Positions 1 through 64,000 of a stretch of 64,000 bases of DNA are shown here, piece after piece. This DNA is from Flavobacteriaceae bacterium CRH. Lineage in GTDB: Bacteria > Bacteroidota > Bacteroidia > Flavobacteriales > Flavobacteriaceae. Both the position numbers and the translations under genes were made by a program. Positions within the stretch are counted from its first letter, which is position 1. The number at the start of each line of letters is the position of its first letter. The stretch lies in the NCBI GenBank assembly GCA_001507425.1, contig LMAJ01000003.1:372001-436000 (forward strand). Reading direction: 5' to 3'. The notes beneath the pieces were generated by a model. That model ran no database searches and was not told the DNA's origin. It was given only the letters and a program-made list of their open reading frames with translations.

Positions 1-27
1 TGAGTAATCAGTTTCGATAAAATTTGT

Positions 28-54
28 TTGTTTAAGAAATTAGTAGTTAATTTG
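28..54 (+). promoter_or_regulatory. Putative promoter of the metX-thrA operon
   Basis: TTG at 28-30 and TTAATTTG at 47-54 resemble the Bacteroidota promoter (TTG, about 17-23 bp, TAnnTTTG), with one base off in the -7 box. Transcription would begin near 60, just upstream of the riboswitch. This is an inference from the motif only. Confidence 0.45.
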
Positions 55-83
55 CACCTTTAAGTTCAAAAACGTATTGAAAA

Positions 84-190
84 TGTTATAAAGAAAGGAC
101 GAGGGATTAGACCCGATGAATCCTTAGCAACCCTTCGTTAACGCGAAGAAGGTGCTGCATTCTACCACGCCCAAACGTGGAAAGATAACA
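84..190 (+). promoter_or_regulatory. SAM-I (S-box) riboswitch upstream of metX
   Basis: The conserved S-box core is visible: AGGGATTAGACCCGATGAA followed by CCTTAGCAACCC, then GAAGGTGCT and a closing P1 stem made of GTTAT (85-89) and ATAAC (185-189). It sits 75 bases before metX, so S-adenosylmethionine should repress the operon. After the aptamer, CTTTCTTT at 221-228 is complementary to AAAGAAAG at 90-97, on the 5' side of the aptamer. This could form the alternative pairing, but I see no strong intrinsic terminator, so the mechanism (transcription or translation) is not settled. Confidence 0.92.
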
Positions 191-264
191 ACAAGAATTT
201 TTCTAGTATTTCACTCTAGACTTTCTTTCTAATATTTCCGTATACAAATCAATAATAAAAAGAT

Positions 265-1254
265 TTGAAATTGGAAAATATACCAAATCCCATAATAATT
301 CAGGAATTCATCACAGAAAGTGGTGCACTTTATCGTTCGTTACCATTAAGTTTCGCTGTCTTTGGCCTGCCATTGTACACCGCGCCTATTGTTTTGGTAA
401 ATCATGCCTTAACCGGAAATGCTCAGGTTACAGGAGAAAATGGTTGGTGGAATGACCTGATTGGCGACGAAAAGACAATCGATACCACAAAATATACCAT
501 ATTGGCATTCGACGTTCCCGGAAACGGAAACGATGCGTTTGTGATAGAAAATTACCAGGATTTTACGACCAGAGATATTGCCAGGATTTTTATAGAAGGA
601 TTAAAAACCCTAAATATTCAACAGGTATTTGCGATAATTGGAGGTTCTGTTGGCGGCGGAATTGCCTGGGAAATTTTGGCATTAGAACCAAACATCACAG
701 AAAACTTAATTCCGATTGCAACCGACTGGAAATCGACCGACTGGATGATTGCCAATTGTTATCTTCAGGAACAAATCCTGAACAACTCTTCAAAACCAAT
801 TGAAGATGCCAGAATTCATGCCATGTTGTGCTACCGTTCTCCGGAATCATTCAAAGAAAAATTTCAGCGTACCACAAATCAGGACCTTCTCATTTTTAAT
901 ATAGAAAGCTGGCTGGCGCATCACGGCGAAAAATTGCAAAAAAGATATCAGTTGTCATCTTATAAATTGATGAACCAATTGCTTAAAACCATAGATATTA
1001 CAAGAAATACGGCTGATTTTGAGAGCTTGATATCTAAATCAAATGCAGCGATTCACATCATTGCGATAAATTCAGATTTATTTTTTACACCAAAAGAAAA
1101 TCTGGAAACTTATAATGAATTAAAGAAATTTAAAAACAATGTTTTTTACAGCGAAATAGATTCCGTTCACGGACATGACGCTTTTTTAATCGAGTACAAA
1201 CAATTAGATCATTTACTTGCCGATATTTTTAAGGCAGAAACAATAGAAAAATAA
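265..1254 (+). CDS. metX: Homoserine O-acetyltransferase MetX (alpha/beta hydrolase fold)
   Basis: Transfers an acetyl group from acetyl-CoA to homoserine, giving O-acetylhomoserine for direct sulfhydrylation. The 329-residue protein shows the alpha/beta-hydrolase fold with a nucleophile elbow GGSVGGG (Ser128), Asp271 in NSDLFFTP and His304 in HGHDAFL, the usual MetX triad. The oxyanion-side motif VNHALTGNAQ is at 45-54. It is shorter than many MetX proteins (about 350-380), mostly at the N-terminus. The reading frame opens with TTG at 265 and a second TTG follows at 271; no ATG lies between the riboswitch and the conserved region. The next gene begins 2 bases after the stop. Substrate (acetyl rather than succinyl) is inferred from family and context. 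Confidence 0.85.
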   Translation: MKLENIPNPIIIQEFITESGALYRSLPLSFAVFGLPLYTAPIVLVNHALTGNAQVTGENGWWNDLIGDEKTIDTTKYTILAFDVPGNGNDAFVIENYQDFTTRDIARIFIEGLKTLNIQQVFAIIGGSVGGGIAWEILALEPNITENLIPIATDWKSTDWMIANCYLQEQILNNSSKPIEDARIHAMLCYRSPESFKEKFQRTTNQDLLIFNIESWLAHHGEKLQKRYQLSSYKLMNQLLKTIDITRNTADFESLISKSNAAIHIIAINSDLFFTPKENLETYNELKKFKNNVFYSEIDSVHGHDAFLIEYKQLDHLLADIFKAETIEK

Positions 1255-1256
1255 AA

Positions 1257-3671
1257 ATGAAAATATTAAAATTTGGAGGTAAATCGTTAGCAAACGGAGA
1301 AGGATTAAACAAAGTAGTTTCAATCATTTCTGATAAAGTAAATCAAGGCGAAAAAATTGCCGTAGTTGTTTCTGCACGCGGAAATGCGACAGATGAATTA
1401 GAAGATATCTTAAGAATCGCTGCTAAAAACGGAAATTATAAACCGCTATTAGAAAGCTTCAAAGCCTATCAGATATCTGATTATCCAAAGGTTGATTTAT
1501 CAGAAGAGTTCCATATTTTAGATAAACTATTTGAAGGTGTAAGCTTAATTGGAGATTACAGCAATAAAATCAAAGATCAGATTTTGTCTAAAGGAGAATT
1601 AATTTCGGCTAAATTATTGACTTCGATTTTGATCGAAAAAGGTATTCCTGCTAATTTTGTTGACACAAGAGAATTGCTAAAAACCGATTCTAAATTTGGT
1701 GATGCTCAGCCTTTAGAACAGCTTTCTAAGAAAAACGTAATCAATTATTTTAAACTTCATAACGGTGACACGGTAAATATCGTAACAGGTTTTATCGGTT
1801 CAAACAACAATAACGACACTACAACTTTAGGAAGAAACGGAAGTAATTATACCGCATCGTTAATTGCTAATTATTTAGATGCCGAAGAACTTCAAAACTT
1901 TACGCACGTAGACGGAATTTACACAGCAAATCCTGATTTAGTTGCTGATGCTAAAAAAATCGAATATTTGTCGTTTAATGAAGCAAACGAATTAGCGAAT
2001 TTTGGCGCAACGATTTTACATGCCAAAACGATTATTCCTTTATTAGAAAAAAGCATTCCGCTTCGTATTTTAAATACTTTCAATCATGAAAACCACGGAA
2101 CTTTAATCACTTCAGATTCTGCTAAAGAAGGAATTAAAACGCTTTCTGTTTTAGAAAATGTTTCGCTTGTAAATCTTGAAGGACGCGGTTTGCTTGGAAA
2201 ATCCGGAGTTGATGCCCGAATTTTTAAAGTTATGGGCGATCATAATATCAGCGTAAGTATTATTTCGCAAGGTTCTTCAGAAAGAGGAATAGGACTTGTT
2301 GTAGCTAAAGACAAAGCAACACTTGCAATGGTCGAATTAGAAAAAGAGTTTGAAAATGACTTTTATTCGAAAGATGTAAACCAGATTACTGTAACAGATA
2401 ATGTATCTGTGATTTCGATTATTGGTCAGGATTTAAGCACTTTTCATAAACCTTATACGGCTTTAATCAAAAATAAAATTGTTCCAATCTTATTCAACAA
2501 TACCGTAACTGGTAAAAACGTGAGTTTGGTGGTTAAAAAATCAGAACTGCATAAAGCGCTTAACGTTATTCACGGGGAGATTTTTGGAGTTTCTAAAAAA
2601 ATCAATATTGCCATTATTGGTCACGGTTTAGTTGGTGGAACTTTAATTAACCAAATACTAGAATCTTCTGCAGCAATTGAGAAACGTAAAGACATCAAAT
2701 TAAACGTATTTGCGATTGCCAATTCTAAAAAATTACTTTTAAACAAAAATGGCGTAACTTCAAACTGGAAAAATGACATTCAGACTAAAGGAGATGCGTA
2801 TACTATAAAAGACATTATTGCTTATGCAAATGAGCATCATTTAGAGAATTTAATTGCAATTGATAATACGGCAAGCGCCTCTTTTGTAGAAAATTATATT
2901 CCGTTTATTGAAAATAGTTTCGACTTAATCTCATCAAACAAAGTGGCTAATACGTTAAGTTATGGTTTCTATAAAGAAATAAGAAAATCATTAGCAGAAA
3001 ATCAAAAGAATTATTTGTATGAAACCAATGTTGGTGCAGGTTTGCCATTAATTGATACTATAAAATTATTGCATCTTTCAGGAGAAAATATCACCAAGAT
3101 AAAAGGGGTTTTCTCCGGAACATTAAGTTATTTATTCAACAATTTTTCTGCAAAAGATGTTCCGTTCAGTCAGATTTTGCAAGAAGCAATAGATAACGGA
3201 TATACAGAACCGGACCCGCGTGAAGATTTAGGAGGAAATGATGTTGGAAGAAAATTATTGATTTTAGCAAGAGAATTAGATTTGCAAAATGAATTTGAAG
3301 AAATTTCAATTCAGAATTTAATTCCGGAACATTTACGTGACGGAAATGTATCAGACTTCTTAACCAAATTAAAAGAATTTGACCCGATTTACGAGAAAAT
3401 AAAAGCAGATCAAAAACCAAATCACGTATTAAGATACATTGGTGAATTGTCTGGAGATTTGCAAAACGACAAAGGAATTTTGGAAGTGAAATTAGTTTCA
3501 GTACCTTCAGATACCGCCTTAGGAGGTTTAAAAGGATCTGATTCTTTCTTCGAAATATATACAGAATCTTACGGAGACAGACCAATTGTTATCCAGGGAG
3601 CTGGTGCAGGTTCTGCGGTAACGGCGAGAGGAGTTTTTGGTGATATTTTGAGATTGTCGGATAAAGGGTAA
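1257..3671 (+). CDS. thrA: Bifunctional aspartokinase / homoserine dehydrogenase
   Basis: Catalyses the first and third steps of the aspartate pathway and so feeds homoserine to MetX. At 804 residues it is the length of the ThrA/MetL fusions. The kinase starts with KFGGKSL, tandem ACT regulatory regions occupy about 290-440, and the dehydrogenase begins at the Rossmann motif IAIIGHGLVGG near residue 448. GVFSGTLSYLFNNF (about 617-630) and TEPDPREDLGG are dehydrogenase signatures. It lies 2 bases after metX under the SAM riboswitch rather than next to thrB and thrC. Regulation by the methionine branch therefore makes it functionally similar to E. coli MetL, though the name thrA follows sequence type. 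Allosteric effector specificity cannot be read from the sequence. Confidence 0.93.
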   Translation: MKILKFGGKSLANGEGLNKVVSIISDKVNQGEKIAVVVSARGNATDELEDILRIAAKNGNYKPLLESFKAYQISDYPKVDLSEEFHILDKLFEGVSLIGDYSNKIKDQILSKGELISAKLLTSILIEKGIPANFVDTRELLKTDSKFGDAQPLEQLSKKNVINYFKLHNGDTVNIVTGFIGSNNNNDTTTLGRNGSNYTASLIANYLDAEELQNFTHVDGIYTANPDLVADAKKIEYLSFNEANELANFGATILHAKTIIPLLEKSIPLRILNTFNHENHGTLITSDSAKEGIKTLSVLENVSLVNLEGRGLLGKSGVDARIFKVMGDHNISVSIISQGSSERGIGLVVAKDKATLAMVELEKEFENDFYSKDVNQITVTDNVSVISIIGQDLSTFHKPYTALIKNKIVPILFNNTVTGKNVSLVVKKSELHKALNVIHGEIFGVSKKINIAIIGHGLVGGTLINQILESSAAIEKRKDIKLNVFAIANSKKLLLNKNGVTSNWKNDIQTKGDAYTIKDIIAYANEHHLENLIAIDNTASASFVENYIPFIENSFDLISSNKVANTLSYGFYKEIRKSLAENQKNYLYETNVGAGLPLIDTIKLLHLSGENITKIKGVFSGTLSYLFNNFSAKDVPFSQILQEAIDNGYTEPDPREDLGGNDVGRKLLILARELDLQNEFEEISIQNLIPEHLRDGNVSDFLTKLKEFDPIYEKIKADQKPNHVLRYIGELSGDLQNDKGILEVKLVSVPSDTALGGLKGSDSFFEIYTESYGDRPIVIQGAGAGSAVTARGVFGDILRLSDKG

Positions 3672-3695
3672 CAAGATTTTAGATTTATAAGTCTG

Positions 3696-3800
3696 GTTTG
3701 TCATTTCGAGGAACGAGAAATCACACTCGTAACTCGACAAAGATTGGTGACATTCTTTGCGGACTTTCTAGTGCGATTTCTCGTTCCTCGAAATGACAAG
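3696..3800. repeat. 98-bp MITE-like inverted-repeat element, copy 1
   Basis: Perfect 23-bp inverted arms lie at 3700-3722 and 3775-3797 (the left arm begins GTCATTTCGAGGAACG). The interior contains TCTTTGCGGACTTTCTAGTG. A related full-length copy is at 22702-22806 and a single arm is at 59184-59220. No clear target-site duplication is seen. It falls between thrA and osmC and creates a false N-terminal extension of the osmC frame. Confidence 0.85.
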
Positions 3801-3848
3801 ATTGAGAATAAAAAACAAAAAAAACAAAAAAAACAAAACAACAACACA

Positions 3849-4274
3849 ATGAAAGTAACCTTAAACAGAGTAAACGACGCATTTCATTTTAAAGTAAAAA
3901 ATGAACGCGGACATATAGTTGACGTTGATAGCAGGGCAGAATTTGGCGGAAGCGATTTAGGCGCAAGCCCGATGGAATTAGTATTGATGGGAGTTGCAGG
4001 CTGCAGCGCTATCGATATGATTTCGATATTAAAAAAGCAACGTCAGGAAATCACTTCTTTTAGCGCTGATGTAGAAGGTGAACGCGTTCAGGTAGGTGAG
4101 GCAAAACCTTTTAAAGAAATCGATGTGGTTTTTTATTTAGAAGGAGACATTAATCCTGAAAAAGCGCAAAGAGCGGCACAGCTTTCTTTCGAGAAATATT
4201 GCTCTGTTGCCAAAACAGTAGAACCTACAGCAACCATAAAATACAAAGTTGTTCTGAACAACGAAATATTATAG
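3849..4274 (+). CDS. OsmC family peroxiredoxin-like protein
   Basis: OsmC/Ohr family proteins reduce organic hydroperoxides with a pair of cysteines. The 141-residue protein has both: Cys52 in GVAGCSAIDM and Cys118 in FEKYCSVAK. The GGSDLGASPMELVL segment is also typical of the family (YhfA-like subgroup). The frame is open upstream to 3744, but that part is the inverted-repeat element and a Lys/Gln-rich low-complexity run; the ATG at 3849 matches the family start. It lies within the met operon between thrA and metZ. A link to sulfur or redox stress is plausible, but the physiological substrate is not evident. Confidence 0.85.
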   Translation: MKVTLNRVNDAFHFKVKNERGHIVDVDSRAEFGGSDLGASPMELVLMGVAGCSAIDMISILKKQRQEITSFSADVEGERVQVGEAKPFKEIDVVFYLEGDINPEKAQRAAQLSFEKYCSVAKTVEPTATIKYKVVLNNEIL

Positions 4275-4282
4275 TTTAAAAT

Positions 4283-4333
4283 TTAAGTTCAGGTTTTTAA
4301 CTCACAGAAAAAACCTGAAACCTTAAACTTGAA
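4283..4333. repeat. Hairpin repeat of the TTCAGGTTT / AAACCTGAA type
   Basis: TTCAGGTTTTT (4288-4298) pairs with AAAAACCTGAA (4309-4319), followed by CCTTAAACTTGAAAC. The same words recur before cysD (8808-8836), cysN (9841-9868) and metF (21656-21720). It may act as a hairpin in the mRNA; function is unknown. Confidence 0.6.
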
Positions 4334-4357
4334 ACAAAAAAGCAAAAACAACACACA

Positions 4358-5530
4358 ATGAATATAGAAGAATTTGGCTTTGAAACCCTTGCCATACGTA
4401 CGCATTTAGAAAAAACACAATTTCAGGAACACTCAACCCCTTTGTATTTATCATCAAGTTTTGTATTTGAAGATGCTGAGGATATGAGAGCTTCTTTCAC
4501 AGAAGAAAAAGTCCGCAATATTTACTCACGTTTCAGCAATCCAAATACAACAGAATTTGTAGACAAAGTTTGTGCAATGGAAGGTGCCGAAGCCGGTTAT
4601 GCTTTTGCAACCGGAATGGCAGCAATATATTCTACGTTTGCCGCATTATTAGAATCAGGAGATCATATTGTTTCTGCAGGAAGTGTTTTTGGATCAACAC
4701 ATGCATTATTTATGACGTATTTTCCAAAATGGAAAATTGAGACTTCTTATTTTGATATCAATAAACCGGAAACAATTGAAAGTTTCATTAAACCAAACAC
4801 TAAAATTCTATATGCCGAAACACCTACAAATCCTGGTGTAGATGTAGTTGATTTAGAATTATTAGGCGCAATTGCTAAAAAGCACAATTTGATTTTAATA
4901 ATTGACAACTGTTTCGCTACACCATACATTCAGCAGCCAATTAAATATGGTGCGCATATCGTAGTTCATTCTGCAACAAAATTGATAGACGGACAAGGTC
5001 GTGTTTTGGGAGGAGTTGCCGTTGGAGATGCAGAGTTAATTCGTAAAATATACTTGTTTTCACGAAATACAGGACCTGCGATGTCGCCATTTAATGCATG
5101 GGTTTTGTCAAAAAGTTTAGAAACTTTGGCTGTTCGTGTCGACAAGCATTGTGAAAATGCTTTAAAAGTAGCTGAATTTTTAGAAAGTCACCCAAATGTA
5201 AACAGTGTGAAATATCCTTTCCTGAAATCACATCCAAAATATGAAATTGCCAAAAAACAAATGCTTTTAGGCGGTAATATTATTGCGATCGAAATTAAAG
5301 GCGGTCTTGAAGCAGGGCGACAATTTTTAGACAAGATTAAATTATGTTCTCTTTCGGCTAATATTGGCGATGTAAAAACGATTGTAACGCATCCGGCGTC
5401 GACAACACACAGCAAATTATCTGTTGAAGAAAAACTTGCCGTTGGAATTACAGAAGGTTTAGTTCGTGTTTCTGTAGGTTTAGAAACCGTAGCAGATGTA
5501 ATTGCAGATTTGAAGCAAGCGCTGGATTAA
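4358..5530 (+). CDS. metZ: MetZ-type O-acyl-homoserine sulfhydrylase (PLP-dependent)
   Basis: Cys/Met-metabolism PLP enzyme of 390 residues. The PLP lysine is K208 in HSATKLIDGQGRVLGG. That motif is characteristic of the O-succinylhomoserine sulfhydrylase (MetZ) group rather than classical MetY, which is longer (about 430 residues). With MetX upstream and a sulfide-producing operon downstream, the likely reaction is O-acetylhomoserine plus sulfide giving homocysteine. Cystathionine gamma-synthase activity (MetB) cannot be ruled out from sequence. It is the last gene of the riboswitch-led operon and is followed by a strong hairpin terminator. Confidence 0.8.
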   Translation: MNIEEFGFETLAIRTHLEKTQFQEHSTPLYLSSSFVFEDAEDMRASFTEEKVRNIYSRFSNPNTTEFVDKVCAMEGAEAGYAFATGMAAIYSTFAALLESGDHIVSAGSVFGSTHALFMTYFPKWKIETSYFDINKPETIESFIKPNTKILYAETPTNPGVDVVDLELLGAIAKKHNLILIIDNCFATPYIQQPIKYGAHIVVHSATKLIDGQGRVLGGVAVGDAELIRKIYLFSRNTGPAMSPFNAWVLSKSLETLAVRVDKHCENALKVAEFLESHPNVNSVKYPFLKSHPKYEIAKKQMLLGGNIIAIEIKGGLEAGRQFLDKIKLCSLSANIGDVKTIVTHPASTTHSKLSVEEKLAVGITEGLVRVSVGLETVADVIADLKQALD

Positions 5531-5590
5531 AGATTTTAGATTGATGATTTTAAATTTTAGATTCCGATAGGGGTTTAAAATTTTATTATA

Positions 5591-5646
5591 AATAACGATT
5601 TTTGACAGTAATTTAATTATTGTTAAAAATCGTTATTCTTTTTTAT
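5591..5646 (+). terminator. Hairpin terminator after metZ
   Basis: AATAACGATTTTT (5591-5603) is perfectly complementary to AAAAATCGTTATT (5625-5637). The inner sequence continues the stem with few mismatches, and CTTTTTTAT follows. It closes the metX-thrA-osmC-metZ operon and may work in both directions. Confidence 0.8.
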
Positions 5647-5726
5647 CGTAGTTTGAGTAAAAAGTATATTTTTGTTAAAATTGAAATTGGAAATTATTAA
5701 TAATCATTAACTTAACAAACTAAAAA

Positions 5727-6233
5727 ATGAGTAACTCTACCTACATTCTTGACGACAAATTATTAGCATCTAACGGAAGTCGTTTTTTAAATTATATTTT
5801 AGACCTTGTTGCTTTCATTCTGTTTTTCTTATTCTTTTGTGTTCTTCTCGGAACTTTTATAGGAATATTAGGAATGTCATCATTAAGCATTTGGATAAGA
5901 AGTTTGGGTAATTTAGGTTGGAATTGCATCATATTTACTTTGTATATATTATATTATACTTTGATGGAAGGGTTTTTTGGAAGATCAGTTGGAAAATTTA
6001 TTACGGGATCTATTGTAGTAGATGAAAATGGAGAAAAGCCAGGTTTTGGAATTATTTTTAAAAGGACTTTATGTAGATTAATTCCTTTTGATGGATTTTC
6101 CTTTTTAGGAAGTGATGGAAGAGGATGGCATGACACAATATCTGATACCTATGTAGTTAATAAAAAAGCTTTAGAGGAAGAGGTAAAAACGTTTCATGAA
6201 TTTAGCTTAATTGGGGTTCAGGAAGCAAATTAG
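5727..6233 (+). CDS. RDD family membrane protein
   Basis: A 168-residue integral membrane protein. The family-naming arginine and first aspartate appear in GSRFLNYILDL near residue 19. Hydrophobic segments lie at about 25-50 and 62-82. The conserved SVGKFITGSIVVDENG loop (about 91-106) and the ending GWHDTISDTYVV are typical of RDD proteins. Their biochemical role is mostly unknown; transport or membrane homeostasis is proposed for some members. A TATTTTTG -7-like box occurs at 5667-5674 without a well-spaced TTG. It is flanked by the metZ terminator and the Rrf2 gene, and nothing ties it to sulfur metabolism. Confidence 0.85.
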   Translation: MSNSTYILDDKLLASNGSRFLNYILDLVAFILFFLFFCVLLGTFIGILGMSSLSIWIRSLGNLGWNCIIFTLYILYYTLMEGFFGRSVGKFITGSIVVDENGEKPGFGIIFKRTLCRLIPFDGFSFLGSDGRGWHDTISDTYVVNKKALEEEVKTFHEFSLIGVQEAN

Positions 6234-6379
6234 TTAAACTATACTAAATTAGTAGAATATACTTTTATATTCTCTTATTATTCTCGATCAAAAAGCATAT
6301 TTTTGTTGTAGAATAATTTGTAGATTGTTGATTTTAGTAAAATCTAAATCAACAGTCTGCAATCTAAAATATATAAATA

Positions 6380-6790
6380 GTGCTTTCAAAGAAAACAAAA
6401 TACGGAATTAAAGCTTTAACTTATTTAGCCAGACGCGATAACAATGAACCTGTACAAATTGCAGAAATTGCCAGAAGCGAACATATTTCGATAAAATTTT
6501 TAGAAAGTATTTTATTACTGCTTAGAAACTCCGGTTTTCTTGGAGCTAAAAAAGGAAAAGGCGGCGGTTATTACCTGATAAAAGATCCAAAAGACATCAG
6601 TATGGCCAAAGTTTATCGTATTCTTGAAGGTCCAATTGCACTGCTTCCGTGCGCAAGTCACAATTTTTATGAAAAATGTGATGATTGTGATGACGAGTCA
6701 ACTTGTGCCGCCAGACGCTTAATGACTGAGGTTCGGGACAATACACTTAAAATACTTGAAAGTAATTCTCTCGCAGACATTGCTTTTTAA
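6380..6790 (+). CDS. Rrf2 family transcriptional regulator with four C-terminal-half cysteines
   Basis: A 136-residue Rrf2 protein: winged helix-turn-helix at about 1-65 (starting LSKKTKYGIKALTYLARR, with IAEIARSEHISIKFLESIL as the recognition region), then the wing GAKKGKGGGYYL. Cys91, 100, 103 and 109 could bind a metal or Fe-S cluster, although the spacing differs from IscR. It starts with GTG at 6380. A -7-like TATTTTTG lies at 6298-6305. The stop is 25 bases before the promoter of the sulfate assimilation operon, which contains a palindrome over its -7 box. A CymR-like or sulfur- or redox-sensing repressor of that operon is the natural inference. The ligand is unknown. Confidence 0.88.
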   Translation: MLSKKTKYGIKALTYLARRDNNEPVQIAEIARSEHISIKFLESILLLLRNSGFLGAKKGKGGGYYLIKDPKDISMAKVYRILEGPIALLPCASHNFYEKCDDCDDESTCAARRLMTEVRDNTLKILESNSLADIAF

Positions 6791-6815
6791 TCGATAAAAA
6801 TTATTAAAAAAAAGT

Positions 6816-6851
6816 TTGAATTTAAAAAAAAGTGTTACTTTTGCAAAGTAA
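6816..6851 (+). promoter_or_regulatory. Promoter and candidate operator of the sulfate assimilation operon
   Basis: TTG (6816-6818), a 17-bp spacer and TACTTTTG (6836-6843) match the Bacteroidota promoter exactly. The -7 box is embedded in a palindrome with perfect 7-bp arms, TTACTTT (6835-6841) and AAAGTAA (6845-6851). This is well placed for repression by the Rrf2 protein encoded just upstream. The operator role is an inference. Confidence 0.72.
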
Positions 6852-6871
6852 TCTACTAAGCCGATAGGATA

Positions 6872-7807
6872 ATGGATTTTAAAAATAAGAAAAAACATAG
6901 CAATATGGAAAAGGAGCTGAAACTAAATAATGTTGGCGTTAAGTCTGATACATCAATAAAAGAAAAATTATGGGTAGTTATACCAGTGATTTTATTGGTA
7001 GGTTTATTAACAACATTAATATACAATCATTATAATGAGTTTTCTGTAGACGGATTAATTTCAGGTTTTGATTATGACTTTTTGATCTTTTTCTTAATTG
7101 GTGTTTTTGCACAATTAGTAGATGGGACTTTAGGAATGGGTTACGGTGCAACTTCAACTTCTTTTTTATTGGCGTACGGAATTCCACCAGTTGTTAGCAG
7201 TACGGCAGTTCACGTATCAGAAATGTTTACAACAGGAGCATCGGCACTTTCACATCACCGTTTTGGGAACATCAATAAAAAACTGGTAAAACATTTATTG
7301 ATTCCGGGAGTTTTAGGTTCAATAACAGGAGCTTATTTATTGTCAGATGTTATTAACGGAGATATTATAAAACCATTTATAGCAGTTTACATGATTGTTT
7401 TGGCTGTTATCATTATCAAAAAAGCACTAAAGAAAACCATTGTAAAAAAGAAAACTAAGAAATTAAGCGTTTTGGCCGTTTTTGGAGGTTTTATGGATTC
7501 GGTTGGCGGTGGAGGCTGGGGACCAATTGTAACGTCAACATTATTAGGAAGAGGAAGAAATCCGAGATATACTATTGGTTCAGTAAATGCAGCAGAATTT
7601 GCAATTTCATTTGCAAGTGGAATTACTTTCATGCTTTTTGGCGGAATTCACGGTTGGCAGGTTATTATCGGATTGATTTTAGGAGGTGTAATTTCAGCGC
7701 CATTGGCAGCTTATCTGGTCAATAAAATCAAAAGAAAACCAATGATGGTTGCAGTTGGAATCTTAATTATATTATTGAGTTTAAAAACATTATCGAAATT
7801 ATTATAA
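6872..7807 (+). CDS. TauE/SafE family permease, likely sulfate or sulfur-oxyanion transporter
   Basis: A 311-residue integral membrane protein with about eight hydrophobic segments and the two family glycine-rich repeats: FAQLVDGTLGMGYGATSTSFLLAYG and GGFMDSVGGGGWGPIVTSTLL. TauE/SafE proteins carry sulfur-containing anions. Related genes in actinobacterial sulfate clusters (cysZ of Corynebacterium) are proposed sulfate importers, and no ABC sulfate transporter is seen here. It is the first gene of the cys operon, 24 bases before cysH. ATG 6872 is used because it follows the promoter directly; ATG 6905 is an alternative that would remove a charged N-terminal 11 residues. Direction of transport is inferred. 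Confidence 0.82.
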   Translation: MDFKNKKKHSNMEKELKLNNVGVKSDTSIKEKLWVVIPVILLVGLLTTLIYNHYNEFSVDGLISGFDYDFLIFFLIGVFAQLVDGTLGMGYGATSTSFLLAYGIPPVVSSTAVHVSEMFTTGASALSHHRFGNINKKLVKHLLIPGVLGSITGAYLLSDVINGDIIKPFIAVYMIVLAVIIIKKALKKTIVKKKTKKLSVLAVFGGFMDSVGGGGWGPIVTSTLLGRGRNPRYTIGSVNAAEFAISFASGITFMLFGGIHGWQVIIGLILGGVISAPLAAYLVNKIKRKPMMVAVGILIILLSLKTLSKLL

Positions 7808-7831
7808 TACGTATTTAGGAAGGAGAATAAC

Positions 7832-8542
7832 ATGAATGCAAAAGATATAGCAGTATTATTAGACATAACAAAAGATTTTTCTCTTGAAAAAACCTTAGTT
7901 TTTTTGGCAGAACAATATCCGGAAAAAGTAATTTTTTCAACTTCATTTGGTCAGGAAGATCAGGTAATTACAGATTACATTGCAAAAAGTAATACAGACA
8001 TTACCATTTTTACTTTAGACACAGGAAGATTATTTCAGGAAACATACGATGTTTTTCACAGAACATTAAAAAAGTATAAAAAACAAATTGAAGTTTATTT
8101 TCCGGAAGCAGCAGCAGTAGAAAATTTACTAAAACAAAAAGGGCCAAACAGTTTTTATGAATCGGTAGAGAATAGAAAAGAATGCTGTTTTATTCGAAAA
8201 GTAGTTCCGTTACGAAAAGCTTTGGCAGGAAATGCAGTTTGGATTACCGGTTTAAGAGCAGAGCAATCAGAGAACAGGCATGATTTGAATTTATTTGAAT
8301 ACGATGGAAATTTCGAAATCATAAAATTCAACCCGTTACTAAAATGGACTTTACAGGAAGTTGAAGATTATCTGAAAGAAAATAACGTTCCTCAAAATGC
8401 ATTGCACAAACAGGGATTCGTAAGTATAGGTTGTGCACCATGTACGAGAGCAATTTTGCCGGACGAAGACATCAGAGCCGGAAGATGGTGGTGGGAATCA
8501 AGCCATAAAGAGTGTGGTTTGCATAGTGCTAAGAAAGAGTAA
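7832..8542 (+). CDS. cysH: Adenylyl-sulfate (APS) reductase, CysH family
   Basis: Reduces activated sulfate to sulfite. The 236-residue protein has the PAPS-reductase fold, with STSFGQED near the N-terminus and LDTGRLF. The catalytic cysteine is C228 in ECGLH near the C-terminus. It also has C118-C119 (ECCFIRK) and C201-A-P-C204, the four ligands of a [4Fe-4S] cluster found in APS-specific reductases. This argues for APS rather than PAPS as substrate, consistent with the lack of an APS kinase gene here. An unusually strong Shine-Dalgarno sequence, AGGAAGGAG, sits at 7817-7825. Confidence 0.92.
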   Translation: MNAKDIAVLLDITKDFSLEKTLVFLAEQYPEKVIFSTSFGQEDQVITDYIAKSNTDITIFTLDTGRLFQETYDVFHRTLKKYKKQIEVYFPEAAAVENLLKQKGPNSFYESVENRKECCFIRKVVPLRKALAGNAVWITGLRAEQSENRHDLNLFEYDGNFEIIKFNPLLKWTLQEVEDYLKENNVPQNALHKQGFVSIGCAPCTRAILPDEDIRAGRWWWESSHKECGLHSAKKE

Positions 8543-8579
8543 AGAGTAAAGAAAATAGAGTAAAGAATATAGATTTTAA

Positions 8580-8760
8580 GTTCCGGAGGAACGATTTATA
8601 TTGTAGCGTCGGGTTTCAACCCGATGGATTTAGAATGTAAAAACGGACTTCAACCCGATGGATTTAGAATGTAGTAACGCATTTCAACCTGATGGATTTA
8701 GAATGTAGTAATGAATTTCAACCCGATGGATTTAGAATATAGTAACGGATTTTAATCCTT
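8580..8760. repeat. Composite hairpin element followed by four 34-bp tandem repeats
   Basis: The palindrome GTTCCGGAGGAAC (8580-8592) is followed by GATTTATATTGTAGC. Four tandem 34-bp copies then start at 8615, 8649, 8683 and 8717, each beginning TTCAACC(C/T)GATGGATTTAG; a decayed fifth trails off after 8751. Related composites are at 14145-14271, 18601-18687 and 59221-59340. The rest of the gap between cysH and cysD is a low-complexity GTAAAGA stretch (8540-8575) and AAACTTGAAAC-type words. No gene is seen. Confidence 0.85.
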
Positions 8761-8856
8761 GAAGAAAGAATAATAGAATAAATAGTGGAAAGTCTTAGAG
8801 TAACTCACAAAACTTTAAACCTGAAACTTGAAACTAAAAATATCAAACAAAAAACA

Positions 8857-9756
8857 ATGAGTTCAGTATTAAAAACAAACGCTTTAGAGAGTGAAGCAAT
8901 ATACATTTTCAGAGAAGTAATTTCACAGTTTGACAAACCGGTTTTACTTTTTTCTGGAGGAAAAGATTCTATAACATTAGTTCGTTTGGCGCAAAAAGCA
9001 TTTTTTCCGGCAAAGATTCCCTTTCCTCTTTTGCACGTTGATACGGGACATAATTTTCCTGAAACAATTGCTTTCAGAGATAAATTAGTAGAAGAATTAG
9101 GGTTGGAATTGATCGTTCGTAATGTTCAGGACGCTATTGATGAAGGAAAAGTGGTAGAAGAAACCGGAAAATATTCTAGTAGAAACAGCCTGCAGACGAC
9201 AACACTTTTAGATGCAATCGAAGAATTTAAGTTTGATGCTTGTATTGGTGGCGCGCGTCGTGATGAAGAAAAAGCAAGAGCGAAGGAACGTATTTTTTCA
9301 GTTCGTGATGACTTTGGTCAATGGGATGAAAAAAACCAACGTCCGGAGTTATTTGATATTTTGAATGGAAAAATAGAAAATGGTCAAAACGTTCGTGTTT
9401 TCCCAATTTCAAACTGGACAGAATTAGATGTTTGGAGTTATATCGAAAAAGAACACATCGAAATTCCATCAATCTATTTTTCACATAAAAGAAAAGTTTT
9501 TTTGAGAGACGGTTTAATCTGGTCGCATTCTCCTTATGTATACCAGGAAGAAGACGAACAAATCGAAGAAAGAATTGTTCGCTTCAGAACCGTTGGAGAT
9601 ATGAGTTGTACCGCTGCAGTTGAATCGTATGCAGCAACAATTGAAGAAGTTGTAGGTGAAATCAGAGAATCAACGATTTCTGAAAGAGGTGCCAGAATCG
9701 ACGACAAACGTTCTGAAGCCGCAATGGAAAAGAGAAAACAACAAGGGTACTTTTAA
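8857..9756 (+). CDS. cysD: Sulfate adenylyltransferase subunit 2 (CysD)
   Basis: ATP-sulfurylase catalytic subunit; it adenylates sulfate to APS in a complex with the GTPase CysN. The 299-residue length matches E. coli CysD (302). The PP-loop SGGKDS is at 33-38, with downstream RRDEEKARAKERIFS and the terminal signature SERGARIDDKRSEAAMEKRK. The frame is open to 8785, but those extra 24 residues come from repeat-derived sequence, so ATG 8857 is chosen. It is third in the cys operon; cysN follows 123 bases later. Confidence 0.94.
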   Translation: MSSVLKTNALESEAIYIFREVISQFDKPVLLFSGGKDSITLVRLAQKAFFPAKIPFPLLHVDTGHNFPETIAFRDKLVEELGLELIVRNVQDAIDEGKVVEETGKYSSRNSLQTTTLLDAIEEFKFDACIGGARRDEEKARAKERIFSVRDDFGQWDEKNQRPELFDILNGKIENGQNVRVFPISNWTELDVWSYIEKEHIEIPSIYFSHKRKVFLRDGLIWSHSPYVYQEEDEQIEERIVRFRTVGDMSCTAAVESYAATIEEVVGEIRESTISERGARIDDKRSEAAMEKRKQQGYF

Positions 9757-9879
9757 TTCAATTAAAAATTTGGAATTAAAAATTAAAAATCTCTAAAGTA
9801 AAATTCAAAAAAACATACAGATTTATAAGTTTCGAGAGAACATGAAACCTGAAACTTTAAACCTGAAACAAATATTAAG

Positions 9880-11124
9880 ATGGAAGTTTTAAAAATAGCA
9901 ACAGCAGGAAGTGTAGATGACGGAAAAAGTACTTTGATCGGAAGATTATTGTACGATACAAAATCATTGACAACTGACAAAATAGAGGCAATCGAGAAAA
10001 GCAGTAAACAAAAAGGATACGATTATCTTGATTTTTCTTTGGCAACAGATGGTTTGGTGGCAGAAAGAGAGCAGGGAATCACGATTGATGTTGCACATAT
10101 TTATTTTTCGACAGCAAAGAAAAGTTACATCATTGCCGATACTCCGGGTCATGTGGAATATACGAGAAACATGGTTACAGGAGCTTCGACTTCTCAGGTT
10201 TCGATTATTTTAATTGATGCCAGAAAAGGTGTAATTGAGCAAACGTACCGTCACTTTTTCATCAATAATTTATTGAGAGTAAAAGAGGTAATTGTTGCGA
10301 TTAATAAAATGGATTTAGTGGATTATTCTGAAGAAGTGTACAATAAAATCAAAGCCGATTTTCAGGCATTAAACGAAAAAAGTACTTTCAAGGAACAAAA
10401 CGTAAGTTACATTCCGTTAAGTGCAATCAATGGAGGAAATGTGGTTGATCAGTCAAAAGATATGCCTTGGTATGATGGTCAGACTGTATTAGAACATTTA
10501 GAAGGATTGCATTCTTCTGATGTTTTTGAAACAGGAAAAGCACGTTTTCCGGTTCAAACCGTAATTCGTCCAAAAACAGAAGAATATCATGATTTTAGAG
10601 GTTACGCCGGAAAATTATACGGAAACTCCATTAAAGTTGGAGATGCTGTTACGGTTCTTCCTTCTTTAACCGAATCAAAAGTATCAAAAATTCACTTTTT
10701 CGATAAAACATTTGACGAAGCCGTTGCAGGTTCATCAATTACAATCGAATTAGAAAATGACATCAATGTTACGAGAGGCGATATGATTGTAAAATCATCT
10801 GAACTTCCAAAAATTGAAAAAGAAATCACAACAACAGTTTGCTGGATGGACAGTAAAAAACTGGTTGCAGGAACAAAATATATCGTTCAGCACAATACAA
10901 ACTCGGTTTTAGCGAAAGTAGAAAGTATCAAAAATACAATCTCAACAGATTATTCCGGAACCAAAGAAGCATCGCAATTAGCGATAAACGAAATTGGAGA
11001 AGTTAGCATCAAATTAAGCAAACCTTTATATTTTGATGCCTACAACGATAACAAATCAAACGGAGCTTTCATCTTAATTGATACAGCAACAAACACAACA
11101 GCAGGAGTAGGATTTATAAGGTAG
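9880..11124 (+). CDS. cysN: Sulfate adenylyltransferase subunit 1 (CysN GTPase)
   Basis: GTPase that drives APS synthesis by CysD. The 414-residue protein belongs to the EF-Tu/EF-1A-like superfamily: P-loop GSVDDGKST (10-18), DTPGH (87-91) and NKMD (142-145), followed by two beta-barrel domains. It carries no C-terminal APS kinase (CysC) domain, unlike NodQ-type fusions, and is somewhat shorter than E. coli CysN (475). This agrees with an APS-reducing pathway that does not need PAPS. The gene is followed by a long inverted repeat. Confidence 0.94.
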   Translation: MEVLKIATAGSVDDGKSTLIGRLLYDTKSLTTDKIEAIEKSSKQKGYDYLDFSLATDGLVAEREQGITIDVAHIYFSTAKKSYIIADTPGHVEYTRNMVTGASTSQVSIILIDARKGVIEQTYRHFFINNLLRVKEVIVAINKMDLVDYSEEVYNKIKADFQALNEKSTFKEQNVSYIPLSAINGGNVVDQSKDMPWYDGQTVLEHLEGLHSSDVFETGKARFPVQTVIRPKTEEYHDFRGYAGKLYGNSIKVGDAVTVLPSLTESKVSKIHFFDKTFDEAVAGSSITIELENDINVTRGDMIVKSSELPKIEKEITTTVCWMDSKKLVAGTKYIVQHNTNSVLAKVESIKNTISTDYSGTKEASQLAINEIGEVSIKLSKPLYFDAYNDNKSNGAFILIDTATNTTAGVGFIR

Positions 11125-11138
11125 TTTCACTGCTGTAA

Positions 11139-11275
11139 GCAATAAGCTTTAGGCTGTAAGCTTTTAGCAAAAGATGTATAAAAGGTATGCAAGAGCCTAA
11201 AGCTTATTGCTTAATGCCTAAAGCAAAAAAACAGAAAGTTAATAAAGCTTATAGCCTAAAGCTTAAAGCCTAAAG
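11139..11275. repeat. Long inverted repeat built from AGCCTAAAGCTT words
   Basis: A perfect 17-bp inverted repeat: GCAATAAGCTTTAGGCT (11139-11155) against its complement at 11194-11210. Further GCCTAAAGC and AGCTTATAGCC words run to about 11275, just before the sulfite reductase start. It could fold into a large mRNA hairpin within the operon. No coding content is seen. Confidence 0.75.
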
Positions 11276-11286
11276 CGAAAGAAAAA

Positions 11287-13377
11287 ATGGAAAGTTTTAG
11301 AACAGAAATAGAAAATCCGATAGTTCAAAAAGAGATTATCGATCTTGAAAAAAAGATTCATTTATTCCGTGGAGGAAAAATTGATGATGAGCGTTTTCGT
11401 AGTTTGCGTTTAGCGCGCGGAATTTACGGACAGCGTCAGGAAGGCGTACAAATGATTCGTATCAAATTGCCTTACGGTAAAGTAACGAGCGAACAATTAG
11501 TGCGTATTACTAAAGTTTCTGATGAATATTCTACAGGACGTTTGCATATTACAACACGTCAGGATATTCAGATTCACTACGTAAGTTTAGACAGAACTCC
11601 GGAACTTTGGGCAAATTTGGCTAAAGACGATATTACATTGCGTGAAGCTTGTGGAAACACAGTAAGAAATATTACAGGAAGCGAACTAGCAGGTGTAGAT
11701 GTAAACGAACCATTTGATGTTTCACCTTACGCACACGGACTTTTTCAATACTTATTAAGAAACCCAATTTGTCAGGAAATGGGACGTAAATTCAAAATTT
11801 CGTTCTCTTCTTCAGACGAAGATACAGCTTTGAGTTATTTACACGATTTAGGATTTATTCCGAAAATTGTAAATGGCGTTCGTGGTTTTAAAATCATGTT
11901 TGGTGGAGGTTTAGGATCTCAGCCAGCACATGCAGAATTACTTTCAGAGTTTGTTCCGGCAAACGAAATCATTCCAACAGCAGAAGGAATCATCCGTATT
12001 TTTGACCGTTACGGAGAACGTGCGAAAAGAATGAAAGCGCGTATGAAATTCTTAATCAAAGAAATGGGAAGAGATGTTTTCCTTGATTTGGTTGAAAAAG
12101 AGAAAAAAGCAATCGCCTTTGAAACGTATGAAATTGACACAACCGCTTTTGATGGCCCAATTCCGGAACCATTATTAGCAGTTCCACAAGTTACGATTGA
12201 AGATACAAAAGCATACGAAACTTGGAAAAAATCGAATGTAATCAAACAGAAACAAGACGGTTATTATGCTATCGGAATCAAAGTTTTATTGGGAGATTTT
12301 TATACCGATAAAGCCAGATTATTAGCTGATTTAATTAAAAATTACGGAGCCAATGAATTGCGTTTTTCATTGCGTCAGAATATTGTAATACGTCACATAA
12401 AAGAAGAGAATTTACCTTTCTTTTATCAGGAATTAGCCAAATTAGACTTTGTTCATTTAGGCTATAATTCTACGGCAGATATTACGGCATGTCCCGGTAC
12501 AGATACTTGTAATTTGGGGATTGCAAGTAGTACCGGAATTGCGGAGGAATTAGAAAAAGTGTTGAATGCAGAATATCCGCAATACTTGAATAATCAGGAA
12601 ATTGAAATCAAAATCTCGGGTTGTATGAATGCTTGTGGGCAGCATAATATGTCGGCAATTGGGTTTCAGGGAATGTCTATAAACTCAGGAAAATTAGTGG
12701 CTCCGGCTTTGCAGGTTTTGTTAGGCGGAGGAAAATTAGGAAATGGATCAGGACGTTTTGCTGATAAAGTAATTAAAATTCCAAGTAGAAGAGGACCAGA
12801 CGCTTTGCGTACCATTTTAAATGATTTTGATGCTAATGCAAACGGAGAAAAATTCCTAAACTATTACGATATAAAAGGAGAGAAATATTTCTATGAAATT
12901 TTAAAACCTTTTGCAGACGTTACCAATTTAACCGAAGCTGATTTTGTAGACTGGGGTAACGCAGATAACTACGTAAAAGCTGTTGGAGTTGGAGAATGTG
13001 CCGGAGTTGTAATCGATTTAGTGGCTACCTTATTATTAGAAGCAAAAGATAAATTGACATTTGCTCAGGAATCTTTCAACGAAGGAAAATGGTCAGATGC
13101 TATTTACCATGCTTATGCAGGATTTGTAAATGGTGCAAAAGCATTATTGCTTTCAGAAAATGAAAAAACAAACAATCACGCAGGAATTGTTGATTTATTT
13201 GATACTGTTTTTATTGTAACAAATAAAATCGGATTGCCAACAACATTTAGAGAATTGGTGTATCAAATCAATCAAAACGAACCGAGTGAAGCGTTTGCAA
13301 AACAATATATTGAAGAAGGAATTGCATTCTTTGCAATTATAGAAAAATACAGAGCACAAGAATTAGCAAATGCTTAA
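11287..13377 (+). CDS. sir: Siroheme [4Fe-4S] sulfite reductase with HEPN-like C-terminal extension
   Basis: Reduces sulfite to sulfide with six electrons. The nitrite/sulfite reductase region has two ferredoxin-like half-repeats and the four cluster/siroheme cysteines Cys402, 408, 446 and 450 (TACPGTDTC and SGCMNAC). At 696 residues it is about 120-150 longer than ordinary ferredoxin sulfite reductases. The excess, about 580-696, is helical and resembles a HEPN domain (AQESFNEGKWSDAIYHAYAG, NNHAGIVDLFD). No flavin domain is present, so electrons should come from ferredoxin, with the FNR gene downstream. The final 8 bases overlap cobA. Nitrite reduction is an alternative, but all neighbours are sulfur genes. 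Confidence 0.9.
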   Translation: MESFRTEIENPIVQKEIIDLEKKIHLFRGGKIDDERFRSLRLARGIYGQRQEGVQMIRIKLPYGKVTSEQLVRITKVSDEYSTGRLHITTRQDIQIHYVSLDRTPELWANLAKDDITLREACGNTVRNITGSELAGVDVNEPFDVSPYAHGLFQYLLRNPICQEMGRKFKISFSSSDEDTALSYLHDLGFIPKIVNGVRGFKIMFGGGLGSQPAHAELLSEFVPANEIIPTAEGIIRIFDRYGERAKRMKARMKFLIKEMGRDVFLDLVEKEKKAIAFETYEIDTTAFDGPIPEPLLAVPQVTIEDTKAYETWKKSNVIKQKQDGYYAIGIKVLLGDFYTDKARLLADLIKNYGANELRFSLRQNIVIRHIKEENLPFFYQELAKLDFVHLGYNSTADITACPGTDTCNLGIASSTGIAEELEKVLNAEYPQYLNNQEIEIKISGCMNACGQHNMSAIGFQGMSINSGKLVAPALQVLLGGGKLGNGSGRFADKVIKIPSRRGPDALRTILNDFDANANGEKFLNYYDIKGEKYFYEILKPFADVTNLTEADFVDWGNADNYVKAVGVGECAGVVIDLVATLLLEAKDKLTFAQESFNEGKWSDAIYHAYAGFVNGAKALLLSENEKTNNHAGIVDLFDTVFIVTNKIGLPTTFRELVYQINQNEPSEAFAKQYIEEGIAFFAIIEKYRAQELANA

Positions 13378-14143
13378 TATAAAACCCAAAATAACTTTAG
13401 TTGGCGCAGGTCCCGGCGATCCTGATTTGCTTACGCTGAAAGCTGTAAAAGCTCTGGCTGAAGCAAATGTGGTTTTGTATGATGCATTGTCTAATGAAGA
13501 AATTCTTGATTATGCACCAAAAAAGGCCATCAAAATTTTTGTTGGAAAACGTATCGGAAATCACGCTTACACGCAGGATCAAATCAATCAATTAATAGTT
13601 GATAACGCTTTGACGTATGGGAATGTAGTGCGCTTAAAAGGCGGAGATCCTTTTATTTTTGGACGTGGAAGCGAAGAAGTTGATTTTGCAGAAAGTTTCG
13701 GAATCGAAACAATCGTCGTTCCCGGAATTTCTTCTGTAGTTGCCGTTCCTGCAAGTCAGGGAATATCCATTACAAAAAGAGGCGTTTCAGAAAGTTTTTG
13801 GGCGATTACCGGAACAACTTCTGATAGAAAATTATCTTCAGATGTAGCTTTGGCTGCGCAATCATCTGCAACAGTTGTTATTTTAATGGGAATGCACAAA
13901 CTGCCTCAAATTATCGATTTGTTTCAAAAAGAAAACAAAGGCAATTTACCCGTAGCGATCATTCAAAACGGAACAACTTTAGAAGAAAAAGTAGGAGTTG
14001 GAACAGTAGATTCGATTTTAGAAATTGTAAAAGAGAAGAAACTAAGTTCGCCAGCTATTATTGTTCTCGGAGAAGTTGTCCGCGAAAGCAATAAATTAAA
14101 AGGATTTTACGAAGAATTCCTATCAAAAGAAATCGCAAGATAA
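13370..14143 (+). CDS. cobA: Uroporphyrinogen-III C-methyltransferase
   Basis: SUMT: uses two SAM molecules to convert uroporphyrinogen III to precorrin-2, the precursor of siroheme. The 257-residue protein shows the SUMT signatures VGAGPGDPDLLTLKA (11-25) and RLKGGDPFIFGRG (88-100), with EVVPGISSVVAVPA-like and GTxxRKL regions following. Its ATG lies inside the end of the sulfite reductase gene (8-base overlap), indicating translational coupling with the enzyme that needs the cofactor. It is a single-domain protein without the CysG N-terminal half, which is encoded separately at 14342. Confidence 0.93.
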   Translation: MLNIKPKITLVGAGPGDPDLLTLKAVKALAEANVVLYDALSNEEILDYAPKKAIKIFVGKRIGNHAYTQDQINQLIVDNALTYGNVVRLKGGDPFIFGRGSEEVDFAESFGIETIVVPGISSVVAVPASQGISITKRGVSESFWAITGTTSDRKLSSDVALAAQSSATVVILMGMHKLPQIIDLFQKENKGNLPVAIIQNGTTLEEKVGVGTVDSILEIVKEKKLSSPAIIVLGEVVRESNKLKGFYEEFLSKEIAR

Positions 14144-14144
14144 G

Positions 14145-14271
14145 ACATAGCCTGAGGTTTCAACCCAAGGGAGAAGGAACGATTCATATTGTAGCGCCGT
14201 CCCGAGGCTTCGGGATTAATCCGGGAATAAACGAAAGATTGGAAAACATAGCCAGAGGTTTTAACCTCAGG
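14145..14271. repeat. Composite hairpin repeat element
   Basis: Two direct copies of ACATAGCC(T/A)GAGGTTT(C/T)AACC, at 14145-14170 and 14246-14271, flank GGAACGATTCATATTGTAGC and the near-palindrome TCCCGAGGCTTCGGGA. The GGAACGATT(T/C)ATATTGTAGC block is shared with 8583-8607. It lies between cobA and the next siroheme gene. Confidence 0.75.
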
Positions 14272-14307
14272 AACGTATGAATATTTAATTCAATATTCAT
14301 TAAAAAA

Positions 14308-14329
14308 TCATCTAATTTTGTTTAGATGA
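14308..14329 (+). promoter_or_regulatory. -7 box within a palindrome before the siroheme synthase gene
   Basis: TAATTTTG (14313-14320) fits the TAnnTTTG -7 consensus. It lies inside TCATCTAA (14308-14315) and TTAGATGA (14322-14329), a perfect 8-bp inverted repeat. No good TTG is found at the expected distance upstream, so this may be a weak internal promoter or an operator. Confidence 0.4.
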
Positions 14330-14341
14330 AATTAAATTAAA

Positions 14342-14923
14342 ATGGAACAAAACGAATTATATCCGATATTCTTAAAACTTCACAATCTGAATGTTTTAAT
14401 TGTGGGAGGAGGAAATGTAGGATTAGAAAAACTTTCTTTTTTGCTAAAGTCGAGTCCAAATGCAAATGTTGAGGTTGTTGCGCCGGACTTTCATTTAGAA
14501 ATCAAAGTTTTAGCCGAAAATCATCCTTCAATTAAATTAACAGAATCGAAGTTCAAAAAGAAAATGCTTAAAAAGCGCCACATGGTAATCGCTTGTACTG
14601 ATGATTTAGAAGTTAATAAGAGAGTATACGATTTGTCCAGAAAGCGTTATTTGATTTGCAACATTGCCGATACGCCAGATTTATGCGATTATTATTTAGG
14701 CGGAATCGTAACAAAAGGAAATGTGAAAATTGCCATTTCAACCAACGGAAAATCGCCAACAACAGCCAAAAGGCTTCGGGAATTTTTTGAAGAAGTAATT
14801 CCGGAAGATATCAATCAAATGGTTGAAAACCTCAATGAATACAGGAAAACCTTAAAAGGCGATTTTGAAGAAAAGGTTAAAAGAATGAATGAAATAACCA
14901 ATGCATTAAAAAATAAAGAGTAA
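14342..14923 (+). CDS. Precorrin-2 dehydrogenase / sirohydrochlorin ferrochelatase (CysG-N / Met8 type)
   Basis: Completes siroheme synthesis by NAD-dependent oxidation of precorrin-2 and, in bifunctional members, iron insertion. The 193-residue protein opens with ELYPIFLKL and the dinucleotide site VLIVGGGNVGLEKL (18-31). It has the IADTPDLCDYYLGGIV segment and STNGKSPTTAKRLREFFEE, both typical of the CysG N-terminal domain. The length is that of stand-alone SirC/Met8-like proteins. Whether it also chelates iron is not decided by the sequence. It sits between cobA and the FNR gene in the sulfite reductase operon. Confidence 0.88.
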   Translation: MEQNELYPIFLKLHNLNVLIVGGGNVGLEKLSFLLKSSPNANVEVVAPDFHLEIKVLAENHPSIKLTESKFKKKMLKKRHMVIACTDDLEVNKRVYDLSRKRYLICNIADTPDLCDYYLGGIVTKGNVKIAISTNGKSPTTAKRLREFFEEVIPEDINQMVENLNEYRKTLKGDFEEKVKRMNEITNALKNKE

Positions 14924-15020
14924 AAAGTTTCTCAAAGAAATGAATGATAAAAATCATTGAAAGTAGAATAAATTATTCGTTTCTTTGCGTTATTAAGAAT
15001 GATTATAAACAAATACCATA

Positions 15021-16073
15021 ATGATTAAAACAGATATACTTATAATTGGAGCAGGCCCAACAGGTTTATTTGCCGTATTTGAGGCAGGATTATTAAAATT
15101 AAAATGTCATATATTAGATGCATTGCCACAAGCAGGTGGACAACTTTCAGAGTTGTATCCAAAAAAACCTATTTATGATATTCCTGGTTTTCCAGAAGTT
15201 TTAGCAGGAGATTTAGTTGACAATTTGCAAGAGCAAATTAAGCAATTTGAACCTGGTTATACATTAGGAGAACGCGCAGAAACAATAGAAAAACAAGAAG
15301 ACGGAAGTTTTATTGTAACGTCAAATAAAGGAACTAAATTCCACGCGCCTGTTATCGCAATCGCTGGAGGTTTAGGAAGTTTTGAGCCTCGTAAACCACT
15401 TATAGAAGATATCGATTTTTATGAAGATAAAGGAGTAAAATACTTCATCAAAAATCCGGAGAAATTCAGAGATAAAAGAGTTGTCATTGCAGGAGGAGGA
15501 GATTCAGCATTAGACTGGAGTATATTCCTGGCAAATGTAGCTTCAGAAGTAACTTTAATTCATAGAAGAAACGAATTTAGAGGAGCTTTAGATTCTGTAG
15601 AAAAAGTCCAGGAATTAAAAACAGCAGGAAAAATTAAATTAATTACACCTGCAGAAGTAACGGGAATCAATGGTGCAGAGCATGTTGAATCATTAGATAT
15701 TGAAGAAAACGGAGCACACCGTAAAATCGAAACCGATTTCTTTATTCCACTTTTCGGTTTAACACCAAAACTAGGTCCAATTGCAGACTGGGGATTAGAC
15801 ATCGAAAAGAATGCTATTAAAGTAAATAATGCTTTAGATTACCAAACAAACATCCCTGGAATTTTCGCCATTGGTGACGTAAATACCTACCCGGGAAAAT
15901 TAAAATTAATCCTTTGTGGTTTCCACGAAGCAACTTTAATGTGCCAGGCAGCATACGCAATCATCAATCCGGGAAAAAAATATGTATTGAAATATACAAC
16001 AGTTTCTGGTGTAGACGGTTTCGACGGAACTCGAAAAGAAGCTCCAAAAGCAGTTGTTAAGGCGATTGTTTAA
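15021..16073 (+). CDS. Ferredoxin--NADP+ reductase, thioredoxin-reductase-like type
   Basis: An FAD/NAD(P)H flavoprotein of 350 residues with GAGPTG (10-15) for FAD, GGGDSA (158-163) for NADPH and the FAIGDVNTYPGK motif near 285-297. The redox-active CxxC of thioredoxin reductase is absent; the equivalent region reads GGGDSALDWSIF. This marks the YumC / green-sulfur-bacterial FNR type. As the last gene of the cys operon it most likely regenerates reduced ferredoxin for sulfite reductase. It ends before an intrinsic terminator at 16134-16164. Confidence 0.88.
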   Translation: MIKTDILIIGAGPTGLFAVFEAGLLKLKCHILDALPQAGGQLSELYPKKPIYDIPGFPEVLAGDLVDNLQEQIKQFEPGYTLGERAETIEKQEDGSFIVTSNKGTKFHAPVIAIAGGLGSFEPRKPLIEDIDFYEDKGVKYFIKNPEKFRDKRVVIAGGGDSALDWSIFLANVASEVTLIHRRNEFRGALDSVEKVQELKTAGKIKLITPAEVTGINGAEHVESLDIEENGAHRKIETDFFIPLFGLTPKLGPIADWGLDIEKNAIKVNNALDYQTNIPGIFAIGDVNTYPGKLKLILCGFHEATLMCQAAYAIINPGKKYVLKYTTVSGVDGFDGTRKEAPKAVVKAIV

Positions 16074-16133
16074 TCGGGACACTAAGCTTCTATCCCGAAG
16101 CATCGGCACTAAGATGCTAAGATTTTTATATAA

Positions 16134-16164
16134 AGCTCAAACTTGTAAAAGTTTGGGCTTTTTT
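16134..16164 (+). terminator. Intrinsic terminator of the sulfate assimilation operon
   Basis: AGCTCAAACTT (16134-16144) pairs with AAGTTTGGGCT (16149-16159), with one G-U pair and a 4-base loop, followed by a run of T. Confidence 0.88.
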
Positions 16165-16189
16165 CATTTAAAAAAATCACTTTTTATAG

Positions 16190-16219
16190 TTGAATAATTA
16201 AGATAAAGTACTAACTTTA
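16190..16219 (+). promoter_or_regulatory. Promoter-like pair before the small ORF at 16246
   Basis: TTG at 16190-16192, a 19-bp spacer and TAACTTTA at 16212-16219 (7 of 8 matching TAnnTTTG). Transcription would start about 20 bases before the small ORF. Confidence 0.4.
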
Positions 16220-16245
16220 AGAGAGTAATTAAAAAATCATCGGCT

Positions 16246-16383
16246 ATGAGCAATTGGAACGAAGTAATATCAGAAGAAGAAAAGGCAAAAATTCAAACTG
16301 AAATGAATCACGCAGACAGCAGTGAGCTTATAAATCATGAAGAAGTCATAGATATGTTTTTAAATTGGGAAAGAAGTTTCTAA
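16246..16383 (+). CDS. Small acidic protein, 45 residues, unknown
   Basis: ATG 16246 to TAA 16381-16383 encodes 45 residues, starting MSNWNEVISEEEKAKIQTEM and ending EEVIDMFLNWERSF. It is strongly acidic and probably helical. The HEEVIDMFLNW end is loosely like the C-termini of small antitoxin or addiction-module proteins, but no toxin partner is adjacent, so no function is assigned. Support for it being real: a promoter-like pair upstream, isolation between a terminator and a riboswitch, and natural codon use for this genome. It could still be a chance frame or a gene remnant. Confidence 0.45.
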   Translation: MSNWNEVISEEEKAKIQTEMNHADSSELINHEEVIDMFLNWERSF

Positions 16384-16473
16384 ACCATTTTTGAATCTAA
16401 AAACATTAAGTCAATTTAGTTGCAATTTTACCTTTAACAGCTTACAGCAAAACTAATTAAAAAATGTTGTGCT

Positions 16474-16509
16474 AATACTTGCAAGTATTGGCGCTATGTG
16501 TTTACTTTG
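16474..16509 (+). promoter_or_regulatory. 16-bp perfect palindrome and promoter before the second SAM riboswitch
   Basis: AATACTTGCAAGTATT (16474-16489) is a perfect palindrome. It contains TTG (16479-16481), which is 21 bp before TACTTTG (16503-16509), a near-consensus -7. A repressor bound here would block the metH promoter. Confidence 0.5.
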
Positions 16510-16533
16510 CACTGTTCTTAAAAATTACTGAAA

Positions 16534-16643
16534 GTTATCACGAAAGGCGGAGGGAAAGACCCAATGAAACCTTAGCAACCCTTTATCATAAAGAAGGTGC
16601 TACATTCTACTTTATACTAATCATAGTATCTAAGATAGATAAC
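16534..16643 (+). promoter_or_regulatory. SAM-I (S-box) riboswitch upstream of metH
   Basis: Same core as the riboswitch at 84-190: GAGGGAAAGACCCAATGAA, then CCTTAGCAACCC, AAGAAGGTGCTACATTCTAC and a closing 6-bp P1, GTTATC (16534-16539) with GATAAC (16638-16643). It should switch off metH expression when SAM is abundant. The aptamer is 325 bases from the metH start, much further than at metX, because a structured repeat lies between them. Confidence 0.92.
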
Positions 16644-16702
16644 ACAAATACATAAAAGTATTTCTCAAAACTCTTCCTGACAACTTACAATATTATTTTA
16701 CT

Positions 16703-16836
16703 GAATTCACTTTGGTATCATGAGCGAATCATTGACGCATTTTTGCTGTCAATCGTTCCCGCTTTCGCCTATATCTCTCCATTTCATTGCGAGGATAACG
16801 GCTCAATCGGGGCTAATGAGCCAACAAAAGTGAATT
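16703..16836 (-). ncRNA. Structured intergenic element, flavobacterial AGCCCCGATTGA type
   Basis: On the minus strand the core reads TTAGCCCCGATTGAGCCG, then TTATCC, a variable arm, and AGATATAGGCGAAAGCGGGA. I recognise this layout as a common Flavobacteriaceae intergenic element, possibly related to the Flavo-1 RNA motif. AATTCACTTT (16705-16714) and AAAGTGAATT (16827-16836) form outer inverted ends. It is inserted between the SAM riboswitch and metH, antisense to them. Family assignment is from memory and needs a covariance search. Confidence 0.5.
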
Positions 16837-16968
16837 TTTGGAATTAATGTGAATCAAAATAACGTATCCTAACACGTTTTTAAAACCTGTTAGGAATATA
16901 TATTCAAGATAATAATAGAATTAAATAAAGGCTTAGCGCATGAGCGTTTTAGCAAGAAAGGGAAAACC

Positions 16969-17973
16969 ATGTCGATAACAATTCAGGAAGCAATAAAAAA
17001 AAATATCCTAATCCTTGACGGAGCAATGGGAACAATGTTGCAGCGCTATAATTTCTCCGAAGAAGATTTTCGTGGAGAGCGTTTCAAAGATTTTCCTCAT
17101 CCGTTAAAAGGAAACAACGATTTACTATCCATAACACAACCACAGGCAATCCGCGATGTTCACGCCGCTTATTACGAAGCCGGCGCAGACATCGTAGAAA
17201 CCAACACCTTTTCAGGAACCACAATCGGTATGGCCGATTATTTCCTTGAAGATTTGGTTTACGAATTAAATTACGAATCAGCAAAATTGGCGAGAGAAGT
17301 TGCCGATGAATTTACAGCCAAAAATCCGGACAAACCACGTTTCGTAGCCGGTTCAATCGGGCCGACAAACAGAACAGCAAGTATGTCGCCGGATGTAAAT
17401 GATCCTGGTTACAGAGCCGTAACTTTTGATGATTTACGAATTGCTTACAAACAGCAAGTAGAAGCCTTAATGGATGGTGGCTGCGATTTACTTTTGGTAG
17501 AAACTATTTTCGATACGTTAAACGCCAAAGCAGCACTTTTCGCGATCGAAGAAGTAAAAGACGACCGTAATATTGATATTCCGATCATGGTTTCAGGAAC
17601 GATTACCGATGCGTCAGGAAGAACACTTTCCGGACAAACGGTTGAAGCGTTTTTGATTTCAGTATCGCATATTCCGTTATTGAGTGTTGGTTTCAATTGC
17701 GCTCTTGGAGCCGATTTATTGAAACCGTATTTAAAAACATTATCTCAGCATACACAGTTCAACGTTTCGGCACATCCAAATGCAGGATTGCCAAACGCGT
17801 TCGGGCAATACGATGAAACACCGGAACAAACCCAGGCTTTAATAAAAGAATATTTAGACGATAATTTAATTAACATCATTGGTGGTTGTTGCGGAACAAC
17901 GCCTGATCATATCAGATTAATTGCTGAAGTTGCGAAAGATTACAAACCACGTGTAGCGCCGGTTTTCGCATAA
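16969..17973 (+). CDS. metH: Methionine synthase, homocysteine-binding subunit (split MetH, N-terminal part)
   Basis: Corresponds to the first domain of cobalamin-dependent methionine synthase, which binds homocysteine through zinc. The 334-residue protein has the opening [15 protein letters not shown] and the zinc ligands Cys244 (GFNCALGAD), Cys307 and Cys308 ([10 protein letters not shown]). It ends cleanly with a stop where the full-length enzyme would continue into the pterin domain. That domain and the rest are encoded at 18974-21649. Two-polypeptide MetH is known in Bacteroidota, so this is probably functional rather than a broken gene. The ATG at 16969 follows GAAAGGGAAAACC. Confidence 0.9.
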
Positions 17974-17984
17974 CGTTTCGATTT

Positions 17985-18021
17985 CCTGCAATCCCGAAGC
18001 TTCGGGACAAAACCTTGTAGG
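17985..18021. repeat. Palindrome nested inside another palindrome
   Basis: The outer halves CCTGCAA (17985-17991) and CCTTGTAGG (18013-18021) belong to the 27-bp palindrome seen intact at 18503, 18559 and 18884. The perfect palindrome TCCCGAAGCTTCGGGA (17992-18007) takes the place of its centre. Confidence 0.75.
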
Positions 18022-18049
18022 TATAAAATGTAATCATTGAAAGCAAAAA

Positions 18050-18496
18050 ATGATAAAAGAAGATGTAAGATTAAAGGGAAAAACGGATCAGACAAAATTG
18101 ATTCTATTCATTGTGGTAGTTGGTTTATTGCTGTATTCAATATATAATGGTAATAAAGAAAGCAATCATATAAAATCATTTAAAGGTGAGACAATAGGAT
18201 TGCTGACCAGAGTAAAAGATAATGACGAACACGGATATACATTACAATATTATTTTTATCTGGATAAAAAAATTAGATCAGTAATTTACGTTAAAGAATA
18301 TAATGAAGGGATTATAAATAATTTTTTCAAAGTTAAATACAATATAAGCAATCCTGAAGAAAACGATATTATTCTACAGGAAGAATTAGAACCGGATTCA
18401 ATTTCATTAGTTAAAGCGGGTTTTACTAAAACGAAATATTATTTCTATGATGCAGGTGTGACTTGTAAATATATAGAAAAGTCAAAATGGAAATAG
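18050..18496 (+). CDS. Hypothetical membrane-anchored protein between the metH halves
   Basis: 148 residues; I do not recognise the family with certainty. A single hydrophobic segment at about 16-33 (LILFIVVVGLLLYSIYNG) would anchor it. The remainder is polar with beta-like alternation and the phrase NNFFKVKYNISNPEENDIIL, similar to small Flavobacterium membrane or surface proteins of unknown role. It lies on the same strand between the two metH parts, among repeats, and is probably an insertion into the operon together with those repeats. No link with methionine synthesis is evident. Confidence 0.6.
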   Translation: MIKEDVRLKGKTDQTKLILFIVVVGLLLYSIYNGNKESNHIKSFKGETIGLLTRVKDNDEHGYTLQYYFYLDKKIRSVIYVKEYNEGIINNFFKVKYNISNPEENDIILQEELEPDSISLVKAGFTKTKYYFYDAGVTCKYIEKSKWK

Positions 18497-18502
18497 TGAT
18501 TT

Positions 18503-18687
18503 CCTGCAAGGTTTTCGAAACCTTGTAGGTATGAATTGGTTGACGAATAAAATATAAACCTACAAGGTTTCGAAAACCTTGCAGGTTGAGCTGAGAATAA
18601 AAGTTCCGGAGGAACGAAATGTTGGTAGCAACGGAATTTATTCCGTTGAAAATGATAAACGCCCCAAAACAAGAGTTCCGTAGGAAC
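18503..18687. repeat. Cluster of palindromes: 27-bp palindrome pair and GTTCC-type hairpins
   Basis: The 27-bp palindromes at 18503-18529 and 18559-18585 are exact reverse complements (core AAGGTTTCGAAAACCTT). They are followed by GTTCCGGAGGAAC (18603-18615), the palindrome CAACGGAATTTATTCCGTTG (18629-18648) and GTTCCGTAGGAAC (18675-18687). The last group is the composite hairpin family also found at 8580, 14145 and 59221. No credible gene is present in 18497-18973. Confidence 0.85.
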
Positions 18688-18765
18688 GAAATATATAATG
18701 GGTTCAAAGATTAGAAAAACCATAATTGAAATCGTGGAAATATAAATCGTATTATGAAACCGATA

Positions 18766-18856
18766 CCGCGTGAGGGATAGAAGCGGTTACCCCACAGCCT
18801 GACGAAGGAAGTGCGAGGACTAATAGCGGATAGCCCGACCCGGAGGGACACGCCCA
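18766..18856 (+). ncRNA. Structured intergenic element, flavobacterial GGATAGAAGCGG type
   Basis: GCGTG (18768-18772) can pair with CACGC (18849-18853), enclosing GAGGGATAGAAGCGGTTACC, a variable arm, and TAGCGGATAGCCCGACC then GGAGGGA. This matches a frequent flavobacterial intergenic element of the same general architecture as the one at 16703-16836, here on the plus strand. It is possibly a Flavo-1-like RNA. Function unknown. Confidence 0.5.
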
Positions 18857-18883
18857 AAATATAATTATTGAAAACGAAATATA

Positions 18884-18910
18884 CCTACAAGGTTTCGAAA
18901 ACCTTGCAGG
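18884..18910. repeat. 27-bp palindrome, third intact copy
   Basis: Identical to the copy at 18559-18585, in the same orientation. It lies 64 bases before the second metH gene. Confidence 0.85.
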
Positions 18911-18973
18911 AAAACAAAAGAATAAAAAAACTCAGAATCTAAGCAACTTAGAATCTTAGTAACTTAAAAAGAA

Positions 18974-21649
18974 ATGGCAGAAAACAGAAGAGACCTTGTA
19001 TTAGCAGGATTAGAACCGTTAATTATTACGCCAACCAGTGTTTTTGTAAACATTGGCGAGCGTACGAATGTAACGGGGTCAAGAAAATTCCTTCGCTTAA
19101 TCAAGGAAGAGAAGTATGACGAGGCACTTGATATTGCAAGACAACAAGTAGAAGGAGGAGCGCAGATCATCGATATTAATATGGATGAAGGAATGCTTGA
19201 TGGTGTTCAGGCAATGACTAAATTTTTGAATTTAATTGCATCAGAACCGGATATTTCGAGAGTGCCGATTATGATCGACAGTTCGAAATGGGAAATCATT
19301 GAAGCAGGTCTGAAAGTAGTACAAGGAAAAAGTGTTGTAAACTCGATTTCATTGAAAGAAGGCGAAGAAGCCTTTATTCACCACGCCAAATTAATTAAAC
19401 GATACGGAGCTGCGGCCATTATCATGGCTTTTGACGAAGTAGGTCAGGCCGATAATTTTGAGCGTAGAGTCGAAATCTGTCAGCGTTCGTACGATATTTT
19501 GGTCGATAAAGTTGGCTTTCCCCCTCAGGATATCATTTTCGATTTGAATATTTTTCCCGTTGCAACCGGAATGGAAGAACATCGCTTAAACGCTTTAGAC
19601 TTTTTTAGAGGTACAAAATGGGTTCGTGATAACTTACCACACGCGCATATTAGCGGTGGTGTAAGTAACGTTTCCTTCTCTTTTAGAGGTAATGATACGG
19701 TTCGTGAAGCGATGCACTCGGTGTTTTTATACCACGCGATTCAGAACGGAATGACGATGGGAATTGTGAATCCGGAAATGCTTTCGATTTACGATGATAT
19801 TCCAAAAGATTTATTAGAACACGTTGAAGACGTAATTTTAAATAGACGCGACGACGCGACAGAACGACTTTTAGATTTTGCTGAGAACGTAAAAGGCGAA
19901 GTAAAAAGTGATGAAAAAGCGATTCAGGAATGGCGTTTAGGAACGGTTCAGGAAAGAATTACGCATTCATTAGTAAAAGGAGTTGATGCTTTTATAGAAA
20001 TTGATGTTGAAGAAGCACGTTTAGCAGCAGTTAAACCAATTGAAGTTATCGAAATCAATTTGATGACAGGAATGAATGTGGTTGGAGATTTATTCGGAAG
20101 CGGAAAAATGTTCTTGCCTCAGGTTGTAAAATCGGCACGTGTAATGAAAAAAGCCGTAGCGTATTTATTACCTTATATCGAAGCCAGCAAACAAGCCGGA
20201 GACAAACAAGGAAACGGAAAAATATTGATGGCAACTGTAAAAGGTGACGTTCATGATATTGGTAAAAACATCGTTTCGGTGGTTTTGGCATGTAACAATT
20301 ACGAGATTGTAGATCTTGGCGTTATGGTGCCTCCGGAAAAAATTATTGCAGCGGCGATTGAACATAATGTTGATATCATTGGTTTGAGCGGATTAATTAC
20401 GCCTTCGCTTGACGAAATGGTGTATCTGGCCAAAGAACTTGACAAACAAGGAATTAAAATTCCGATTATGATTGGTGGGGCAACAACTTCACGCGCGCAT
20501 ACAGCCGTGAAAATTGCTCCACAATATAGAGAAACTGTAATTCACGTAAACGATGCTTCAAGAGCCGTAACGGTTGCAGGAAATTTATTAGATCATAACC
20601 GTAAAATATATGCAAGCGATATTCGTGCAGATTATGATGCGTTTAGAGAAACGTTTTTAAATCGTTCGCGAGATAAAAACTTCCTGACGATTGAACAAGC
20701 GCGTAAAAACAAATTGCAATTGGATTGGGCTGAATATACGCCAACCAAGCCTAAAGTAATTGGAAAACAAATTGTTGAGGTAGAACTGGATGTTTTGGTT
20801 CCGTATATCGACTGGACGCCATTTTTTAGAACCTGGGAATTGTTCGGGAAATATCCGGCCATTTTAACAGATGAGGTTGTAGGTACTGAAGCAACTTCTC
20901 TTTTTGCAGATGCTCAGGCAATGTTGAAAGTGATTTTGGCAGAGAAAAAATTATCAGCAAAAGGAATTTACGGCATTTTCCCTGCTAACCAAATCGATGA
21001 TGATGATATCGAATTGCGTGATGAAAACGGAAAAGTGTTGGAGAAATTCTTAACGCTTCGTCAGCAATCACAAAAGACTAAAGGCGCACCAAACATTGCT
21101 TTGTCTGATTTTATTTTGCCAAAAGATAGCGGAATTACAGATTATATAGGAGCATTTTGTGTAACAACAGGTTTTGGTGTAGATGAATGGGCAGCAGAAT
21201 TTGAAAAAGATCTTGACGATTATAACTCAATTATGGTAAAAGCTTTAGCCGATCGTTTTGCTGAGGCTTTCGCCGAATATCTTCACGAAAAAGTACGTCA
21301 GGATTTCTGGGGTTATGATGCCGAAGAATCACTTTCGACAGAAGATTTGATCGAAGAAAATTATAAAGGAATTCGTCCTGCACCAGGATATCCGGCATGT
21401 CCGGATCACTTAGAGAAACCAACAATCTGGAAACTCTTAAATGTAGACGAAGAAATTGGCGTGACATTAACAGAAAGTATGGCAATGTGGCCAGCTTCAT
21501 CTGTTTCCGGATATTACTTCGGGAATCCGAAAAGCAAGTATTTTGGACTCGGAAAAATAAAAGAAGACCAGGTTGTAGATTACGCCAAACGACGCAATGT
21601 ACCAACAGATTACGCAATGAAATGGTTAAACCCTAATATAGCAGACTAA
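18974..21649 (+). CDS. metH: Methionine synthase, pterin-, cobalamin- and SAM-binding subunit (split MetH, C-terminal part)
   Basis: Carries the three remaining MetH domains in 891 residues. The pterin-binding domain begins [17 protein letters not shown] (about 20-36). The B12 domain has DVHDIGKN with the cobalt-ligating His427. The activation domain holds the SAM-binding motif [12 protein letters not shown] (801-812). It transfers the methyl group of methyltetrahydrofolate via cobalamin to homocysteine held by the partner at 16969. It starts with its own ATG and shows no frameshift joining it to the upstream part. metF follows, supplying methyltetrahydrofolate. Confidence 0.93.
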
Positions 21650-21655
21650 AAATAG

Positions 21656-21722
21656 TTTCAAGTTTCAGGTTTCAGGTTCGCACGTAACTTGAAACTTGAA
21701 ACTTAAAAAACTTGAAACAAAA
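21656..21722. repeat. Inverted repeat of AAGTTTCAGGTTTCAGG / AACTTGAAACTTGAAAC words
   Basis: CAAGTTTCAGGTTTCAGGTT (from 21659) is followed by AACTTGAAACTTGAAACTT, making a near-perfect hairpin between metH and metF. It belongs to the TTCAGGTTT word family of 4283-4333. It contains a TTG (21712) in the metF frame that is unlikely to be the true start. Confidence 0.65.
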
Positions 21723-21729
21723 AACAAGA

Positions 21730-22686
21730 ATGAAAGTAACAGAACATATAGAAAACGCCAAAGGAAATACATTATTCTCATTTGAAATTATTCCGCCTCA
21801 AAAGGGGAAAAGCATTCAGGAATTATACGATAATATCGATCCGTTGATGGAGTTTAAACCACCGTTTATTGATGTAACCACTTCTCGCGAAGAATATATT
21901 TATATTGATAAAGGCAACGGACTTTTAGATAAAAAACTAACTCGTATGCGTCCGGGAACGCTTGGAATTTGCGCTTCTATAAAACATAAATACAATGTAG
22001 ATACCGTTCCGCACGTACTTTGTGGTGGATTTACGAAAGAAGAAACAGAATATCTTTTGGTAGATTGTAACTATCTTGGGATCGATAATGTGATGGCTTT
22101 GCGTGGTGACGCCATGAAAGACGAACAATATTTTATGCCAAAAGCCGGAGGAAACGATTATGCGATTGATTTGGTAAAACAAATTAGTTTACTAAACCAG
22201 GGAAAATATCTTCACGAAGTTATGGATGCCGATAACAGAGCCAATTTCTGTATTGGAGTTGCCGGTTATCCTGAGAAACACTTAGAATCCCCATCTTTAC
22301 AATCAGATTTAAAAAGACTGAAAGAAAAAGTAGATGCCGGAGCTGATTATGTGGTAACACAAATGTTTTTCGACAACTCAAAATATTTTAAGTTTGTAGA
22401 AAAAGCAAGAGAAATGGGAATCACAATTCCTATTATTCCCGGAATTAAACCCATTGCGGTTCAAAGACATCTACAGATTTTACCTCAAATTTTCCGCATC
22501 GATTTGCCTGAAGATTTAATTCATGCTGTTGATAAATGCAAGAACAATGCTGAAATAAAACAAGTGGGAATTGAATGGGCAATTCAGCAATCGTTAGAAT
22601 TGAAAGCGGCCGGAGTTCCTGTTTTGCATTATTATTCAATGGGAAAATCAGAGAATATTCGCCAGATTGCGAGTCATCTTTTTTAG
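21730..22686 (+). CDS. metF: 5,10-methylenetetrahydrofolate reductase
   Basis: FAD enzyme that makes 5-methyltetrahydrofolate for MetH. The 318-residue protein has the early FEIIPPQKGKS segment, DVTTSREEY, the LRGDA motif (MALRGDAMKDE), YVVTQMFFDNSKYF and PGIKPI, all typical of MetF. Start ATG 21730 is preferred over the TTG at 21712, which lies in a repeat. It closes the riboswitch-led metH operon, 80 bases after metH. Confidence 0.94.
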   Translation: MKVTEHIENAKGNTLFSFEIIPPQKGKSIQELYDNIDPLMEFKPPFIDVTTSREEYIYIDKGNGLLDKKLTRMRPGTLGICASIKHKYNVDTVPHVLCGGFTKEETEYLLVDCNYLGIDNVMALRGDAMKDEQYFMPKAGGNDYAIDLVKQISLLNQGKYLHEVMDADNRANFCIGVAGYPEKHLESPSLQSDLKRLKEKVDAGADYVVTQMFFDNSKYFKFVEKAREMGITIPIIPGIKPIAVQRHLQILPQIFRIDLPEDLIHAVDKCKNNAEIKQVGIEWAIQQSLELKAAGVPVLHYYSMGKSENIRQIASHLF

Positions 22687-22701
22687 ATTTTGAACTCAAA
22701 G

Positions 22702-22806
22702 TTTTTCATTTCGACGAAGGAGAAATCACACACGGGATTCGATAAAGATTGACGATTTTCTTTGCGGAGTTTCTAGTGTGATTTCTCCTTAGTCAAAATG
22801 ACAAAA
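22702..22806. repeat. 98-bp MITE-like inverted-repeat element, copy 2
   Basis: Imperfect inverted arms TTCATTTCGACGAAGGAGAA and GATTTCTCCTTAGTCAAAAT enclose ATTTTCTTTGCGGAGTTTCT, the interior conserved with the copy at 3696-3800. The right arm carries substitutions, so this copy is older. Confidence 0.8.
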
Positions 22807-22855
22807 CCTCTTGGAATTTGGAATTTGGAATTTTTTAATTGAAATTTAAGCGATT

Positions 22856-23509
22856 ATGAAAAAAGAAGAATTACAAGCAATTGCAGCCCAATTAAAACAT
22901 CCAACAGGAGAAAAAGGAATTGAAATGGCGAATATGATGAACGAAACAAACATCAATATGACGCGCCATTCGATTCAAAATTTAAATATAAAAGCTGGAG
23001 ATTCTATTTTAGAATTAGGTCATGGAAATGCAGGACATCTGGAATTTGTATTTGAACAAGCAGAAAAGCTGAAATATTACGGACTCGAAATGTCTGAGTT
23101 GATGTTTCAGGAAGCGCGCCGGATCAACAGAAATTTTGTTTCCCAAAAACAAGCTTTCTTTTCCCTTTACGATGGCAATAAGATTCCGTTTGAAGATACT
23201 TTTTTTGATAATATATTTACGGTAAACACCATTTATTTTTGGCAGGAACCCGAAAAATTACTTTCGGAAATTTACAGGGTTTTATTACAAAAAGGAATTT
23301 TTTGCGTTACATTTGCCGAAGAAAGCTTTATGAAACAACTTCCGTTTACTCCATATGAATTTGAACTTTATAATACTGAAAAAGCAGAGAAACTCATTGA
23401 GAAAACACTTTTTAAAATTGTAAATAAAGAGACTTTAATTGAAAAAGTAAAAAGTAAAACCGGAGAATTGGTTGACAGGGCTTTTACTACTTTGGTTCTT
23501 GAAAAGTAA
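22856..23509 (+). CDS. Class I SAM-dependent methyltransferase
   Basis: 217 residues with the SAM-binding motif ILELGHGNAG (51-60), an acidic strand YYGLEMSELMFQEAR, and NIFTVNTIYFWQEPEKLLSEIYRVL, the post-I/II region of UbiE/Methyltransf_11 type enzymes. The substrate cannot be told. It is separated from metF by the 98-bp repeat and probably has its own promoter. Its position beside methionine genes may be coincidental. Confidence 0.8.
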   Translation: MKKEELQAIAAQLKHPTGEKGIEMANMMNETNINMTRHSIQNLNIKAGDSILELGHGNAGHLEFVFEQAEKLKYYGLEMSELMFQEARRINRNFVSQKQAFFSLYDGNKIPFEDTFFDNIFTVNTIYFWQEPEKLLSEIYRVLLQKGIFCVTFAEESFMKQLPFTPYEFELYNTEKAEKLIEKTLFKIVNKETLIEKVKSKTGELVDRAFTTLVLEK

Positions 23510-23609
23510 CAAAAAGTTGCGGCAAAAATTTTAGAATGCTTTTTTTGAGTAATTTAATTGATTTTTATTTCAAGCTTTTAATTTTAAATCCTATCTAATC
23601 AATTTAATT

Positions 23610-24836
23610 ATGGAAGTTAAAAAAATCAATTTTCTCAAAAGTTACAGCAGCATTCTTTTACTTCTTGGCGGTATCATTCTCGGAAGTATTCTCGGATTAA
23701 TTTTTAAAGAGAAAGTCGAAGTCATAAAACCACTTGGCGATATATTTCTGAACCTGCTTTTTACAGCAATTATCCCGTTGATTTTTTTTACCATAGCTTC
23801 TTCTGTTGGCAATTTAGAACAAACAGAAAAACTCGGAAAACTTTTTATGATCATGCTGGCCGTTTTTTTGGGAACAATCCTGATTTCAGCAATCGTCATG
23901 ATTACAGCAGTTTACATTTTCCCGATTCATCAAAGTATTATTGTTTCTAAAATTCCACTCGAAACTATTGAGTCCGGAAGTATTGGCGATCAAATCGCAA
24001 AATTGGTTACAGTAAACGATTTCTTCGAATTATTATCCCGAAAAAGTATGCTGGCGCTTATTATATTCTCTTTTTTAGTGGGTTTTGCGAGTTTGCAATC
24101 TGGAGAAAAAGGAAGCGGTTTTAGAAGTTTCTTAGATTCAGGCAACGAAGTAATGAAACAGCTTTTAGGAATTATAATGAAATTAGCACCAGTAGGATTA
24201 GGAGCTTATTTTGCTTATCAGGTTGGTGTTTTCGGACCGCAATTATTTGGGGCATACGCCAAACCCTTGGGCGTTTATTATGGAGCCTGTATTTTTTATT
24301 TCTTTGTGTTTTACAGTATTTACGCCTTTATATCAGGAGGAAAACGTGCTTTTATTGTATTTTGGAGCAATAATATTACACCTTCATTAACAGCAGTAGG
24401 AACCTGCAGCAGCATTGCTACGATTCCGGCAAATCTGGATGCGGCCGAAAAAATGGGAATTCCAAAACAAGTAAGAAACTTGGTTATTCCGCTGGGAGGA
24501 CCATTGCACAAAGATGGTTCGAGTATGTCATCCATATTAAAAATCACGGTTTTGTTTGCCATGTTTGGAAAAGATTTTACAGATCCTGCAACCATACTTT
24601 TAGCGTTAGGAATTACAGTAATTGTTTCCATAGTAGAAGGAGGAATTCCGAATGGAGGATATATTGGAGAAATTTTAGCCATTACGGTTTATGGTTTACC
24701 GATGGAACAAGCGTTGCCCGTAGCCATGATTTTAGGAACTTTAGTCGACCCGATTGCCACTTTATTAAATGCAAATGGCGATGTAATATCATCTATGATG
24801 GTGGCCCGATTTTCTGAAAAAACGAAATGGGAATAA
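23610..24836 (+). CDS. Dicarboxylate/amino acid:cation symporter (DAACS family)
   Basis: A 408-residue inner-membrane transporter of the GltP/DctA family. Multiple hydrophobic segments are seen. The characteristic serine-rich hairpin is represented by VGTCSSIATIPANLDAAEKMGIP, followed by PLGGPLHKDGSSM and EGGIPNGGYIGEI. The C-terminal VDPIATLLNANGDV carries the substrate-binding Asp/Asn pattern. The substrate, glutamate/aspartate or C4-dicarboxylate, is undetermined. It stands alone between the methyltransferase and the T9SS cargo gene. Confidence 0.88.
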   Translation: MEVKKINFLKSYSSILLLLGGIILGSILGLIFKEKVEVIKPLGDIFLNLLFTAIIPLIFFTIASSVGNLEQTEKLGKLFMIMLAVFLGTILISAIVMITAVYIFPIHQSIIVSKIPLETIESGSIGDQIAKLVTVNDFFELLSRKSMLALIIFSFLVGFASLQSGEKGSGFRSFLDSGNEVMKQLLGIIMKLAPVGLGAYFAYQVGVFGPQLFGAYAKPLGVYYGACIFYFFVFYSIYAFISGGKRAFIVFWSNNITPSLTAVGTCSSIATIPANLDAAEKMGIPKQVRNLVIPLGGPLHKDGSSMSSILKITVLFAMFGKDFTDPATILLALGITVIVSIVEGGIPNGGYIGEILAITVYGLPMEQALPVAMILGTLVDPIATLLNANGDVISSMMVARFSEKTKWE

Positions 24837-24965
24837 ATTTAGAACCAGAATAAAGCTTTAGTAGATAGTACTTTCAGATACATAGACAGATTATCTGGAT
24901 TAGTCTAAAACTTTAATGATTCATTATATTATAAAGTAGTTTTACTGAAATAAAATTATTTCATT

Positions 24966-27900
24966 GTGAATTGTAAAGCTCTCTTATTCTTAAGTTTACT
25001 TTTTTTTGGATCACAAATACAAGCCCAACTATGTACAGGAAGCCTGGGAGATGCCGTTGTCAAAATTGATTTTGGAACAGGAACAGCGTCACATGGTACA
25101 GCCTTAGGAACAGGCATTACAAGTTATACCTGGACAACAGCAGATTTTCCAAATGACGGTTCTTATACCATAGAAAAAACAACCAATACGCCAGGCACCT
25201 GGTGGACAACTACAGATCATACTGGCGGCGGGTATATGATGGTCGTAAACGCAAGCCTTTCAACAACGGATTATTTTTATAAAAATACAGTTACAGGTCT
25301 TTGTCCGGATACCACTTATGAATTTGCATCCTGGATTATGAATCTTTTAAGGTCAAATGACACAAGTCCGCCAAACATTACTTTTACTATAGAATCGACT
25401 ACAGGAACTATATTAGGGACTTACAATACCGGTGATATTGCGCTTAATTCAAGTGCAGTCTGGAAACAATATGGGTTCTTTTTTACAACTCCGGCAGGAA
25501 TTTCAACCGTTGTTATCAGAATGCGAAACAACAAAGCCGGTGCAGCCCCCGGCAATGATATTGCACTAGATGATATTACTTTTAGAGCTTGCGGTCCCAC
25601 TGTTACATCAACAGTAGAGAATAGTTCTAACACTAATCTTGTAATTTGCCAGGGTGATTCTAAAAGTTACACCCTTACAGGAAATGTCTCTTCAGGATAT
25701 TCTAATCCTGCTTACCAATGGCAATCAAGTACAGACAACGGAACAACTTGGAGAGATATTTCCGGAGCAACTGCAATAACATATACTTTTACTCCAAGTT
25801 CAACCGCAGGTACTTATTTATATCGCATGGCAGTGGCACAAAGCACTAATATTTCTTCATCGTCATGCAGGGTTGTGTCTAATATTATAACATTTAAAGT
25901 AAATGAAAGCACTGTTGCTCCAACTTTCACAACGGTGCAGCCAACCTGCGATATTCCAACGGGTACTATAAGTATTACTGAATCAAGCAACACTACCTAT
26001 AGTATTGATGAAATAAATTTTCAAGCCTCCGGTGTTTTTTCAGGTTTAACAGGCGGAGATTATAATGTTGTTGCAAAATTAAATTCAGGTTGTACTTCCA
26101 ATCCTGTAATTGCACATATTAATAGTGTAGCCACATCAAATGCAACACCAACGGTTTCTGTAATTCAACCCGTTATTTGTACAAATCCGTACGGAACAAT
26201 TACTGTTACTAGTTTAGATTATGAATATAGTTTTGATAACGGCTTAACGTGGTCTGCAAATACTTCTAAATCCGGTTTGGTTGCAGGAGATTATTTTGTA
26301 AAAACAAGAAATAGCTCTAATTGCGAAACAGCAGCAGTTACTGTAACTATTGAGGTTCCGCCCGGTTATCCTCCAACGCCCAGTGTTTCAGTAGTACAGC
26401 CAGATTGTATCACATCAACCGGAACAATAACGGTTTCAGATAATGCGGCCTCTTATAGTTTCGATAACGGATCGACATGGACGAATGCTAATTCAAAAGA
26501 CAATTTAAATCCAGGAGTTTATCAAATATTGATCAAAAATAATTTAGGATGTATTTCACTTGTAGCAAACTCAGTTGAAATAAAAACCTATGTCAATACA
26601 GAGCCACTTCCAACAGCGGAAACGCAGACTTTTTGTATTCAGCAAAATGCAACCCTAAATAATATTGTTATAATTGGAGAAAATATAAAGTGGTATGATG
26701 CACTAACAAACGGAAATCTATTGTCAAACACTACAATTCTGGAAAGTAAAACATATTATGCCTCACAAACTGTTGCGGTTTGCGAAAGTGAAAGAACTCC
26801 GGTTGCAATAATTATTCAAAATACACCTGCACCAACCGGAACTCCTGAACAAAATTTTTGTACGACGCAAAAGCCAACTATTGCAAATCTGGAAGCTACA
26901 GGAACAAATATAGTCTGGTACAATAGCGCGACAAATGGTTCTGTTTTAGCAACAACAGAAAATTTGATAAATGGAAAAACGTATTTCGCAGCACAAACCA
27001 TAAATGGCTGCGAAAGCGCAACGAGATTAGCGGTTACAGTTTCGATTGTAACACCAAGTATTCCTGTAAGTAATATTGCTGATATTATTTGTGATGACTT
27101 GAACGATGGATCTGAAGGAATCAATTTAACGAACTATGACACTCAAATAACAACTTGCTCAGATTGTTCTTTTACTTATTTCACCACTTTGTCAGGAGCC
27201 GAAAATCAAACAGCAAATGAAAAAATAAGTACACCATCAAATTATAATTTATTATCTGGCACTACTTTGATTTATGTGAGAATTGATTCTAACGATAAAT
27301 GTTACCAAACAGTACAATTGAATTTAACGTTAGTAAGTGAACCCGTTATTTTGATTCCGGACATCGTTTCGGTATGCCAAAATAAAGATGTTACCCTGCA
27401 TGCAGGCTTAGGTTTTGATAGTTATTTGTGGTCAAATGGAGTGAGTTCAGAATCTGTTATACTTTCAGATCCGGGAAATTATTCTGTTACAGTAACTCAA
27501 AATCACGGAAATGTAATTTGTTCATCTACAAAAGATTTTCAACTAAAACTTTCTAATGCTGCCACTATTTCAAAAATTGAAATTCAGGACTGGACAGATA
27601 ATAATAACATTATAGTTGTTGAACTGGCTAATACTAGTTTCGGTAATTATGAATATTCATTAGATGGAACGACATATCAGGACAGTAATACTTTTTCAGG
27701 TTTAGAAACGGGTGATTATATTGTTTATGTTCGGGATAAAAACGGATGCGGTACCATTAATCAGGAAGTATTTCTATTAAATTATCCAAAGTTTTTTACT
27801 CCTAACGGAGATGGCTACAACGATTCATGGACAATAAAATTTTCTGAAACGGAGCCCGGCATTAATACCAAAATATTTGACAGGTACGGGAAATTTATAA

Positions 27901-28031
27901 AAGAATTGGATGCTTTTTCTGCCTGGGACGGAACCTATGGCGGAAATGAGTTGCCTGCTACAGATTATTGGTTTGTTGTAACACGGGCAAATGGCAAAGT
28001 CTACAAAGGACATTTTGCCTTAAAAAGGTAA
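24966..28031 (+). CDS. Large secreted protein with SprB-like and Ig-like repeats and type-B T9SS sorting domain
   Basis: 1021 residues with a signal peptide (MNCKALLFLSLLFFGSQIQAQ, starting at GTG 24966). An N-terminal domain of about 190 residues resembles secreted carbohydrate-binding-like modules (YEFASWIMNLLRSND). Three SprB-like repeats follow, each opening like SVVQPDCITSTGTITV, then two Ig-like units with IKWYDALTNGN and IVWYNSATNGS. The last about 85 residues (FFTPNGDGYNDSWTI to the end) are the CHU_C / type-B domain recognised by the type IX secretion system. Likely surface-exposed or released; adhesion or motility roles are suggested only by analogy. Confidence 0.9.
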   Translation: MNCKALLFLSLLFFGSQIQAQLCTGSLGDAVVKIDFGTGTASHGTALGTGITSYTWTTADFPNDGSYTIEKTTNTPGTWWTTTDHTGGGYMMVVNASLSTTDYFYKNTVTGLCPDTTYEFASWIMNLLRSNDTSPPNITFTIESTTGTILGTYNTGDIALNSSAVWKQYGFFFTTPAGISTVVIRMRNNKAGAAPGNDIALDDITFRACGPTVTSTVENSSNTNLVICQGDSKSYTLTGNVSSGYSNPAYQWQSSTDNGTTWRDISGATAITYTFTPSSTAGTYLYRMAVAQSTNISSSSCRVVSNIITFKVNESTVAPTFTTVQPTCDIPTGTISITESSNTTYSIDEINFQASGVFSGLTGGDYNVVAKLNSGCTSNPVIAHINSVATSNATPTVSVIQPVICTNPYGTITVTSLDYEYSFDNGLTWSANTSKSGLVAGDYFVKTRNSSNCETAAVTVTIEVPPGYPPTPSVSVVQPDCITSTGTITVSDNAASYSFDNGSTWTNANSKDNLNPGVYQILIKNNLGCISLVANSVEIKTYVNTEPLPTAETQTFCIQQNATLNNIVIIGENIKWYDALTNGNLLSNTTILESKTYYASQTVAVCESERTPVAIIIQNTPAPTGTPEQNFCTTQKPTIANLEATGTNIVWYNSATNGSVLATTENLINGKTYFAAQTINGCESATRLAVTVSIVTPSIPVSNIADIICDDLNDGSEGINLTNYDTQITTCSDCSFTYFTTLSGAENQTANEKISTPSNYNLLSGTTLIYVRIDSNDKCYQTVQLNLTLVSEPVILIPDIVSVCQNKDVTLHAGLGFDSYLWSNGVSSESVILSDPGNYSVTVTQNHGNVICSSTKDFQLKLSNAATISKIEIQDWTDNNNIIVVELANTSFGNYEYSLDGTTYQDSNTFSGLETGDYIVYVRDKNGCGTINQEVFLLNYPKFFTPNGDGYNDSWTIKFSETEPGINTKIFDRYGKFIKELDAFSAWDGTYGGNELPATDYWFVVTRANGKVYKGHFALKR

Positions 28032-28106
28032 AACTATACCAGAATTTTCTATAAATCGAATGTCAATTATTGATTAAATTTGAAGTAAAATTTAATACAA
28101 AAAAAA

Positions 28107-29516
28107 ATGGATTCAGTACTACAGCACGATTTAAATGATCTCGAAAACATACTTGACAAAGCAAAACAAAACGGAATTGATTTTTTAAATAATCTGGAAA
28201 ATGTTCCAACTTCAAATAAGGCATCAATAGACCCAAATAGAGCTTTAAATGAGCTGGGTTTAGGTTCATTAGAAGCTTTAAAAGAATTTAATGAGCGACT
28301 AGCGCCATTAATGGTTTCTTCACCAGGACCAAGATACTGGGGATTTGTTACAGGAGGCTCAACTCCGGCATCAATTGTTGGTGACTGGCTGGCATCAGTT
28401 TACGATCAAAATCCGCAAGCAGTAAAAACCCAGGGAGGGGTTTCGGCATTAATAGAATTTGAAACCATTAATTTAGTATTGCAATTATTAGATTTGCCAA
28501 CTTCATTTTTAGGCGGATTCGTAACGGGCGCAACCATGTCAAATTTTACTTGTTTGGGAGTAGCAAGACAATGGTATGGAAAGCAATTTGGGAAAGATTT
28601 TGCCAAAAACGGAATTTCAGAAACAATACATATACTAACGGCAAACGCACATTCGTCTTCTGTAAAAACATTATCGATGTTAGGAATTGGAAGTCAGAAT
28701 TATACAACAGTTAAAACAATTGAAGGCAATCGTGAAGCTATAGATATTCATGATTTAGAAAAGAATATTAAAAATTTAAACGGAAAACCTTTCATTTTAA
28801 TATCAAGTGCAGGAACTGTAAATACTGCCGACTTTGATGATTTTAAAGCGATTTCTAAGCTGAAAGAAAAGTATAATTTCTGGTGGCATATAGATGCTGC
28901 TTTTGGCGGTTTTGCAGCTGTTTCGGATAAATTCAAACATTTGACGGAAGGCTGGGAAGGAGCAGACAGCATTACAATTGACTGTCATAAATGGCTGAAT
29001 GTGCCTTATGAAAGTGCCTTTTATTTAATTAAAAAAGAGCATACAAATTTACAGATAGAAACTTTTCAAAATTCGAATGCGCCTTATTTAGGAAACCCGT
29101 TAGAAAATTTTAATTACTTAAATGTACTTCCTGAAAATTCAAGACGTTTGAGAGCCTTGCCTGTTTGGTTTTCTTTATTGGCTTATGGAAAAAAGGGTTT
29201 TAAAGATATTGTAGAAAATAGTATTTCATTGGCATTGCTATTTGGAAACGAACTTATTAAAGATGATACATTTGAACTTCTGGCGCCAATTCGTTTAAAC
29301 AATGTTTGTTTTACTTTAAAAGGAGATCATAATCAGGATAAAGTTGCTCAATTTTTGACCACTTTAAATGATTCGGGAAAAGTTTTTATGACACCAACGG
29401 TTTATCAAAATCGTAAAGGAATCAGGGCTTCATTTGTGAATTGGCGAACATCAGAAAATGATATAAAAATCGTAATCGAAGAAATAAAAGCTGTCGCAGC
29501 AGGTTTAGATTTGTAA
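28107..29516 (+). CDS. Pyridoxal-phosphate-dependent amino acid decarboxylase
   Basis: 469 residues of the group II decarboxylase family (glutamate/aromatic amino acid/diaminobutyrate). The PLP lysine is K295 in DCHKWLNVP, preceded by HIDAAFGGF, the aspartate contacting the pyridine nitrogen. The early PRYWGFVTGGSTPASIVGDW is typical. Substrate cannot be deduced. It is a single gene, ending at a bidirectional terminator facing gldA. Confidence 0.87.
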   Translation: MDSVLQHDLNDLENILDKAKQNGIDFLNNLENVPTSNKASIDPNRALNELGLGSLEALKEFNERLAPLMVSSPGPRYWGFVTGGSTPASIVGDWLASVYDQNPQAVKTQGGVSALIEFETINLVLQLLDLPTSFLGGFVTGATMSNFTCLGVARQWYGKQFGKDFAKNGISETIHILTANAHSSSVKTLSMLGIGSQNYTTVKTIEGNREAIDIHDLEKNIKNLNGKPFILISSAGTVNTADFDDFKAISKLKEKYNFWWHIDAAFGGFAAVSDKFKHLTEGWEGADSITIDCHKWLNVPYESAFYLIKKEHTNLQIETFQNSNAPYLGNPLENFNYLNVLPENSRRLRALPVWFSLLAYGKKGFKDIVENSISLALLFGNELIKDDTFELLAPIRLNNVCFTLKGDHNQDKVAQFLTTLNDSGKVFMTPTVYQNRKGIRASFVNWRTSENDIKIVIEEIKAVAAGLDL

Positions 29517-29594
29517 TCGGCAAAAATAAAAAGGGTCTGTAGACTATTTAAGCAATACTTTTAATGAAGATTAAAATTGAATTTTAGTAGCAAC

Positions 29595-29628
29595 AAAAAA
29601 ATCGCTCTGATATAGAGCGATTTTTTTT
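29595..29628. terminator. Bidirectional terminator between the decarboxylase and gldA
   Basis: AAAAAATCGCTCT (29595-29607) pairs perfectly with AGAGCGATTTTTT (29614-29626); T runs on both strands serve both converging genes. Confidence 0.9.
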
Positions 29629-29655
29629 GATATTTGTGAAAACTGAGACTGAATT

Positions 29656-30552
29656 TTACTTGGTAATTTCTCTAAAAACAGCTTCAAGATTTTTATTTTT
29701 CTGATTTAATTGTAATGTCTTTAAGCCATTTGCATTTGCAAAATCAAAAATCGCCGGGCGCATGTCTTTCTCGGTAATAAAAGTTAATTCCCAAGTCATA
29801 TCGTGAATGTTTCTGTAAGATGCAATATTTTCTAATCTGGCCAAAAGTTGTTCTTCAATCTGATAATCAAATTCTACCTCAATAACCTGTTCAGAATTTG
29901 CAGATACTAAATTGTCTAATTTTTTGTCAGCCACAATCTGCCCCCTGTCAATAATTATGACACGATCACAAATCGCTTCAACTTCCTGCATAATATGAGT
30001 TGAAAGAAAAACCGTTTTATCTTTCCCTACATTTTTAATAACATTTCGAATTTCCATTAACTGATTGGGATCTAGACCAGTAGTTGGTTCATCTAAAATT
30101 AAAACATCAGGATTGTGCAATAAAGCATTTGCAAGCCCTACACGCTGGCGATATCCTTTAGATAATTGACTTATTTTTTTATGGCTTTCCGGTGTCAGTC
30201 CTGTCAGTTGAATAACTTCTTCAATTCTGGATTTGTCAACATGATAAACATCGGCATTAAAAGCCAAATACTCACGAACATACAAATCTAAATATAACGG
30301 ATTATGCTCTGGCAAATAACCAATAGAACGCTGAACTGCCTTTGCGTTTGTCATGACATCGTGACCATTTACAACGGCTGAGCCATCATCTGCTAATAAA
30401 TATGTGGTCAAAATTTTCATTAATGTAGATTTCCCGGCTCCGTTAGGTCCTAGAAATCCTACGATTTCTCCTTTTTGAATAGAGAACGAAATTGCATTCA
30501 AAGCTTTTTGAGATCCGTAACTTTTTGATATGTTGTTTACTTCTATCGACAT
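29656..30552 (-). CDS. gldA: Gliding-motility ABC transporter ATP-binding protein GldA
   Basis: ATPase subunit of the Gld ABC transporter required for gliding in flavobacteria; partners GldF and GldG are not in the window. 298 residues, the length of known GldA. Walker A GPNGAGKST (35-43), signature LSKGY (130-134), Walker B VLILDEPT (150-157) and switch His186 are all intact. The C-terminal 80 residues form the GldA-type regulatory tail (ending QLNQKNKNLEAVFREITK). A related ABC ATPase cannot be excluded, but the fit is good. Confidence 0.87.
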   Translation of the reverse strand: MSIEVNNISKSYGSQKALNAISFSIQKGEIVGFLGPNGAGKSTLMKILTTYLLADDGSAVVNGHDVMTNAKAVQRSIGYLPEHNPLYLDLYVREYLAFNADVYHVDKSRIEEVIQLTGLTPESHKKISQLSKGYRQRVGLANALLHNPDVLILDEPTTGLDPNQLMEIRNVIKNVGKDKTVFLSTHIMQEVEAICDRVIIIDRGQIVADKKLDNLVSANSEQVIEVEFDYQIEEQLLARLENIASYRNIHDMTWELTFITEKDMRPAIFDFANANGLKTLQLNQKNKNLEAVFREITK

Positions 30553-30695
30553 GACTATTTATTTGCTACAAAAGTAAACAGAAATAGTCTTGATTGCTAA
30601 ATTTTTGTTCTCTAAAGAAATCATAAAAAAATCTTAATAGTCACGTTCTACGGCATCGTTATTGTTAAAAGGATATTAAAATTAAAATATTTACA

Positions 30696-31277
30696 ATGAA
30701 AAAAATGTTAGTTATTCTTGCATTAGCTATGGTTAGCTTTGCAAATGCACAAAAAGGTTCTATTTTAGTTGGTGGAAATATTGGATATACTTCTGATAAA
30801 ACTGAATACCAATTTGGAGAAACTAAAACAAACACATTCAGCTTTTCTCCTAAAGTAGGTTACCAATTTAATGATAACTGGACTGTTGGGGGTGAATTTA
30901 CAGTTGCTACAGCTAAAGATGACAACGGAGCTAGAGAAATAAAAGATAACGGTTTCAAATTAGGAGCATTCGTTCGTTATTCAGTGCCATTGAGCGAAAC
31001 TTTCTCTGTATTTGCTGATATGGGTGCAGGTATACAAAATGCAAAAAGAACAGTTTACGGTCCTGGAAATGATTACTCAAGATCTAAAGCAGATGGTATG
31101 TACGTAGGTGTAACTCCGGCTCTTTTCATCAACATGAAAAAAGGTTTTGGTTTAAACTTTAGCATTGGTGGTTTAGGTTACGAAACATTAAACTATGACA
31201 ATAATGGTGGAGATGATAGCAGTTTCTACTTTAACTTCGGTCAAACATTTAACATTGGAATTTCTAAAAACTTCTAA
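30696..31277 (+). CDS. Outer-membrane beta-barrel protein, paralog 1
   Basis: 193 residues with a signal peptide cleaved after FANA-Q (MKKMLVILALAMVSFANAQ). The mature part alternates as an eight-stranded barrel of the OmpA/OprF-like outer membrane type (GSILVGGNIGYTSDK, FSPKVGYQFNDNWTVG, GAFVRYSVPLSETFSVFADMGAG) and ends in the strand TFNIGISKNF with the usual C-terminal Phe. A close paralog follows at 31438. Function unknown; probably structural or environmental-response porin-like. Confidence 0.85.
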   Translation: MKKMLVILALAMVSFANAQKGSILVGGNIGYTSDKTEYQFGETKTNTFSFSPKVGYQFNDNWTVGGEFTVATAKDDNGAREIKDNGFKLGAFVRYSVPLSETFSVFADMGAGIQNAKRTVYGPGNDYSRSKADGMYVGVTPALFINMKKGFGLNFSIGGLGYETLNYDNNGGDDSSFYFNFGQTFNIGISKNF

Positions 31278-31297
31278 TATTAAATTAATATTAATTA

Positions 31298-31324
31298 AAG
31301 CACTCCATTGGGGTGCTTTTTTTA
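31298..31324 (+). terminator. Terminator after barrel paralog 1
   Basis: AAAGCACTCC (31298-31307) pairs with GGGGTGCTTT, then T-rich sequence. Nearly identical to the terminator of paralog 2. Confidence 0.85.
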
Positions 31325-31437
31325 TGTTTTAGCATTTTTAGCACATTCTCTTTTTAATAAATTGTTAATTAATCTGTTTGTAGCTAATCGTGGTATTTTT
31401 GTTGGTTAGTGTATGTGAAATCTTAATAAATAAACAT

Positions 31438-32013
31438 ATGAAAAAAATGCTACTTATTCTTGCATTGGCTACTATTAGCTTTGCAAATGCCCAAAAGGGA
31501 ACAATTTTAGTTGGTGGAAATATTGCTTACACTTCTGAAAAAATTGATAGGGAAATTGCACCGGTAAAAAATAATACTTTTGAGTTTTCTCCAAAAGTAG
31601 GATATCAATTTCATGATAACTGGACAGCTGGAGTAGAATTTTCGATACAATCTTCAAAAACTGAGATGGGAGAGGTTGAAGGGAAAGCTAATAATTTTAA
31701 AACGGGAGCATTTGTACGTTACACAGTGCCTTTGAGTGAAACCTTTTCTGTTTTTGCTGATTTAGGTGCTGGTTTTCAAAATCAAAAAGTAAAATATTAT
31801 GAAAATGGATTACTTATATCTGATAATAAAGTAGACGGTTTTTATGCAGGTCTGACTCCAGCACTTTTTATTAATATGAAGAAAGGTTTTGGTTTAAATT
31901 TTAGTATTGGAGGTTTAGGTTATGAAACATTAAATTATGATGCTGCTGATTATAGTAAATTCTCTTTTAATTTTGGTAAAACGGTTAACATCGGGATTTC
32001 TAAAAACTTCTAA
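31438..32013 (+). CDS. Outer-membrane beta-barrel protein, paralog 2
   Basis: 191 residues, closely similar throughout to the protein at 30696, including signal peptide (MKKMLLILALATISFANAQ) and C-terminus (VNIGISKNF). The most variable part is the first extracellular loop (KIDREIAPVKNN against KTEYQFGETKTN). The frame is open upstream to 31390, but ATG 31438 restores the signal peptide. Tandem duplication included the terminator. The two genes appear to be separate transcription units. Confidence 0.85.
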   Translation: MKKMLLILALATISFANAQKGTILVGGNIAYTSEKIDREIAPVKNNTFEFSPKVGYQFHDNWTAGVEFSIQSSKTEMGEVEGKANNFKTGAFVRYTVPLSETFSVFADLGAGFQNQKVKYYENGLLISDNKVDGFYAGLTPALFINMKKGFGLNFSIGGLGYETLNYDAADYSKFSFNFGKTVNIGISKNF

Positions 32014-32037
32014 TTAAATTAAGTTTTATATAAAATG

Positions 32038-32063
32038 AAAGCACTCCATTGGAGTGCTTTTTT
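32038..32063 (+). terminator. Terminator after barrel paralog 2
   Basis: AAAGCACTCC (32038-32047), a short loop, GGAGTGCTTT (32051-32060), then T run. Confidence 0.88.
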
Positions 32064-32096
32064 ATATTTTGAAAAGATTCTTATTTATATCTAAAG

Positions 32097-32486
32097 TTAT
32101 TTTACATTTAATAATTTCTCTAAATATTCATTCTTATCTTTTTCGGCCTGAACCAAACGCTCGTAAAGCTCAACAACTTTATCCAAAGGATTGAAAGTGC
32201 AATTATAATTACCTGTATTAATTGAGCCATGATCTTGAAAAGTATTCCCGATAATATTAAAAACAGCTTCTTCCGAAAAATTCTTAATCGCTTCTGCGCT
32301 TACGCCAAGAACTTTTGCTATTTCGATAAGTTTATCTTCATCGACATTTTCGCTGTTTTCAATCGCCGAAATGCTCTGCTGACTTGTTCCTAAAGCCTGT
32401 GCCAAAGCTTCCTGCTTCATATCTTTCAGTTCTCTGATTCGGCTAATGTTTCTGCCGATATGTTTTGGTTTTAATACTGTGCTCAT
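32097..32486 (-). CDS. XRE family helix-turn-helix regulator
   Basis: 129 residues with an HTH_3 domain at about 11-65: IGRNISRIRELKDMKQEALAQALGTSQQSISAIENS, then EIAKVLGVSAEAIKNF. The rest has a short linker (FNIIGNTFQDHGSINTGNYN) and a helical, coiled-coil-like end (VELYERLVQAEKDKNEYLEKLL), probably for dimerisation. This two-part form is common among small Flavobacterium regulators. Targets are unknown. The 21-bp repeat array at 32686 is about 200 bases upstream on its 5' side and might be a target. Confidence 0.85.
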   Translation of the reverse strand: MSTVLKPKHIGRNISRIRELKDMKQEALAQALGTSQQSISAIENSENVDEDKLIEIAKVLGVSAEAIKNFSEEAVFNIIGNTFQDHGSINTGNYNCTFNPLDKVVELYERLVQAEKDKNEYLEKLLNVK

Positions 32487-32685
32487 ACATCAAAGATATT
32501 TAAAAAAAATTATAAACTGATTTCAAAAATAAAATACAAAACTGTTTGGTACGATACAACCAAAACGGCATTCTACTACAAAAATACAATTTTTCTGATA
32601 TTTTTTTCATGCAACCATCACAAGAGAGCCGCTCGACGTTAGCGCAACTGTTTTTGCGTGTTTTGATAAAGCGTTTAGGTTCAAG

Positions 32686-32797
32686 ACCTAAAGTTTTAAC
32701 CAAACAACCTAAAATTTTGCCCTTACCAACCTAAACGTTTAGGTTTGTTACCTAAAAATATCACGACAGCACCTAAAAACATCACGGTAAGACCTAA
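32686..32797. repeat. Array of six ACCTAA direct repeats spaced 21-22 bp
   Basis: ACCTAA occurs at 32686, 32707, 32729, 32750, 32771 and 32792, i.e. spacings of 21, 22, 21, 21 and 21 bp; five of the six continue as ACCTAAA. The third copy extends to the palindrome AACCTAAACGTTTAGGTT. Copies 4 and 5 share ACCTAAAAA(T/C)ATCACG. The intergenic stretch 32487-33025 otherwise holds only AT-rich sequence and a TATTTTTG -7 box for dgt at 32967-32974. Confidence 0.75.
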
Positions 32798-33025
32798 TGA
32801 GAGGTTTTTATGATTGATGCTTAGATTTTTGCTGCAATTTCACAAATTAATTTTCGCACATTGATTTGTGAAAATTGGTAAAATTCGGGACTAACAAAAC
32901 CTTAAATCTTTTAAATCAAATTAATCTCTGGCATATTTTTATTCAATATTATCCTAAAATAAAATGTATTTTTGACGTTTAGATCCTAAATCTAAAATCA
33001 ACAATCAGAAATCTAAAATATAAAA

Positions 33026-34372
33026 ATGAACTGGGAACAACTTTTATCTCTTAAGAAACAAGGCGACACAGGCAAAAGATTACGTATAGAACAAGATGAT
33101 ACACGCTTAGGTTTTGAGGTCGATTATGACCGAATTATTTTCTCGGCTGCATTTCGATCTTTACAGGATAAAACTCAGGTAATTCCGCTTTCAAAAACAG
33201 ATTTTGTACATACAAGATTGACACATAGTTTAGAAGTTTCGGTTGTTGGACGTTCGTTAGGACGTTTGGTAGGGAAAAAGATTATTGAAAAATATCCGGA
33301 GTTAAAAGAAGTTCATGGTTATCATATGAACGATTTCGGTGCTATTGTAGCGGCAGCTTCGTTGGCGCATGATATAGGAAATCCGCCTTTTGGGCATTCT
33401 GGTGAAAAAGCGATTGGAGAATACTTTTCTATCGGAAACGGATTAAAATATAAAGATCAATTGAAGGCTAAACAATGGCAGGATTTAATTGATTTTGAAG
33501 GAAATGCAAACGGATTTTCGGTATTAACGGCAAGTCGTCCGGGAATTGAAGGCGGGCTCCGAATTTCATACGCAACTTTAGGCGCTTTTATGAAATATCC
33601 AAAAGAAAGCCTTCCTAAAAAACCAACAAACAATATTGCCGATAAAAAATATGGTTTCTTTCAAACAGATAAATCATTTTTTGAAGAAGTAGCCCAAGAG
33701 ATGGGAATGATCCCTAATAAAGAAGGCGATGATATTGGTTTTGAAAGACATCCGCTTGCTTATTTGGTTGAAGCCGCAGATGATATTTGCTACACCATTA
33801 TTGACTTTGAAGACGGAATAAACCTCGGATTGGTGTCTGAAGATTATGCTCTTGAATATTTAATTAAACTCGTAAAAGATAATATTGGCGTTGCCAAATA
33901 TAAATTATTAGAAACTAAAGAAGACCGAATTAGTTATTTGCGTGCTTTGGCAATTGGAGCCTTAATTAATGATGCCGTTGATGTTTTTATAGAAAATGAA
34001 GAAGCAATTCTGGCAGGAAATTTCCCTTTTGCTTTAACAGATAAAAGCAAATACAAAGCGCAAATGAATGATATTATTCAATTGAGTGTTGAAAAAATAT
34101 ATCAGAGCCGTGAAGTTATCGAGAAAGAAATTGTTGGTTATCAGATCATCCAGACTTTACTGGATAAATTTATAACCGCTTTTAATAACAAATATGAAGG
34201 AAAAGCATCTAATTATGATCATTTAATTTTGAAAATGCTGCCGGAAAAGCATCATTTAGAAAAAACTAATTTATACGAACGTTTGCTTCATATTTGCCAT
34301 TTCGTTTCTCTTTTAACAGACGGAAATGCATTAGAATTATTCGAAATGATTCAGGGACGTAAAAAGAATTAA
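33026..34372 (+). CDS. dgt: Deoxyguanosinetriphosphate triphosphohydrolase (dGTPase)
   Basis: HD-domain enzyme that releases triphosphate from dGTP or other dNTPs. 448 residues. The metal-binding His67 (RLTHSLEV) and His115-Asp116 (ASLAHDIGNPPFGHSGE) are present. DIGFERHPLAYLVEAADDICYTIID contains the later Asp of the site. The N-terminal DRIIFSAAFRSLQDKTQV is typical of bacterial dGTPases. It is monocistronic and ends at a strong terminator. Roles include dNTP pool control and, in some bacteria, phage restriction. Confidence 0.9.
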   Translation: MNWEQLLSLKKQGDTGKRLRIEQDDTRLGFEVDYDRIIFSAAFRSLQDKTQVIPLSKTDFVHTRLTHSLEVSVVGRSLGRLVGKKIIEKYPELKEVHGYHMNDFGAIVAAASLAHDIGNPPFGHSGEKAIGEYFSIGNGLKYKDQLKAKQWQDLIDFEGNANGFSVLTASRPGIEGGLRISYATLGAFMKYPKESLPKKPTNNIADKKYGFFQTDKSFFEEVAQEMGMIPNKEGDDIGFERHPLAYLVEAADDICYTIIDFEDGINLGLVSEDYALEYLIKLVKDNIGVAKYKLLETKEDRISYLRALAIGALINDAVDVFIENEEAILAGNFPFALTDKSKYKAQMNDIIQLSVEKIYQSREVIEKEIVGYQIIQTLLDKFITAFNNKYEGKASNYDHLILKMLPEKHHLEKTNLYERLLHICHFVSLLTDGNALELFEMIQGRKKN

Positions 34373-34388
34373 TATCTGATTATGCCAT

Positions 34389-34428
34389 AAAAAAACACCC
34401 CATAAAAATATTTATGGGGTGTTTTTTT
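34389..34428. terminator. Bidirectional terminator between dgt and the DUF3078 gene
   Basis: A perfect 18-bp stem (34389-34406 with 34411-34428; core ACACCCCATAAA / TTTATGGGGTGT) with A and T tracts on its flanks and a 4-base loop. Confidence 0.93.
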
Positions 34429-34451
34429 ATAAAACGAGAGTACGTTGTTAG

Positions 34452-35456
34452 CTATTGAAAAGCATATACAAGACCAACACCTAAAACCTGGCGTAATTGT
34501 GCCCTTGGTCCGTCGTTAACCTGAGATGTAGTTCCTGTAGTTGGGTCAACAACATCTTTTTTAGTTTTAATATCGTCGTCATATACTAAATGAATGCCGA
34601 TATTAGCTTTTACATAAGCATTTACAACAAGGTCAAGACGCGTATCATAATCGACATCGACATTTCCAAATCGGTTTAAATAATCCGTATATAAGCTTAA
34701 TCTGTTTTCGTAAAAAATATTTTTATAGATCTCGCTTTTCATATATCCGGTAAATAAAATACCAAATTCTGCTTTTACCTTTTGTCCTTCTTCAACTAAA
34801 ATTTGATTTGTAGCATCATTAGGATCCGTAATATAAACCGCTTTTTTAACACCAAAAGCTCCTTGATTTGCTAGATATTGATCTAATACCAAAGTGGTTT
34901 TCAGCGTAATAGGAGAGAAATAGAAAGTCCTGTTTTTTTCCTTGTTTGAGTTCTCAGCTCCAGCTCCTAAAAAGATATAAGCCGGTGCAAATGGTTTAGA
35001 GATCGCAATATCTCGGTTTGGATAATTATAACCGTTTGTAAACTGAGTATTAAAGTTAAACTTACCAGAATAATACCAATTTGAAGTAGTATCTTTTCTA
35101 AACCCGTAAGTAGAGTTAAGCGCCACGGCATCGTCTGTTTTTCTTAATTCAGTACCATCTTGTTTGTTTAAACCATATTTTATAATAAGCTCATTTGCCC
35201 ATTTATGATTTCCTTTGATGTACGTTCTTCCAAATTCACCTTTAAACAAACCCGAAATAGAACTTGTTCCCCCGGCGCTCCAGTTCACAAAAGCAATTTC
35301 TGAAATGTCAAAACCCAATTGGTTTTTCTTAGTCCAGTTTGAAGGACGCGGAGGTAACTGACCTGGATCTAAAGTAGTCCGAATAATGCTTTGAGCAGAT
35401 GTCGAAATTGAAAAAATAAAGAGCAAAAATAAGACGGAGAATCGAAATAATTTCAT
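34452..35456 (-). CDS. DUF3078 outer-membrane-associated protein
   Basis: 334 residues with a signal peptide (MKLFRFSVLFLLFIFSISTSAQ). The body is a likely outer-membrane beta-barrel: WTKKNQLGFDISEIAFVNWSAGGTSSISG near the start and alternating aromatic strands to the terminal LGVGLVYAFQ. I recognise it as DUF3078, a Bacteroidota-specific family of unknown function. The frame is open to 35504, but the extra 16 residues overlap dxs and precede the signal peptide, so ATG 35456 is used. It follows dxs by 44 bases and is probably co-transcribed. Confidence 0.82.
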   Translation of the reverse strand: MKLFRFSVLFLLFIFSISTSAQSIIRTTLDPGQLPPRPSNWTKKNQLGFDISEIAFVNWSAGGTSSISGLFKGEFGRTYIKGNHKWANELIIKYGLNKQDGTELRKTDDAVALNSTYGFRKDTTSNWYYSGKFNFNTQFTNGYNYPNRDIAISKPFAPAYIFLGAGAENSNKEKNRTFYFSPITLKTTLVLDQYLANQGAFGVKKAVYITDPNDATNQILVEEGQKVKAEFGILFTGYMKSEIYKNIFYENRLSLYTDYLNRFGNVDVDYDTRLDLVVNAYVKANIGIHLVYDDDIKTKKDVVDPTTGTTSQVNDGPRAQLRQVLGVGLVYAFQ

Positions 35457-35500
35457 TAGGTTAATTTTTGTTTTTTTTTGGCGGTGCAAAATAATTATTT

Positions 35501-37282
35501 TCAATGGTTTGAAAAAAGATTTACTAAACTTTTAACGTCAATTTTGCAGAATTGTTGTAATTCTAAAACAGTTCCGTGCTCAATAAAGACGTCTGGTACA
35601 CCTAAAATTATTATTTTATTAGAGAAATTATTAGCAGCTGCAAATTCTAAAATGGCACTTCCAAAACCTCCGTTTACAACACCATCTTCGATAGTAATAA
35701 TGGTTTTAAAAGTTTTAAAAATGTATTGTAATAAATTGTTGTCTAGTGGTTTAATGAAAGGAAAGTCGTAATGTGCAATTGTTTTCGGACTGCCACATTC
35801 GTTAATGGCAGAAATCACATTATTACCAATTGCCCCCGTAGATAAAACGGCTGTTTGGGTACCGCTTTTTAAACAAATTCCATCACCAATTTTAATATTC
35901 TCATATTGTCCGAAATTTGCTACTTCCCAACTCGAAAAAATGCCTCGACCTCTCGGATATCGAATAGCAATAGGATGATCTAAGCCCAATTGAGCCGTGT
36001 ATAAAATGTTTTGTAAAGCGATTTCATTAATTGGGGCATAAATAATCATATTCGGAATCAATCTTAAATAGGCAATATCAAAAACGCCATGATGCGTAGC
36101 GCCATCTTCGCCAACCAAACCGGCTCTGTCTAAGCAAAAAATAACAGGTAAATTTTGCAGTGCCACATCGTGAATAACCTGATCATAGGCACGCTGTAAA
36201 AATGTCGAATAAATATTGCAATATACCACCATTCCCTGAGTGGTCATTCCGGCGGCAAGCGTTACGGCATGTTGTTCTGCAATTCCAACATCAAAAGCAC
36301 GTTCCGGAATTTCATCCATCATAAATTTTAAAGAACTTCCAGATGGCATTGCAGGCGTGATACCAATAATTTTTTCATTCTTTTTGGCTAAATCTAAAAT
36401 CGTTAAACCAAAAACATCCTGATATTTTGGAGGAAGATTTTCTTCAGATTTTAAATGGATTTCTCCTGTAGAAGCATCAAATTTTCCGGGCGCGTGATAT
36501 TTAACCTGATTTTCTTCAGCTTGCTGTAAACCTTTTCCTTTTGTCGTTACAATATGAAGAAATTTAGGGCCTTTTATCTTTTTTAACCGATTTAATTCTT
36601 TTATTAAAGTTGGAAAATCGTGACCGCCAATTGGTCCTGAATAATCAAAATTCAAAGATTTAATGATATTATTCTGTTTCGGGTTTTTCCCGTTTTTAAC
36701 CGCAGTCAAATATTTTTTCAAAGCCCCAACACTCGGGTCAATTCCAATAGCGTTGTCGTTTAAAATGACCAGAATATTGGCATCAGTAACTCCGGCATGA
36801 TTTAAGCCTTCAAAAGCCATTCCTGATGCTATAGAAGCATCGCCAATAACTGCAATATGCTGTTTGTTAAAATCGCCTTTTAGTTTAGAAGCAATCGCCA
36901 TTCCGAGGGCGGCAGAAATTGAAGTCGAAGAATGCCCGACACCAAAAGCATCATAAATACTTTCGCTCCTTTTAGGAAACCCCGAAAGGCCTCCAATTTG
37001 TCTGTTGGTATGAAAATTTTCTCTTCTTTCGGTCAGGATTTTATGCCCGTAAGCCTGATGTCCAACGTCCCAAACCAATAAATCGTCGGGCGTATTAAAA
37101 ACATAATGCAAAGCAATCGTCAATTCTATTACACCCAAACTGGCGCCTAAATGTCCTTCTTTTACAGAAACAACATCAATTATAAACTGACGCAATTCTT
37201 TTGCAATTTGAGGAAGCTGCGCTTCAGAAAGTAAGCGTAAATCAGCAGGATTGAATATGTTTGAAAGTAAATTGCTTTTCAT
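35501..37282 (-). CDS. dxs: 1-deoxy-D-xylulose-5-phosphate synthase
   Basis: First enzyme of the MEP isoprenoid pathway; condenses pyruvate and glyceraldehyde 3-phosphate using thiamine diphosphate. 593 residues, slightly short of the usual about 620 but complete. HLGASLGVIELTIALHYVF and GHSSTSISAALGMA are near the start. The ThDP motif begins GDASIASGMAFEGLNHAG and runs to NDN. DVGIAEQHAVTLAAGM contains the catalytic Glu of the transketolase-like second half. GEDGATHHGVFD is also diagnostic. Confidence 0.95.
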   Translation of the reverse strand: MKSNLLSNIFNPADLRLLSEAQLPQIAKELRQFIIDVVSVKEGHLGASLGVIELTIALHYVFNTPDDLLVWDVGHQAYGHKILTERRENFHTNRQIGGLSGFPKRSESIYDAFGVGHSSTSISAALGMAIASKLKGDFNKQHIAVIGDASIASGMAFEGLNHAGVTDANILVILNDNAIGIDPSVGALKKYLTAVKNGKNPKQNNIIKSLNFDYSGPIGGHDFPTLIKELNRLKKIKGPKFLHIVTTKGKGLQQAEENQVKYHAPGKFDASTGEIHLKSEENLPPKYQDVFGLTILDLAKKNEKIIGITPAMPSGSSLKFMMDEIPERAFDVGIAEQHAVTLAAGMTTQGMVVYCNIYSTFLQRAYDQVIHDVALQNLPVIFCLDRAGLVGEDGATHHGVFDIAYLRLIPNMIIYAPINEIALQNILYTAQLGLDHPIAIRYPRGRGIFSSWEVANFGQYENIKIGDGICLKSGTQTAVLSTGAIGNNVISAINECGSPKTIAHYDFPFIKPLDNNLLQYIFKTFKTIITIEDGVVNGGFGSAILEFAAANNFSNKIIILGVPDVFIEHGTVLELQQFCKIDVKSLVNLFSNH

Positions 37283-37341
37283 TGTAGAGTAAAAAGCAAA
37301 TTTACGGTTTTAAATTTAATTCTGTTGCAGAGATAATGTCT

Positions 37342-38256
37342 CTATTCAAATGCTATTGGTAAACTATATTTTGTTCTGGTCCTTTTACCGTTTTGTTCGC
37401 CCGGAACCCATTTTGGGGATAATTTTAAAACGCGAATTATTTCTTTTCCTATTTGCGGATTTGCATTTTTTGGAATTTCAAATGATGATAGTGAACCGTC
37501 TTTATCTATAACAAATGAAACCGTAATTGGCGATTTGAAATTTTCAGCTTCCTCAGGTGTTTTAAATTCCTTTACAAAAAAATCATAAAAACTATTAATT
37601 CCGCCTGGATAATTTGGTGCTGTTTCAACCGCCGCACCCATATATATAATGTCGTCTTCTGTAATGTTTTGAATTGAATTATTTTCCTCAGTAATTATCG
37701 GGCCAGGATAAGATCCGGCAGGTAATGCACAGCTAATTGAAGGTTCAGATTTAACAGTGATTGTTTTAAATTTAGTTTTTACTGGTTTTTGAAATTTTAC
37801 ACCATCAGCTTTTGGCACAGAATCAACAGCTTGGTCCGGATTATTTTTTGAAATTTCATTTTTAGCGTTTGGTATTGTTATCGAAGTATTTTCAATAATT
37901 TCAACGCTATCAATTTTTTGCTTGTTTCCGTCTTTATCTGCACAGCTAAACAAAGTGGTTCCCATAGCAATAAACAAAGCCAGCAAAAATATTTTATGAT
38001 AATGAGTTTGTGTATATAAAACCTGACTTGGAATTTGAATCGTTATTGAATCTAGTTGCGATTTTTTAAATCTTCCGCAAATTTTTTTATTTTGATTTTG
38101 AATGAAAAAATGCTGAATTTCCTGAGGAAGCATTGTTGTAAAATCAATAACAGTTTTAGAACAGCTCATACAAAAACGGCCATTTTCGTTTGGCGTCATT
38201 TTATCCCAGTTTTCATGGCACGGTTCAGGAATTGTTATTTTGTGTTTTCTTTCCAT
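37342..38256 (-). CDS. Cys4-TM-TonB-like protein, paralog 4 of the array (last gene)
   Basis: 304 residues. The N-terminal domain has Cys13, Cys29, Cys32 and Cys60 (PCHENW, RFCMSC, KICGRF), a zinc-ribbon-like pattern common in Bacteroidota membrane proteins. A hydrophobic segment at 88-104 ends in LFSC105. After a polar linker comes a TonB C-terminal-like domain: YPGGINSFYDFF, PITVSFVIDKDGSL, VLKLSPKWVPGEQNGKR, YSLPIAFE. Topology would be cytoplasmic Cys4 domain, one membrane pass, periplasmic TonB-like domain. Its ATG overlaps the stop of the preceding gene by one base (TAATG). The function is not known; energy transduction to outer-membrane receptors is the usual TonB role. Confidence 0.75.
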   Translation of the reverse strand: MERKHKITIPEPCHENWDKMTPNENGRFCMSCSKTVIDFTTMLPQEIQHFFIQNQNKKICGRFKKSQLDSITIQIPSQVLYTQTHYHKIFLLALFIAMGTTLFSCADKDGNKQKIDSVEIIENTSITIPNAKNEISKNNPDQAVDSVPKADGVKFQKPVKTKFKTITVKSEPSISCALPAGSYPGPIITEENNSIQNITEDDIIYMGAAVETAPNYPGGINSFYDFFVKEFKTPEEAENFKSPITVSFVIDKDGSLSSFEIPKNANPQIGKEIIRVLKLSPKWVPGEQNGKRTRTKYSLPIAFE

Positions 38257-39089
38257 TATTTAATTGTAATTGGCAAAGAATATTGTCTCTTTATTTTTTT
38301 GCCATTAATTTCTCCCGGCTGCCATTTAGGGCACGCACTTAAAACTCTGATAATTTCTTGTTCTATAGCATTGTCAACAGCTGGAACACATTGAAGATAA
38401 GACACAGATCCGTTTTTTTCTACTGCAAAAGAAAGATTGATTTTGAGGTTTATATTTTCAGGATTTTTATATTCTTTTTCAAAAAAGCTATAAAACTGTT
38501 CGATTCCGCCCGGGAATTCTGCATTGGTTTCAATAGCAGTTCCCCCATTATAAACAGGTTCTTCTATTGTTTTTGTAGTTGATTTTGTTTCTTCATCCTT
38601 CACGCTTTTAGGCTTTACAAATTTAACCTGATCAACTTTTTGGGGTGGAGGTGGCGGAGGAGGAACATTTTTATCCGTTCGTAATGTTTTGCCTTTAACA
38701 ATATTCTCGTTTAATTTATGATCATTAGTAACTTCAATTTTATCAATTTTTTGCTTGCTTCCGTTTTTATCCTGACAACTAAATAAAGTTGTTCCCATTG
38801 TTACAAATAATGCTAATAAAAACATTTTGTAATAATTTGTTTGTGCATATAAAATGCGATTTGGAATTTGAATCGTTACAGTATCTAACTGCGATTTTCT
38901 AAACCTTCCGCAAACATTATTTTTTTTATTTTGAATAAAAAAATGCTGGATTTCCTGAGGAAGCATTGAAGTAAAATCAATAACAGTTTTAGAACAGCTC
39001 AAGCAAAAACGGCCATTTTCAGAAGGCGTCATTTTATTCCAGTCTTCATGGCACTGTTCAGAAATTGTAATTTTATGTTTTCTATTCAT
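38256..39089 (-). CDS. Cys4-TM-TonB-like protein, paralog 3 of the array
   Basis: 277 residues with the same plan: QCHEDW, RFCLSC and NVCGRF cysteines in the first 60 residues, membrane segment ending GTTLFSC, and TonB-like end (FPGGIEQFYSFFEKEY, INLSFAVEKNGSV, CPKWQPGEINGKKIKRQYSLPI). It is the only copy with a long polyproline linker (VPPPPPPPQKVDQVKFVKP), as in classical TonB proteins that span the periplasm. It overlaps both neighbours by one base. It has diverged most from the others in the Cys4 domain (MNRKHKITISEQ). Confidence 0.75.
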   Translation of the reverse strand: MNRKHKITISEQCHEDWNKMTPSENGRFCLSCSKTVIDFTSMLPQEIQHFFIQNKKNNVCGRFRKSQLDTVTIQIPNRILYAQTNYYKMFLLALFVTMGTTLFSCQDKNGSKQKIDKIEVTNDHKLNENIVKGKTLRTDKNVPPPPPPPQKVDQVKFVKPKSVKDEETKSTTKTIEEPVYNGGTAIETNAEFPGGIEQFYSFFEKEYKNPENINLKINLSFAVEKNGSVSYLQCVPAVDNAIEQEIIRVLSACPKWQPGEINGKKIKRQYSLPITIK

Positions 39090-39919
39090 TATTTAATTGT
39101 AATTGGTAAAAGGTAAGAGGAGCGTACAGTATGATCTTTTAGCTTTCCGGGAATCCAATTCGGAGCTGTTTTTAAAACTCTAATGGCTTCTTCTCCTATT
39201 TCTTTCGGTGTATTTTCAACGATGTTGAAATTACTCAAACTGCCATCTTCTTCTACAACAAATAAGATAAATATTTTCCCCTTAAACTTTTCTGTTTTTG
39301 CTGGAGCAGCATAATTTTTGTTAAAAAAAGCGTAAAAATTTTCCATCCCGTTTTCAGGAACAGGTAAAACATCTAAATCAGTTGAATTATGTATAGTGTG
39401 ATAGTTAAACGTTCCTTCCTCGCTATAATTAGGAACAACGAGATTTCCTACTACAATATCTTCATTATTTTTTTTGGTTTTTTCTTTTTTAGATTCGATC
39501 TGATGTCCGTAACATGAAGAATGAACCTCGTTTTCATCTTGATTTTGTGATTTGTTGTCAACAATCTCGATTTTATCAATTCTGTTTTTGTTTCCGTCTT
39601 TATCCTGACAACTAAACAATGTCGTTCCCATGGCAATAAACAAAGCGAGCAAAAACATTTTATGATAATGCGTTTGTGTATATAAAACCCGACTTGGAAT
39701 TTGAATCGTTAATGAATCTAGTTGCGATTTTTTAAATCTTCCGCAAATTTTTTTATTTTGATTTTGAATGAAAAAATGCTGTACTTCATTCGGTAACATG
39801 GAGGTAAAATCAATAACAGTTTTAGAACAACTCAAGCAAAAACGGCCATTTTCGTTTGTAGTCATTTCATCCCAGTTTTCAAGGCACGGTTCAGGAATTG
39901 TTATTTGTTTTCTTTCCAT
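39089..39919 (-). CDS. Cys4-TM-TonB-like protein, paralog 2 of the array
   Basis: 276 residues. The Cys4 domain (PCLENW, RFCLSC, KICGRF) and membrane segment are nearly identical to the others. The linker is unrelated in sequence and charged (KSQNQDENEVHSSCYGHQ). The C-terminal domain keeps MENFYAFFNKNY, KIFILFVVEEDGSL, VLKTAPNWIPG and YLLPITIK. It lacks the His5 found in the other copies (MERKQITIPEP). It starts 8 bases after the first gene of the array and overlaps the next by one base. Confidence 0.75.
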   Translation of the reverse strand: MERKQITIPEPCLENWDEMTTNENGRFCLSCSKTVIDFTSMLPNEVQHFFIQNQNKKICGRFKKSQLDSLTIQIPSRVLYTQTHYHKMFLLALFIAMGTTLFSCQDKDGNKNRIDKIEIVDNKSQNQDENEVHSSCYGHQIESKKEKTKKNNEDIVVGNLVVPNYSEEGTFNYHTIHNSTDLDVLPVPENGMENFYAFFNKNYAAPAKTEKFKGKIFILFVVEEDGSLSNFNIVENTPKEIGEEAIRVLKTAPNWIPGKLKDHTVRSSYLLPITIK

Positions 39920-39927
39920 TGTTTACA

Positions 39928-40863
39928 TTAATTTACTTGACTTACGCTGTTATCATTCTTGTTAACAAGATTAATTGAAACTATTTTTGAAAGATTTCTT
40001 TTTCTTCTTTCAGGGTTTAAACTGTCTTTTTGCACAATAATATTAAATCTAAAAACTTCAGCGCTTTCTTTTCCTTCATCAAAGCCTGGTTTCCACTTTT
40101 TAGACCTTTGCAAAACCCGGATAATTTCTTCTCCTGTTTCATGTCCAATATTATCAAAAACCTTAATTTGATTTAAAGTCCCGGTTTTGTCTATAACAAA
40201 AGAAACTTCGATTTCTCCTGTAATTCGTTTGGCTTTTTTAGGAATCTGAAATTCATCAGTAATAAATTCAGTAAATTTTGCAATCCCGCCTGGATATTCT
40301 GGCAATTTATAAATAGAACAAGTAGGAGGAGGAGGAATGCCGCCTTGGGTTTCACCATAATAACTACTACCATATCCTATGGATCCGGAAGGTTCGGCAT
40401 TTATTGTCAGGACGTCTTCAAGTATAGGTGGACGTGGCTTTTTTTCAGATATACTATCCTCGCGATTAGATTTGTCAAGAGGTTTCGGTGAATAATCTTC
40501 GACAACTTCTATTTTTTCAATTGCTTGTTTATTCCCATCTTCATTTTGACAACTAAACAAAGTTGTTCCCATAGCAATAAACAATGCCAATAGAAACATT
40601 TTATGATAATGGGTTTGTGTATATAGAACACGACTCGGAATTTGAATGGTTATTGAATCTAATTGAGCGTTTTTAAACCTTCCACAGATACTTTTGTTTT
40701 GATTTTGAATGAAAAAATGCTGAACTTCCTCAGGAAGCATCGCTCTAAAATCAATAACAGTTTTAGAACAGCTCAAGCAAAAACGGCCATTTTCGTTTGG
40801 AGTCATTTCATCCCAGTTTTCATGGCACGGTTCAGGAATTGTTATTTTATGTTTTCTTTCCAT
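39928..40863 (-). CDS. Cys4-TM-TonB-like protein, paralog 1 of the array (first gene)
   Basis: 311 residues and first in the transcription order. The Cys4 domain (PCHENW, RFCLSC, SICGRF) and membrane segment to LFSC105 match the paralogs. The linker contains GGIPPPPTCSIYKL. The TonB-like domain (YPGGIAKFTEFITDEF, GEIEVSFVIDKTGTLNQ, VLQRSKKWKPGFDEGK) is followed by a unique extra C-terminal stretch of about 35 residues (SLNPERRKRNLSKIVSIN). The operon promoter must lie in 40864-40935. That stretch is AT-rich; on the minus strand it has a TACATTTA -7-like sequence but no well-spaced TTG. Confidence 0.75.
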   Translation of the reverse strand: MERKHKITIPEPCHENWDEMTPNENGRFCLSCSKTVIDFRAMLPEEVQHFFIQNQNKSICGRFKNAQLDSITIQIPSRVLYTQTHYHKMFLLALFIAMGTTLFSCQNEDGNKQAIEKIEVVEDYSPKPLDKSNREDSISEKKPRPPILEDVLTINAEPSGSIGYGSSYYGETQGGIPPPPTCSIYKLPEYPGGIAKFTEFITDEFQIPKKAKRITGEIEVSFVIDKTGTLNQIKVFDNIGHETGEEIIRVLQRSKKWKPGFDEGKESAEVFRFNIIVQKDSLNPERRKRNLSKIVSINLVNKNDNSVSQVN

Positions 40864-40935
40864 TTTTGAATATCAGGATTTAAATGTAATAAAAAATTCA
40901 TACGAAAATCTTCAACAAAATTATTTTGTATTGAG

Positions 40936-40992
40936 TTGAGGCGATTATTTATGTTAATCGCCTCAAAAAAACACTATATTTGAGGCGATTAA
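40936..40992 (+). promoter_or_regulatory. Three operator-like TTGAGGCGATTA sites and -7 box before the Fic gene
   Basis: TTGAGGCGATTA (40936-40947), its inverse TTAATCGCCTCAA (40954-40966) and TTTGAGGCGATTAA (40979-40992) form two overlapping inverted pairs. The third site overlaps TATATTTG (40975-40982), a perfect TAnnTTTG -7 box. A half word GCCTCA recurs at 41004-41009, at the start codon. This suggests tight repression, possibly by the Fic protein's own C-terminal winged-helix region. Confidence 0.7.
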
Positions 40993-41008
40993 TTCTATTA
41001 AATGCCTC

Positions 41009-42124
41009 ATGAAATATAATTGGCAATTACCAAATTGGGAAAAATTCATATATGATGATGCTGTAATAGATTCATTATGTATTGAATTTGCATTAGAAAC
41101 AGGTGAATTGAAAGGGCTTGTAAACTCTTTATCTACTGAAATTCAACAAGAAACTATTTTACAATTTATGATTTCAGAAGCTATTAAAACTTCTGAAATT
41201 GAAGGGGAGTTTTTTAGCAGGCAAGATATAATGTCTTCCATTAAAAAAAACTTGGGTATAGATGAGGGGTTAGGTAAGATAAGAAACAAAAATGCGCAAG
41301 GGGTTGGTAAGTTAATGGTAATGATAAGAAATTCTTATTCTGATAAATTGAGAGAATCGTCTATAAAACAATGGCATTATATCTTAATGGAATATTCACG
41401 ACATATTAACCCTGGTGAATATAGAACTGGAGAAGAGCCTATGCAAATTGTTTCGGGTACTTATGGTAAAGAAATAGTTCATTTTGAAGCTCCCCCATCC
41501 AAACAGGTTCCAGCGGAAATGAAAAAATTCATTCAATGGTATAATGATTTTAAAATAAAAGCATCTGATGTTAAAAAGACTCTAATTAAAACTTCAATTT
41601 CTCATTTGTATTTTGAGAGCATTCATCCTTTTGAAGATGGAAATGGAAGAATTGGCCGGGCGATTGCTGAAAAATGCCTTTCGGAATCTCTCAATCGACC
41701 TGTTCTAATGAGTATTTCAAGTATTATTGAACAGAATAAAAAAAAGTATTACCAAGCTTTAAAAGAGGCACAACGAACCATTGAAATTACCGATTGGATT
41801 TTTTATTTTTCTAATTTGATTTTAGAATCTCAAAAAAACGCAAAACAAATTGTTCTTTTTACATTAAACAAAAGTAAATTCATAGACAAGTTTAAAAATC
41901 AAATGAATGAAAGACAGACAAAAGCAGTATTGAAAATGTTTGAATATGGTATTTCTGGTTTTGTGGGCGGAATGACGACAATAAAATATATTTCTATTAC
42001 TAAAACTTCAAGAGCAACAGCGACAAGAGATTTACAGGATTTAACAGATAAAAACATTTTGATGCCAAAAGGAGAAGGTAGAAATCGAGCGTATGATTTG
42101 AATTTATTGGTGAAAGACAACTAA
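41009..42124 (+). CDS. Fic family AMP-transferase with N-terminal DUF4172-like region and C-terminal winged helix
   Basis: 371 residues. The catalytic Fic motif HPFEDGNGRIGR is complete at 206-217, so the protein should be able to transfer AMP or a similar group from a nucleotide to target proteins. The inhibitory helix motif (S/T)xxxE(G/N) is present at the N-terminal side, T61-SEI-E65-G66. This makes it a class II Fic, self-inhibited in cis. The N-terminal WQLPNWEKFIYDDA matches the DUF4172 domain often paired with Fic. The C-terminus (VGGMTTIKYISITKTSRATATRDLQDL) looks like a DNA-binding winged helix. No separate antitoxin gene is adjacent. Confidence 0.87.
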   Translation: MKYNWQLPNWEKFIYDDAVIDSLCIEFALETGELKGLVNSLSTEIQQETILQFMISEAIKTSEIEGEFFSRQDIMSSIKKNLGIDEGLGKIRNKNAQGVGKLMVMIRNSYSDKLRESSIKQWHYILMEYSRHINPGEYRTGEEPMQIVSGTYGKEIVHFEAPPSKQVPAEMKKFIQWYNDFKIKASDVKKTLIKTSISHLYFESIHPFEDGNGRIGRAIAEKCLSESLNRPVLMSISSIIEQNKKKYYQALKEAQRTIEITDWIFYFSNLILESQKNAKQIVLFTLNKSKFIDKFKNQMNERQTKAVLKMFEYGISGFVGGMTTIKYISITKTSRATATRDLQDLTDKNILMPKGEGRNRAYDLNLLVKDN

Positions 42125-42151
42125 TGATGAGATAAAATTATTCCAAAAACG

Positions 42152-42159
42152 TATTTTTG
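42152..42159 (+). promoter_or_regulatory. -7 box immediately before tadA
   Basis: TATTTTTG fits TAnnTTTG and ends 5 bases before the tadA ATG, so a transcript from here would be nearly leaderless. No good TTG is found at the right distance. Confidence 0.4.
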
Positions 42160-42164
42160 CACTT

Positions 42165-42608
42165 ATGATAAATCCTTTCACCGACGAATACTTCATGAAA
42201 AAAGCTTTGCAGGAAGCTGAAATGGCTTTTAGTAAAGGCGAAATTCCGGTTGGAGCCATAATTGTTGTGGCTGATAGAGTAATCGCCAGTAGTCATAATT
42301 TAACCGAACTATTAAACGATGTAACCGCTCACGCCGAAATGCAATCGATAACCGCTGCCGCTAACTTTTTAGGTGGAAAATATCTTAAAGATTGTACCTT
42401 ATATGTTACACTCGAACCTTGCCAAATGTGTGCAGGAGCTTTGTATTGGAGCCAGATTTCTAAAATTGTTTTTGGTGCCCGCGATGAACAACGCGGATTT
42501 ATGGTTATGGGAACAAAACTTCATCCAAAAACAACTGTAGTTTCTGGAGTTATGGCCAATGAAGCTGCTGATTTAATGAAACGTTTTTTTGTTGAAAGAC
42601 GTAAATAA
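42165..42608 (+). CDS. tadA: tRNA-specific adenosine deaminase TadA
   Basis: Deaminates adenosine 34 to inosine in the tRNA-Arg(ACG) anticodon. 147 residues. The zinc site is HAE (His56, catalytic Glu58) with Cys86 and Cys89 in LEPCQMCAGAL. The C-terminal FGARDEQRGF segment and helix (DLMKRFFVERRK) fit TadA rather than a cytidine deaminase. A broader nucleoside deaminase is the alternative. Confidence 0.9.
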   Translation: MINPFTDEYFMKKALQEAEMAFSKGEIPVGAIIVVADRVIASSHNLTELLNDVTAHAEMQSITAAANFLGGKYLKDCTLYVTLEPCQMCAGALYWSQISKIVFGARDEQRGFMVMGTKLHPKTTVVSGVMANEAADLMKRFFVERRK

Positions 42609-42789
42609 CCTCTATTTTTTGCTTCAGTAAAAATAATTCTCACCACTGAATTTTCCTGCCAAAACATTTCAAAAAATAATATACATTTACTATAATATAT
42701 TTATCATTTCATAGGTTATGGTTTTAGACCGTGAAATGTCATGTTCTTTATTAATATCTTGTATCTGTAACCATTAACGCCATATCAAA

Positions 42790-45700
42790 GTGAAAGTAAG
42801 AGGATTAGTTTGCGTATTTTTTGTGTTTTTTATTTTTCAGGCCTGCGGCAGAAAATCAGATTTCAATTCTGATTTTTCATTATTCAAAGAGTATATAACT
42901 AGTTTTACAGGCGGAATTGTCTCGGCGCAGTCGGACATTCGTGTAGTTTTAGCTTTTGATAAAAAAGAGTGGAAAGTTAATGAGGTTCTGGACAATGACT
43001 TATTTGATATTTCGCCAAGTGTCGACGGAAAAGTAGTTGCGCTTTCAAGCAATACAATCGCATTTATTCCCGAAAAAAAGCTTAAAGCAGGAACTGAATA
43101 TCAGGTTACGCTGCATTTAGATAAACTAATCACACTTCCTAAAAAGACAGAAGACGATAAAGAAGATCTTTCTGATTTTAACTTTACCGTTAAAACCATC
43201 AAACAGGATTTTACAATAAACACACTTGATATTCAATCGCGCAGTAAAGAAATTCAATACCTCAATTGTGTATTAAAAACTGCAGATATTATCGATTTAG
43301 AAACCGCTCAGAAATTGGTTTCGGCTTCTCAAAATGGAAATAAAGTTGTCATCAATTTTGATAAAACACCAAATTCAGGAAAAGAATTTAAATTTATAAT
43401 TGATAATATTCAGCGTTTCGATGCGGCAAGTAATCTTGAAATTGCTTACGATGGAAATGATTTTGATATCGACCAGAAAGGCAAAATGGATTTTCCCATT
43501 ACGGCTATAAACGATTTCAAAATTGTAAAGGTTGAAGTTCCGGATGAAAACAATCAGTCGGTATTGATTAATTTTTCTGAACCCTTAGAAAAAGGTCAGG
43601 ATTTTAAAGGTTTGGTGGCGATAGAAAACACAAATAACCTAAAATTTTCGACTCAGGGAAATATCCTTAAAGTCTATTTTAGCAATCAAAAACCAGTTCA
43701 GGAAGTTGTACATGAAGTAGAAGTAGTTACCGTTGTTGATTCTACAAGCACAGCCGTAGATTCTGCAAGTGTAGCTGTAGATACAGCCGCAGTGGCTGAA
43801 CCAATTGTAGAGGACGTTGTAGTAGAACCGGAACCGGAACAAGCAATAGTTTCAGGTGAATTACTACTGGAAGTTTTTCAGGGAATTGAAAGTCAGTATG
43901 GTCATGAAATGAAGAATAATTATTCGGAAAAAATATCTTTTGACCAGATTAAACCAAACGTTCGCTTTATAAAAAACGGAACGATTTTACCAAGTTCAAG
44001 TAATTTAAAACTGAATTTTGAAACTGTAAACTTAAGTGCTGTTGATGTAAAAGTGTATAAAATTTATAAAAACAACATTTTACAATTTCTGCAGAATAAT
44101 CAGTTAAACGGAACTCAAAATCTAAAACGAGTTTCACAGCCCGTCGCAAAAACAACATTAAATCTAAAAGAAAGCAACCTAATAAATCCAAGTAAATGGA
44201 ACACGTTTGCATTGGATTTATCTAAAATTATAGCACCGGAACCGGGCGCCATTTACAGAGTTGAGTTCTCTTATAAAAAAGCATATTCATTATATAAATG
44301 TGAATCATCTGAAACCGAAACTGAAAGCGAAGAGGAAGAAATAGATGAAAACGACGTAAACTACAGCGGAAACTCGTATGACGATTATTACTACGATGAT
44401 TACGAATGGAGAGAAAGCCAGGATCCGTGTACAGGTTCTTATTATTACAATGCCAAAATCGGAACCAATATTCTGGCTTCAGATTTGGGTGTAATTGCGA
44501 AAAGAGGCGAGAACAAATCTTATTTCTTTGCGGTAAATAATATCCTCACAACAGAACCGGTTTCGAACGCAAGAGTAGATTTATACAGTTTTCAACAACA
44601 AAAACTGACAACAGGAACAACAAGCAGCGAAGGAATTGCGACTTTTCAATTAGATAAATTCGCCTATTTTGCTATTGTAACTTTAGGCGATCAGTCGACT
44701 TACGTAAAACTTGATGACGGAAATTCTCTTTCGGTAAGTAATTTTGATGTATCGGGAGAAACACTTCAAAAAGGATTGAAAGGGTTTATTTATGGAGAAA
44801 GAGGTGTTTGGCGCCCCGGAGATGATTTGTATTTGTCTTTCATTTTAAATGATGCCGCAAATAAACTCCCAAAATCACATCCGATAAAATTCAGATTAAC
44901 AGACCCCAACGGCAAAGTAACCTATCAAACGGTTCAAAAAACAAACGAGTTAAATCATTATGCCTTTACTGTACCGACAGATCAAGATGCGCCAACCGGA
45001 AGTTGGGAAGCAATGGTGAGCGTGGGCGGGGCAAAATATTATAAGAGTATAAAGATCGAAACGATAAAACCAAATCGCTTAAAGATCAGGAATAGTTTTA
45101 AAAACCCAATATTGTCATCGTCACATGCTAATACAGCAAATCTTGAAGTAGCGTGGCTTCATGGTGCCATTGCCAAGAATTTGAATGTAGAAATGCAGGC
45201 AAAATTTTCACAGCAAAGTACCACTTTTAAAAATTATGATAAATATGTTTTTGATGATTTAGTACGTCAGTTTAGTACGGAGGAAATTAATATTTTCTCT
45301 GGAAAATTAGATGCCAACGGAAGAGCCTCGGTAAACATTGACCCTAAATTGCAAGGTCAGGCACCCGGAATGCTAAAAGCCGCTTTTGTAACCAAAGTGT
45401 ACGAAGAAGGCGGAGATTTTAGTATGGATGTTATTTCGACAACGTATTCTCCATATAAAACTTACGTTGGAGTAAAATCGCCGGAGCCAACAAAATATGG
45501 AATGCTGGAAACCAGGACCAATAATAGATTTGATATTGTGACCGTTGATGAAAATGGAAAACCAAAATCGGTTAAAAATCTTGAAGTAAAAGTGTATAAA
45601 GTAGAGTGGCGCTGGTGGTGGGATGCATCGAGTGATAATTTATCTAACTACAATTCATCTGACGCTACAACTTCATACAAAACCTTTAAAGTTAATACAG

Positions 45701-48462
45701 ATTCAAACGGAAGAGGAAGCTTTCAATTTGCTTTAACCGATGAAGAATGGGGACGTTATATGATTCGCGTTTCTGATGAAGTTGGCGGACATGCCACGGC
45801 ATTAACCGTAAATATCGATTGGCCAATATGGTCCGGAAAAACGAGGAATACAGATGCTTCTACAGCTAATATGCTTGTTTTTTCTACCGATAAAAAGAAT
45901 TATGCCGTAGGTGAAAATGCTCAAATATCTTTTCCTTCGAGTGAAGGCGGACGAGCTTTGGTTTCTATAGAAAATGGATCTAAAGTCGTTGAAACACTTT
46001 GGGTTGAAACAAAAAAAGGAGAAACAAAAGTTGACATTCCGATTACGGCGGCGATGGCTCCAAATGTATATTTTAATATTACATTGTTGCAACCTCACGC
46101 ATCAACCAAAAACGATTCGCCAATAAGAATGTACGGAATTGTTCCGATCGAAGTTGTAGATAAAAACACGATTCTTGCTCCTAAAATTGCAATGCCTGAT
46201 GTTTTAAAACCGGAACAGACATTTCCTTTAAAAGTAAGCGAACAATCAGGAAAAGAAATGACCTATACCATTGCAATTGTCGATGAAGGTTTGCTTGATT
46301 TAACACGTTTTAAAACACCAAATGCGTGGGACAGTTTTTATGTACGTGAAGCTTTGGGCGTAAAAACCTGGGACGTTTACGATGATGTAATTGGAGCCTA
46401 TGGCGGAAAAGTAAATCAAATTTTCAGTATTGGTGGAGATCAGGATTTAGGTGGAGGAAAAGCCAAAAAAGCCAATCGATTTAAACCGGTTGTGGTTTTT
46501 CTTGGACCCTTTAAATTAGAAAAAGGACAAACTAAAACACATCAGATAAAATTACCCAAATACATAGGTTCAGTTCGAACAATGGTTGTGGCAGGAGACG
46601 CAACAACAAGCGCTTACGGAAGTGTAGAAAAAGCAACTCCCGTTCGTAGTCCGTTGATGGTATTGGCTTCATTGCCAAGAAAAATTTCTCCATCAGAAAA
46701 AGTAACAATTCCGGTTACGGTTTTTGCAATGAAAAAAAACATCAAAAATGTAACCGTACAAATTAAAACCAGCAACGGATTAAAAGTTGTTGGAAGCGCT
46801 GCGCAAAAAGTAAACTTTACCCAACCAGATGAAAAAATAGTAAATTTTAACCTGGCAGTTGGCAGCGTAACGGGAATAGCCAAAGTTCAAATTATCGCCA
46901 CATCCGGAAATGAAAAGTCGACTTACGATGTTGAGATCGACATGACGAACCCAAATCCGGTAACAAATACTTTTACAGATGTTATTTTAGAGCCAAACAG
47001 TTCTAAAACCATTAGCTGGAAAACATTTGGAGTTTCAGGAAGCAATAAAGCCAAACTCGAAGTTTCGTCGATGCCAACCATCAATCTAAACGGAAGATTG
47101 CAATTTCTGATTCAATATCCGCATGGTTGTGTGGAGCAAACGACTTCCTCCGTATTTCCGCAATTATTCTTAAATGATGTTGCCGATATTGATAATGTAC
47201 GCCTGCAGCTGATTCAAAAAAATGTTATGGCCGGAATTACAAGATTGGGAAGTTTTCAATTGCCAAATGGAGGACTTTCGTACTGGCAGGGGAATTCAAT
47301 TGCAGACGATTGGGGAAGTTCTTATGCCGGACATTTTATGATCGAAGCAGAGAAAAAAGGATATGTTTTGCCAATTAATTTTAAATCGAAATGGCTTTCG
47401 TACCAACAAAAAGAAGCAAAACAATGGCGTTTTGAGCCACGTTACGGGAATGATTTAGCGCAGGCTTACCGATTATATACATTAGCTTTAGCGGGTTCTG
47501 CCGATTTGTCTTCGATGAACAGATTGCGAGAAACAAAAGGAATTTCTAATGAAAGTAAATTACGATTAGCTGCCGCTTATGTTTTGGCCGGACAAAAATC
47601 GGCAAGTCAAAACTTGTTTTTACAAAGTAAAATTGAAGACGAAACAAGCGATTATAATTATTACTATTATGGTTCAAGTGCTCGAAACAGAGCAATGGCT
47701 TTGGAAACAATGTTGTTATTAGGCCAAAAACAAAAAGCATTTGCAATGGCTGTAAAATTAGCTAAAAACATGGCAAGCGATCAATGGATGAGTACACAAA
47801 CAACCGCTTATTGTTTGTATGCAATGTCTAAATTTGCTGCCAACAATGGCGCTAAAGGAATTGATATTCAATTCAGCAAAGATGGAAAATCTGAAATTGT
47901 AAAAACATCAAAAACGGTTGCAGACAGGAATTTGATAGTTAAAACGGGTTCGAACAGCATTACCTTAAAAAATAATAGAAAGAATACGGTTTATGTTCGT
48001 GTATTGAACACAGGAATTTTACCAATTGGTCAGGAAAATGTAGTTCAAAATGATGTTTCGGCTTCGATTGTTTTCAAAAACCGTAAAGGCGGAACGATTA
48101 ATGTTTCGAGAATTACTCAAGGAACGGAGTTTGTTGCTGAGGTAACCGTTAGAAATCAAAGAAATGAACGTGTAGAAAATGTAGCATTGTCGCAAATTCT
48201 TCCATCAGGATTTGAAATTGTAAATACACGTTTTACAGATTATGGAGAAGCAACAAACAACATTGCCGATTATATCGATATCCGCGATGACAGAACTAAT
48301 TTCTATTTTGGACTAAAAGCGAGTGAAACCAAAGTGTTTAGGATTTTGCTGAACGCATCATATTTAGGAACTTATTATTTGCCTGGATTACAATGCGAAG
48401 CCATGTATGATAATACGTTTTTAGCCAGAACTAAAGGGTTTTGGGTTGAGGTTGTGAAATAA
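42790..48462 (+). CDS. Alpha-2-macroglobulin family lipoprotein with thioester motif
   Basis: 1890 residues; a bacterial alpha-2-macroglobulin, thought to trap proteases attacking the cell. The signal peptide ends in the lipobox FQA-C19, so it is a lipoprotein. MG domains precede MG2 (YGERGVWRPGDDLYLSFILND, near 675-695), followed by the A2M domain (VVVFLGPFKLEKGQTKTHQIKLPKY). The thioester motif C1447-V-E-Q1450 lies in PHGCVEQTTSSVFPQ. Two acidic or tyrosine-rich insertions (ETESEEEEIDENDVNYSGNS; SDYNYYYYG) are lineage features. It starts with GTG 42790. Pairing with the PBP1C gene downstream is the classical yfhM-pbpC arrangement, linking protease defence to peptidoglycan repair. Confidence 0.93.
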   Translation: MKVRGLVCVFFVFFIFQACGRKSDFNSDFSLFKEYITSFTGGIVSAQSDIRVVLAFDKKEWKVNEVLDNDLFDISPSVDGKVVALSSNTIAFIPEKKLKAGTEYQVTLHLDKLITLPKKTEDDKEDLSDFNFTVKTIKQDFTINTLDIQSRSKEIQYLNCVLKTADIIDLETAQKLVSASQNGNKVVINFDKTPNSGKEFKFIIDNIQRFDAASNLEIAYDGNDFDIDQKGKMDFPITAINDFKIVKVEVPDENNQSVLINFSEPLEKGQDFKGLVAIENTNNLKFSTQGNILKVYFSNQKPVQEVVHEVEVVTVVDSTSTAVDSASVAVDTAAVAEPIVEDVVVEPEPEQAIVSGELLLEVFQGIESQYGHEMKNNYSEKISFDQIKPNVRFIKNGTILPSSSNLKLNFETVNLSAVDVKVYKIYKNNILQFLQNNQLNGTQNLKRVSQPVAKTTLNLKESNLINPSKWNTFALDLSKIIAPEPGAIYRVEFSYKKAYSLYKCESSETETESEEEEIDENDVNYSGNSYDDYYYDDYEWRESQDPCTGSYYYNAKIGTNILASDLGVIAKRGENKSYFFAVNNILTTEPVSNARVDLYSFQQQKLTTGTTSSEGIATFQLDKFAYFAIVTLGDQSTYVKLDDGNSLSVSNFDVSGETLQKGLKGFIYGERGVWRPGDDLYLSFILNDAANKLPKSHPIKFRLTDPNGKVTYQTVQKTNELNHYAFTVPTDQDAPTGSWEAMVSVGGAKYYKSIKIETIKPNRLKIRNSFKNPILSSSHANTANLEVAWLHGAIAKNLNVEMQAKFSQQSTTFKNYDKYVFDDLVRQFSTEEINIFSGKLDANGRASVNIDPKLQGQAPGMLKAAFVTKVYEEGGDFSMDVISTTYSPYKTYVGVKSPEPTKYGMLETRTNNRFDIVTVDENGKPKSVKNLEVKVYKVEWRWWWDASSDNLSNYNSSDATTSYKTFKVNTDSNGRGSFQFALTDEEWGRYMIRVSDEVGGHATALTVNIDWPIWSGKTRNTDASTANMLVFSTDKKNYAVGENAQISFPSSEGGRALVSIENGSKVVETLWVETKKGETKVDIPITAAMAPNVYFNITLLQPHASTKNDSPIRMYGIVPIEVVDKNTILAPKIAMPDVLKPEQTFPLKVSEQSGKEMTYTIAIVDEGLLDLTRFKTPNAWDSFYVREALGVKTWDVYDDVIGAYGGKVNQIFSIGGDQDLGGGKAKKANRFKPVVVFLGPFKLEKGQTKTHQIKLPKYIGSVRTMVVAGDATTSAYGSVEKATPVRSPLMVLASLPRKISPSEKVTIPVTVFAMKKNIKNVTVQIKTSNGLKVVGSAAQKVNFTQPDEKIVNFNLAVGSVTGIAKVQIIATSGNEKSTYDVEIDMTNPNPVTNTFTDVILEPNSSKTISWKTFGVSGSNKAKLEVSSMPTINLNGRLQFLIQYPHGCVEQTTSSVFPQLFLNDVADIDNVRLQLIQKNVMAGITRLGSFQLPNGGLSYWQGNSIADDWGSSYAGHFMIEAEKKGYVLPINFKSKWLSYQQKEAKQWRFEPRYGNDLAQAYRLYTLALAGSADLSSMNRLRETKGISNESKLRLAAAYVLAGQKSASQNLFLQSKIEDETSDYNYYYYGSSARNRAMALETMLLLGQKQKAFAMAVKLAKNMASDQWMSTQTTAYCLYAMSKFAANNGAKGIDIQFSKDGKSEIVKTSKTVADRNLIVKTGSNSITLKNNRKNTVYVRVLNTGILPIGQENVVQNDVSASIVFKNRKGGTINVSRITQGTEFVAEVTVRNQRNERVENVALSQILPSGFEIVNTRFTDYGEATNNIADYIDIRDDRTNFYFGLKASETKVFRILLNASYLGTYYLPGLQCEAMYDNTFLARTKGFWVEVVK

Positions 48463-48467
48463 AAATA

Positions 48468-48600
48468 TTGCCACAGATTAAAAGGATTTTCTAACATGAT
48501 AAATTAGAATACGCATTAGTGCAAATCGATTTAATCTGTGAAATCTGTGGCAAAAAAACTTTGCAAACTTTGCGAATAACTTTGCATTCTTTGCGGTTAA
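48468..48600. repeat. Inverted repeat TTGCCACAGATT plus ACTTTGC words
   Basis: TTGCCACAGATT (48468-48479) and AATCTGTGGCAA (48542-48553) are perfect complements. Four (A/T)CTTTGC words then follow up to about 48597. This fills the gap between the macroglobulin and PBP1C genes and resembles a common flavobacterial intergenic repeat. Confidence 0.7.
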
Positions 48601-48614
48601 ATTATTAGTAAACT

Positions 48615-50990
48615 TTGAAAAATAAATTAAAAGCGTTCCTTCAACACATTATAAACTGGATCAAGCAGAATAAAATAAAATCAGCAATTGCATTTTCGCT
48701 TTTGCTGATTTATTATTTCGCTTTGCCCCGAACATTATTTCAGGAACCCTATTCTACAGTTATTGAAAGTAAAGAAGGAGAATTATTAGGAGCAAAAATC
48801 GCCCGCGACGGACAATGGCGTTTTCCTGCACAAGACAGTGTTCCCGATAAATTCAGAAAATGTATTGTTTATTTTGAAGACGAATATTTTTATAAACACC
48901 CGGGATTTAATCCAATTGCGATGGTCAATGCGATCAAACAAAACCGAAAGGCCGGAAAAGTGGTTCGGGGCGGAAGCACGTTAACGCAACAAGTAATTCG
49001 GTTATCCCGAAAAGGAAAAGATAGAACTTATTTTGAAAAAGGTATTGAGCTGATTCTCGCCACGCGATTAGAACTAGGATATTCTAAAAACGAAATTTTA
49101 GATTTATACGCTGCTCATGCACCTTTTGGCGGAAATGTTGTTGGACTAGAAATGGCTTCCTGGCGCTATTTCGGATTAAAATCAAATCAATTATCCTGGG
49201 CTGAAACGGCAACTTTAGCGGTTTTACCAAATGCCCCGAGTTTGATCTATCCCGGAAAAAATCAGATTAAATTATTAAACAAACGAAACAGGCTTTTGCT
49301 TAAATTATATGAAGAAAAAATAATCGATCAGCAAACGTATGAACTTTCTATCGATGAACCATTGCCGCAAAAACCGTATAACTTACCACAAATAGCGCCT
49401 CATTTGTTGCAACGTGTGGCTCAAAATCAGGAAGGAACCAGAGTAAAAACAACCGTTGATTTTGCTTTACAAAATAGGGTGAATCAAATTGCAAAATATT
49501 ATTACAATCTATACAAGCAAAATGAAGTTAACAATCTGGCTATTTTAGTAATTGATGTTTCTAATAGAAATGTAATGAGTTATGTTGGAAATTCTCCAAC
49601 AGATAAAGACCATCAAAAAGATGTTGATATTATTGATGCGCCAAGAAGTACCGGAAGTATCTTAAAACCTTTGTTATACGCGGCGATGCTCGACGATGGA
49701 GAGTTATTGCCAAATACTCTGGTTGCTGATGTTCCCACCCAAATTGCAGGTTATACGCCGCAGAATTTTAATTTAACTTTTGATGGCGCTGTGCCGGCTC
49801 ATCGCGCTTTATCTCGTTCCTTAAATATCCCTGCAGTATTGATGTTGCAGGATTTTGGCGTGAACAAATTTTATGAAGAATTGCAAAAGTTTGAATTAAG
49901 GGACATTACTAAATCGCCCGATCATTACGGATTATCGCTTATTCTTGGCGGAGCAGAAAGCAATTTATGGGACTTATGCCGTACGTATGCCAATTTATCT
50001 TCGACAGTAAATTATTTTGATAAAAGCAACGGAAAATACAGAACGAAAGAATTTGCAGAATTAAATTATGAAAATGATTTTGAAGCCGATTTTGGAGACG
50101 AAAGTGATCAGAAAAACATTCTAGGCGCGGGATCTATTTGGCTAACGTATAACGCCATGGAAGAAGTAAACAGGCCGGAAGGCGATGAAGCCTGGAAGTT
50201 TTATGACAGTTCACTAAAAATTGCCTGGAAAACGGGAACCAGTTTTGGGAATCGGGATGCCTGGGCAGTAGGAACAAATTCGAGATATGTGGTAGGGATT
50301 TGGGTTGGAAATGCAACCGGAGAAGGAAGGCCAACCTTAACGGGCGTAACAAGTGCTGCGCCAATTTTGTTTGATGTTTTTAATTTATTACCAAGACAAA
50401 GATGGTTTCAAACACCTTATAAAGATTTAGATGAGGTAGAAGTTTGCAAATTAAGTGGTTATTTAGCCAAAGACGGCTGTCCGAAAATAAAGCAATGGGT
50501 AGCTAAAAAAGGAAAAACAACTGCAATTTGTCCGTATCATAAAACCGTACATTTAGATCAAACAGAGAAATTTCAGGTTAACAGCAGTTGCGAAAATGTA
50601 GAAAATATAATTGTTAAAAACTGGTTTGTTTTGCCTCCGGTTATGGGTTGGTATTATAAAGGTAAACATATAGATTACTTGCCATTACCGCCATTTAGAG
50701 AAAATTGTGAAGGTGCACAAACTGCAGCGATGGATTTTATTTACCCAAAAGCAAACAGCAAAATCTATCTTACTAAAAATTTTAATAGTGAGATTCAGCC
50801 GGTTATTTTTAAAGTTGCCTATTCACAAAGAGAAAAGAAACTGTTTTGGTATGTGGATAATGTGTATAAAGGCGAAACAAAAGTCTTTCATGAAAAACCA
50901 ATTATAATAAGTGCCGGGTTTCATTATATTACTGTAGTTGATGAATTTGGAAATGAAATTAGAAGAAAAGTAGAAATTGTGAGAGAATAA
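48615..50990 (+). CDS. pbpC: Penicillin-binding protein 1C
   Basis: Bifunctional peptidoglycan glycosyltransferase/transpeptidase homolog, 791 residues. A membrane anchor is at about 22-40. The GT51 domain has FEDEYFYKHPGFNP and RGGSTLTQQVIRL. The transpeptidase has S348-ILK351 (the SxxK serine in STGSILKP) and the K539-T-G box (WKTGTSFGNRDAWAVG). A BiPBP_C domain ends the protein (FIYPKANSKIYL onward). It begins with TTG 48615; no ATG gives the anchor. It follows the macroglobulin gene, the typical partner. Confidence 0.92.
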   Translation: MKNKLKAFLQHIINWIKQNKIKSAIAFSLLLIYYFALPRTLFQEPYSTVIESKEGELLGAKIARDGQWRFPAQDSVPDKFRKCIVYFEDEYFYKHPGFNPIAMVNAIKQNRKAGKVVRGGSTLTQQVIRLSRKGKDRTYFEKGIELILATRLELGYSKNEILDLYAAHAPFGGNVVGLEMASWRYFGLKSNQLSWAETATLAVLPNAPSLIYPGKNQIKLLNKRNRLLLKLYEEKIIDQQTYELSIDEPLPQKPYNLPQIAPHLLQRVAQNQEGTRVKTTVDFALQNRVNQIAKYYYNLYKQNEVNNLAILVIDVSNRNVMSYVGNSPTDKDHQKDVDIIDAPRSTGSILKPLLYAAMLDDGELLPNTLVADVPTQIAGYTPQNFNLTFDGAVPAHRALSRSLNIPAVLMLQDFGVNKFYEELQKFELRDITKSPDHYGLSLILGGAESNLWDLCRTYANLSSTVNYFDKSNGKYRTKEFAELNYENDFEADFGDESDQKNILGAGSIWLTYNAMEEVNRPEGDEAWKFYDSSLKIAWKTGTSFGNRDAWAVGTNSRYVVGIWVGNATGEGRPTLTGVTSAAPILFDVFNLLPRQRWFQTPYKDLDEVEVCKLSGYLAKDGCPKIKQWVAKKGKTTAICPYHKTVHLDQTEKFQVNSSCENVENIIVKNWFVLPPVMGWYYKGKHIDYLPLPPFRENCEGAQTAAMDFIYPKANSKIYLTKNFNSEIQPVIFKVAYSQREKKLFWYVDNVYKGETKVFHEKPIIISAGFHYITVVDEFGNEIRRKVEIVRE

Positions 50991-50999
50991 TTTGAATTA

Positions 51000-51794
51000 T
51001 CACATGAATTTAAGTTGAGTGTATGCCTTTTGGTTGGATGATAATCTAAAAGTAGCTCCAAAAGTAAATCCTTTAATTACGGGAATCTCATCTTTTTTAA
51101 ATGGTTGAGAATAACCAAACCCCAAATCTAAAACATTCAATACTGTAATTCCTGCCAAAGCGTAAGCATGTTTATCTGAAACTCCGCTTTTAATAAATAA
51201 GAAATTAGGTGTATTATAAGACAAATGAAGATCTGGTAAACCATAATAGGTATGATTGTAACTGGTTACCCCAAAACCTAATCCTAAAAATAATTTATTC
51301 TTAGTTTCGCAGTCTAAACAAAACTCGAATCCGCCAATAAATTGACTTTTTGTTGCAATTTTATAATCTAAGTATAAAATGGGCCACTTTGGAAATTCAA
51401 ATTTACTTTTGTTATAGGTTTTATATTTGAAATCTTCTGAATCTAAAAGAGTATTATCTTCATTATACCATTTTGCTTTTCCAACCAAATATCTGGCTTG
51501 TTTGTCTGTAGAATAACCTTCAAATTGTAATTTGTTGCTTTTAGTAAAATAATCATTAATCACATATAAAGAATCTAAATCTTTAATTTTATAACCTACA
51601 GCATCTTTAGTTTTTATTTTTATGGGATTAATTCTGTAATAAAGAGCAATTTCTTTGTTGCATTTTTTCCAGTTAGCATCAAAAAAAAGAGTATCATTTT
51701 GAGCTGAGATTATCGATGTAAAGAAAATAAAAGCAATTAAAAGAAAAAACGAAGTATTTTTTAAATGTTGGCAGTGATGTTTTTTTAATGGCAT
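51000..51794 (-). CDS. Hypothetical exported protein, beta-rich
   Basis: 264 residues from ATG 51794; the frame is open three codons further, to a TTG. The signal peptide is around 13-32 (SFFLLIAFIFFTSIISAQ). Residues 35-125 look like the repeated W/Y-rich strands of MORN/YwqK-like flavobacterial proteins (LVGKAKWYNEDNTLLDSEDF). The second half has glycine/aromatic alternation (FLGLGFGVTSYNHTYYG, LDLGFGYSQPF) ending in TQLKFM, suggesting an outer-membrane barrel. I do not recognise a named family. It is convergent with pbpC. Confidence 0.65.
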   Translation of the reverse strand: MPLKKHHCQHLKNTSFFLLIAFIFFTSIISAQNDTLFFDANWKKCNKEIALYYRINPIKIKTKDAVGYKIKDLDSLYVINDYFTKSNKLQFEGYSTDKQARYLVGKAKWYNEDNTLLDSEDFKYKTYNKSKFEFPKWPILYLDYKIATKSQFIGGFEFCLDCETKNKLFLGLGFGVTSYNHTYYGLPDLHLSYNTPNFLFIKSGVSDKHAYALAGITVLNVLDLGFGYSQPFKKDEIPVIKGFTFGATFRLSSNQKAYTQLKFM

Positions 51795-51894
51795 TTTAAT
51801 CAATTTTACTTTAAATTGTCGTGTTCCGCAATTTTATCAAATGTAGTAAATCGCTTTGTTCTATTGGTGTTTATAGCTTTTAATTATAAAGCAT

Positions 51895-51928
51895 AAAAAA
51901 ACCGCCAGTCTTTCGAGAGGCGGTTTTT
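51895..51928 (-). terminator. Terminator after rng
   Basis: AAAAAACCGCC (51895-51905) and GGCGGTTTTT (51919-51928) form a G/C-rich stem ending in a T run on the minus strand, 3 bases after the rng stop. Confidence 0.88.
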
Positions 51929-51930
51929 AT

Positions 51931-53475
51931 TTATTCTGAAATAACATTTCCTTTTTTATCGTAGAAATGGTATTCTAAGTACGTGTAAGCGTCACGAGGT
52001 ATGATTTTCACCCATTTCTTATGTTCAAAAAACCATTTTGAACGTAATGATGGAAAACCTTTACTGAGGTATGCAGCCACAAATGGATGTACATTAAGCA
52101 CAACACTTTTGTGGATTTTTAAAATTCTTTCTAAATCAGAGTTGATTCTGTCAATGATTAAAATTGGCGCTTCAATTTCGCCATGTTCATTGTTCGGATC
52201 TTCTTCTCTGGTTTTAATGTTAACTTCTGGTCTTACGCGTTGTCTGGTAATTTGAACCAAGCCAAATTTACTAGGCGGCAAGATTTTATGCTTTGCTTTA
52301 TCGTCGCTCATTTCTTCTCGCAAGAAGTCGAACAGAACTTTCCTGTTTTCAGGATTAGACATATCGATAAAATCAACAACGATTATTCCGCCCATATCAC
52401 GCAAACGAAGTTGTCTGGCAATTTCAGCGGCAGCAATCATATTTACTTCCATGGCGGTATCTTCCTGATTAGTCGCCTTATTAGAACGGTTTCCGCTGTT
52501 TACGTCAATAACGTGAAGAGCTTCAGTGTGTTCAATAATAAGATATGCGCCTTTGCTCATCGAAACCGTTCTTCCAAATGAAGTTTTGATTTGTCTCTCT
52601 ATATTGTATTTCTCGAAAATTGGAGTGTCATTTGATTGATAAAACTTAACAATCGATTGTTTTGAAGGTGCAATTTCTTGCAGATATTCCTTCGTTTGGT
52701 GGAACAACTCTTCATCATCTATTTGAATACCACTAAAGGTATCGTTGAATACATCTCTAAGTATTGAGGAAGCTCTGTTAAGTTCTCCTAATACTTTTGA
52801 TGGATGATGAGCAGTTGGTAATTTTTTACACATTGCAGTCCATCTGCCAAGCAGGTTCTGCAAATCTTTTTCTAATTCGGCTACGTTTTTGCCTTCGGCT
52901 ACTGTGCGAACAATAACACCAAATCCTTTAGGTTTGATCGATAGAACAAGTTTTTTTAGACGATCCTTTTCCTTTTTGTCTTCTATTTTTTGAGAAATAG
53001 AAACGCGGTCAGAAAACGGAACGAGAACAATAAATCTTCCTGCCAGTGAAAGCTCAGCGCTTATCCTTGGACCTTTGGTAGATATAGGTTCTTTTACAAC
53101 TTGAACTAAAACAGATTGATTGGCACTTAAAATATCAGTAATGATGCCATCTTTGTCAATCTCTTTTTCAAACTGAAAGGTTTTTAGGGAGAAATCTTTT
53201 ATTTTACCTGCGCTTACAAGTTTTATGAATTTCAGTTGAGAAGCTAAGTTAGGCCCTAAATCATGATAATGTAAAAAGGCATCTTTTTCGAAACCTACAT
53301 TTACAAAAGCAGCATTAAGTCCGGCAACTGGTTTTCGTATTTTGGCAATAAAAATATCACCAACCTGAAAGTTGCTTTTCTCTTCTTCTTTGTGTAATTC
53401 AATTAGTTTTCCATCTTTTAATAAGGCAAAATCTACGGCTTCAGAACTAGATCTAATGATTAATTCTTTATTCAC
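51931..53475 (-). CDS. rng: Ribonuclease G (RNase E/G family)
   Basis: Endoribonuclease for rRNA and mRNA processing. 514 residues, the length of RNase G rather than RNase E. An S1-like domain lies at about 35-125 (VGDIFIAKIRKPVAGLNAAFVNVGFEKDAFLHYHDLG). The catalytic core has HVIDVNSGNR and GGIIVVDFIDM, which carry the metal-binding aspartates. It lacks an RNase E-like C-terminal scaffold. It starts with GTG at 53475. It is followed by a terminator and probably monocistronic. Confidence 0.92.
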   Translation of the reverse strand: MNKELIIRSSSEAVDFALLKDGKLIELHKEEEKSNFQVGDIFIAKIRKPVAGLNAAFVNVGFEKDAFLHYHDLGPNLASQLKFIKLVSAGKIKDFSLKTFQFEKEIDKDGIITDILSANQSVLVQVVKEPISTKGPRISAELSLAGRFIVLVPFSDRVSISQKIEDKKEKDRLKKLVLSIKPKGFGVIVRTVAEGKNVAELEKDLQNLLGRWTAMCKKLPTAHHPSKVLGELNRASSILRDVFNDTFSGIQIDDEELFHQTKEYLQEIAPSKQSIVKFYQSNDTPIFEKYNIERQIKTSFGRTVSMSKGAYLIIEHTEALHVIDVNSGNRSNKATNQEDTAMEVNMIAAAEIARQLRLRDMGGIIVVDFIDMSNPENRKVLFDFLREEMSDDKAKHKILPPSKFGLVQITRQRVRPEVNIKTREEDPNNEHGEIEAPILIIDRINSDLERILKIHKSVVLNVHPFVAAYLSKGFPSLRSKWFFEHKKWVKIIPRDAYTYLEYHFYDKKGNVISE

Positions 53476-53537
53476 ACTGTAAATTTTTATCTGTTTTTTC
53501 AGAAAATAGAATATAGAGAGAAGAGTATAGACTTTTA

Positions 53538-53720
53538 AAAATCTAAAATCTAAAATCTAAGATCTAAAATCTTATCTACAGATGGATTAAACAATATTTT
53601 AACAGGTATTGAACCCGGGAGGGAAAGTTAAAATCTCAAATTTTTAAATTCCAAATTCCAATTGAAATCGATTTTGACTTCTTAATTTTTGGATTTTGGA
53701 TTTTATTTTTTGGAATTTTT
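53538..53720. repeat. Low-complexity AATCTAAA and AATTCCAAA repeats
   Basis: Tandem nine-base ATCTAAAAT-like words (53540-53572) and later TTCCAAATTCCAATTG / TTGGATTTTGGATTTT words fill the space upstream of rng. Related short words occur at 5532-5562, 6317-6370 and 32990-33020. No gene is seen in 53476-53754. Confidence 0.6.
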
Positions 53721-53754
53721 GAAATTTCCCAAATTTCAATGAACGTTTAAAAAG

Positions 53755-53780
53755 AAAAAAGTAGTTTAAAACTACTTTTT
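53755..53780 (-). terminator. Terminator overlapping the end of the 30-residue gene
   Basis: The near-palindrome AAAAAGTAGTTTAAAACTAC with flanking A and T runs includes the stop codon of the small gene at 53772. On the minus strand it ends in T-rich sequence. Confidence 0.7.
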
Positions 53781-53864
53781 CTTTTTGTGACGGTTAGCTC
53801 TCGCTCTTTTCTTTCTTTTGTGAGTAGCTACCTTATGTCTCTTTCTTTTTTTACCACTTGGCAT
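53772..53864 (-). CDS. Small basic protein of the AURKAIP1/COX24 (mS38-like) family
   Basis: A 30-residue, extremely basic protein starting MPSGKKRKRHKVATHKRKKR, then ARANRH and a lysine tail. I recognise the MPSGKKRKRHK(V/M)ATHKRKKR pattern as a short protein highly conserved in Bacteroidota, often annotated AURKAIP1/COX24 domain-containing. By analogy with mitochondrial mS38 it is probably ribosome-associated. It lies 28 bases after the HU gene on the same strand and is usually missed because of its length. Confidence 0.85.
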   Translation of the reverse strand: MPSGKKRKRHKVATHKRKKRARANRHKKKK

Positions 53865-53892
53865 ATCGTGTCGATTTTATGATTAATTAATA

Positions 53893-54183
53893 TTATTTTG
53901 CTTCGTTATTCGTTTTAACTCCTTCTACAAATACTTTTGCAGGTTTAAAAGCAGGAATGTTGTGTGCAGGAATTTTGATAGTGGTGTTTTTAGAAATGTT
54001 TCTTCCTGTTTTTTCAGCTCTAGTTTTTACGATGAAACTACCAAAACCTCTTAGGTAAACATTGTCTCCAGTTTCCAATGAAGTTTTAACTTCTTCCATA
54101 AAAGTTTCTACTGTTGCTTGAACATCTCCTTTTTCAAGACCTAATTTCTCTGAAATTTTCGCTACGATATCTGCTTTCGTCAT
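53893..54183 (-). CDS. HU family DNA-binding protein
   Basis: Nucleoid-associated dimeric DNA-bending protein of 96 residues. It begins MTKADIVAKISEKLGLEKGDV, has the signature region GDNVYLRGFGSFIVKTRAEKTGRNI (about 43-67) and the arm IKIPAHNIPAFKPAKVF. The frame extends 18 codons upstream, but ATG 54183 gives the conserved HU start. The upstream intergenic contains the divergent mutY promoter. Confidence 0.92.
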   Translation of the reverse strand: MTKADIVAKISEKLGLEKGDVQATVETFMEEVKTSLETGDNVYLRGFGSFIVKTRAEKTGRNISKNTTIKIPAHNIPAFKPAKVFVEGVKTNNEAK

Positions 54184-54299
54184 TTTCTTTCCTATTTTAT
54201 TTTTTATAAATGATGTACTATTTTTTTGAGTTTGCAAATATAGGAATTAAAAAAATAATTAATCAAGCTAATTCGTTAAATTTTAATTACATAAACATT

Positions 54300-54307
54300 T
54301 ACTTTTG
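54300..54307 (+). promoter_or_regulatory. -7 box of mutY
   Basis: TACTTTTG fits TAnnTTTG, 18 bases before the ATG at 54326. It shows that the TTG at 54305, inside this box, is not the translation start. Confidence 0.5.
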
Positions 54308-54325
54308 TTTTCTAAGTATTTTACT

Positions 54326-55372
54326 ATGGATTTTCATAACATATTGGTAAATTGGTATTTACAAAACAAGCGTGATTTGCCTTGGCGAAATACGGTCAAT
54401 CCCTACCACATTTGGCTCTCAGAAATTATGCTGCAGCAAACAAGAGTTGCGCAGGGAATGCCTTATTTTTTTGCTTTTACAAAGGAATTTCCTACTGTAT
54501 TTGATTTGGCAAATGCCTCAGAAGAGCAAGTTTTGAAACTTTGGCAGGGTTTGGGGTATTATTCTCGTGCCAGAAATTTGCATAAAACAGCTCAATATGT
54601 CGCAAATGAGCTTGGTGGAGTTTTTCCTCCTGCTTATAAAGAGCTGCTTAAATTAAAAGGTGTTGGAGAATATACAGCTGCTGCAATTGCTTCTTTTTCT
54701 TATAATGAAGCCGTTCCTGTTGTTGATGGAAATGTTTTTAGGGTTCTTTCACGATATTTTGGCATCGAATCTGATATTATGTTGCCGGCGACCAAAAAAG
54801 AATTTACAGAACTGGCTTTTGAGCTAATGCCAAAAGATAACCCTGCCATTTTTAATCAGGCTATAATGGAATTTGGCGCTTTGCAATGTGTTCCTAAAAG
54901 TCCTAATTGCAAAATATGTGTTTTTAATGACAGTTGTGTGGCACTTCAAAAAAAGAAAGTAGATGTTTTGCCTGTTAAATCTAAAAAAGTAAAAGTCACC
55001 AATCGATTTTTTAATTATTTGATTTTAGAAGATTTTCTGGGCAATACTTTAATTCAGAAAAGAACAGCAAAAGGGATCTGGCATAATTTGTACGAATTTC
55101 CTCTTCTTGAAACAGAAAAAATTGTTGATTTCGATTTTGTTTCAAATCAGGTTCAAAATATTATTTTTCCTTCCTATACTATATTAGGTATAGAAGAATG
55201 TAGCGGAGCAACCGTAATTCATAAGCTTTCGCACCAACATCTTCATATTCAGTTTTGGAAGGTTAAGATCAAAGAAATAATTGAAAATGGATTGATTACC
55301 AGTGATTTAAAAATATTTCCGTTTCCAATTGTAATTTATAATTTTATTGAAAAGCAAGAATTAAATTGCTAA
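54326..55372 (+). CDS. mutY: A/G-specific adenine glycosylase MutY
   Basis: Removes adenine mispaired with 8-oxoguanine. 348 residues. Catalytic Glu33 (WLSEIMLQQTR), helix-hairpin-helix LKGVGEYTAA (110-119) and catalytic Asp134 (VVDGNVFRVLSR) are present. The [4Fe-4S] loop reads C-x6-C-x2-C-x5-C (CVPKSPNCKICVFNDSC). A NUDIX-like C-terminal domain recognises oxoG. The start is set by the -7 box overlapping the upstream TTG. First in the mutY-ssb-gldE-gldD order. Confidence 0.94.
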   Translation: MDFHNILVNWYLQNKRDLPWRNTVNPYHIWLSEIMLQQTRVAQGMPYFFAFTKEFPTVFDLANASEEQVLKLWQGLGYYSRARNLHKTAQYVANELGGVFPPAYKELLKLKGVGEYTAAAIASFSYNEAVPVVDGNVFRVLSRYFGIESDIMLPATKKEFTELAFELMPKDNPAIFNQAIMEFGALQCVPKSPNCKICVFNDSCVALQKKKVDVLPVKSKKVKVTNRFFNYLILEDFLGNTLIQKRTAKGIWHNLYEFPLLETEKIVDFDFVSNQVQNIIFPSYTILGIEECSGATVIHKLSHQHLHIQFWKVKIKEIIENGLITSDLKIFPFPIVIYNFIEKQELNC

Positions 55373-55410
55373 AAAAATGTATCTTTGGGATAAATACCAC
55401 AAATGAAATT

Positions 55411-55851
55411 ATGAACGGAACATTAAATAAGGTAATGTTAATTGGCCATTTAGGTGATGATGTGAAGATGCATTATTTTGATGGAGGCAACTGTATAGGA
55501 CGGTTTCAGTTAGCAACAAACGAGGTGTATATTAATAAAACAACCAACGAAAAAATAACATCAACTGAATGGCATAATTTAGTGGTGCGGAATAAGGCTG
55601 CTGAAATTTGCGAGAAATATCTTTCTAAAGGAGATAAGATTTATGTTGAAGGTCGCATAAAATCACGTCAATGGCAAGCAGAAGACGGGACTACTAAATA
55701 TACAACAGAAATTCAGGTTACGGAGTTTACTTTCTTGACAACCAAAAAAGAAACAGCAAATCATAGACAAAATCACGATTCAGAATCCGCAAAAAACACT
55801 AACTTTGATGCGACTAACGAAGGCTTGCCAGTAAATGATTTGCCTTTTTGA
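55411..55851 (+). CDS. ssb: Single-stranded DNA-binding protein
   Basis: 146 residues. OB-fold start MNGTLNKVMLIGHLGDD, middle TEWHNLVVRNKAAEICEKYLSKGDKIYVEGRIKSR, and a disordered tail ending NDLPF, the acidic tip that recruits repair proteins. The frame is open to 55366, but ATG 55411 is the family start. A -7-like TATCTTTG lies at 55380-55387. It is also likely co-transcribed with mutY. Confidence 0.93.
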   Translation: MNGTLNKVMLIGHLGDDVKMHYFDGGNCIGRFQLATNEVYINKTTNEKITSTEWHNLVVRNKAAEICEKYLSKGDKIYVEGRIKSRQWQAEDGTTKYTTEIQVTEFTFLTTKKETANHRQNHDSESAKNTNFDATNEGLPVNDLPF

Positions 55852-55874
55852 TTGTTTAACTAATCTTTTTTAAT

Positions 55875-57170
55875 TTGGACCCGGAGCCCAGTTTATTTTT
55901 ATCTTCTAATTTAGACATCAATTTAATTATTGGTTTTGTCGGAATATTTGTTTTACTTTTCTTATCGGCAATTGTTTCAGGTGCCGAAGTTGCACTTTTT
56001 TCTTTATCACAAAAAGATATCGACGATACATTACAGGAAAACCATTCAAAAGGAAAAATCATTTCCAATCTTTTAGATAAACCCAAAAAACTCTTAGCTA
56101 CATTATTAGTAGCTAATAATTTTTTAAGCATTGGCGTTGTTATATTGTTCTCTTTTATAGGACGAAATATTTTTGCCGGTGTAAGTTCTCCCGTTTTCAA
56201 ATTTATTTTAGAAGTTACCCTGGTAACATTCCTGATTTTATTGTTTGGAGAAGTTTTGCCTAAAGTTTACGCAAGCAGAAACAATATTAAATTTGCAAAA
56301 TGGGTTGCATACCCAATTGCATTTTTAGATACATTACTATCGCCAATAAGTTTGCCTATGCGCCGTGTTACGCTATATTTGCATAATAAACTGGGCAAAC
56401 AAAAAAATAACTTTTCTATAAATCAACTTTCGCAGGCGCTAGAACTTACAGATTCTGAAGGAACATCGAGCGAAGAACAAAAAATATTAGAAGGAATTGT
56501 TTCTTTTGGAAACACAGATACAAAGCAGGTTATGAGTCCGAGGATTGATATTTTTGCATTAGAAATATCAGAAACATTTGCAGGGATTTATCCTAAAATA
56601 ATTGAAAAAGGATTTTCAAGAATTCCTGTTTATCGTGATAATATAGATCAGATAGAAGGCGTTTTATTTGTTAAAGATTTATTGCCGCATATTGATAAAA
56701 AAGAATTTGACTGGACATCTTTAATCAGAGAAGCATTTTTTGTTCCGGAAAATAAAAAGTTAGACAATTTACTGAAGGATTTTCAGAGTCTTAAAAGCCA
56801 TTTGGCCATTGTAGTTGATGAATATGGCGGAACATCAGGTTTGGTTTCTTTAGAAGATGTTATCGAAGAAATTGTGGGAGATATTAGCGATGAGTTTGAC
56901 GATGAAAATTTGAATTACTCTCAAATAGACGAGAAGAATTTTCTTTTTGAAGGTAAAATAAACATGAAAGATTTTTACAGAATTGTAGATGTCAATGAAG
57001 ATATATTTGAATCTCATAAAGGTGAAGCCGAAACATTAGCCGGTTTTATTTTAGAGATTCTGGGTAATTTCCCTAAAAAAGATCAAAAAATAGCGTTCGA
57101 AAATTGTGTGTTTACCATAGAAACTGTCGATAAAAAACGTGTAAAACAAATAAAAGTAACATTAGAATAA
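55875..57170 (+). CDS. gldE: Gliding motility-associated protein GldE (CNNM/CorC-like)
   Basis: 431 residues. An N-terminal DUF21 membrane domain with several transmembrane segments (INLIIGFVGIFVLLFLSAIVSG onward) is followed by two CBS domains (VMSPRIDIFALE; VPENKKLDNLLKDFQ) and a CorC/HlyC C-terminal domain (FLFEGKINMKDFYRIVD). This is the TlyC/CorC architecture, but the position directly before gldD identifies GldE, a partner of GldD needed for gliding and T9SS function. The start is TTG 55875. The stop is one base before the gldD ATG. Confidence 0.9.
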   Translation: MDPEPSLFLSSNLDINLIIGFVGIFVLLFLSAIVSGAEVALFSLSQKDIDDTLQENHSKGKIISNLLDKPKKLLATLLVANNFLSIGVVILFSFIGRNIFAGVSSPVFKFILEVTLVTFLILLFGEVLPKVYASRNNIKFAKWVAYPIAFLDTLLSPISLPMRRVTLYLHNKLGKQKNNFSINQLSQALELTDSEGTSSEEQKILEGIVSFGNTDTKQVMSPRIDIFALEISETFAGIYPKIIEKGFSRIPVYRDNIDQIEGVLFVKDLLPHIDKKEFDWTSLIREAFFVPENKKLDNLLKDFQSLKSHLAIVVDEYGGTSGLVSLEDVIEEIVGDISDEFDDENLNYSQIDEKNFLFEGKINMKDFYRIVDVNEDIFESHKGEAETLAGFILEILGNFPKKDQKIAFENCVFTIETVDKKRVKQIKVTLE

Positions 57171-57171
57171 A

Positions 57172-57732
57172 ATGTTTAAAAGAATAATTTCAGTAGCAAC
57201 AATTTTATTAACCTTAACTGTTGTAAGTTGTAAAGATGATGTGTTGCCTAAACCATCAGGTTTTTTGCGTTTAGATTATCCGGAGGCAGAATATGTAAAT
57301 TTTGAAAACAATTGCCCCTTTACTTTTGAAATGAATGAAGCAGCAATTATTAAAGGAGAAAAAGATTGTGGTTTTGCAATTACTTATCCAAAAATGAAAG
57401 CCACAATTTACCTGACTTATAAACCGGTAAATAATGATATTGAGAAATTACTTAAAGATGCTCAAAAACTAACTTACGAGCATGTTATAAAAGCAGATGA
57501 CATATTAGAACAACCGTATTTAAACCCGCAAAAAAAGGTTTACGGAATGTTTTATCAAGTTGACGGAAACGCTGCTACAAACTCGCAATTTTACGTTACA
57601 GACAGTACGAAACATTTTATAACAGGATCAGTTTATTTTTATGCCAAACCTAATTTTGATTCGATTATGCCGGCAGCGAGTTATATTAAAAATGATATGC
57701 AGCGACTTATGGAAACTTTAAAGTGGAAATAA
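57172..57732 (+). CDS. gldD: Gliding motility lipoprotein GldD
   Basis: 186-residue lipoprotein with lipobox TVVSC20. The body starts KPSGFLRLDYPEAEYVNFENNCPFTFE and contains MKATIYLTYKPVNNDIEKLL and YGMFYQVDGNAATNSQFYVTDSTKHFI, matching GldD. It is required with GldE for gliding in Flavobacterium. It ends the operon at a strong terminator (57751-57786). Confidence 0.92.
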   Translation: MFKRIISVATILLTLTVVSCKDDVLPKPSGFLRLDYPEAEYVNFENNCPFTFEMNEAAIIKGEKDCGFAITYPKMKATIYLTYKPVNNDIEKLLKDAQKLTYEHVIKADDILEQPYLNPQKKVYGMFYQVDGNAATNSQFYVTDSTKHFITGSVYFYAKPNFDSIMPAASYIKNDMQRLMETLKWK

Positions 57733-57750
57733 TTAAAATAGAAAAGACAT

Positions 57751-57786
57751 AAAAAAAGCGTTCATAATTAAATGAACGCTTTTTTT
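57751..57786. terminator. Bidirectional terminator after gldD
   Basis: A perfect 15-bp stem: AAAAAAAGCGTTCAT (57751-57765) against ATGAACGCTTTTTTT (57772-57786). It also serves the convergent lipoprotein gene. Confidence 0.93.
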
Positions 57787-57805
57787 ATGTTTTGAATCGT
57801 TTCGG

Positions 57806-58183
57806 TTACGATTTCATATTCGAAACTTTATATGTTTTTCCGTCTCCCGTTTCCTGAACAACTTTAGTCAGGTTTTCAGGATTTTGAACCGTTTTGTCAA
57901 ATGTTACAGTTGCTGTTTTTTTGTCAAAATCAACAGCAGCTTTTTCTACACCTTCAAGATCTGTTAATTCCTGTTCGATCGTTTTGGCACAACCTACAGC
58001 GCAAGTCATTCCGTCTATTGTAAAACTTGCAGTCTGCACATTTTCAGCAGCAATTGGCTTGTGTTCTTTCTTAATACTTGCTTCCGCAGTTGTTGGAGTT
58101 AAAGTTTCGACTGTATTTTTCTTGCAGCTTACAAATACTAAACTTGCTATTGCTAACGATGCTATGATTTTTGTAAATTTCAT
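57806..58183 (-). CDS. Heavy-metal-associated (HMA) domain lipoprotein with a CxxxC metal motif
   Basis: 125 residues. The lipobox FVSC20 makes it a lipoprotein. After a linker, an HMA fold spans about 52-120 (ASFTIDGMTC, then KTIEQELTDLEGVEKAAVDFDKKTATVTFD). The metal loop is C61-A-V-G-C65, three residues between the cysteines instead of the canonical two (MxCxxC). This form recurs in Bacteroidota. Copper(I) or another soft metal is the likely ligand, probably in the periplasm or at the inner leaflet of the outer membrane. Confidence 0.87.
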   Translation of the reverse strand: MKFTKIIASLAIASLVFVSCKKNTVETLTPTTAEASIKKEHKPIAAENVQTASFTIDGMTCAVGCAKTIEQELTDLEGVEKAAVDFDKKTATVTFDKTVQNPENLTKVVQETGDGKTYKVSNMKS

Positions 58184-58287
58184 TATATCTGAGTTTTAAG
58201 ATTGTTCATGATGATGTTCGCAAAATTAATAAAAAACCGAAGGCTAGTTCATAAATTTATTACAAATTTGCAGTTAAAATTCTTTTT

Positions 58288-59154
58288 ATGGATGCAAAAC
58301 AATTGAAGTGGTTTTATTTATTCTTGCTTTCGCTGATTTGGGGAAGTTCTTTTATTTTAATTAAAAGAGGATTAGTTGGCTTAACGGCAATTCAGGTTGG
58401 TTCGCTCCGAATTATTTTTGCCGCCCTCTTTTTATTAATAGTAGGTTTTTCAAGTTTAAAGAAAATCTCAAAACGTCAATGGAAATTTATTGCGTTAACT
58501 TCTGTTTTCGGAACCTTCATTCCTGCTTTCTTTTTTGCTATTGCCGAAACTGAAGTTGACAGTTCAATCGTAGCGATTTTAAATTCTCTTACGCCTTTAA
58601 ATACATTGGTTTTAGGGATTGTATTTTTTGGAATCCAGTTTCAGAAAAGGCAGGTTTTGGGCGTTTTTATTGGGTTGATTGGTTGTATGTTATTGGTTTT
58701 TAGCGGAGCTTCAAATCATCCCGGACAAAATTACTATTATGTTGTTTTAGTCGTAATTGCAACGCTTTGTTATGCGATAAATGTGAATTTAATCAAGAAA
58801 TATTTATCCGATTTAAATTCTTTAAGCATTACTACGGGAAATTTTGCCGTTTTGCTTATTCCGGCATTACTTATTCTAAGTACAACAGATTTTTTTCAAA
58901 GAATAAATTTAGAAGCAACACAGCATTCCATTTTATTTGTAATGATTTTAGGTGTCTTAGGTACCGGAATTGCGAATGTTTTGTTTTTTAAACTGATACA
59001 AATGTCTTCTCCTGTATTTGCAACATCGGTAACCTATTTAATTCCGATAGTCGCTTTTTTCTGGGGATTATTAGATAATGAAATGCTAACGCAGGTTCAG
59101 TTTTTTGGAGCTTTTGTTATTTTGATTGGAGTTTATTTATCGGCTAAGAAATAA
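58288..59154 (+). CDS. EamA/DMT family transporter
   Basis: 288 residues with ten predicted transmembrane segments as two EamA repeats. The first begins LLSLIWGSSFILIKRGLVGL; the second is near YYVVLVVIATLCYAINVNLIKKYL. The end reads FFGAFVILIGVYLSAKK. The family exports metabolites or amino acids; the substrate is unknown. It is divergent from the HMA lipoprotein gene. Confidence 0.87.
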   Translation: MDAKQLKWFYLFLLSLIWGSSFILIKRGLVGLTAIQVGSLRIIFAALFLLIVGFSSLKKISKRQWKFIALTSVFGTFIPAFFFAIAETEVDSSIVAILNSLTPLNTLVLGIVFFGIQFQKRQVLGVFIGLIGCMLLVFSGASNHPGQNYYYVVLVVIATLCYAINVNLIKKYLSDLNSLSITTGNFAVLLIPALLILSTTDFFQRINLEATQHSILFVMILGVLGTGIANVLFFKLIQMSSPVFATSVTYLIPIVAFFWGLLDNEMLTQVQFFGAFVILIGVYLSAKK

Positions 59155-59183
59155 AAAATTTTGACAAAGCTTTTGTTGTAGAG

Positions 59184-59340
59184 TTTTTCATTTCGAAGGA
59201 TGAGAAATCACATAAGTGTGTATGTTAATTGTGTAGAATGGATTAAAATCCATCCCTACAATATGTTTTGTTCCTTCGGAACGCTGCATAAAATTCCGGA
59301 GGAATGATTTATTTTGTAGCTAGGGATTTTAATCCCTTGA
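59184..59340. repeat. Mosaic of repeat fragments: MITE arm plus composite hairpins
   Basis: 59184-59220 is one arm of the 98-bp element (TTCATTTCGAAGGATGAGAA). It is followed by the hairpin ATGGATTAAAATCCAT (from 59229), GTTCCTTCGGAACG (from 59270), TTCCGGAGGAATGATTTATT and TTGTAGCTAGGGATTTTAAT, the composite family seen at 8580 and 14145. No gene is seen in 59155-59431. Confidence 0.75.
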
Positions 59341-59431
59341 AGAAATCAGGAATTGATTTTTATCATTGAAATAGAAATTACATGCTTCGTGTAAATATAT
59401 AATTTGTAGTAATTTTCTTTTATTTTTTTGA

Positions 59432-59560
59432 TATCTTTGAAGTCCTAAAATGTCAAAAATATGAACTCAAAGAAATTTTGCCCGTATAGTATGGTGGCGG
59501 TATTGGAAACAACTGTAACGCTTTTGACGGCGTAGGACACCTTAGCTATGCGGGTTTTTT
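59432..59560 (+). promoter_or_regulatory. Candidate structured leader / leader-peptide region with terminator-like hairpin
   Basis: A perfect -7 box TATCTTTG (59432-59439) precedes an ATG at 59461 opening a 24-codon frame, stop TAG 59533-59535, with the internal sequence FCPYSMVAVLETTVTLLTA. CCCGTATAG (59481-59489) can pair with CTATGCGGG (59546-59554), with one G-U pair. An inner GGTG/CACC pairing and six T at 59555-59560 make a branched, terminator-like structure just before the gene at 59581. It may be an attenuator, a riboswitch or a small RNA; no known family is recognised. Confidence 0.5.
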
Positions 59561-59580
59561 ACTTCCTAATCGTCAAAATT

Positions 59581-59814
59581 ATGAGTAACAACACCCTTTC
59601 AAAAGAAACAGAATTAAGGCTAAATGATTTTTTTACCAATTCAATTGATCCAAAACTTCTTGCAAAAACAATTCGAAAAGTAAATTATATACTTGCTTTG
59701 AGTATAATGCGGGATTGCGAAACAATGGAAACCGAAAAAACAAGTCTTCAGGATGGTTTTTATTGGTTGAATGAATTAGCAGAAATTTTGAATCCATATT
59801 TGGATGTTGAATGA
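59581..59814 (+). CDS. Small hypothetical helical protein
   Basis: 77 residues from ATG 59581 (starting MSNNTLSKETELRLNDFFTN). The frame opens 11 codons earlier at 59548, but that part lies in the leader hairpin. It appears all-helical with KLLAKTIRKVNYILALSIMRDCETMETEK and LQDGFYWLNELAEILNPYL. No domain is recognised. It is followed by a strong terminator and preceded by the structured leader, so it is an expressed single-gene unit whose regulation may be the interesting part. Confidence 0.7.
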   Translation: MSNNTLSKETELRLNDFFTNSIDPKLLAKTIRKVNYILALSIMRDCETMETEKTSLQDGFYWLNELAEILNPYLDVE

Positions 59815-59820
59815 TCAAAC

Positions 59821-59852
59821 AAGAAAGGCTGTCGTAATCGACAGCCTTTCTT
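59821..59852 (+). terminator. Terminator after the small hypothetical gene
   Basis: A perfect 14-bp stem AAGAAAGGCTGTCG / CGACAGCCTTTCTT around a 4-base loop. Confidence 0.9.
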
Positions 59853-59897
59853 GCTAAAAATTTTAGCGCCTTAGTAACTTAGCACCTTAGAACCTCT

Positions 59898-61946
59898 CTA
59901 AAGAAAATCCTTCTCAGTAACTCCTTCATTAATTTTAATATCAGACATTTTAATATCTAATTCAAAACCTGCATTTTGTATAAGATTAAAAGGAACTTTT
60001 ACGCCTTTTATCTCTTTATAATCATTAAAATAAGTAGTTTGCGTAGTCGATTGTCCGCTTTGTTCTTTTATTTTCGTTTCGGCAACTTTTAATCCTGATT
60101 TTACATCATAGAAATAAACCGTTTTGCCGTCTTTTATAGAATAAGCATCATTGCCGTTTATCTGCTCAATTCCGCTTACGGTCAAATCCGTTCTTTTGCT
60201 TAATTGTAATTCTTCAAAAGGAGCTGCATTGGCTTTCATTTCGGCTAAATCATTTCCTTCTAAATTTTTTCGTTGCCCTTGTTGTTCAATATAAGCACCT
60301 TTTTCATTTACTACTTGTTTCATCAAAGCCATACTTCCCATAGAAAGTGAAACCATCATTTTTCCTTTTGAATCTAATTTTGAAACAAAAGTTAATGGAG
60401 TAGGGGCTTGCGGAATTTTTGTAGTTCCGTTCATGGCCAGCGTTTTTACAGTCAAAACTGTTTTTTCGCCACCAATTGCTTTAAGGTAGTTTTCAAAAAC
60501 ACTTTTTGCGGTAATTCCGGCAGGAGCTTCTTTTTTGGTAACAGGTTTGTCAACAGGATTTCCGTATTTATCAAAATAGAAAATCGGAATTTGTAGTTTT
60601 TCTAAACCAGAAATAACTTCAGATCCTTTTCCTGCGATAATGATTCGCATATTATCCAACAAGAAATATTTGTTCGATACACGGTAAATATCATCAATAG
60701 AAACATTATTTATGGTTTGAATGTATTTTTCGTAAAAATCAGCAGGAAGTTTTTCTGTTTCGATGTTTAAGGCATAACGAGCTACAGTCTGAGGTTTTTC
60801 AACCTGCATTACAAATCTTCCAATATAGCCTGCTTTTACATTTTTTAATACATCTTCAGAAACTTTCTCTGTTCTGATTCGTTTAATTTCTTTTACAAAT
60901 TCGGCTACAGCACTATCTGTTACGGCATTTCTAACGGCAGAAGAAGCTTTAAATTTTGTTACATATTTTCCGCTTCCAATATTAGAACTTGCGCCATACG
61001 TCCAGGCGTGCTGCTCACGTAAATTCATGTTCAGGTAACTGTTAAAATCGCCTCCTAAAATTTGATTGGCAATTACAGCCGGGAAAAAATCAGGATCGCT
61101 CATTTTTAAATTCACGGTATTCACCAAAGAAATTTCAGATTGAACTGCGTTTGGAACATCAACAAAATCAATTTGAAGTTTAGAAACATTTTGCGGATCA
61201 GGATACGTGTTTTTTGGAGCTGTTTGTTTTTTCCAACCTCCAAAAAGTTTCTCTACGGCTGCTTTAGTTTCTTTAAATTTAATATCGCCAATAATGACTA
61301 AATAAGCATTTTCAGGAACAAAATAAGTCGCATAATTTGTCTGAACGTCTTGTAGCGTTACATTTTTTACAGTTTCTTCAGAAATATATTCGCCTGACGG
61401 ATGGTTTCTTCCAAATGTCAAAACATCCACTACACGGGCGGCAATAGCGGGAACGCTTTTTTCATCTGATTTAAGGCCTTCGATTAATTTTGCTTTTTCC
61501 TTTTCAAATTCTACTTCAGTAAAATTTGGTTGTAAAGTACCTTCTGCTAAAAGTTCTAAAACCCTTCCTGAATATTTTGAAAGTGCGCTGGCATAAGCAC
61601 CTTGCGAAGTAAAGTTTATGCTTGCTCCGTAAAAGTCAATTTCTTCATTGAACTTCTCTTTGCTGGTTTTTTTGGTTCCGTTACCAATCAAACTGCTGGT
61701 TAATTCATCAACGCCTTTTTTATTTCCTTCTGTAAAAGGAGCATTGTCTAAAGTAAGGTTAAAACTTACTCGTGGTAATTTATGATTTTCGACTACCAAA
61801 ACTTTCATGCCGTTTGCCAAAACAAAAGTTTGTGGTTTTTTGATATTGACGACGGGCGAATTTCCTGGTTTTGGTTGTGGACGATCTTGTGCTTGCATAA
61901 TTCCGGTAAGGAATAAAAGGATTAAAACTGAGTGTATTTTTTTCAT
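59898..61946 (-). CDS. M16 family peptidase-like protein, non-catalytic subunit
   Basis: 682 residues with signal peptide (MKKIHSVLILLFLTGIMQAQ). Two M16 lobes occupy about 30-470. At the place of the zinc motif HxxEH it reads GVDELTSSLIGNG, so it cannot bind zinc in the usual way. This is expected for the partner subunit of a heterodimeric M16 peptidase. The last about 200 residues add a lipoprotein-sorting-like beta domain (YFYDVKSGLKVAETKIKEQSG, YFNDYKEIKGVKVPFNL). The catalytic partner is 12 bases upstream in the same operon. Confidence 0.88.
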   Translation of the reverse strand: MKKIHSVLILLFLTGIMQAQDRPQPKPGNSPVVNIKKPQTFVLANGMKVLVVENHKLPRVSFNLTLDNAPFTEGNKKGVDELTSSLIGNGTKKTSKEKFNEEIDFYGASINFTSQGAYASALSKYSGRVLELLAEGTLQPNFTEVEFEKEKAKLIEGLKSDEKSVPAIAARVVDVLTFGRNHPSGEYISEETVKNVTLQDVQTNYATYFVPENAYLVIIGDIKFKETKAAVEKLFGGWKKQTAPKNTYPDPQNVSKLQIDFVDVPNAVQSEISLVNTVNLKMSDPDFFPAVIANQILGGDFNSYLNMNLREQHAWTYGASSNIGSGKYVTKFKASSAVRNAVTDSAVAEFVKEIKRIRTEKVSEDVLKNVKAGYIGRFVMQVEKPQTVARYALNIETEKLPADFYEKYIQTINNVSIDDIYRVSNKYFLLDNMRIIIAGKGSEVISGLEKLQIPIFYFDKYGNPVDKPVTKKEAPAGITAKSVFENYLKAIGGEKTVLTVKTLAMNGTTKIPQAPTPLTFVSKLDSKGKMMVSLSMGSMALMKQVVNEKGAYIEQQGQRKNLEGNDLAEMKANAAPFEELQLSKRTDLTVSGIEQINGNDAYSIKDGKTVYFYDVKSGLKVAETKIKEQSGQSTTQTTYFNDYKEIKGVKVPFNLIQNAGFELDIKMSDIKINEGVTEKDFL

Positions 61947-61958
61947 GATTCGATATTC

Positions 61959-63281
61959 TTAGTTTTGAGCTTTTTTTGAAGGAATATAATCTAAAATTAA
62001 ACGCTGGTTAGGGTTTAAATACTTTTTGGCAACCTCTCTAATCTCTTCTCTTGTAATAGAATGATAAAGGTCGATTTCGGTATTAATAAGATTTACGTCT
62101 CCATAAAGTAAATAATAAGAAGCTAAATTTTCAGCAATTCCTTCAACACTGGCATTGGCGTTGACGAAATTATTGTCGAATTTATTTTGCAATTTTTCAT
62201 AGTCTTTTTCAGAAATCAAATCGGTTTGTATTTTTACAATTTCCTCGTCCATTTCTTTTAAGATGTCTGCAGTGGTGTAAGTTCCCATTGGTAAACCGTA
62301 CAAAATATACATTCCGTAATCTTCCTGACTAAAACCTACAGCACCAATTTGAAGCGCCATTTTTTTATCGTCGACTATTTTTTTGTATAGTTTTGAGCTT
62401 TTTCCGTCACTTAAATAAGAAGAAATCAAGTCTAAAACTCTCGCATCTCTCGTTTTCATTGAAGGAGTCCTGTACGAAGCCACAATCATCGGAATCTGAA
62501 TATTCGGATCTTCGTAAGTTGCTTTAATAGTTTGTGTAATTGGTTCTTCTGTAAAAGTTTGTTTTTTTACGACTTCACCTTTCGGGATTGAACCAAAATA
62601 TTTCTGAATCCATTCTTTTGTTTTCGATTTCTCAAAATCACCGGCAACGACTAAAACAGCATTGTTTGGTGTGTAGAATTTTTTATTAAAAGCCTGAAAT
62701 TCTTCTAGGGTTGCGGCATCCAGATCTTTCATCGAACCAATTGTAGTCCAGCGATAAGGATGGTTTTTAAACATGTTTTTCTTAACCTCAGGAAGAATGT
62801 TTCCGTAAGGCTGATTGTCATAACGCGTTCTTTTTTCTTCTTTTACAACTTCATTTTGGGTTTCAACTCCAATTTTATTAATAATTGGGTGCATCAATCG
62901 CTCAGACTCCATCCATAAACCCAATTCAAGGCTGTTTGAAGGGAAAACTTCATAGTAATACGTTCTGTCGTCAGATGTATTAGCGTTGTTTACTCCGCCA
63001 TTGGCCGTAACGATTTTCATCCATTCGCCACGTTTTATATTTTGAGTTCCCTCAAATAATAAATGTTCAAAAAAGTGTGCGAAACCTGTTCTGTCCGGAC
63101 GTTCGTCTTTTGAGCCAACATGATACATTACTGAGGTTATGACAACCGGCGCAGAAGTATCATTGTGCAAAATAACATGCATTCCGTTGTCTAAATTGTA
63201 TTCTTCAAAAGCTACTTTTTGAGCATGAGCTACTCCGCCAAGCATTAATGCAGCACTTAACATCATTATTGAGTTTTTCAT
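61959..63281 (-). CDS. M16 family zinc metallopeptidase, catalytic subunit
   Basis: 440 residues with signal peptide (MKNSIMMLSAALMLGGVAHAQ). The inverted zinc motif H69-F-F-E72-H73 (GFAHFFEHLLFEGT) and a third-ligand glutamate at E148/E149 (NEVVKEEKRTRYDNQPYG) are present. It forms the active half of a two-subunit processing-type peptidase in the periplasm, degrading peptides or small proteins. Substrate unknown. First gene of a two-gene operon. Confidence 0.92.
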   Translation of the reverse strand: MKNSIMMLSAALMLGGVAHAQKVAFEEYNLDNGMHVILHNDTSAPVVITSVMYHVGSKDERPDRTGFAHFFEHLLFEGTQNIKRGEWMKIVTANGGVNNANTSDDRTYYYEVFPSNSLELGLWMESERLMHPIINKIGVETQNEVVKEEKRTRYDNQPYGNILPEVKKNMFKNHPYRWTTIGSMKDLDAATLEEFQAFNKKFYTPNNAVLVVAGDFEKSKTKEWIQKYFGSIPKGEVVKKQTFTEEPITQTIKATYEDPNIQIPMIVASYRTPSMKTRDARVLDLISSYLSDGKSSKLYKKIVDDKKMALQIGAVGFSQEDYGMYILYGLPMGTYTTADILKEMDEEIVKIQTDLISEKDYEKLQNKFDNNFVNANASVEGIAENLASYYLLYGDVNLINTEIDLYHSITREEIREVAKKYLNPNQRLILDYIPSKKAQN

Positions 63282-63496
63282 AAAGATTAATAATTTTTGT
63301 TACCTATATAAGTAATAGGTAGCCAAGAGTTGATTATAGTTACATCAAAAATACCTTTTTTTAATCATGATTTAAAGATTCGCATTTGTTTTGATAATAT
63401 TTTAACAATCTTTTACATTTAAATGATTTGAAGAAAGAAGTAAAATACCTTGAAAAACAGACTTTAAACAGAATAAAATATTTTTAGAATAAGAGA

Positions 63497-63526
63497 TTGC
63501 ACAGTAAATTTTTAATTGTATATTTG
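63497..63526 (+). promoter_or_regulatory. Promoter of rplU
   Basis: TTG (63497-63499), a 19-bp spacer and TATATTTG (63519-63526) match the Bacteroidota consensus exactly, 30 bases before the rplU start. Confidence 0.8.
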
Positions 63527-63556
63527 CAACCTTAAAAATCAATAAATCAATTTGGT

Positions 63557-64000
63557 ATGTATGCAATCGTAGAGATAGCAGGGCAACAATTCAAAGTAAG
63601 CAAAGACTTAAAGGTTTATGTTCACCGTTTGGCTAATGAAGAAGGTTCAAAAATTTCTTTTGACAAAGTTCTTTTATTAGACGATAACGGAAGCATTACT
63701 TTAGGCGCCCCAGCTATAGAAGGTGCTTCAGTAGAAGCTAAAGTGTTACAACACTTAAAAGGAGATAAAGTTATCGTTTTCAAAAAGAAAAGAAGAAAAG
63801 GATACAAAAAGAGAAATGGTCACAGACAATATCTTACTCAAATTGTAATTGAAGGTATTACTGCAGCAGGCGGAACTAAAAAAGCAGCAGCTAAAAAAGC
63901 GGTTGTAGCAGAAGATGCTCCGGCAGCTGAAGTTGAAGCAGCTCCAAAAGCAAAAAAAGCAGCAGCTCCAAAAGCAAAAAAAGAAGCTACTAAAGAATAA
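63557..64000 (+). CDS. rplU: 50S ribosomal protein L21 with Ala/Lys-rich C-terminal tail
   Basis: 147 residues. The first about 103 are ordinary L21: MYAIVEIAGQQFKV at the start and VIVFKKKRRKGYKKRNGHRQ, the rRNA-binding signature, at about 75-95. The remaining about 40 residues form a disordered Ala/Lys/Glu tail (KKAAAKKAVVAEDAPAAEVE, then PKAKK repeats). Similar tails occur on L21 in other Bacteroidota. The stop codon occupies the last three bases of the window; rpmA would be expected next. Confidence 0.95.
   Translation: MYAIVEIAGQQFKVSKDLKVYVHRLANEEGSKISFDKVLLLDDNGSITLGAPAIEGASVEAKVLQHLKGDKVIVFKKKRRKGYKKRNGHRQYLTQIVIEGITAAGGTKKAAAKKAVVAEDAPAAEVEAAPKAKKAAAPKAKKEATKE

Follow-up and report, generated by a model that had tools for sequence, protein, structure and literature searches.

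Four adjacent open reading frames on the minus strand of the 64,000-nucleotide stretch of DNA analysed here (the window) form a tandem array at 37342-40863. The question raised by this locus is whether their products are TonB energy transducers with a built-in cytoplasmic sensor, as a sequence-only reading had proposed, or precursors from which an envelope protein is released. We consider it probable (about 0.72) that the array products are TonB_C lipoproteins derived from Cys4-led precursors, and not ExbB/D-driven TonBs with such a sensor.

A shared N-terminal half and divergent C-terminal domains

In transcription order, the first gene (39928..40863; this and all further features lie on the minus strand) encodes protein 4 of 311 residues, comprising a Cys4 leader, a lipobox signal peptide, a linker, a TonB_C domain and a C-terminal tail. 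It is followed by the genes for protein 3 (39089..39919, 276 residues), protein 2 (38256..39089, 277 residues, with a Pro-rich linker) and protein 1 (37342..38256, 304 residues), the last being the protein modelled with AlphaFold. The close spacing described earlier holds for exactly three junctions, two of them 1-base overlaps and the third an 8-base gap. Over residues 1-105 protein 1 shares 76, 89 and 90 % identity with the other three proteins, its full-length identity to them is 54-57 %, and C-terminal to the lipobox cysteine the pairwise identity among the four is 26-42 %, in agreement with the earlier description of near-identical N-termini joined to divergent linkers and C-terminal domains. 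The suggestion that gene conversion keeps the N-termini alike also finds support in the sequences of the 5' halves. An NCBIfam scan of the four proteins gave sub-threshold hits only. A 105-column N-terminal profile built from them had at least one match in 60 of 121 same-genus genomes, a count that includes Cys4 proteins of types other than the array, and a wider Cys4 profile matched in at least 53 of the 395 phylum genomes, where scoring stopped at 14 candidates per genome; the N-terminal likeness is therefore not due to chance.

The Cys4 leader spans about residues 7-70 in protein 4 (40654..40845), and lies at 39713..39904, 38880..39071 and 38047..38238 in proteins 3, 2 and 1, respectively. 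All four array proteins carry Cys13, Cys29, Cys32 and Cys60 together with a fifth cysteine at 105, and the conserved Cys4 module recognised earlier is borne out by the phylum sample, where the four cysteines are invariant in all 53 aligned, diverse, non-redundant members with a near-complete domain. The domain probably binds zinc, as judged from its sequence. It was modelled for protein 1 with middling confidence (mean pLDDT 76), and a fold search of the PDB with this model returned no solved relative. HMG-box chains, the main matches in a sequence search of solved structures, aligned over 20 residues with a best E-value of 0.015, and were taken as chance matches.

At the C-terminus, TonB_C (PF03544) scores 30-31 bits in proteins 1, 3 and 4, above the Pfam cut-off of 24.6, and 19.5 bits in protein 2, which is below it. 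The domain lies at 40045..40236 in protein 4 (Pfam match), at 39092..39319 in protein 3 (Pfam match extended to the end) and at 37345..37602 in protein 1 (as delimited in the AlphaFold model), while for protein 2 a TonB_C-like domain is placed at 38259..38516, with the wider limits around the sub-cut-off match drawn by eye on the alignment. The model of protein 1 as a whole has a mean pLDDT of 71 and a pTM of 0.43; its C-terminal domain is confident (block means 86-98) and, among solved structures, best matches TonB C-terminal domains. The variable TonB_C outputs of the earlier proposal are thus upheld by Pfam in three of four proteins and by the model in protein 1. The linker is predicted to be disordered and is partly Pro-rich.

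Putative signal peptidase sites closing the hydrophobic segment

Overlooked in the sequence-only reading, the membrane segment closes in all four array proteins with Cys105 as a lipobox (LFS-C105). The putative signal-peptide core together with its lipobox (residues 89-105, closing with LFS-C) maps to 40549..40599 in protein 4, 39608..39658 in protein 3, 38775..38825 in protein 2 and 37942..37992 in protein 1. All 88 aligned array members keep Cys105, and 22 further candidates, left out of the alignment by hand, carry FSC in 21 cases and FSQ in one (L069_4152). A site of the lipobox class is found in 155 of 156 array-type relatives; the site pattern is also matched in 19 % of shuffled segments. 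The core is preceded by a basic residue (position 88 is K in 87 of 88 members and R in the remaining one), and the N-terminal stretch before the core is about 88 residues long instead of the short n-region usual for lipoprotein signal peptides, which is found only in paralogues devoid of Cys4. Met89 is present in only 66 of the 88 array members, and this lack of conservation led us to reject an internal start of translation immediately before the core.

The pairing extends beyond the array. Among 54 non-redundant Cys4 proteins of the phylum, 44 end the segment with a lipobox or with a small residue followed by Q (signal peptidase I, Q at +1), as counted with a pattern widened after inspection of the misses; the first, narrower pattern gave 41 of 54. 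Before counting, 7 of 254 unique Cys4 hits were excluded for an incomplete domain or the lack of a segment. In the genome of the array, the same site pattern occurs in 1 of 14 FecR proteins, in none of 6 ExbD proteins and in none of 4 further TonB_C proteins (four of its six other TonB_C proteins, with L016 and L018 left out). Among flanking open reading frames it occurs in 2 of 27; the comparison of Cys4 proteins with FecR gives a Fisher p of 4e-7. The ten members scored by script as lacking a clear site comprise eight with A-x-A only and two with none. On reading, L160 and L178, which the script counted as lipobox, resemble signal peptidase I sites, and L183, counted as having no site, contains HAQ after an earlier hydrophobic stretch. 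According to passages of PMC5837995, Q at +1 characterises the signal peptidase I substrates of Bacteroidetes. Two Cys4 relatives have type IX sorting domains as their C-terminal end.

Eight paralogues without Cys4, seven of them array paralogues and the eighth from a genome without the array N-terminus, retain the lipobox and read as lipoproteins; in L095 most of Cys4 is deleted, and in L090 a stop and an ATG lie between Cys4 and the core. Taken together, the lipobox, the signal peptidase I sites, the type IX sorting tails and these Cys4-less lipobox paralogues lead us to read the hydrophobic segment as most likely a cleavable signal peptide, with cleavage predicted from sequence features.

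Core length, tried as a discriminator between signal peptides and anchors, failed, as the median is 15 both for this core and for FecR anchors, measured slightly differently. Membrane anchors are typically longer than signal peptides, according to parts of PMC6589146. The conservation of the core exceeds what a mere signal peptide requires, and an uncleaved functional helix would account for this too. In a comparison without tree correction, the core is almost frozen where Cys4 is present and relaxed where Cys4 has been lost, which suggests that Cys4 and the helix work as a unit.

Weighing the alternatives

The model from which the analysis started, where uncleaved TonB variants with a cytoplasmic zinc or redox sensor are driven by ExbB/ExbD and serve different receptors, draws on the TonB_C domain with its disordered, partly Pro-rich linker, and on a hydrophobic core that is very strongly conserved and resembles FecR anchors in length. 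It was demoted on the near-universal lipobox and on the features of the relatives, and we now regard it as unlikely. A permanent anchor joining the sensor to ExbB/ExbD-driven TonBs is difficult to reconcile with a lipobox in all four genes, with relatives bearing signal peptidase I sites or type IX tails, and with the lipoprotein character of the Cys4-less paralogues. Moreover, no ExbD gene is linked to the array; the six ExbD places are on contigs C1, C4 and C19 whereas the array is on C3. By contrast, ExbD genes are found no further than about 1 kb from the TonB_C genes L010 and L019, of which L019 scores below the Pfam cut-off. Linkage of TonB genes to exbB/exbD is common, not universal. 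In 12 of the 18 matched places of an article on TonB and TolA evolution (PMC12204202), lipidated TonBs go unmentioned.

A sensor of the anti-sigma kind, where the cytoplasmic Cys4 domain would hold a sigma factor while the envelope domain senses, has a parallel in dual-membrane-spanning Dma proteins, to which parts of PMC13088901 attribute a cytoplasmic domain, a single membrane pass, a disordered tether and an envelope domain. We consider it very improbable, since tadA and dxs flank the array in 77 of 78 loci, no sigma gene is present among the scanned neighbours in the window, and no sigma family has two or more matches among 99 neighbour open reading frames of divergent Cys4 genes (for the 25 of 169 families listed, such that a single case could occur). 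In addition, just 1 of 14 FecR segments has a signal-peptidase-like end, and none of the four array proteins has a FecR Pfam match. Somewhat less unlikely, though still doubtful, is a Cys4 extension devoid of post-translational function, that is, a tolerated front end which perhaps aids folding or targeting and is degraded after cleavage. Several array paralogues do retain the lipoprotein half without Cys4, but the invariance of the four cysteines across the phylum sample and the freezing of the core solely where Cys4 is present argue against this reading.

A probable lipoprotein precursor with a cytoplasmic leader

In the preferred reading, of TonB_C lipoproteins made from Cys4-led precursors, the chain would open with a cytoplasmic Cys4 domain (about 65 residues), which a short linker joins to the LFS-C signal peptide; a long, predicted disordered stretch and the TonB_C-fold domain would follow. 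The chain would enter the Sec channel with the Cys4 domain remaining in the cytoplasm, Cys105 would be lipidated and signal peptidase II would cut before it. One product would be a TonB_C lipoprotein of the envelope, probably on the outer membrane and facing the periplasm, and the other a remnant of Cys4 plus helix left in the inner membrane. Published export signals, given in portions of PMC5080379 as SDDFE for F. johnsoniae and C-X-K-D/E-D/E for Capnocytophaga, are unmatched in the array proteins, and surface display is therefore not predicted. The lipoprotein would most likely be an accessory or competitor that is not energised and that binds the TonB boxes of TonB-dependent receptors or else other TonB domains, and the four divergent copies may have different partners. 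The leader would probably regulate or report export through bound zinc or its thiol state, and gene conversion keeps the 5' halves similar as the outputs grow apart.

The order of anchor, partly Pro-rich linker and TonB_C is the ordinary TonB layout, and the array proteins share with TonB energy transducers the C-terminal fold and the disordered linker, but differ from them in the lipobox at the segment end, the Cys4 domain in front and the lack of a linked ExbD. The basic residue, hydrophobic core and LFSC lipobox are those of Bacteroidota lipoproteins processed by signal peptidase II, although here a conserved domain occupies about 88 residues before the core. Similarly, many Cys4 relatives end their core with a small residue and Q like the secreted proteins covered in passages of PMC5837995, but with the long conserved extension in front. 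The FecR and Dma anti-sigma proteins of Bacteroidota have a comparable cytoplasmic domain, single membrane pass and envelope part, whereas the array proteins have a cleavage-type site at the segment end and no linked sigma gene was found. Long or retained signal peptides with a function of their own are known, such as the arenavirus stable signal peptide and the extended signal peptides of autotransporters. Compared by description only, they would work like the Cys4-helix remnant if the remnant is kept, except that here a conserved Cys4 domain is common to many different outputs.

More tentatively, and as a possibility to which we give less than even odds, two-product precursors may occur across the phylum, with Cys4 placed before cleavable signal peptides of both type I and type II, where the remnant remains in the inner membrane after cleavage and, as a leader responsive to zinc or thiol state, gates the export of its own cargo or reports on it, and where converted leaders in tandem arrays provide one control module for many outputs. 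The cargo types would be envelope proteins of the TonB/receptor world (TonB_C, CarboxypepD_reg, plug-like and type IX cargo). A literature search, whose reach mostly stopped short of subscription papers and preprints, returned no description of a Cys4 domain ahead of signal peptides.

The usual view of signal peptides is of short tags that are discarded after use, and prediction programs look for them close to the N-terminus. If Cys4 domains do precede cleavable signal peptides across Bacteroidota, such proteins would easily be misread as membrane-anchored TonBs or left unnamed, and metal- or redox-dependent control of export may have gone unnoticed. For the array itself, release of a lipoprotein from its leader would point to TonB-fold domains acting without the ExbB/ExbD motor.

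The four-gene array, its setting and its N-termini

Four tandem open reading frames lie at 37342-40863 on the minus strand, from protein 1 (37342-38256) to protein 4 (39928-40863, the first transcribed). Residues 1-105, which include an N-terminal four-cysteine domain (Cys4; Cys 13, 29, 32 and 60), are common to all and 76-90 % identical to protein 1, whereas pairwise identity past Cys105 is 26-42 %. The sequence-only reading had described such near-identical N-termini with a divergent remainder, and this holds; its 1-base overlaps and 8-base gaps are also present, although the tally is two overlaps and one gap. Its TonB_C fold for the variable C-terminal domains is likewise borne out, as the Pfam match is above cut-off in three proteins (under it in protein 2) and protein 1, modelled with AlphaFold from 88 aligned rows (mean pLDDT 71, pTM 0.43), has a confident C-terminal domain with TonB C-terminal domains as best solved matches (6i97 chain D, probability 1.00, E ~0.001). 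In this model Cys4 is compact (block means 83-90) and pLDDT is below 50 at approximately residues 121-193.

At 77 of 78 fetched loci the array, with one to five profile-matching ORFs, is flanked by a divergent tadA and by dxs on its own strand; in the window dxs follows 59 bases downstream. Some array-less genomes have tadA and dxs directly adjacent (e.g. locus L265). Locus L085 carries a single 568-residue ORF (5122-6828) of two fused array units; L065 (6001-7467) and L098 (5959-7245) show, by eye, a single Cys4 leader followed by two apparent TonB_C-type domains in tandem. The divergent Fic/DUF4172 gene adjoining the array in the window (41009-42124) was found in 3 of 78 loci; the stretch separating it from the array (40936-41014) contains repeated copies of TTGAGGCGATTA, some inverted and some direct, which are perhaps an operator of this gene. 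Coupling to ExbB/ExbD, implied by the earlier reading, is not reflected in gene linkage, since the six ExbD genes found lie on contigs C1, C4 and C19, none of them linked to the array. A scan of window neighbours revealed no sigma gene, and none figures in the 25 of 169 families listed for 99 neighbour ORFs of divergent Cys4 genes.

Gene conversion of the N-termini, suspected from the outset, is supported by divergence along the genes: synonymous identity among the window genes starts at 0.91 at the 5' end and has dropped to 0.56 by the hydrophobic core (C-terminal windows, 0.31-0.75). Once rows lacking FSC or MNC had been removed, suitable comparisons were available in 26 genomes, and in 22 of them N-terminal synonymous identity was higher between same-genome paralogues than, on average, with other genomes' orthologues of the partner (Wilcoxon p 5e-4), whereas the C-terminal control gave 14 of 26 (p 0.17).

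Predicted signal-peptidase sites after Cys4

The membrane segment closes with LFS-C in all four window proteins, and in an alignment of 88 array members (these four, 83 of 105 candidates and L122; 22 candidates were excluded by hand) Cys105 is invariant and position 88, just before the core, is always Lys or Arg. The excluded candidates have FSC in 21 cases; the other (L069_4152, at 4152-5072 of L069) is an array member with FSQ replacing the lipobox FSC. The lipobox class takes in 155 of the 156 array-type proteins of a fuller set.

A 13-row Cys4 profile, run on 395 genomes sampled from the phylum, matched in at least 53 of them, from at least 24 of 170 genera, a lower bound because at most 14 candidates were scored per genome. 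Sixty stretches were fetched around further matches; 247 of 254 unique matches had a near-complete domain and a scorable segment, and clustering at 60 % domain identity reduced these to 54. All 53 proteins aligned (the 54 minus L132) have the four cysteines, on which account Cys4 quite probably binds metal; searches of solved structures by sequence and by predicted fold gave no credible match for it. Other Cys4 genes also occur in tandem pairs or triplets, at L203 584-2861 (1-base overlaps), L205 1174-2515, L216 1142-2542 and L211 1048-2467.

Of the 54 proteins, 44 close the segment directly after Cys4 with either a lipobox (18) or a small residue plus Q (26), the remainder having A-x-A only (8) or no site by script (2); according to PMC5837995, Q at +1 characterises Bacteroidetes substrates of signal peptidase I. 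A narrower first pattern gave 41 of 54; on the unclustered set it gave 233 of 247. With the same patterns, sites were found in 1 of 14 FecR, none of six ExbD and none of four other TonB_C proteins of the genome (L016 and L018 left out), and in 2 of 27 flanking ORFs, one resembling a DUF3078 protein with its start called too early. Of shuffled segments, 19 % matched. We put at roughly 0.8 the probability that a signal peptide follows Cys4 and that the array product is a TonB_C lipoprotein, this and all other odds on mechanism being judgement, not calculated.

Cys4 and the predicted lipoprotein half, apart and together

Natural deletions bear on whether Cys4 and output stay coupled as sensor and TonB-like part, as first proposed. 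Seven array-region ORFs (L063, L076, L079, L088, L089, L102 and L110; starts called mechanically) are without Cys4 and keep the same core type and a lipobox within ~35 residues of the start. An eighth, L242, lies upstream of dxs in genome G006, where the sole match to the 105-column profile sits on a different contig. In L095 most of Cys4 is gone with the reading frame retained, and in L090 a stop inside the linker, shortly followed by an ATG, splits Cys4 from the signal peptide. All ten proteins retain the lipobox Cys, and seven match TonB_C at E <0.01, one above cut-off (L076, L090 and L110 show no match). Judged from these sequences, the lipoprotein half seems to stand alone without Cys4.

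On the other side, the 16-residue core plus lipobox has a median identity to consensus of 1.00 (minimum 0.69) in 108 Cys4-bearing array members and of 0.72 in the ten proteins without an intact fused Cys4 (split gene L090, 0.94). The Mann-Whitney p of 5e-8, or 2e-5 against 22 Cys4-bearing members of the same output type, is optimistic, because the rows are non-independent and the consensus was derived from Cys4-bearing members, themselves selected for FSC or MNC. Across the window genes, synonymous identity at the core is only 0.56 against an amino acid identity of 0.90; selection at the protein level thus maintains the core. The simplest reading of these comparisons is that Cys4 and the helix would function together as a unit, either prior to cleavage or in the form of a remnant that persists; a retained regulatory Cys4-helix we regard as rather unlikely.

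Outputs and placement

Among 53 Cys4 members scanned (E <=0.01), CarbopepD_reg_2 was detected in 32, TonB_C in 5, Plug in 2 and a type IX sorting domain in 2 (L149 and L153; 40 and 31 bits, above the Pfam cut-off of 27). Type IX cargo must get out of the inner membrane, and an uncleaved anchor in these two would therefore make little sense. Plug, SusC-type regulatory domain and TonB_C all belong to the TonB and receptor world, the common theme of the outputs. From the fold alone, the lipoprotein might bind TonB boxes, a suggestion we make tentatively. Two Cys4 proteins, L155 and L161 (235 and 196 residues), have a mature part that matches the TonB-dependent receptor plug domain and are too short for a barrel; the CarboxypepD_reg-like outputs of L203, L205, L216, L157 and L171 end, by eye, in a basic, aromatic tail (e.g. 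FFGRIFHSIGNIFR), possibly an amphipathic helix.

Past the lipobox Cys, the 88 aligned members have mostly Q/A, D/N and K, which does not match the surface export signal consensus in PMC5080379; the lipoprotein is therefore tentatively placed at the outer membrane, facing the periplasm.

The component parts (lipoprotein, TonB_C, signal peptidase substrates) are of known kinds. No description of a conserved Cys4 domain ahead of cleavable signal peptides was found in the literature searched, mostly without subscription papers and preprints.
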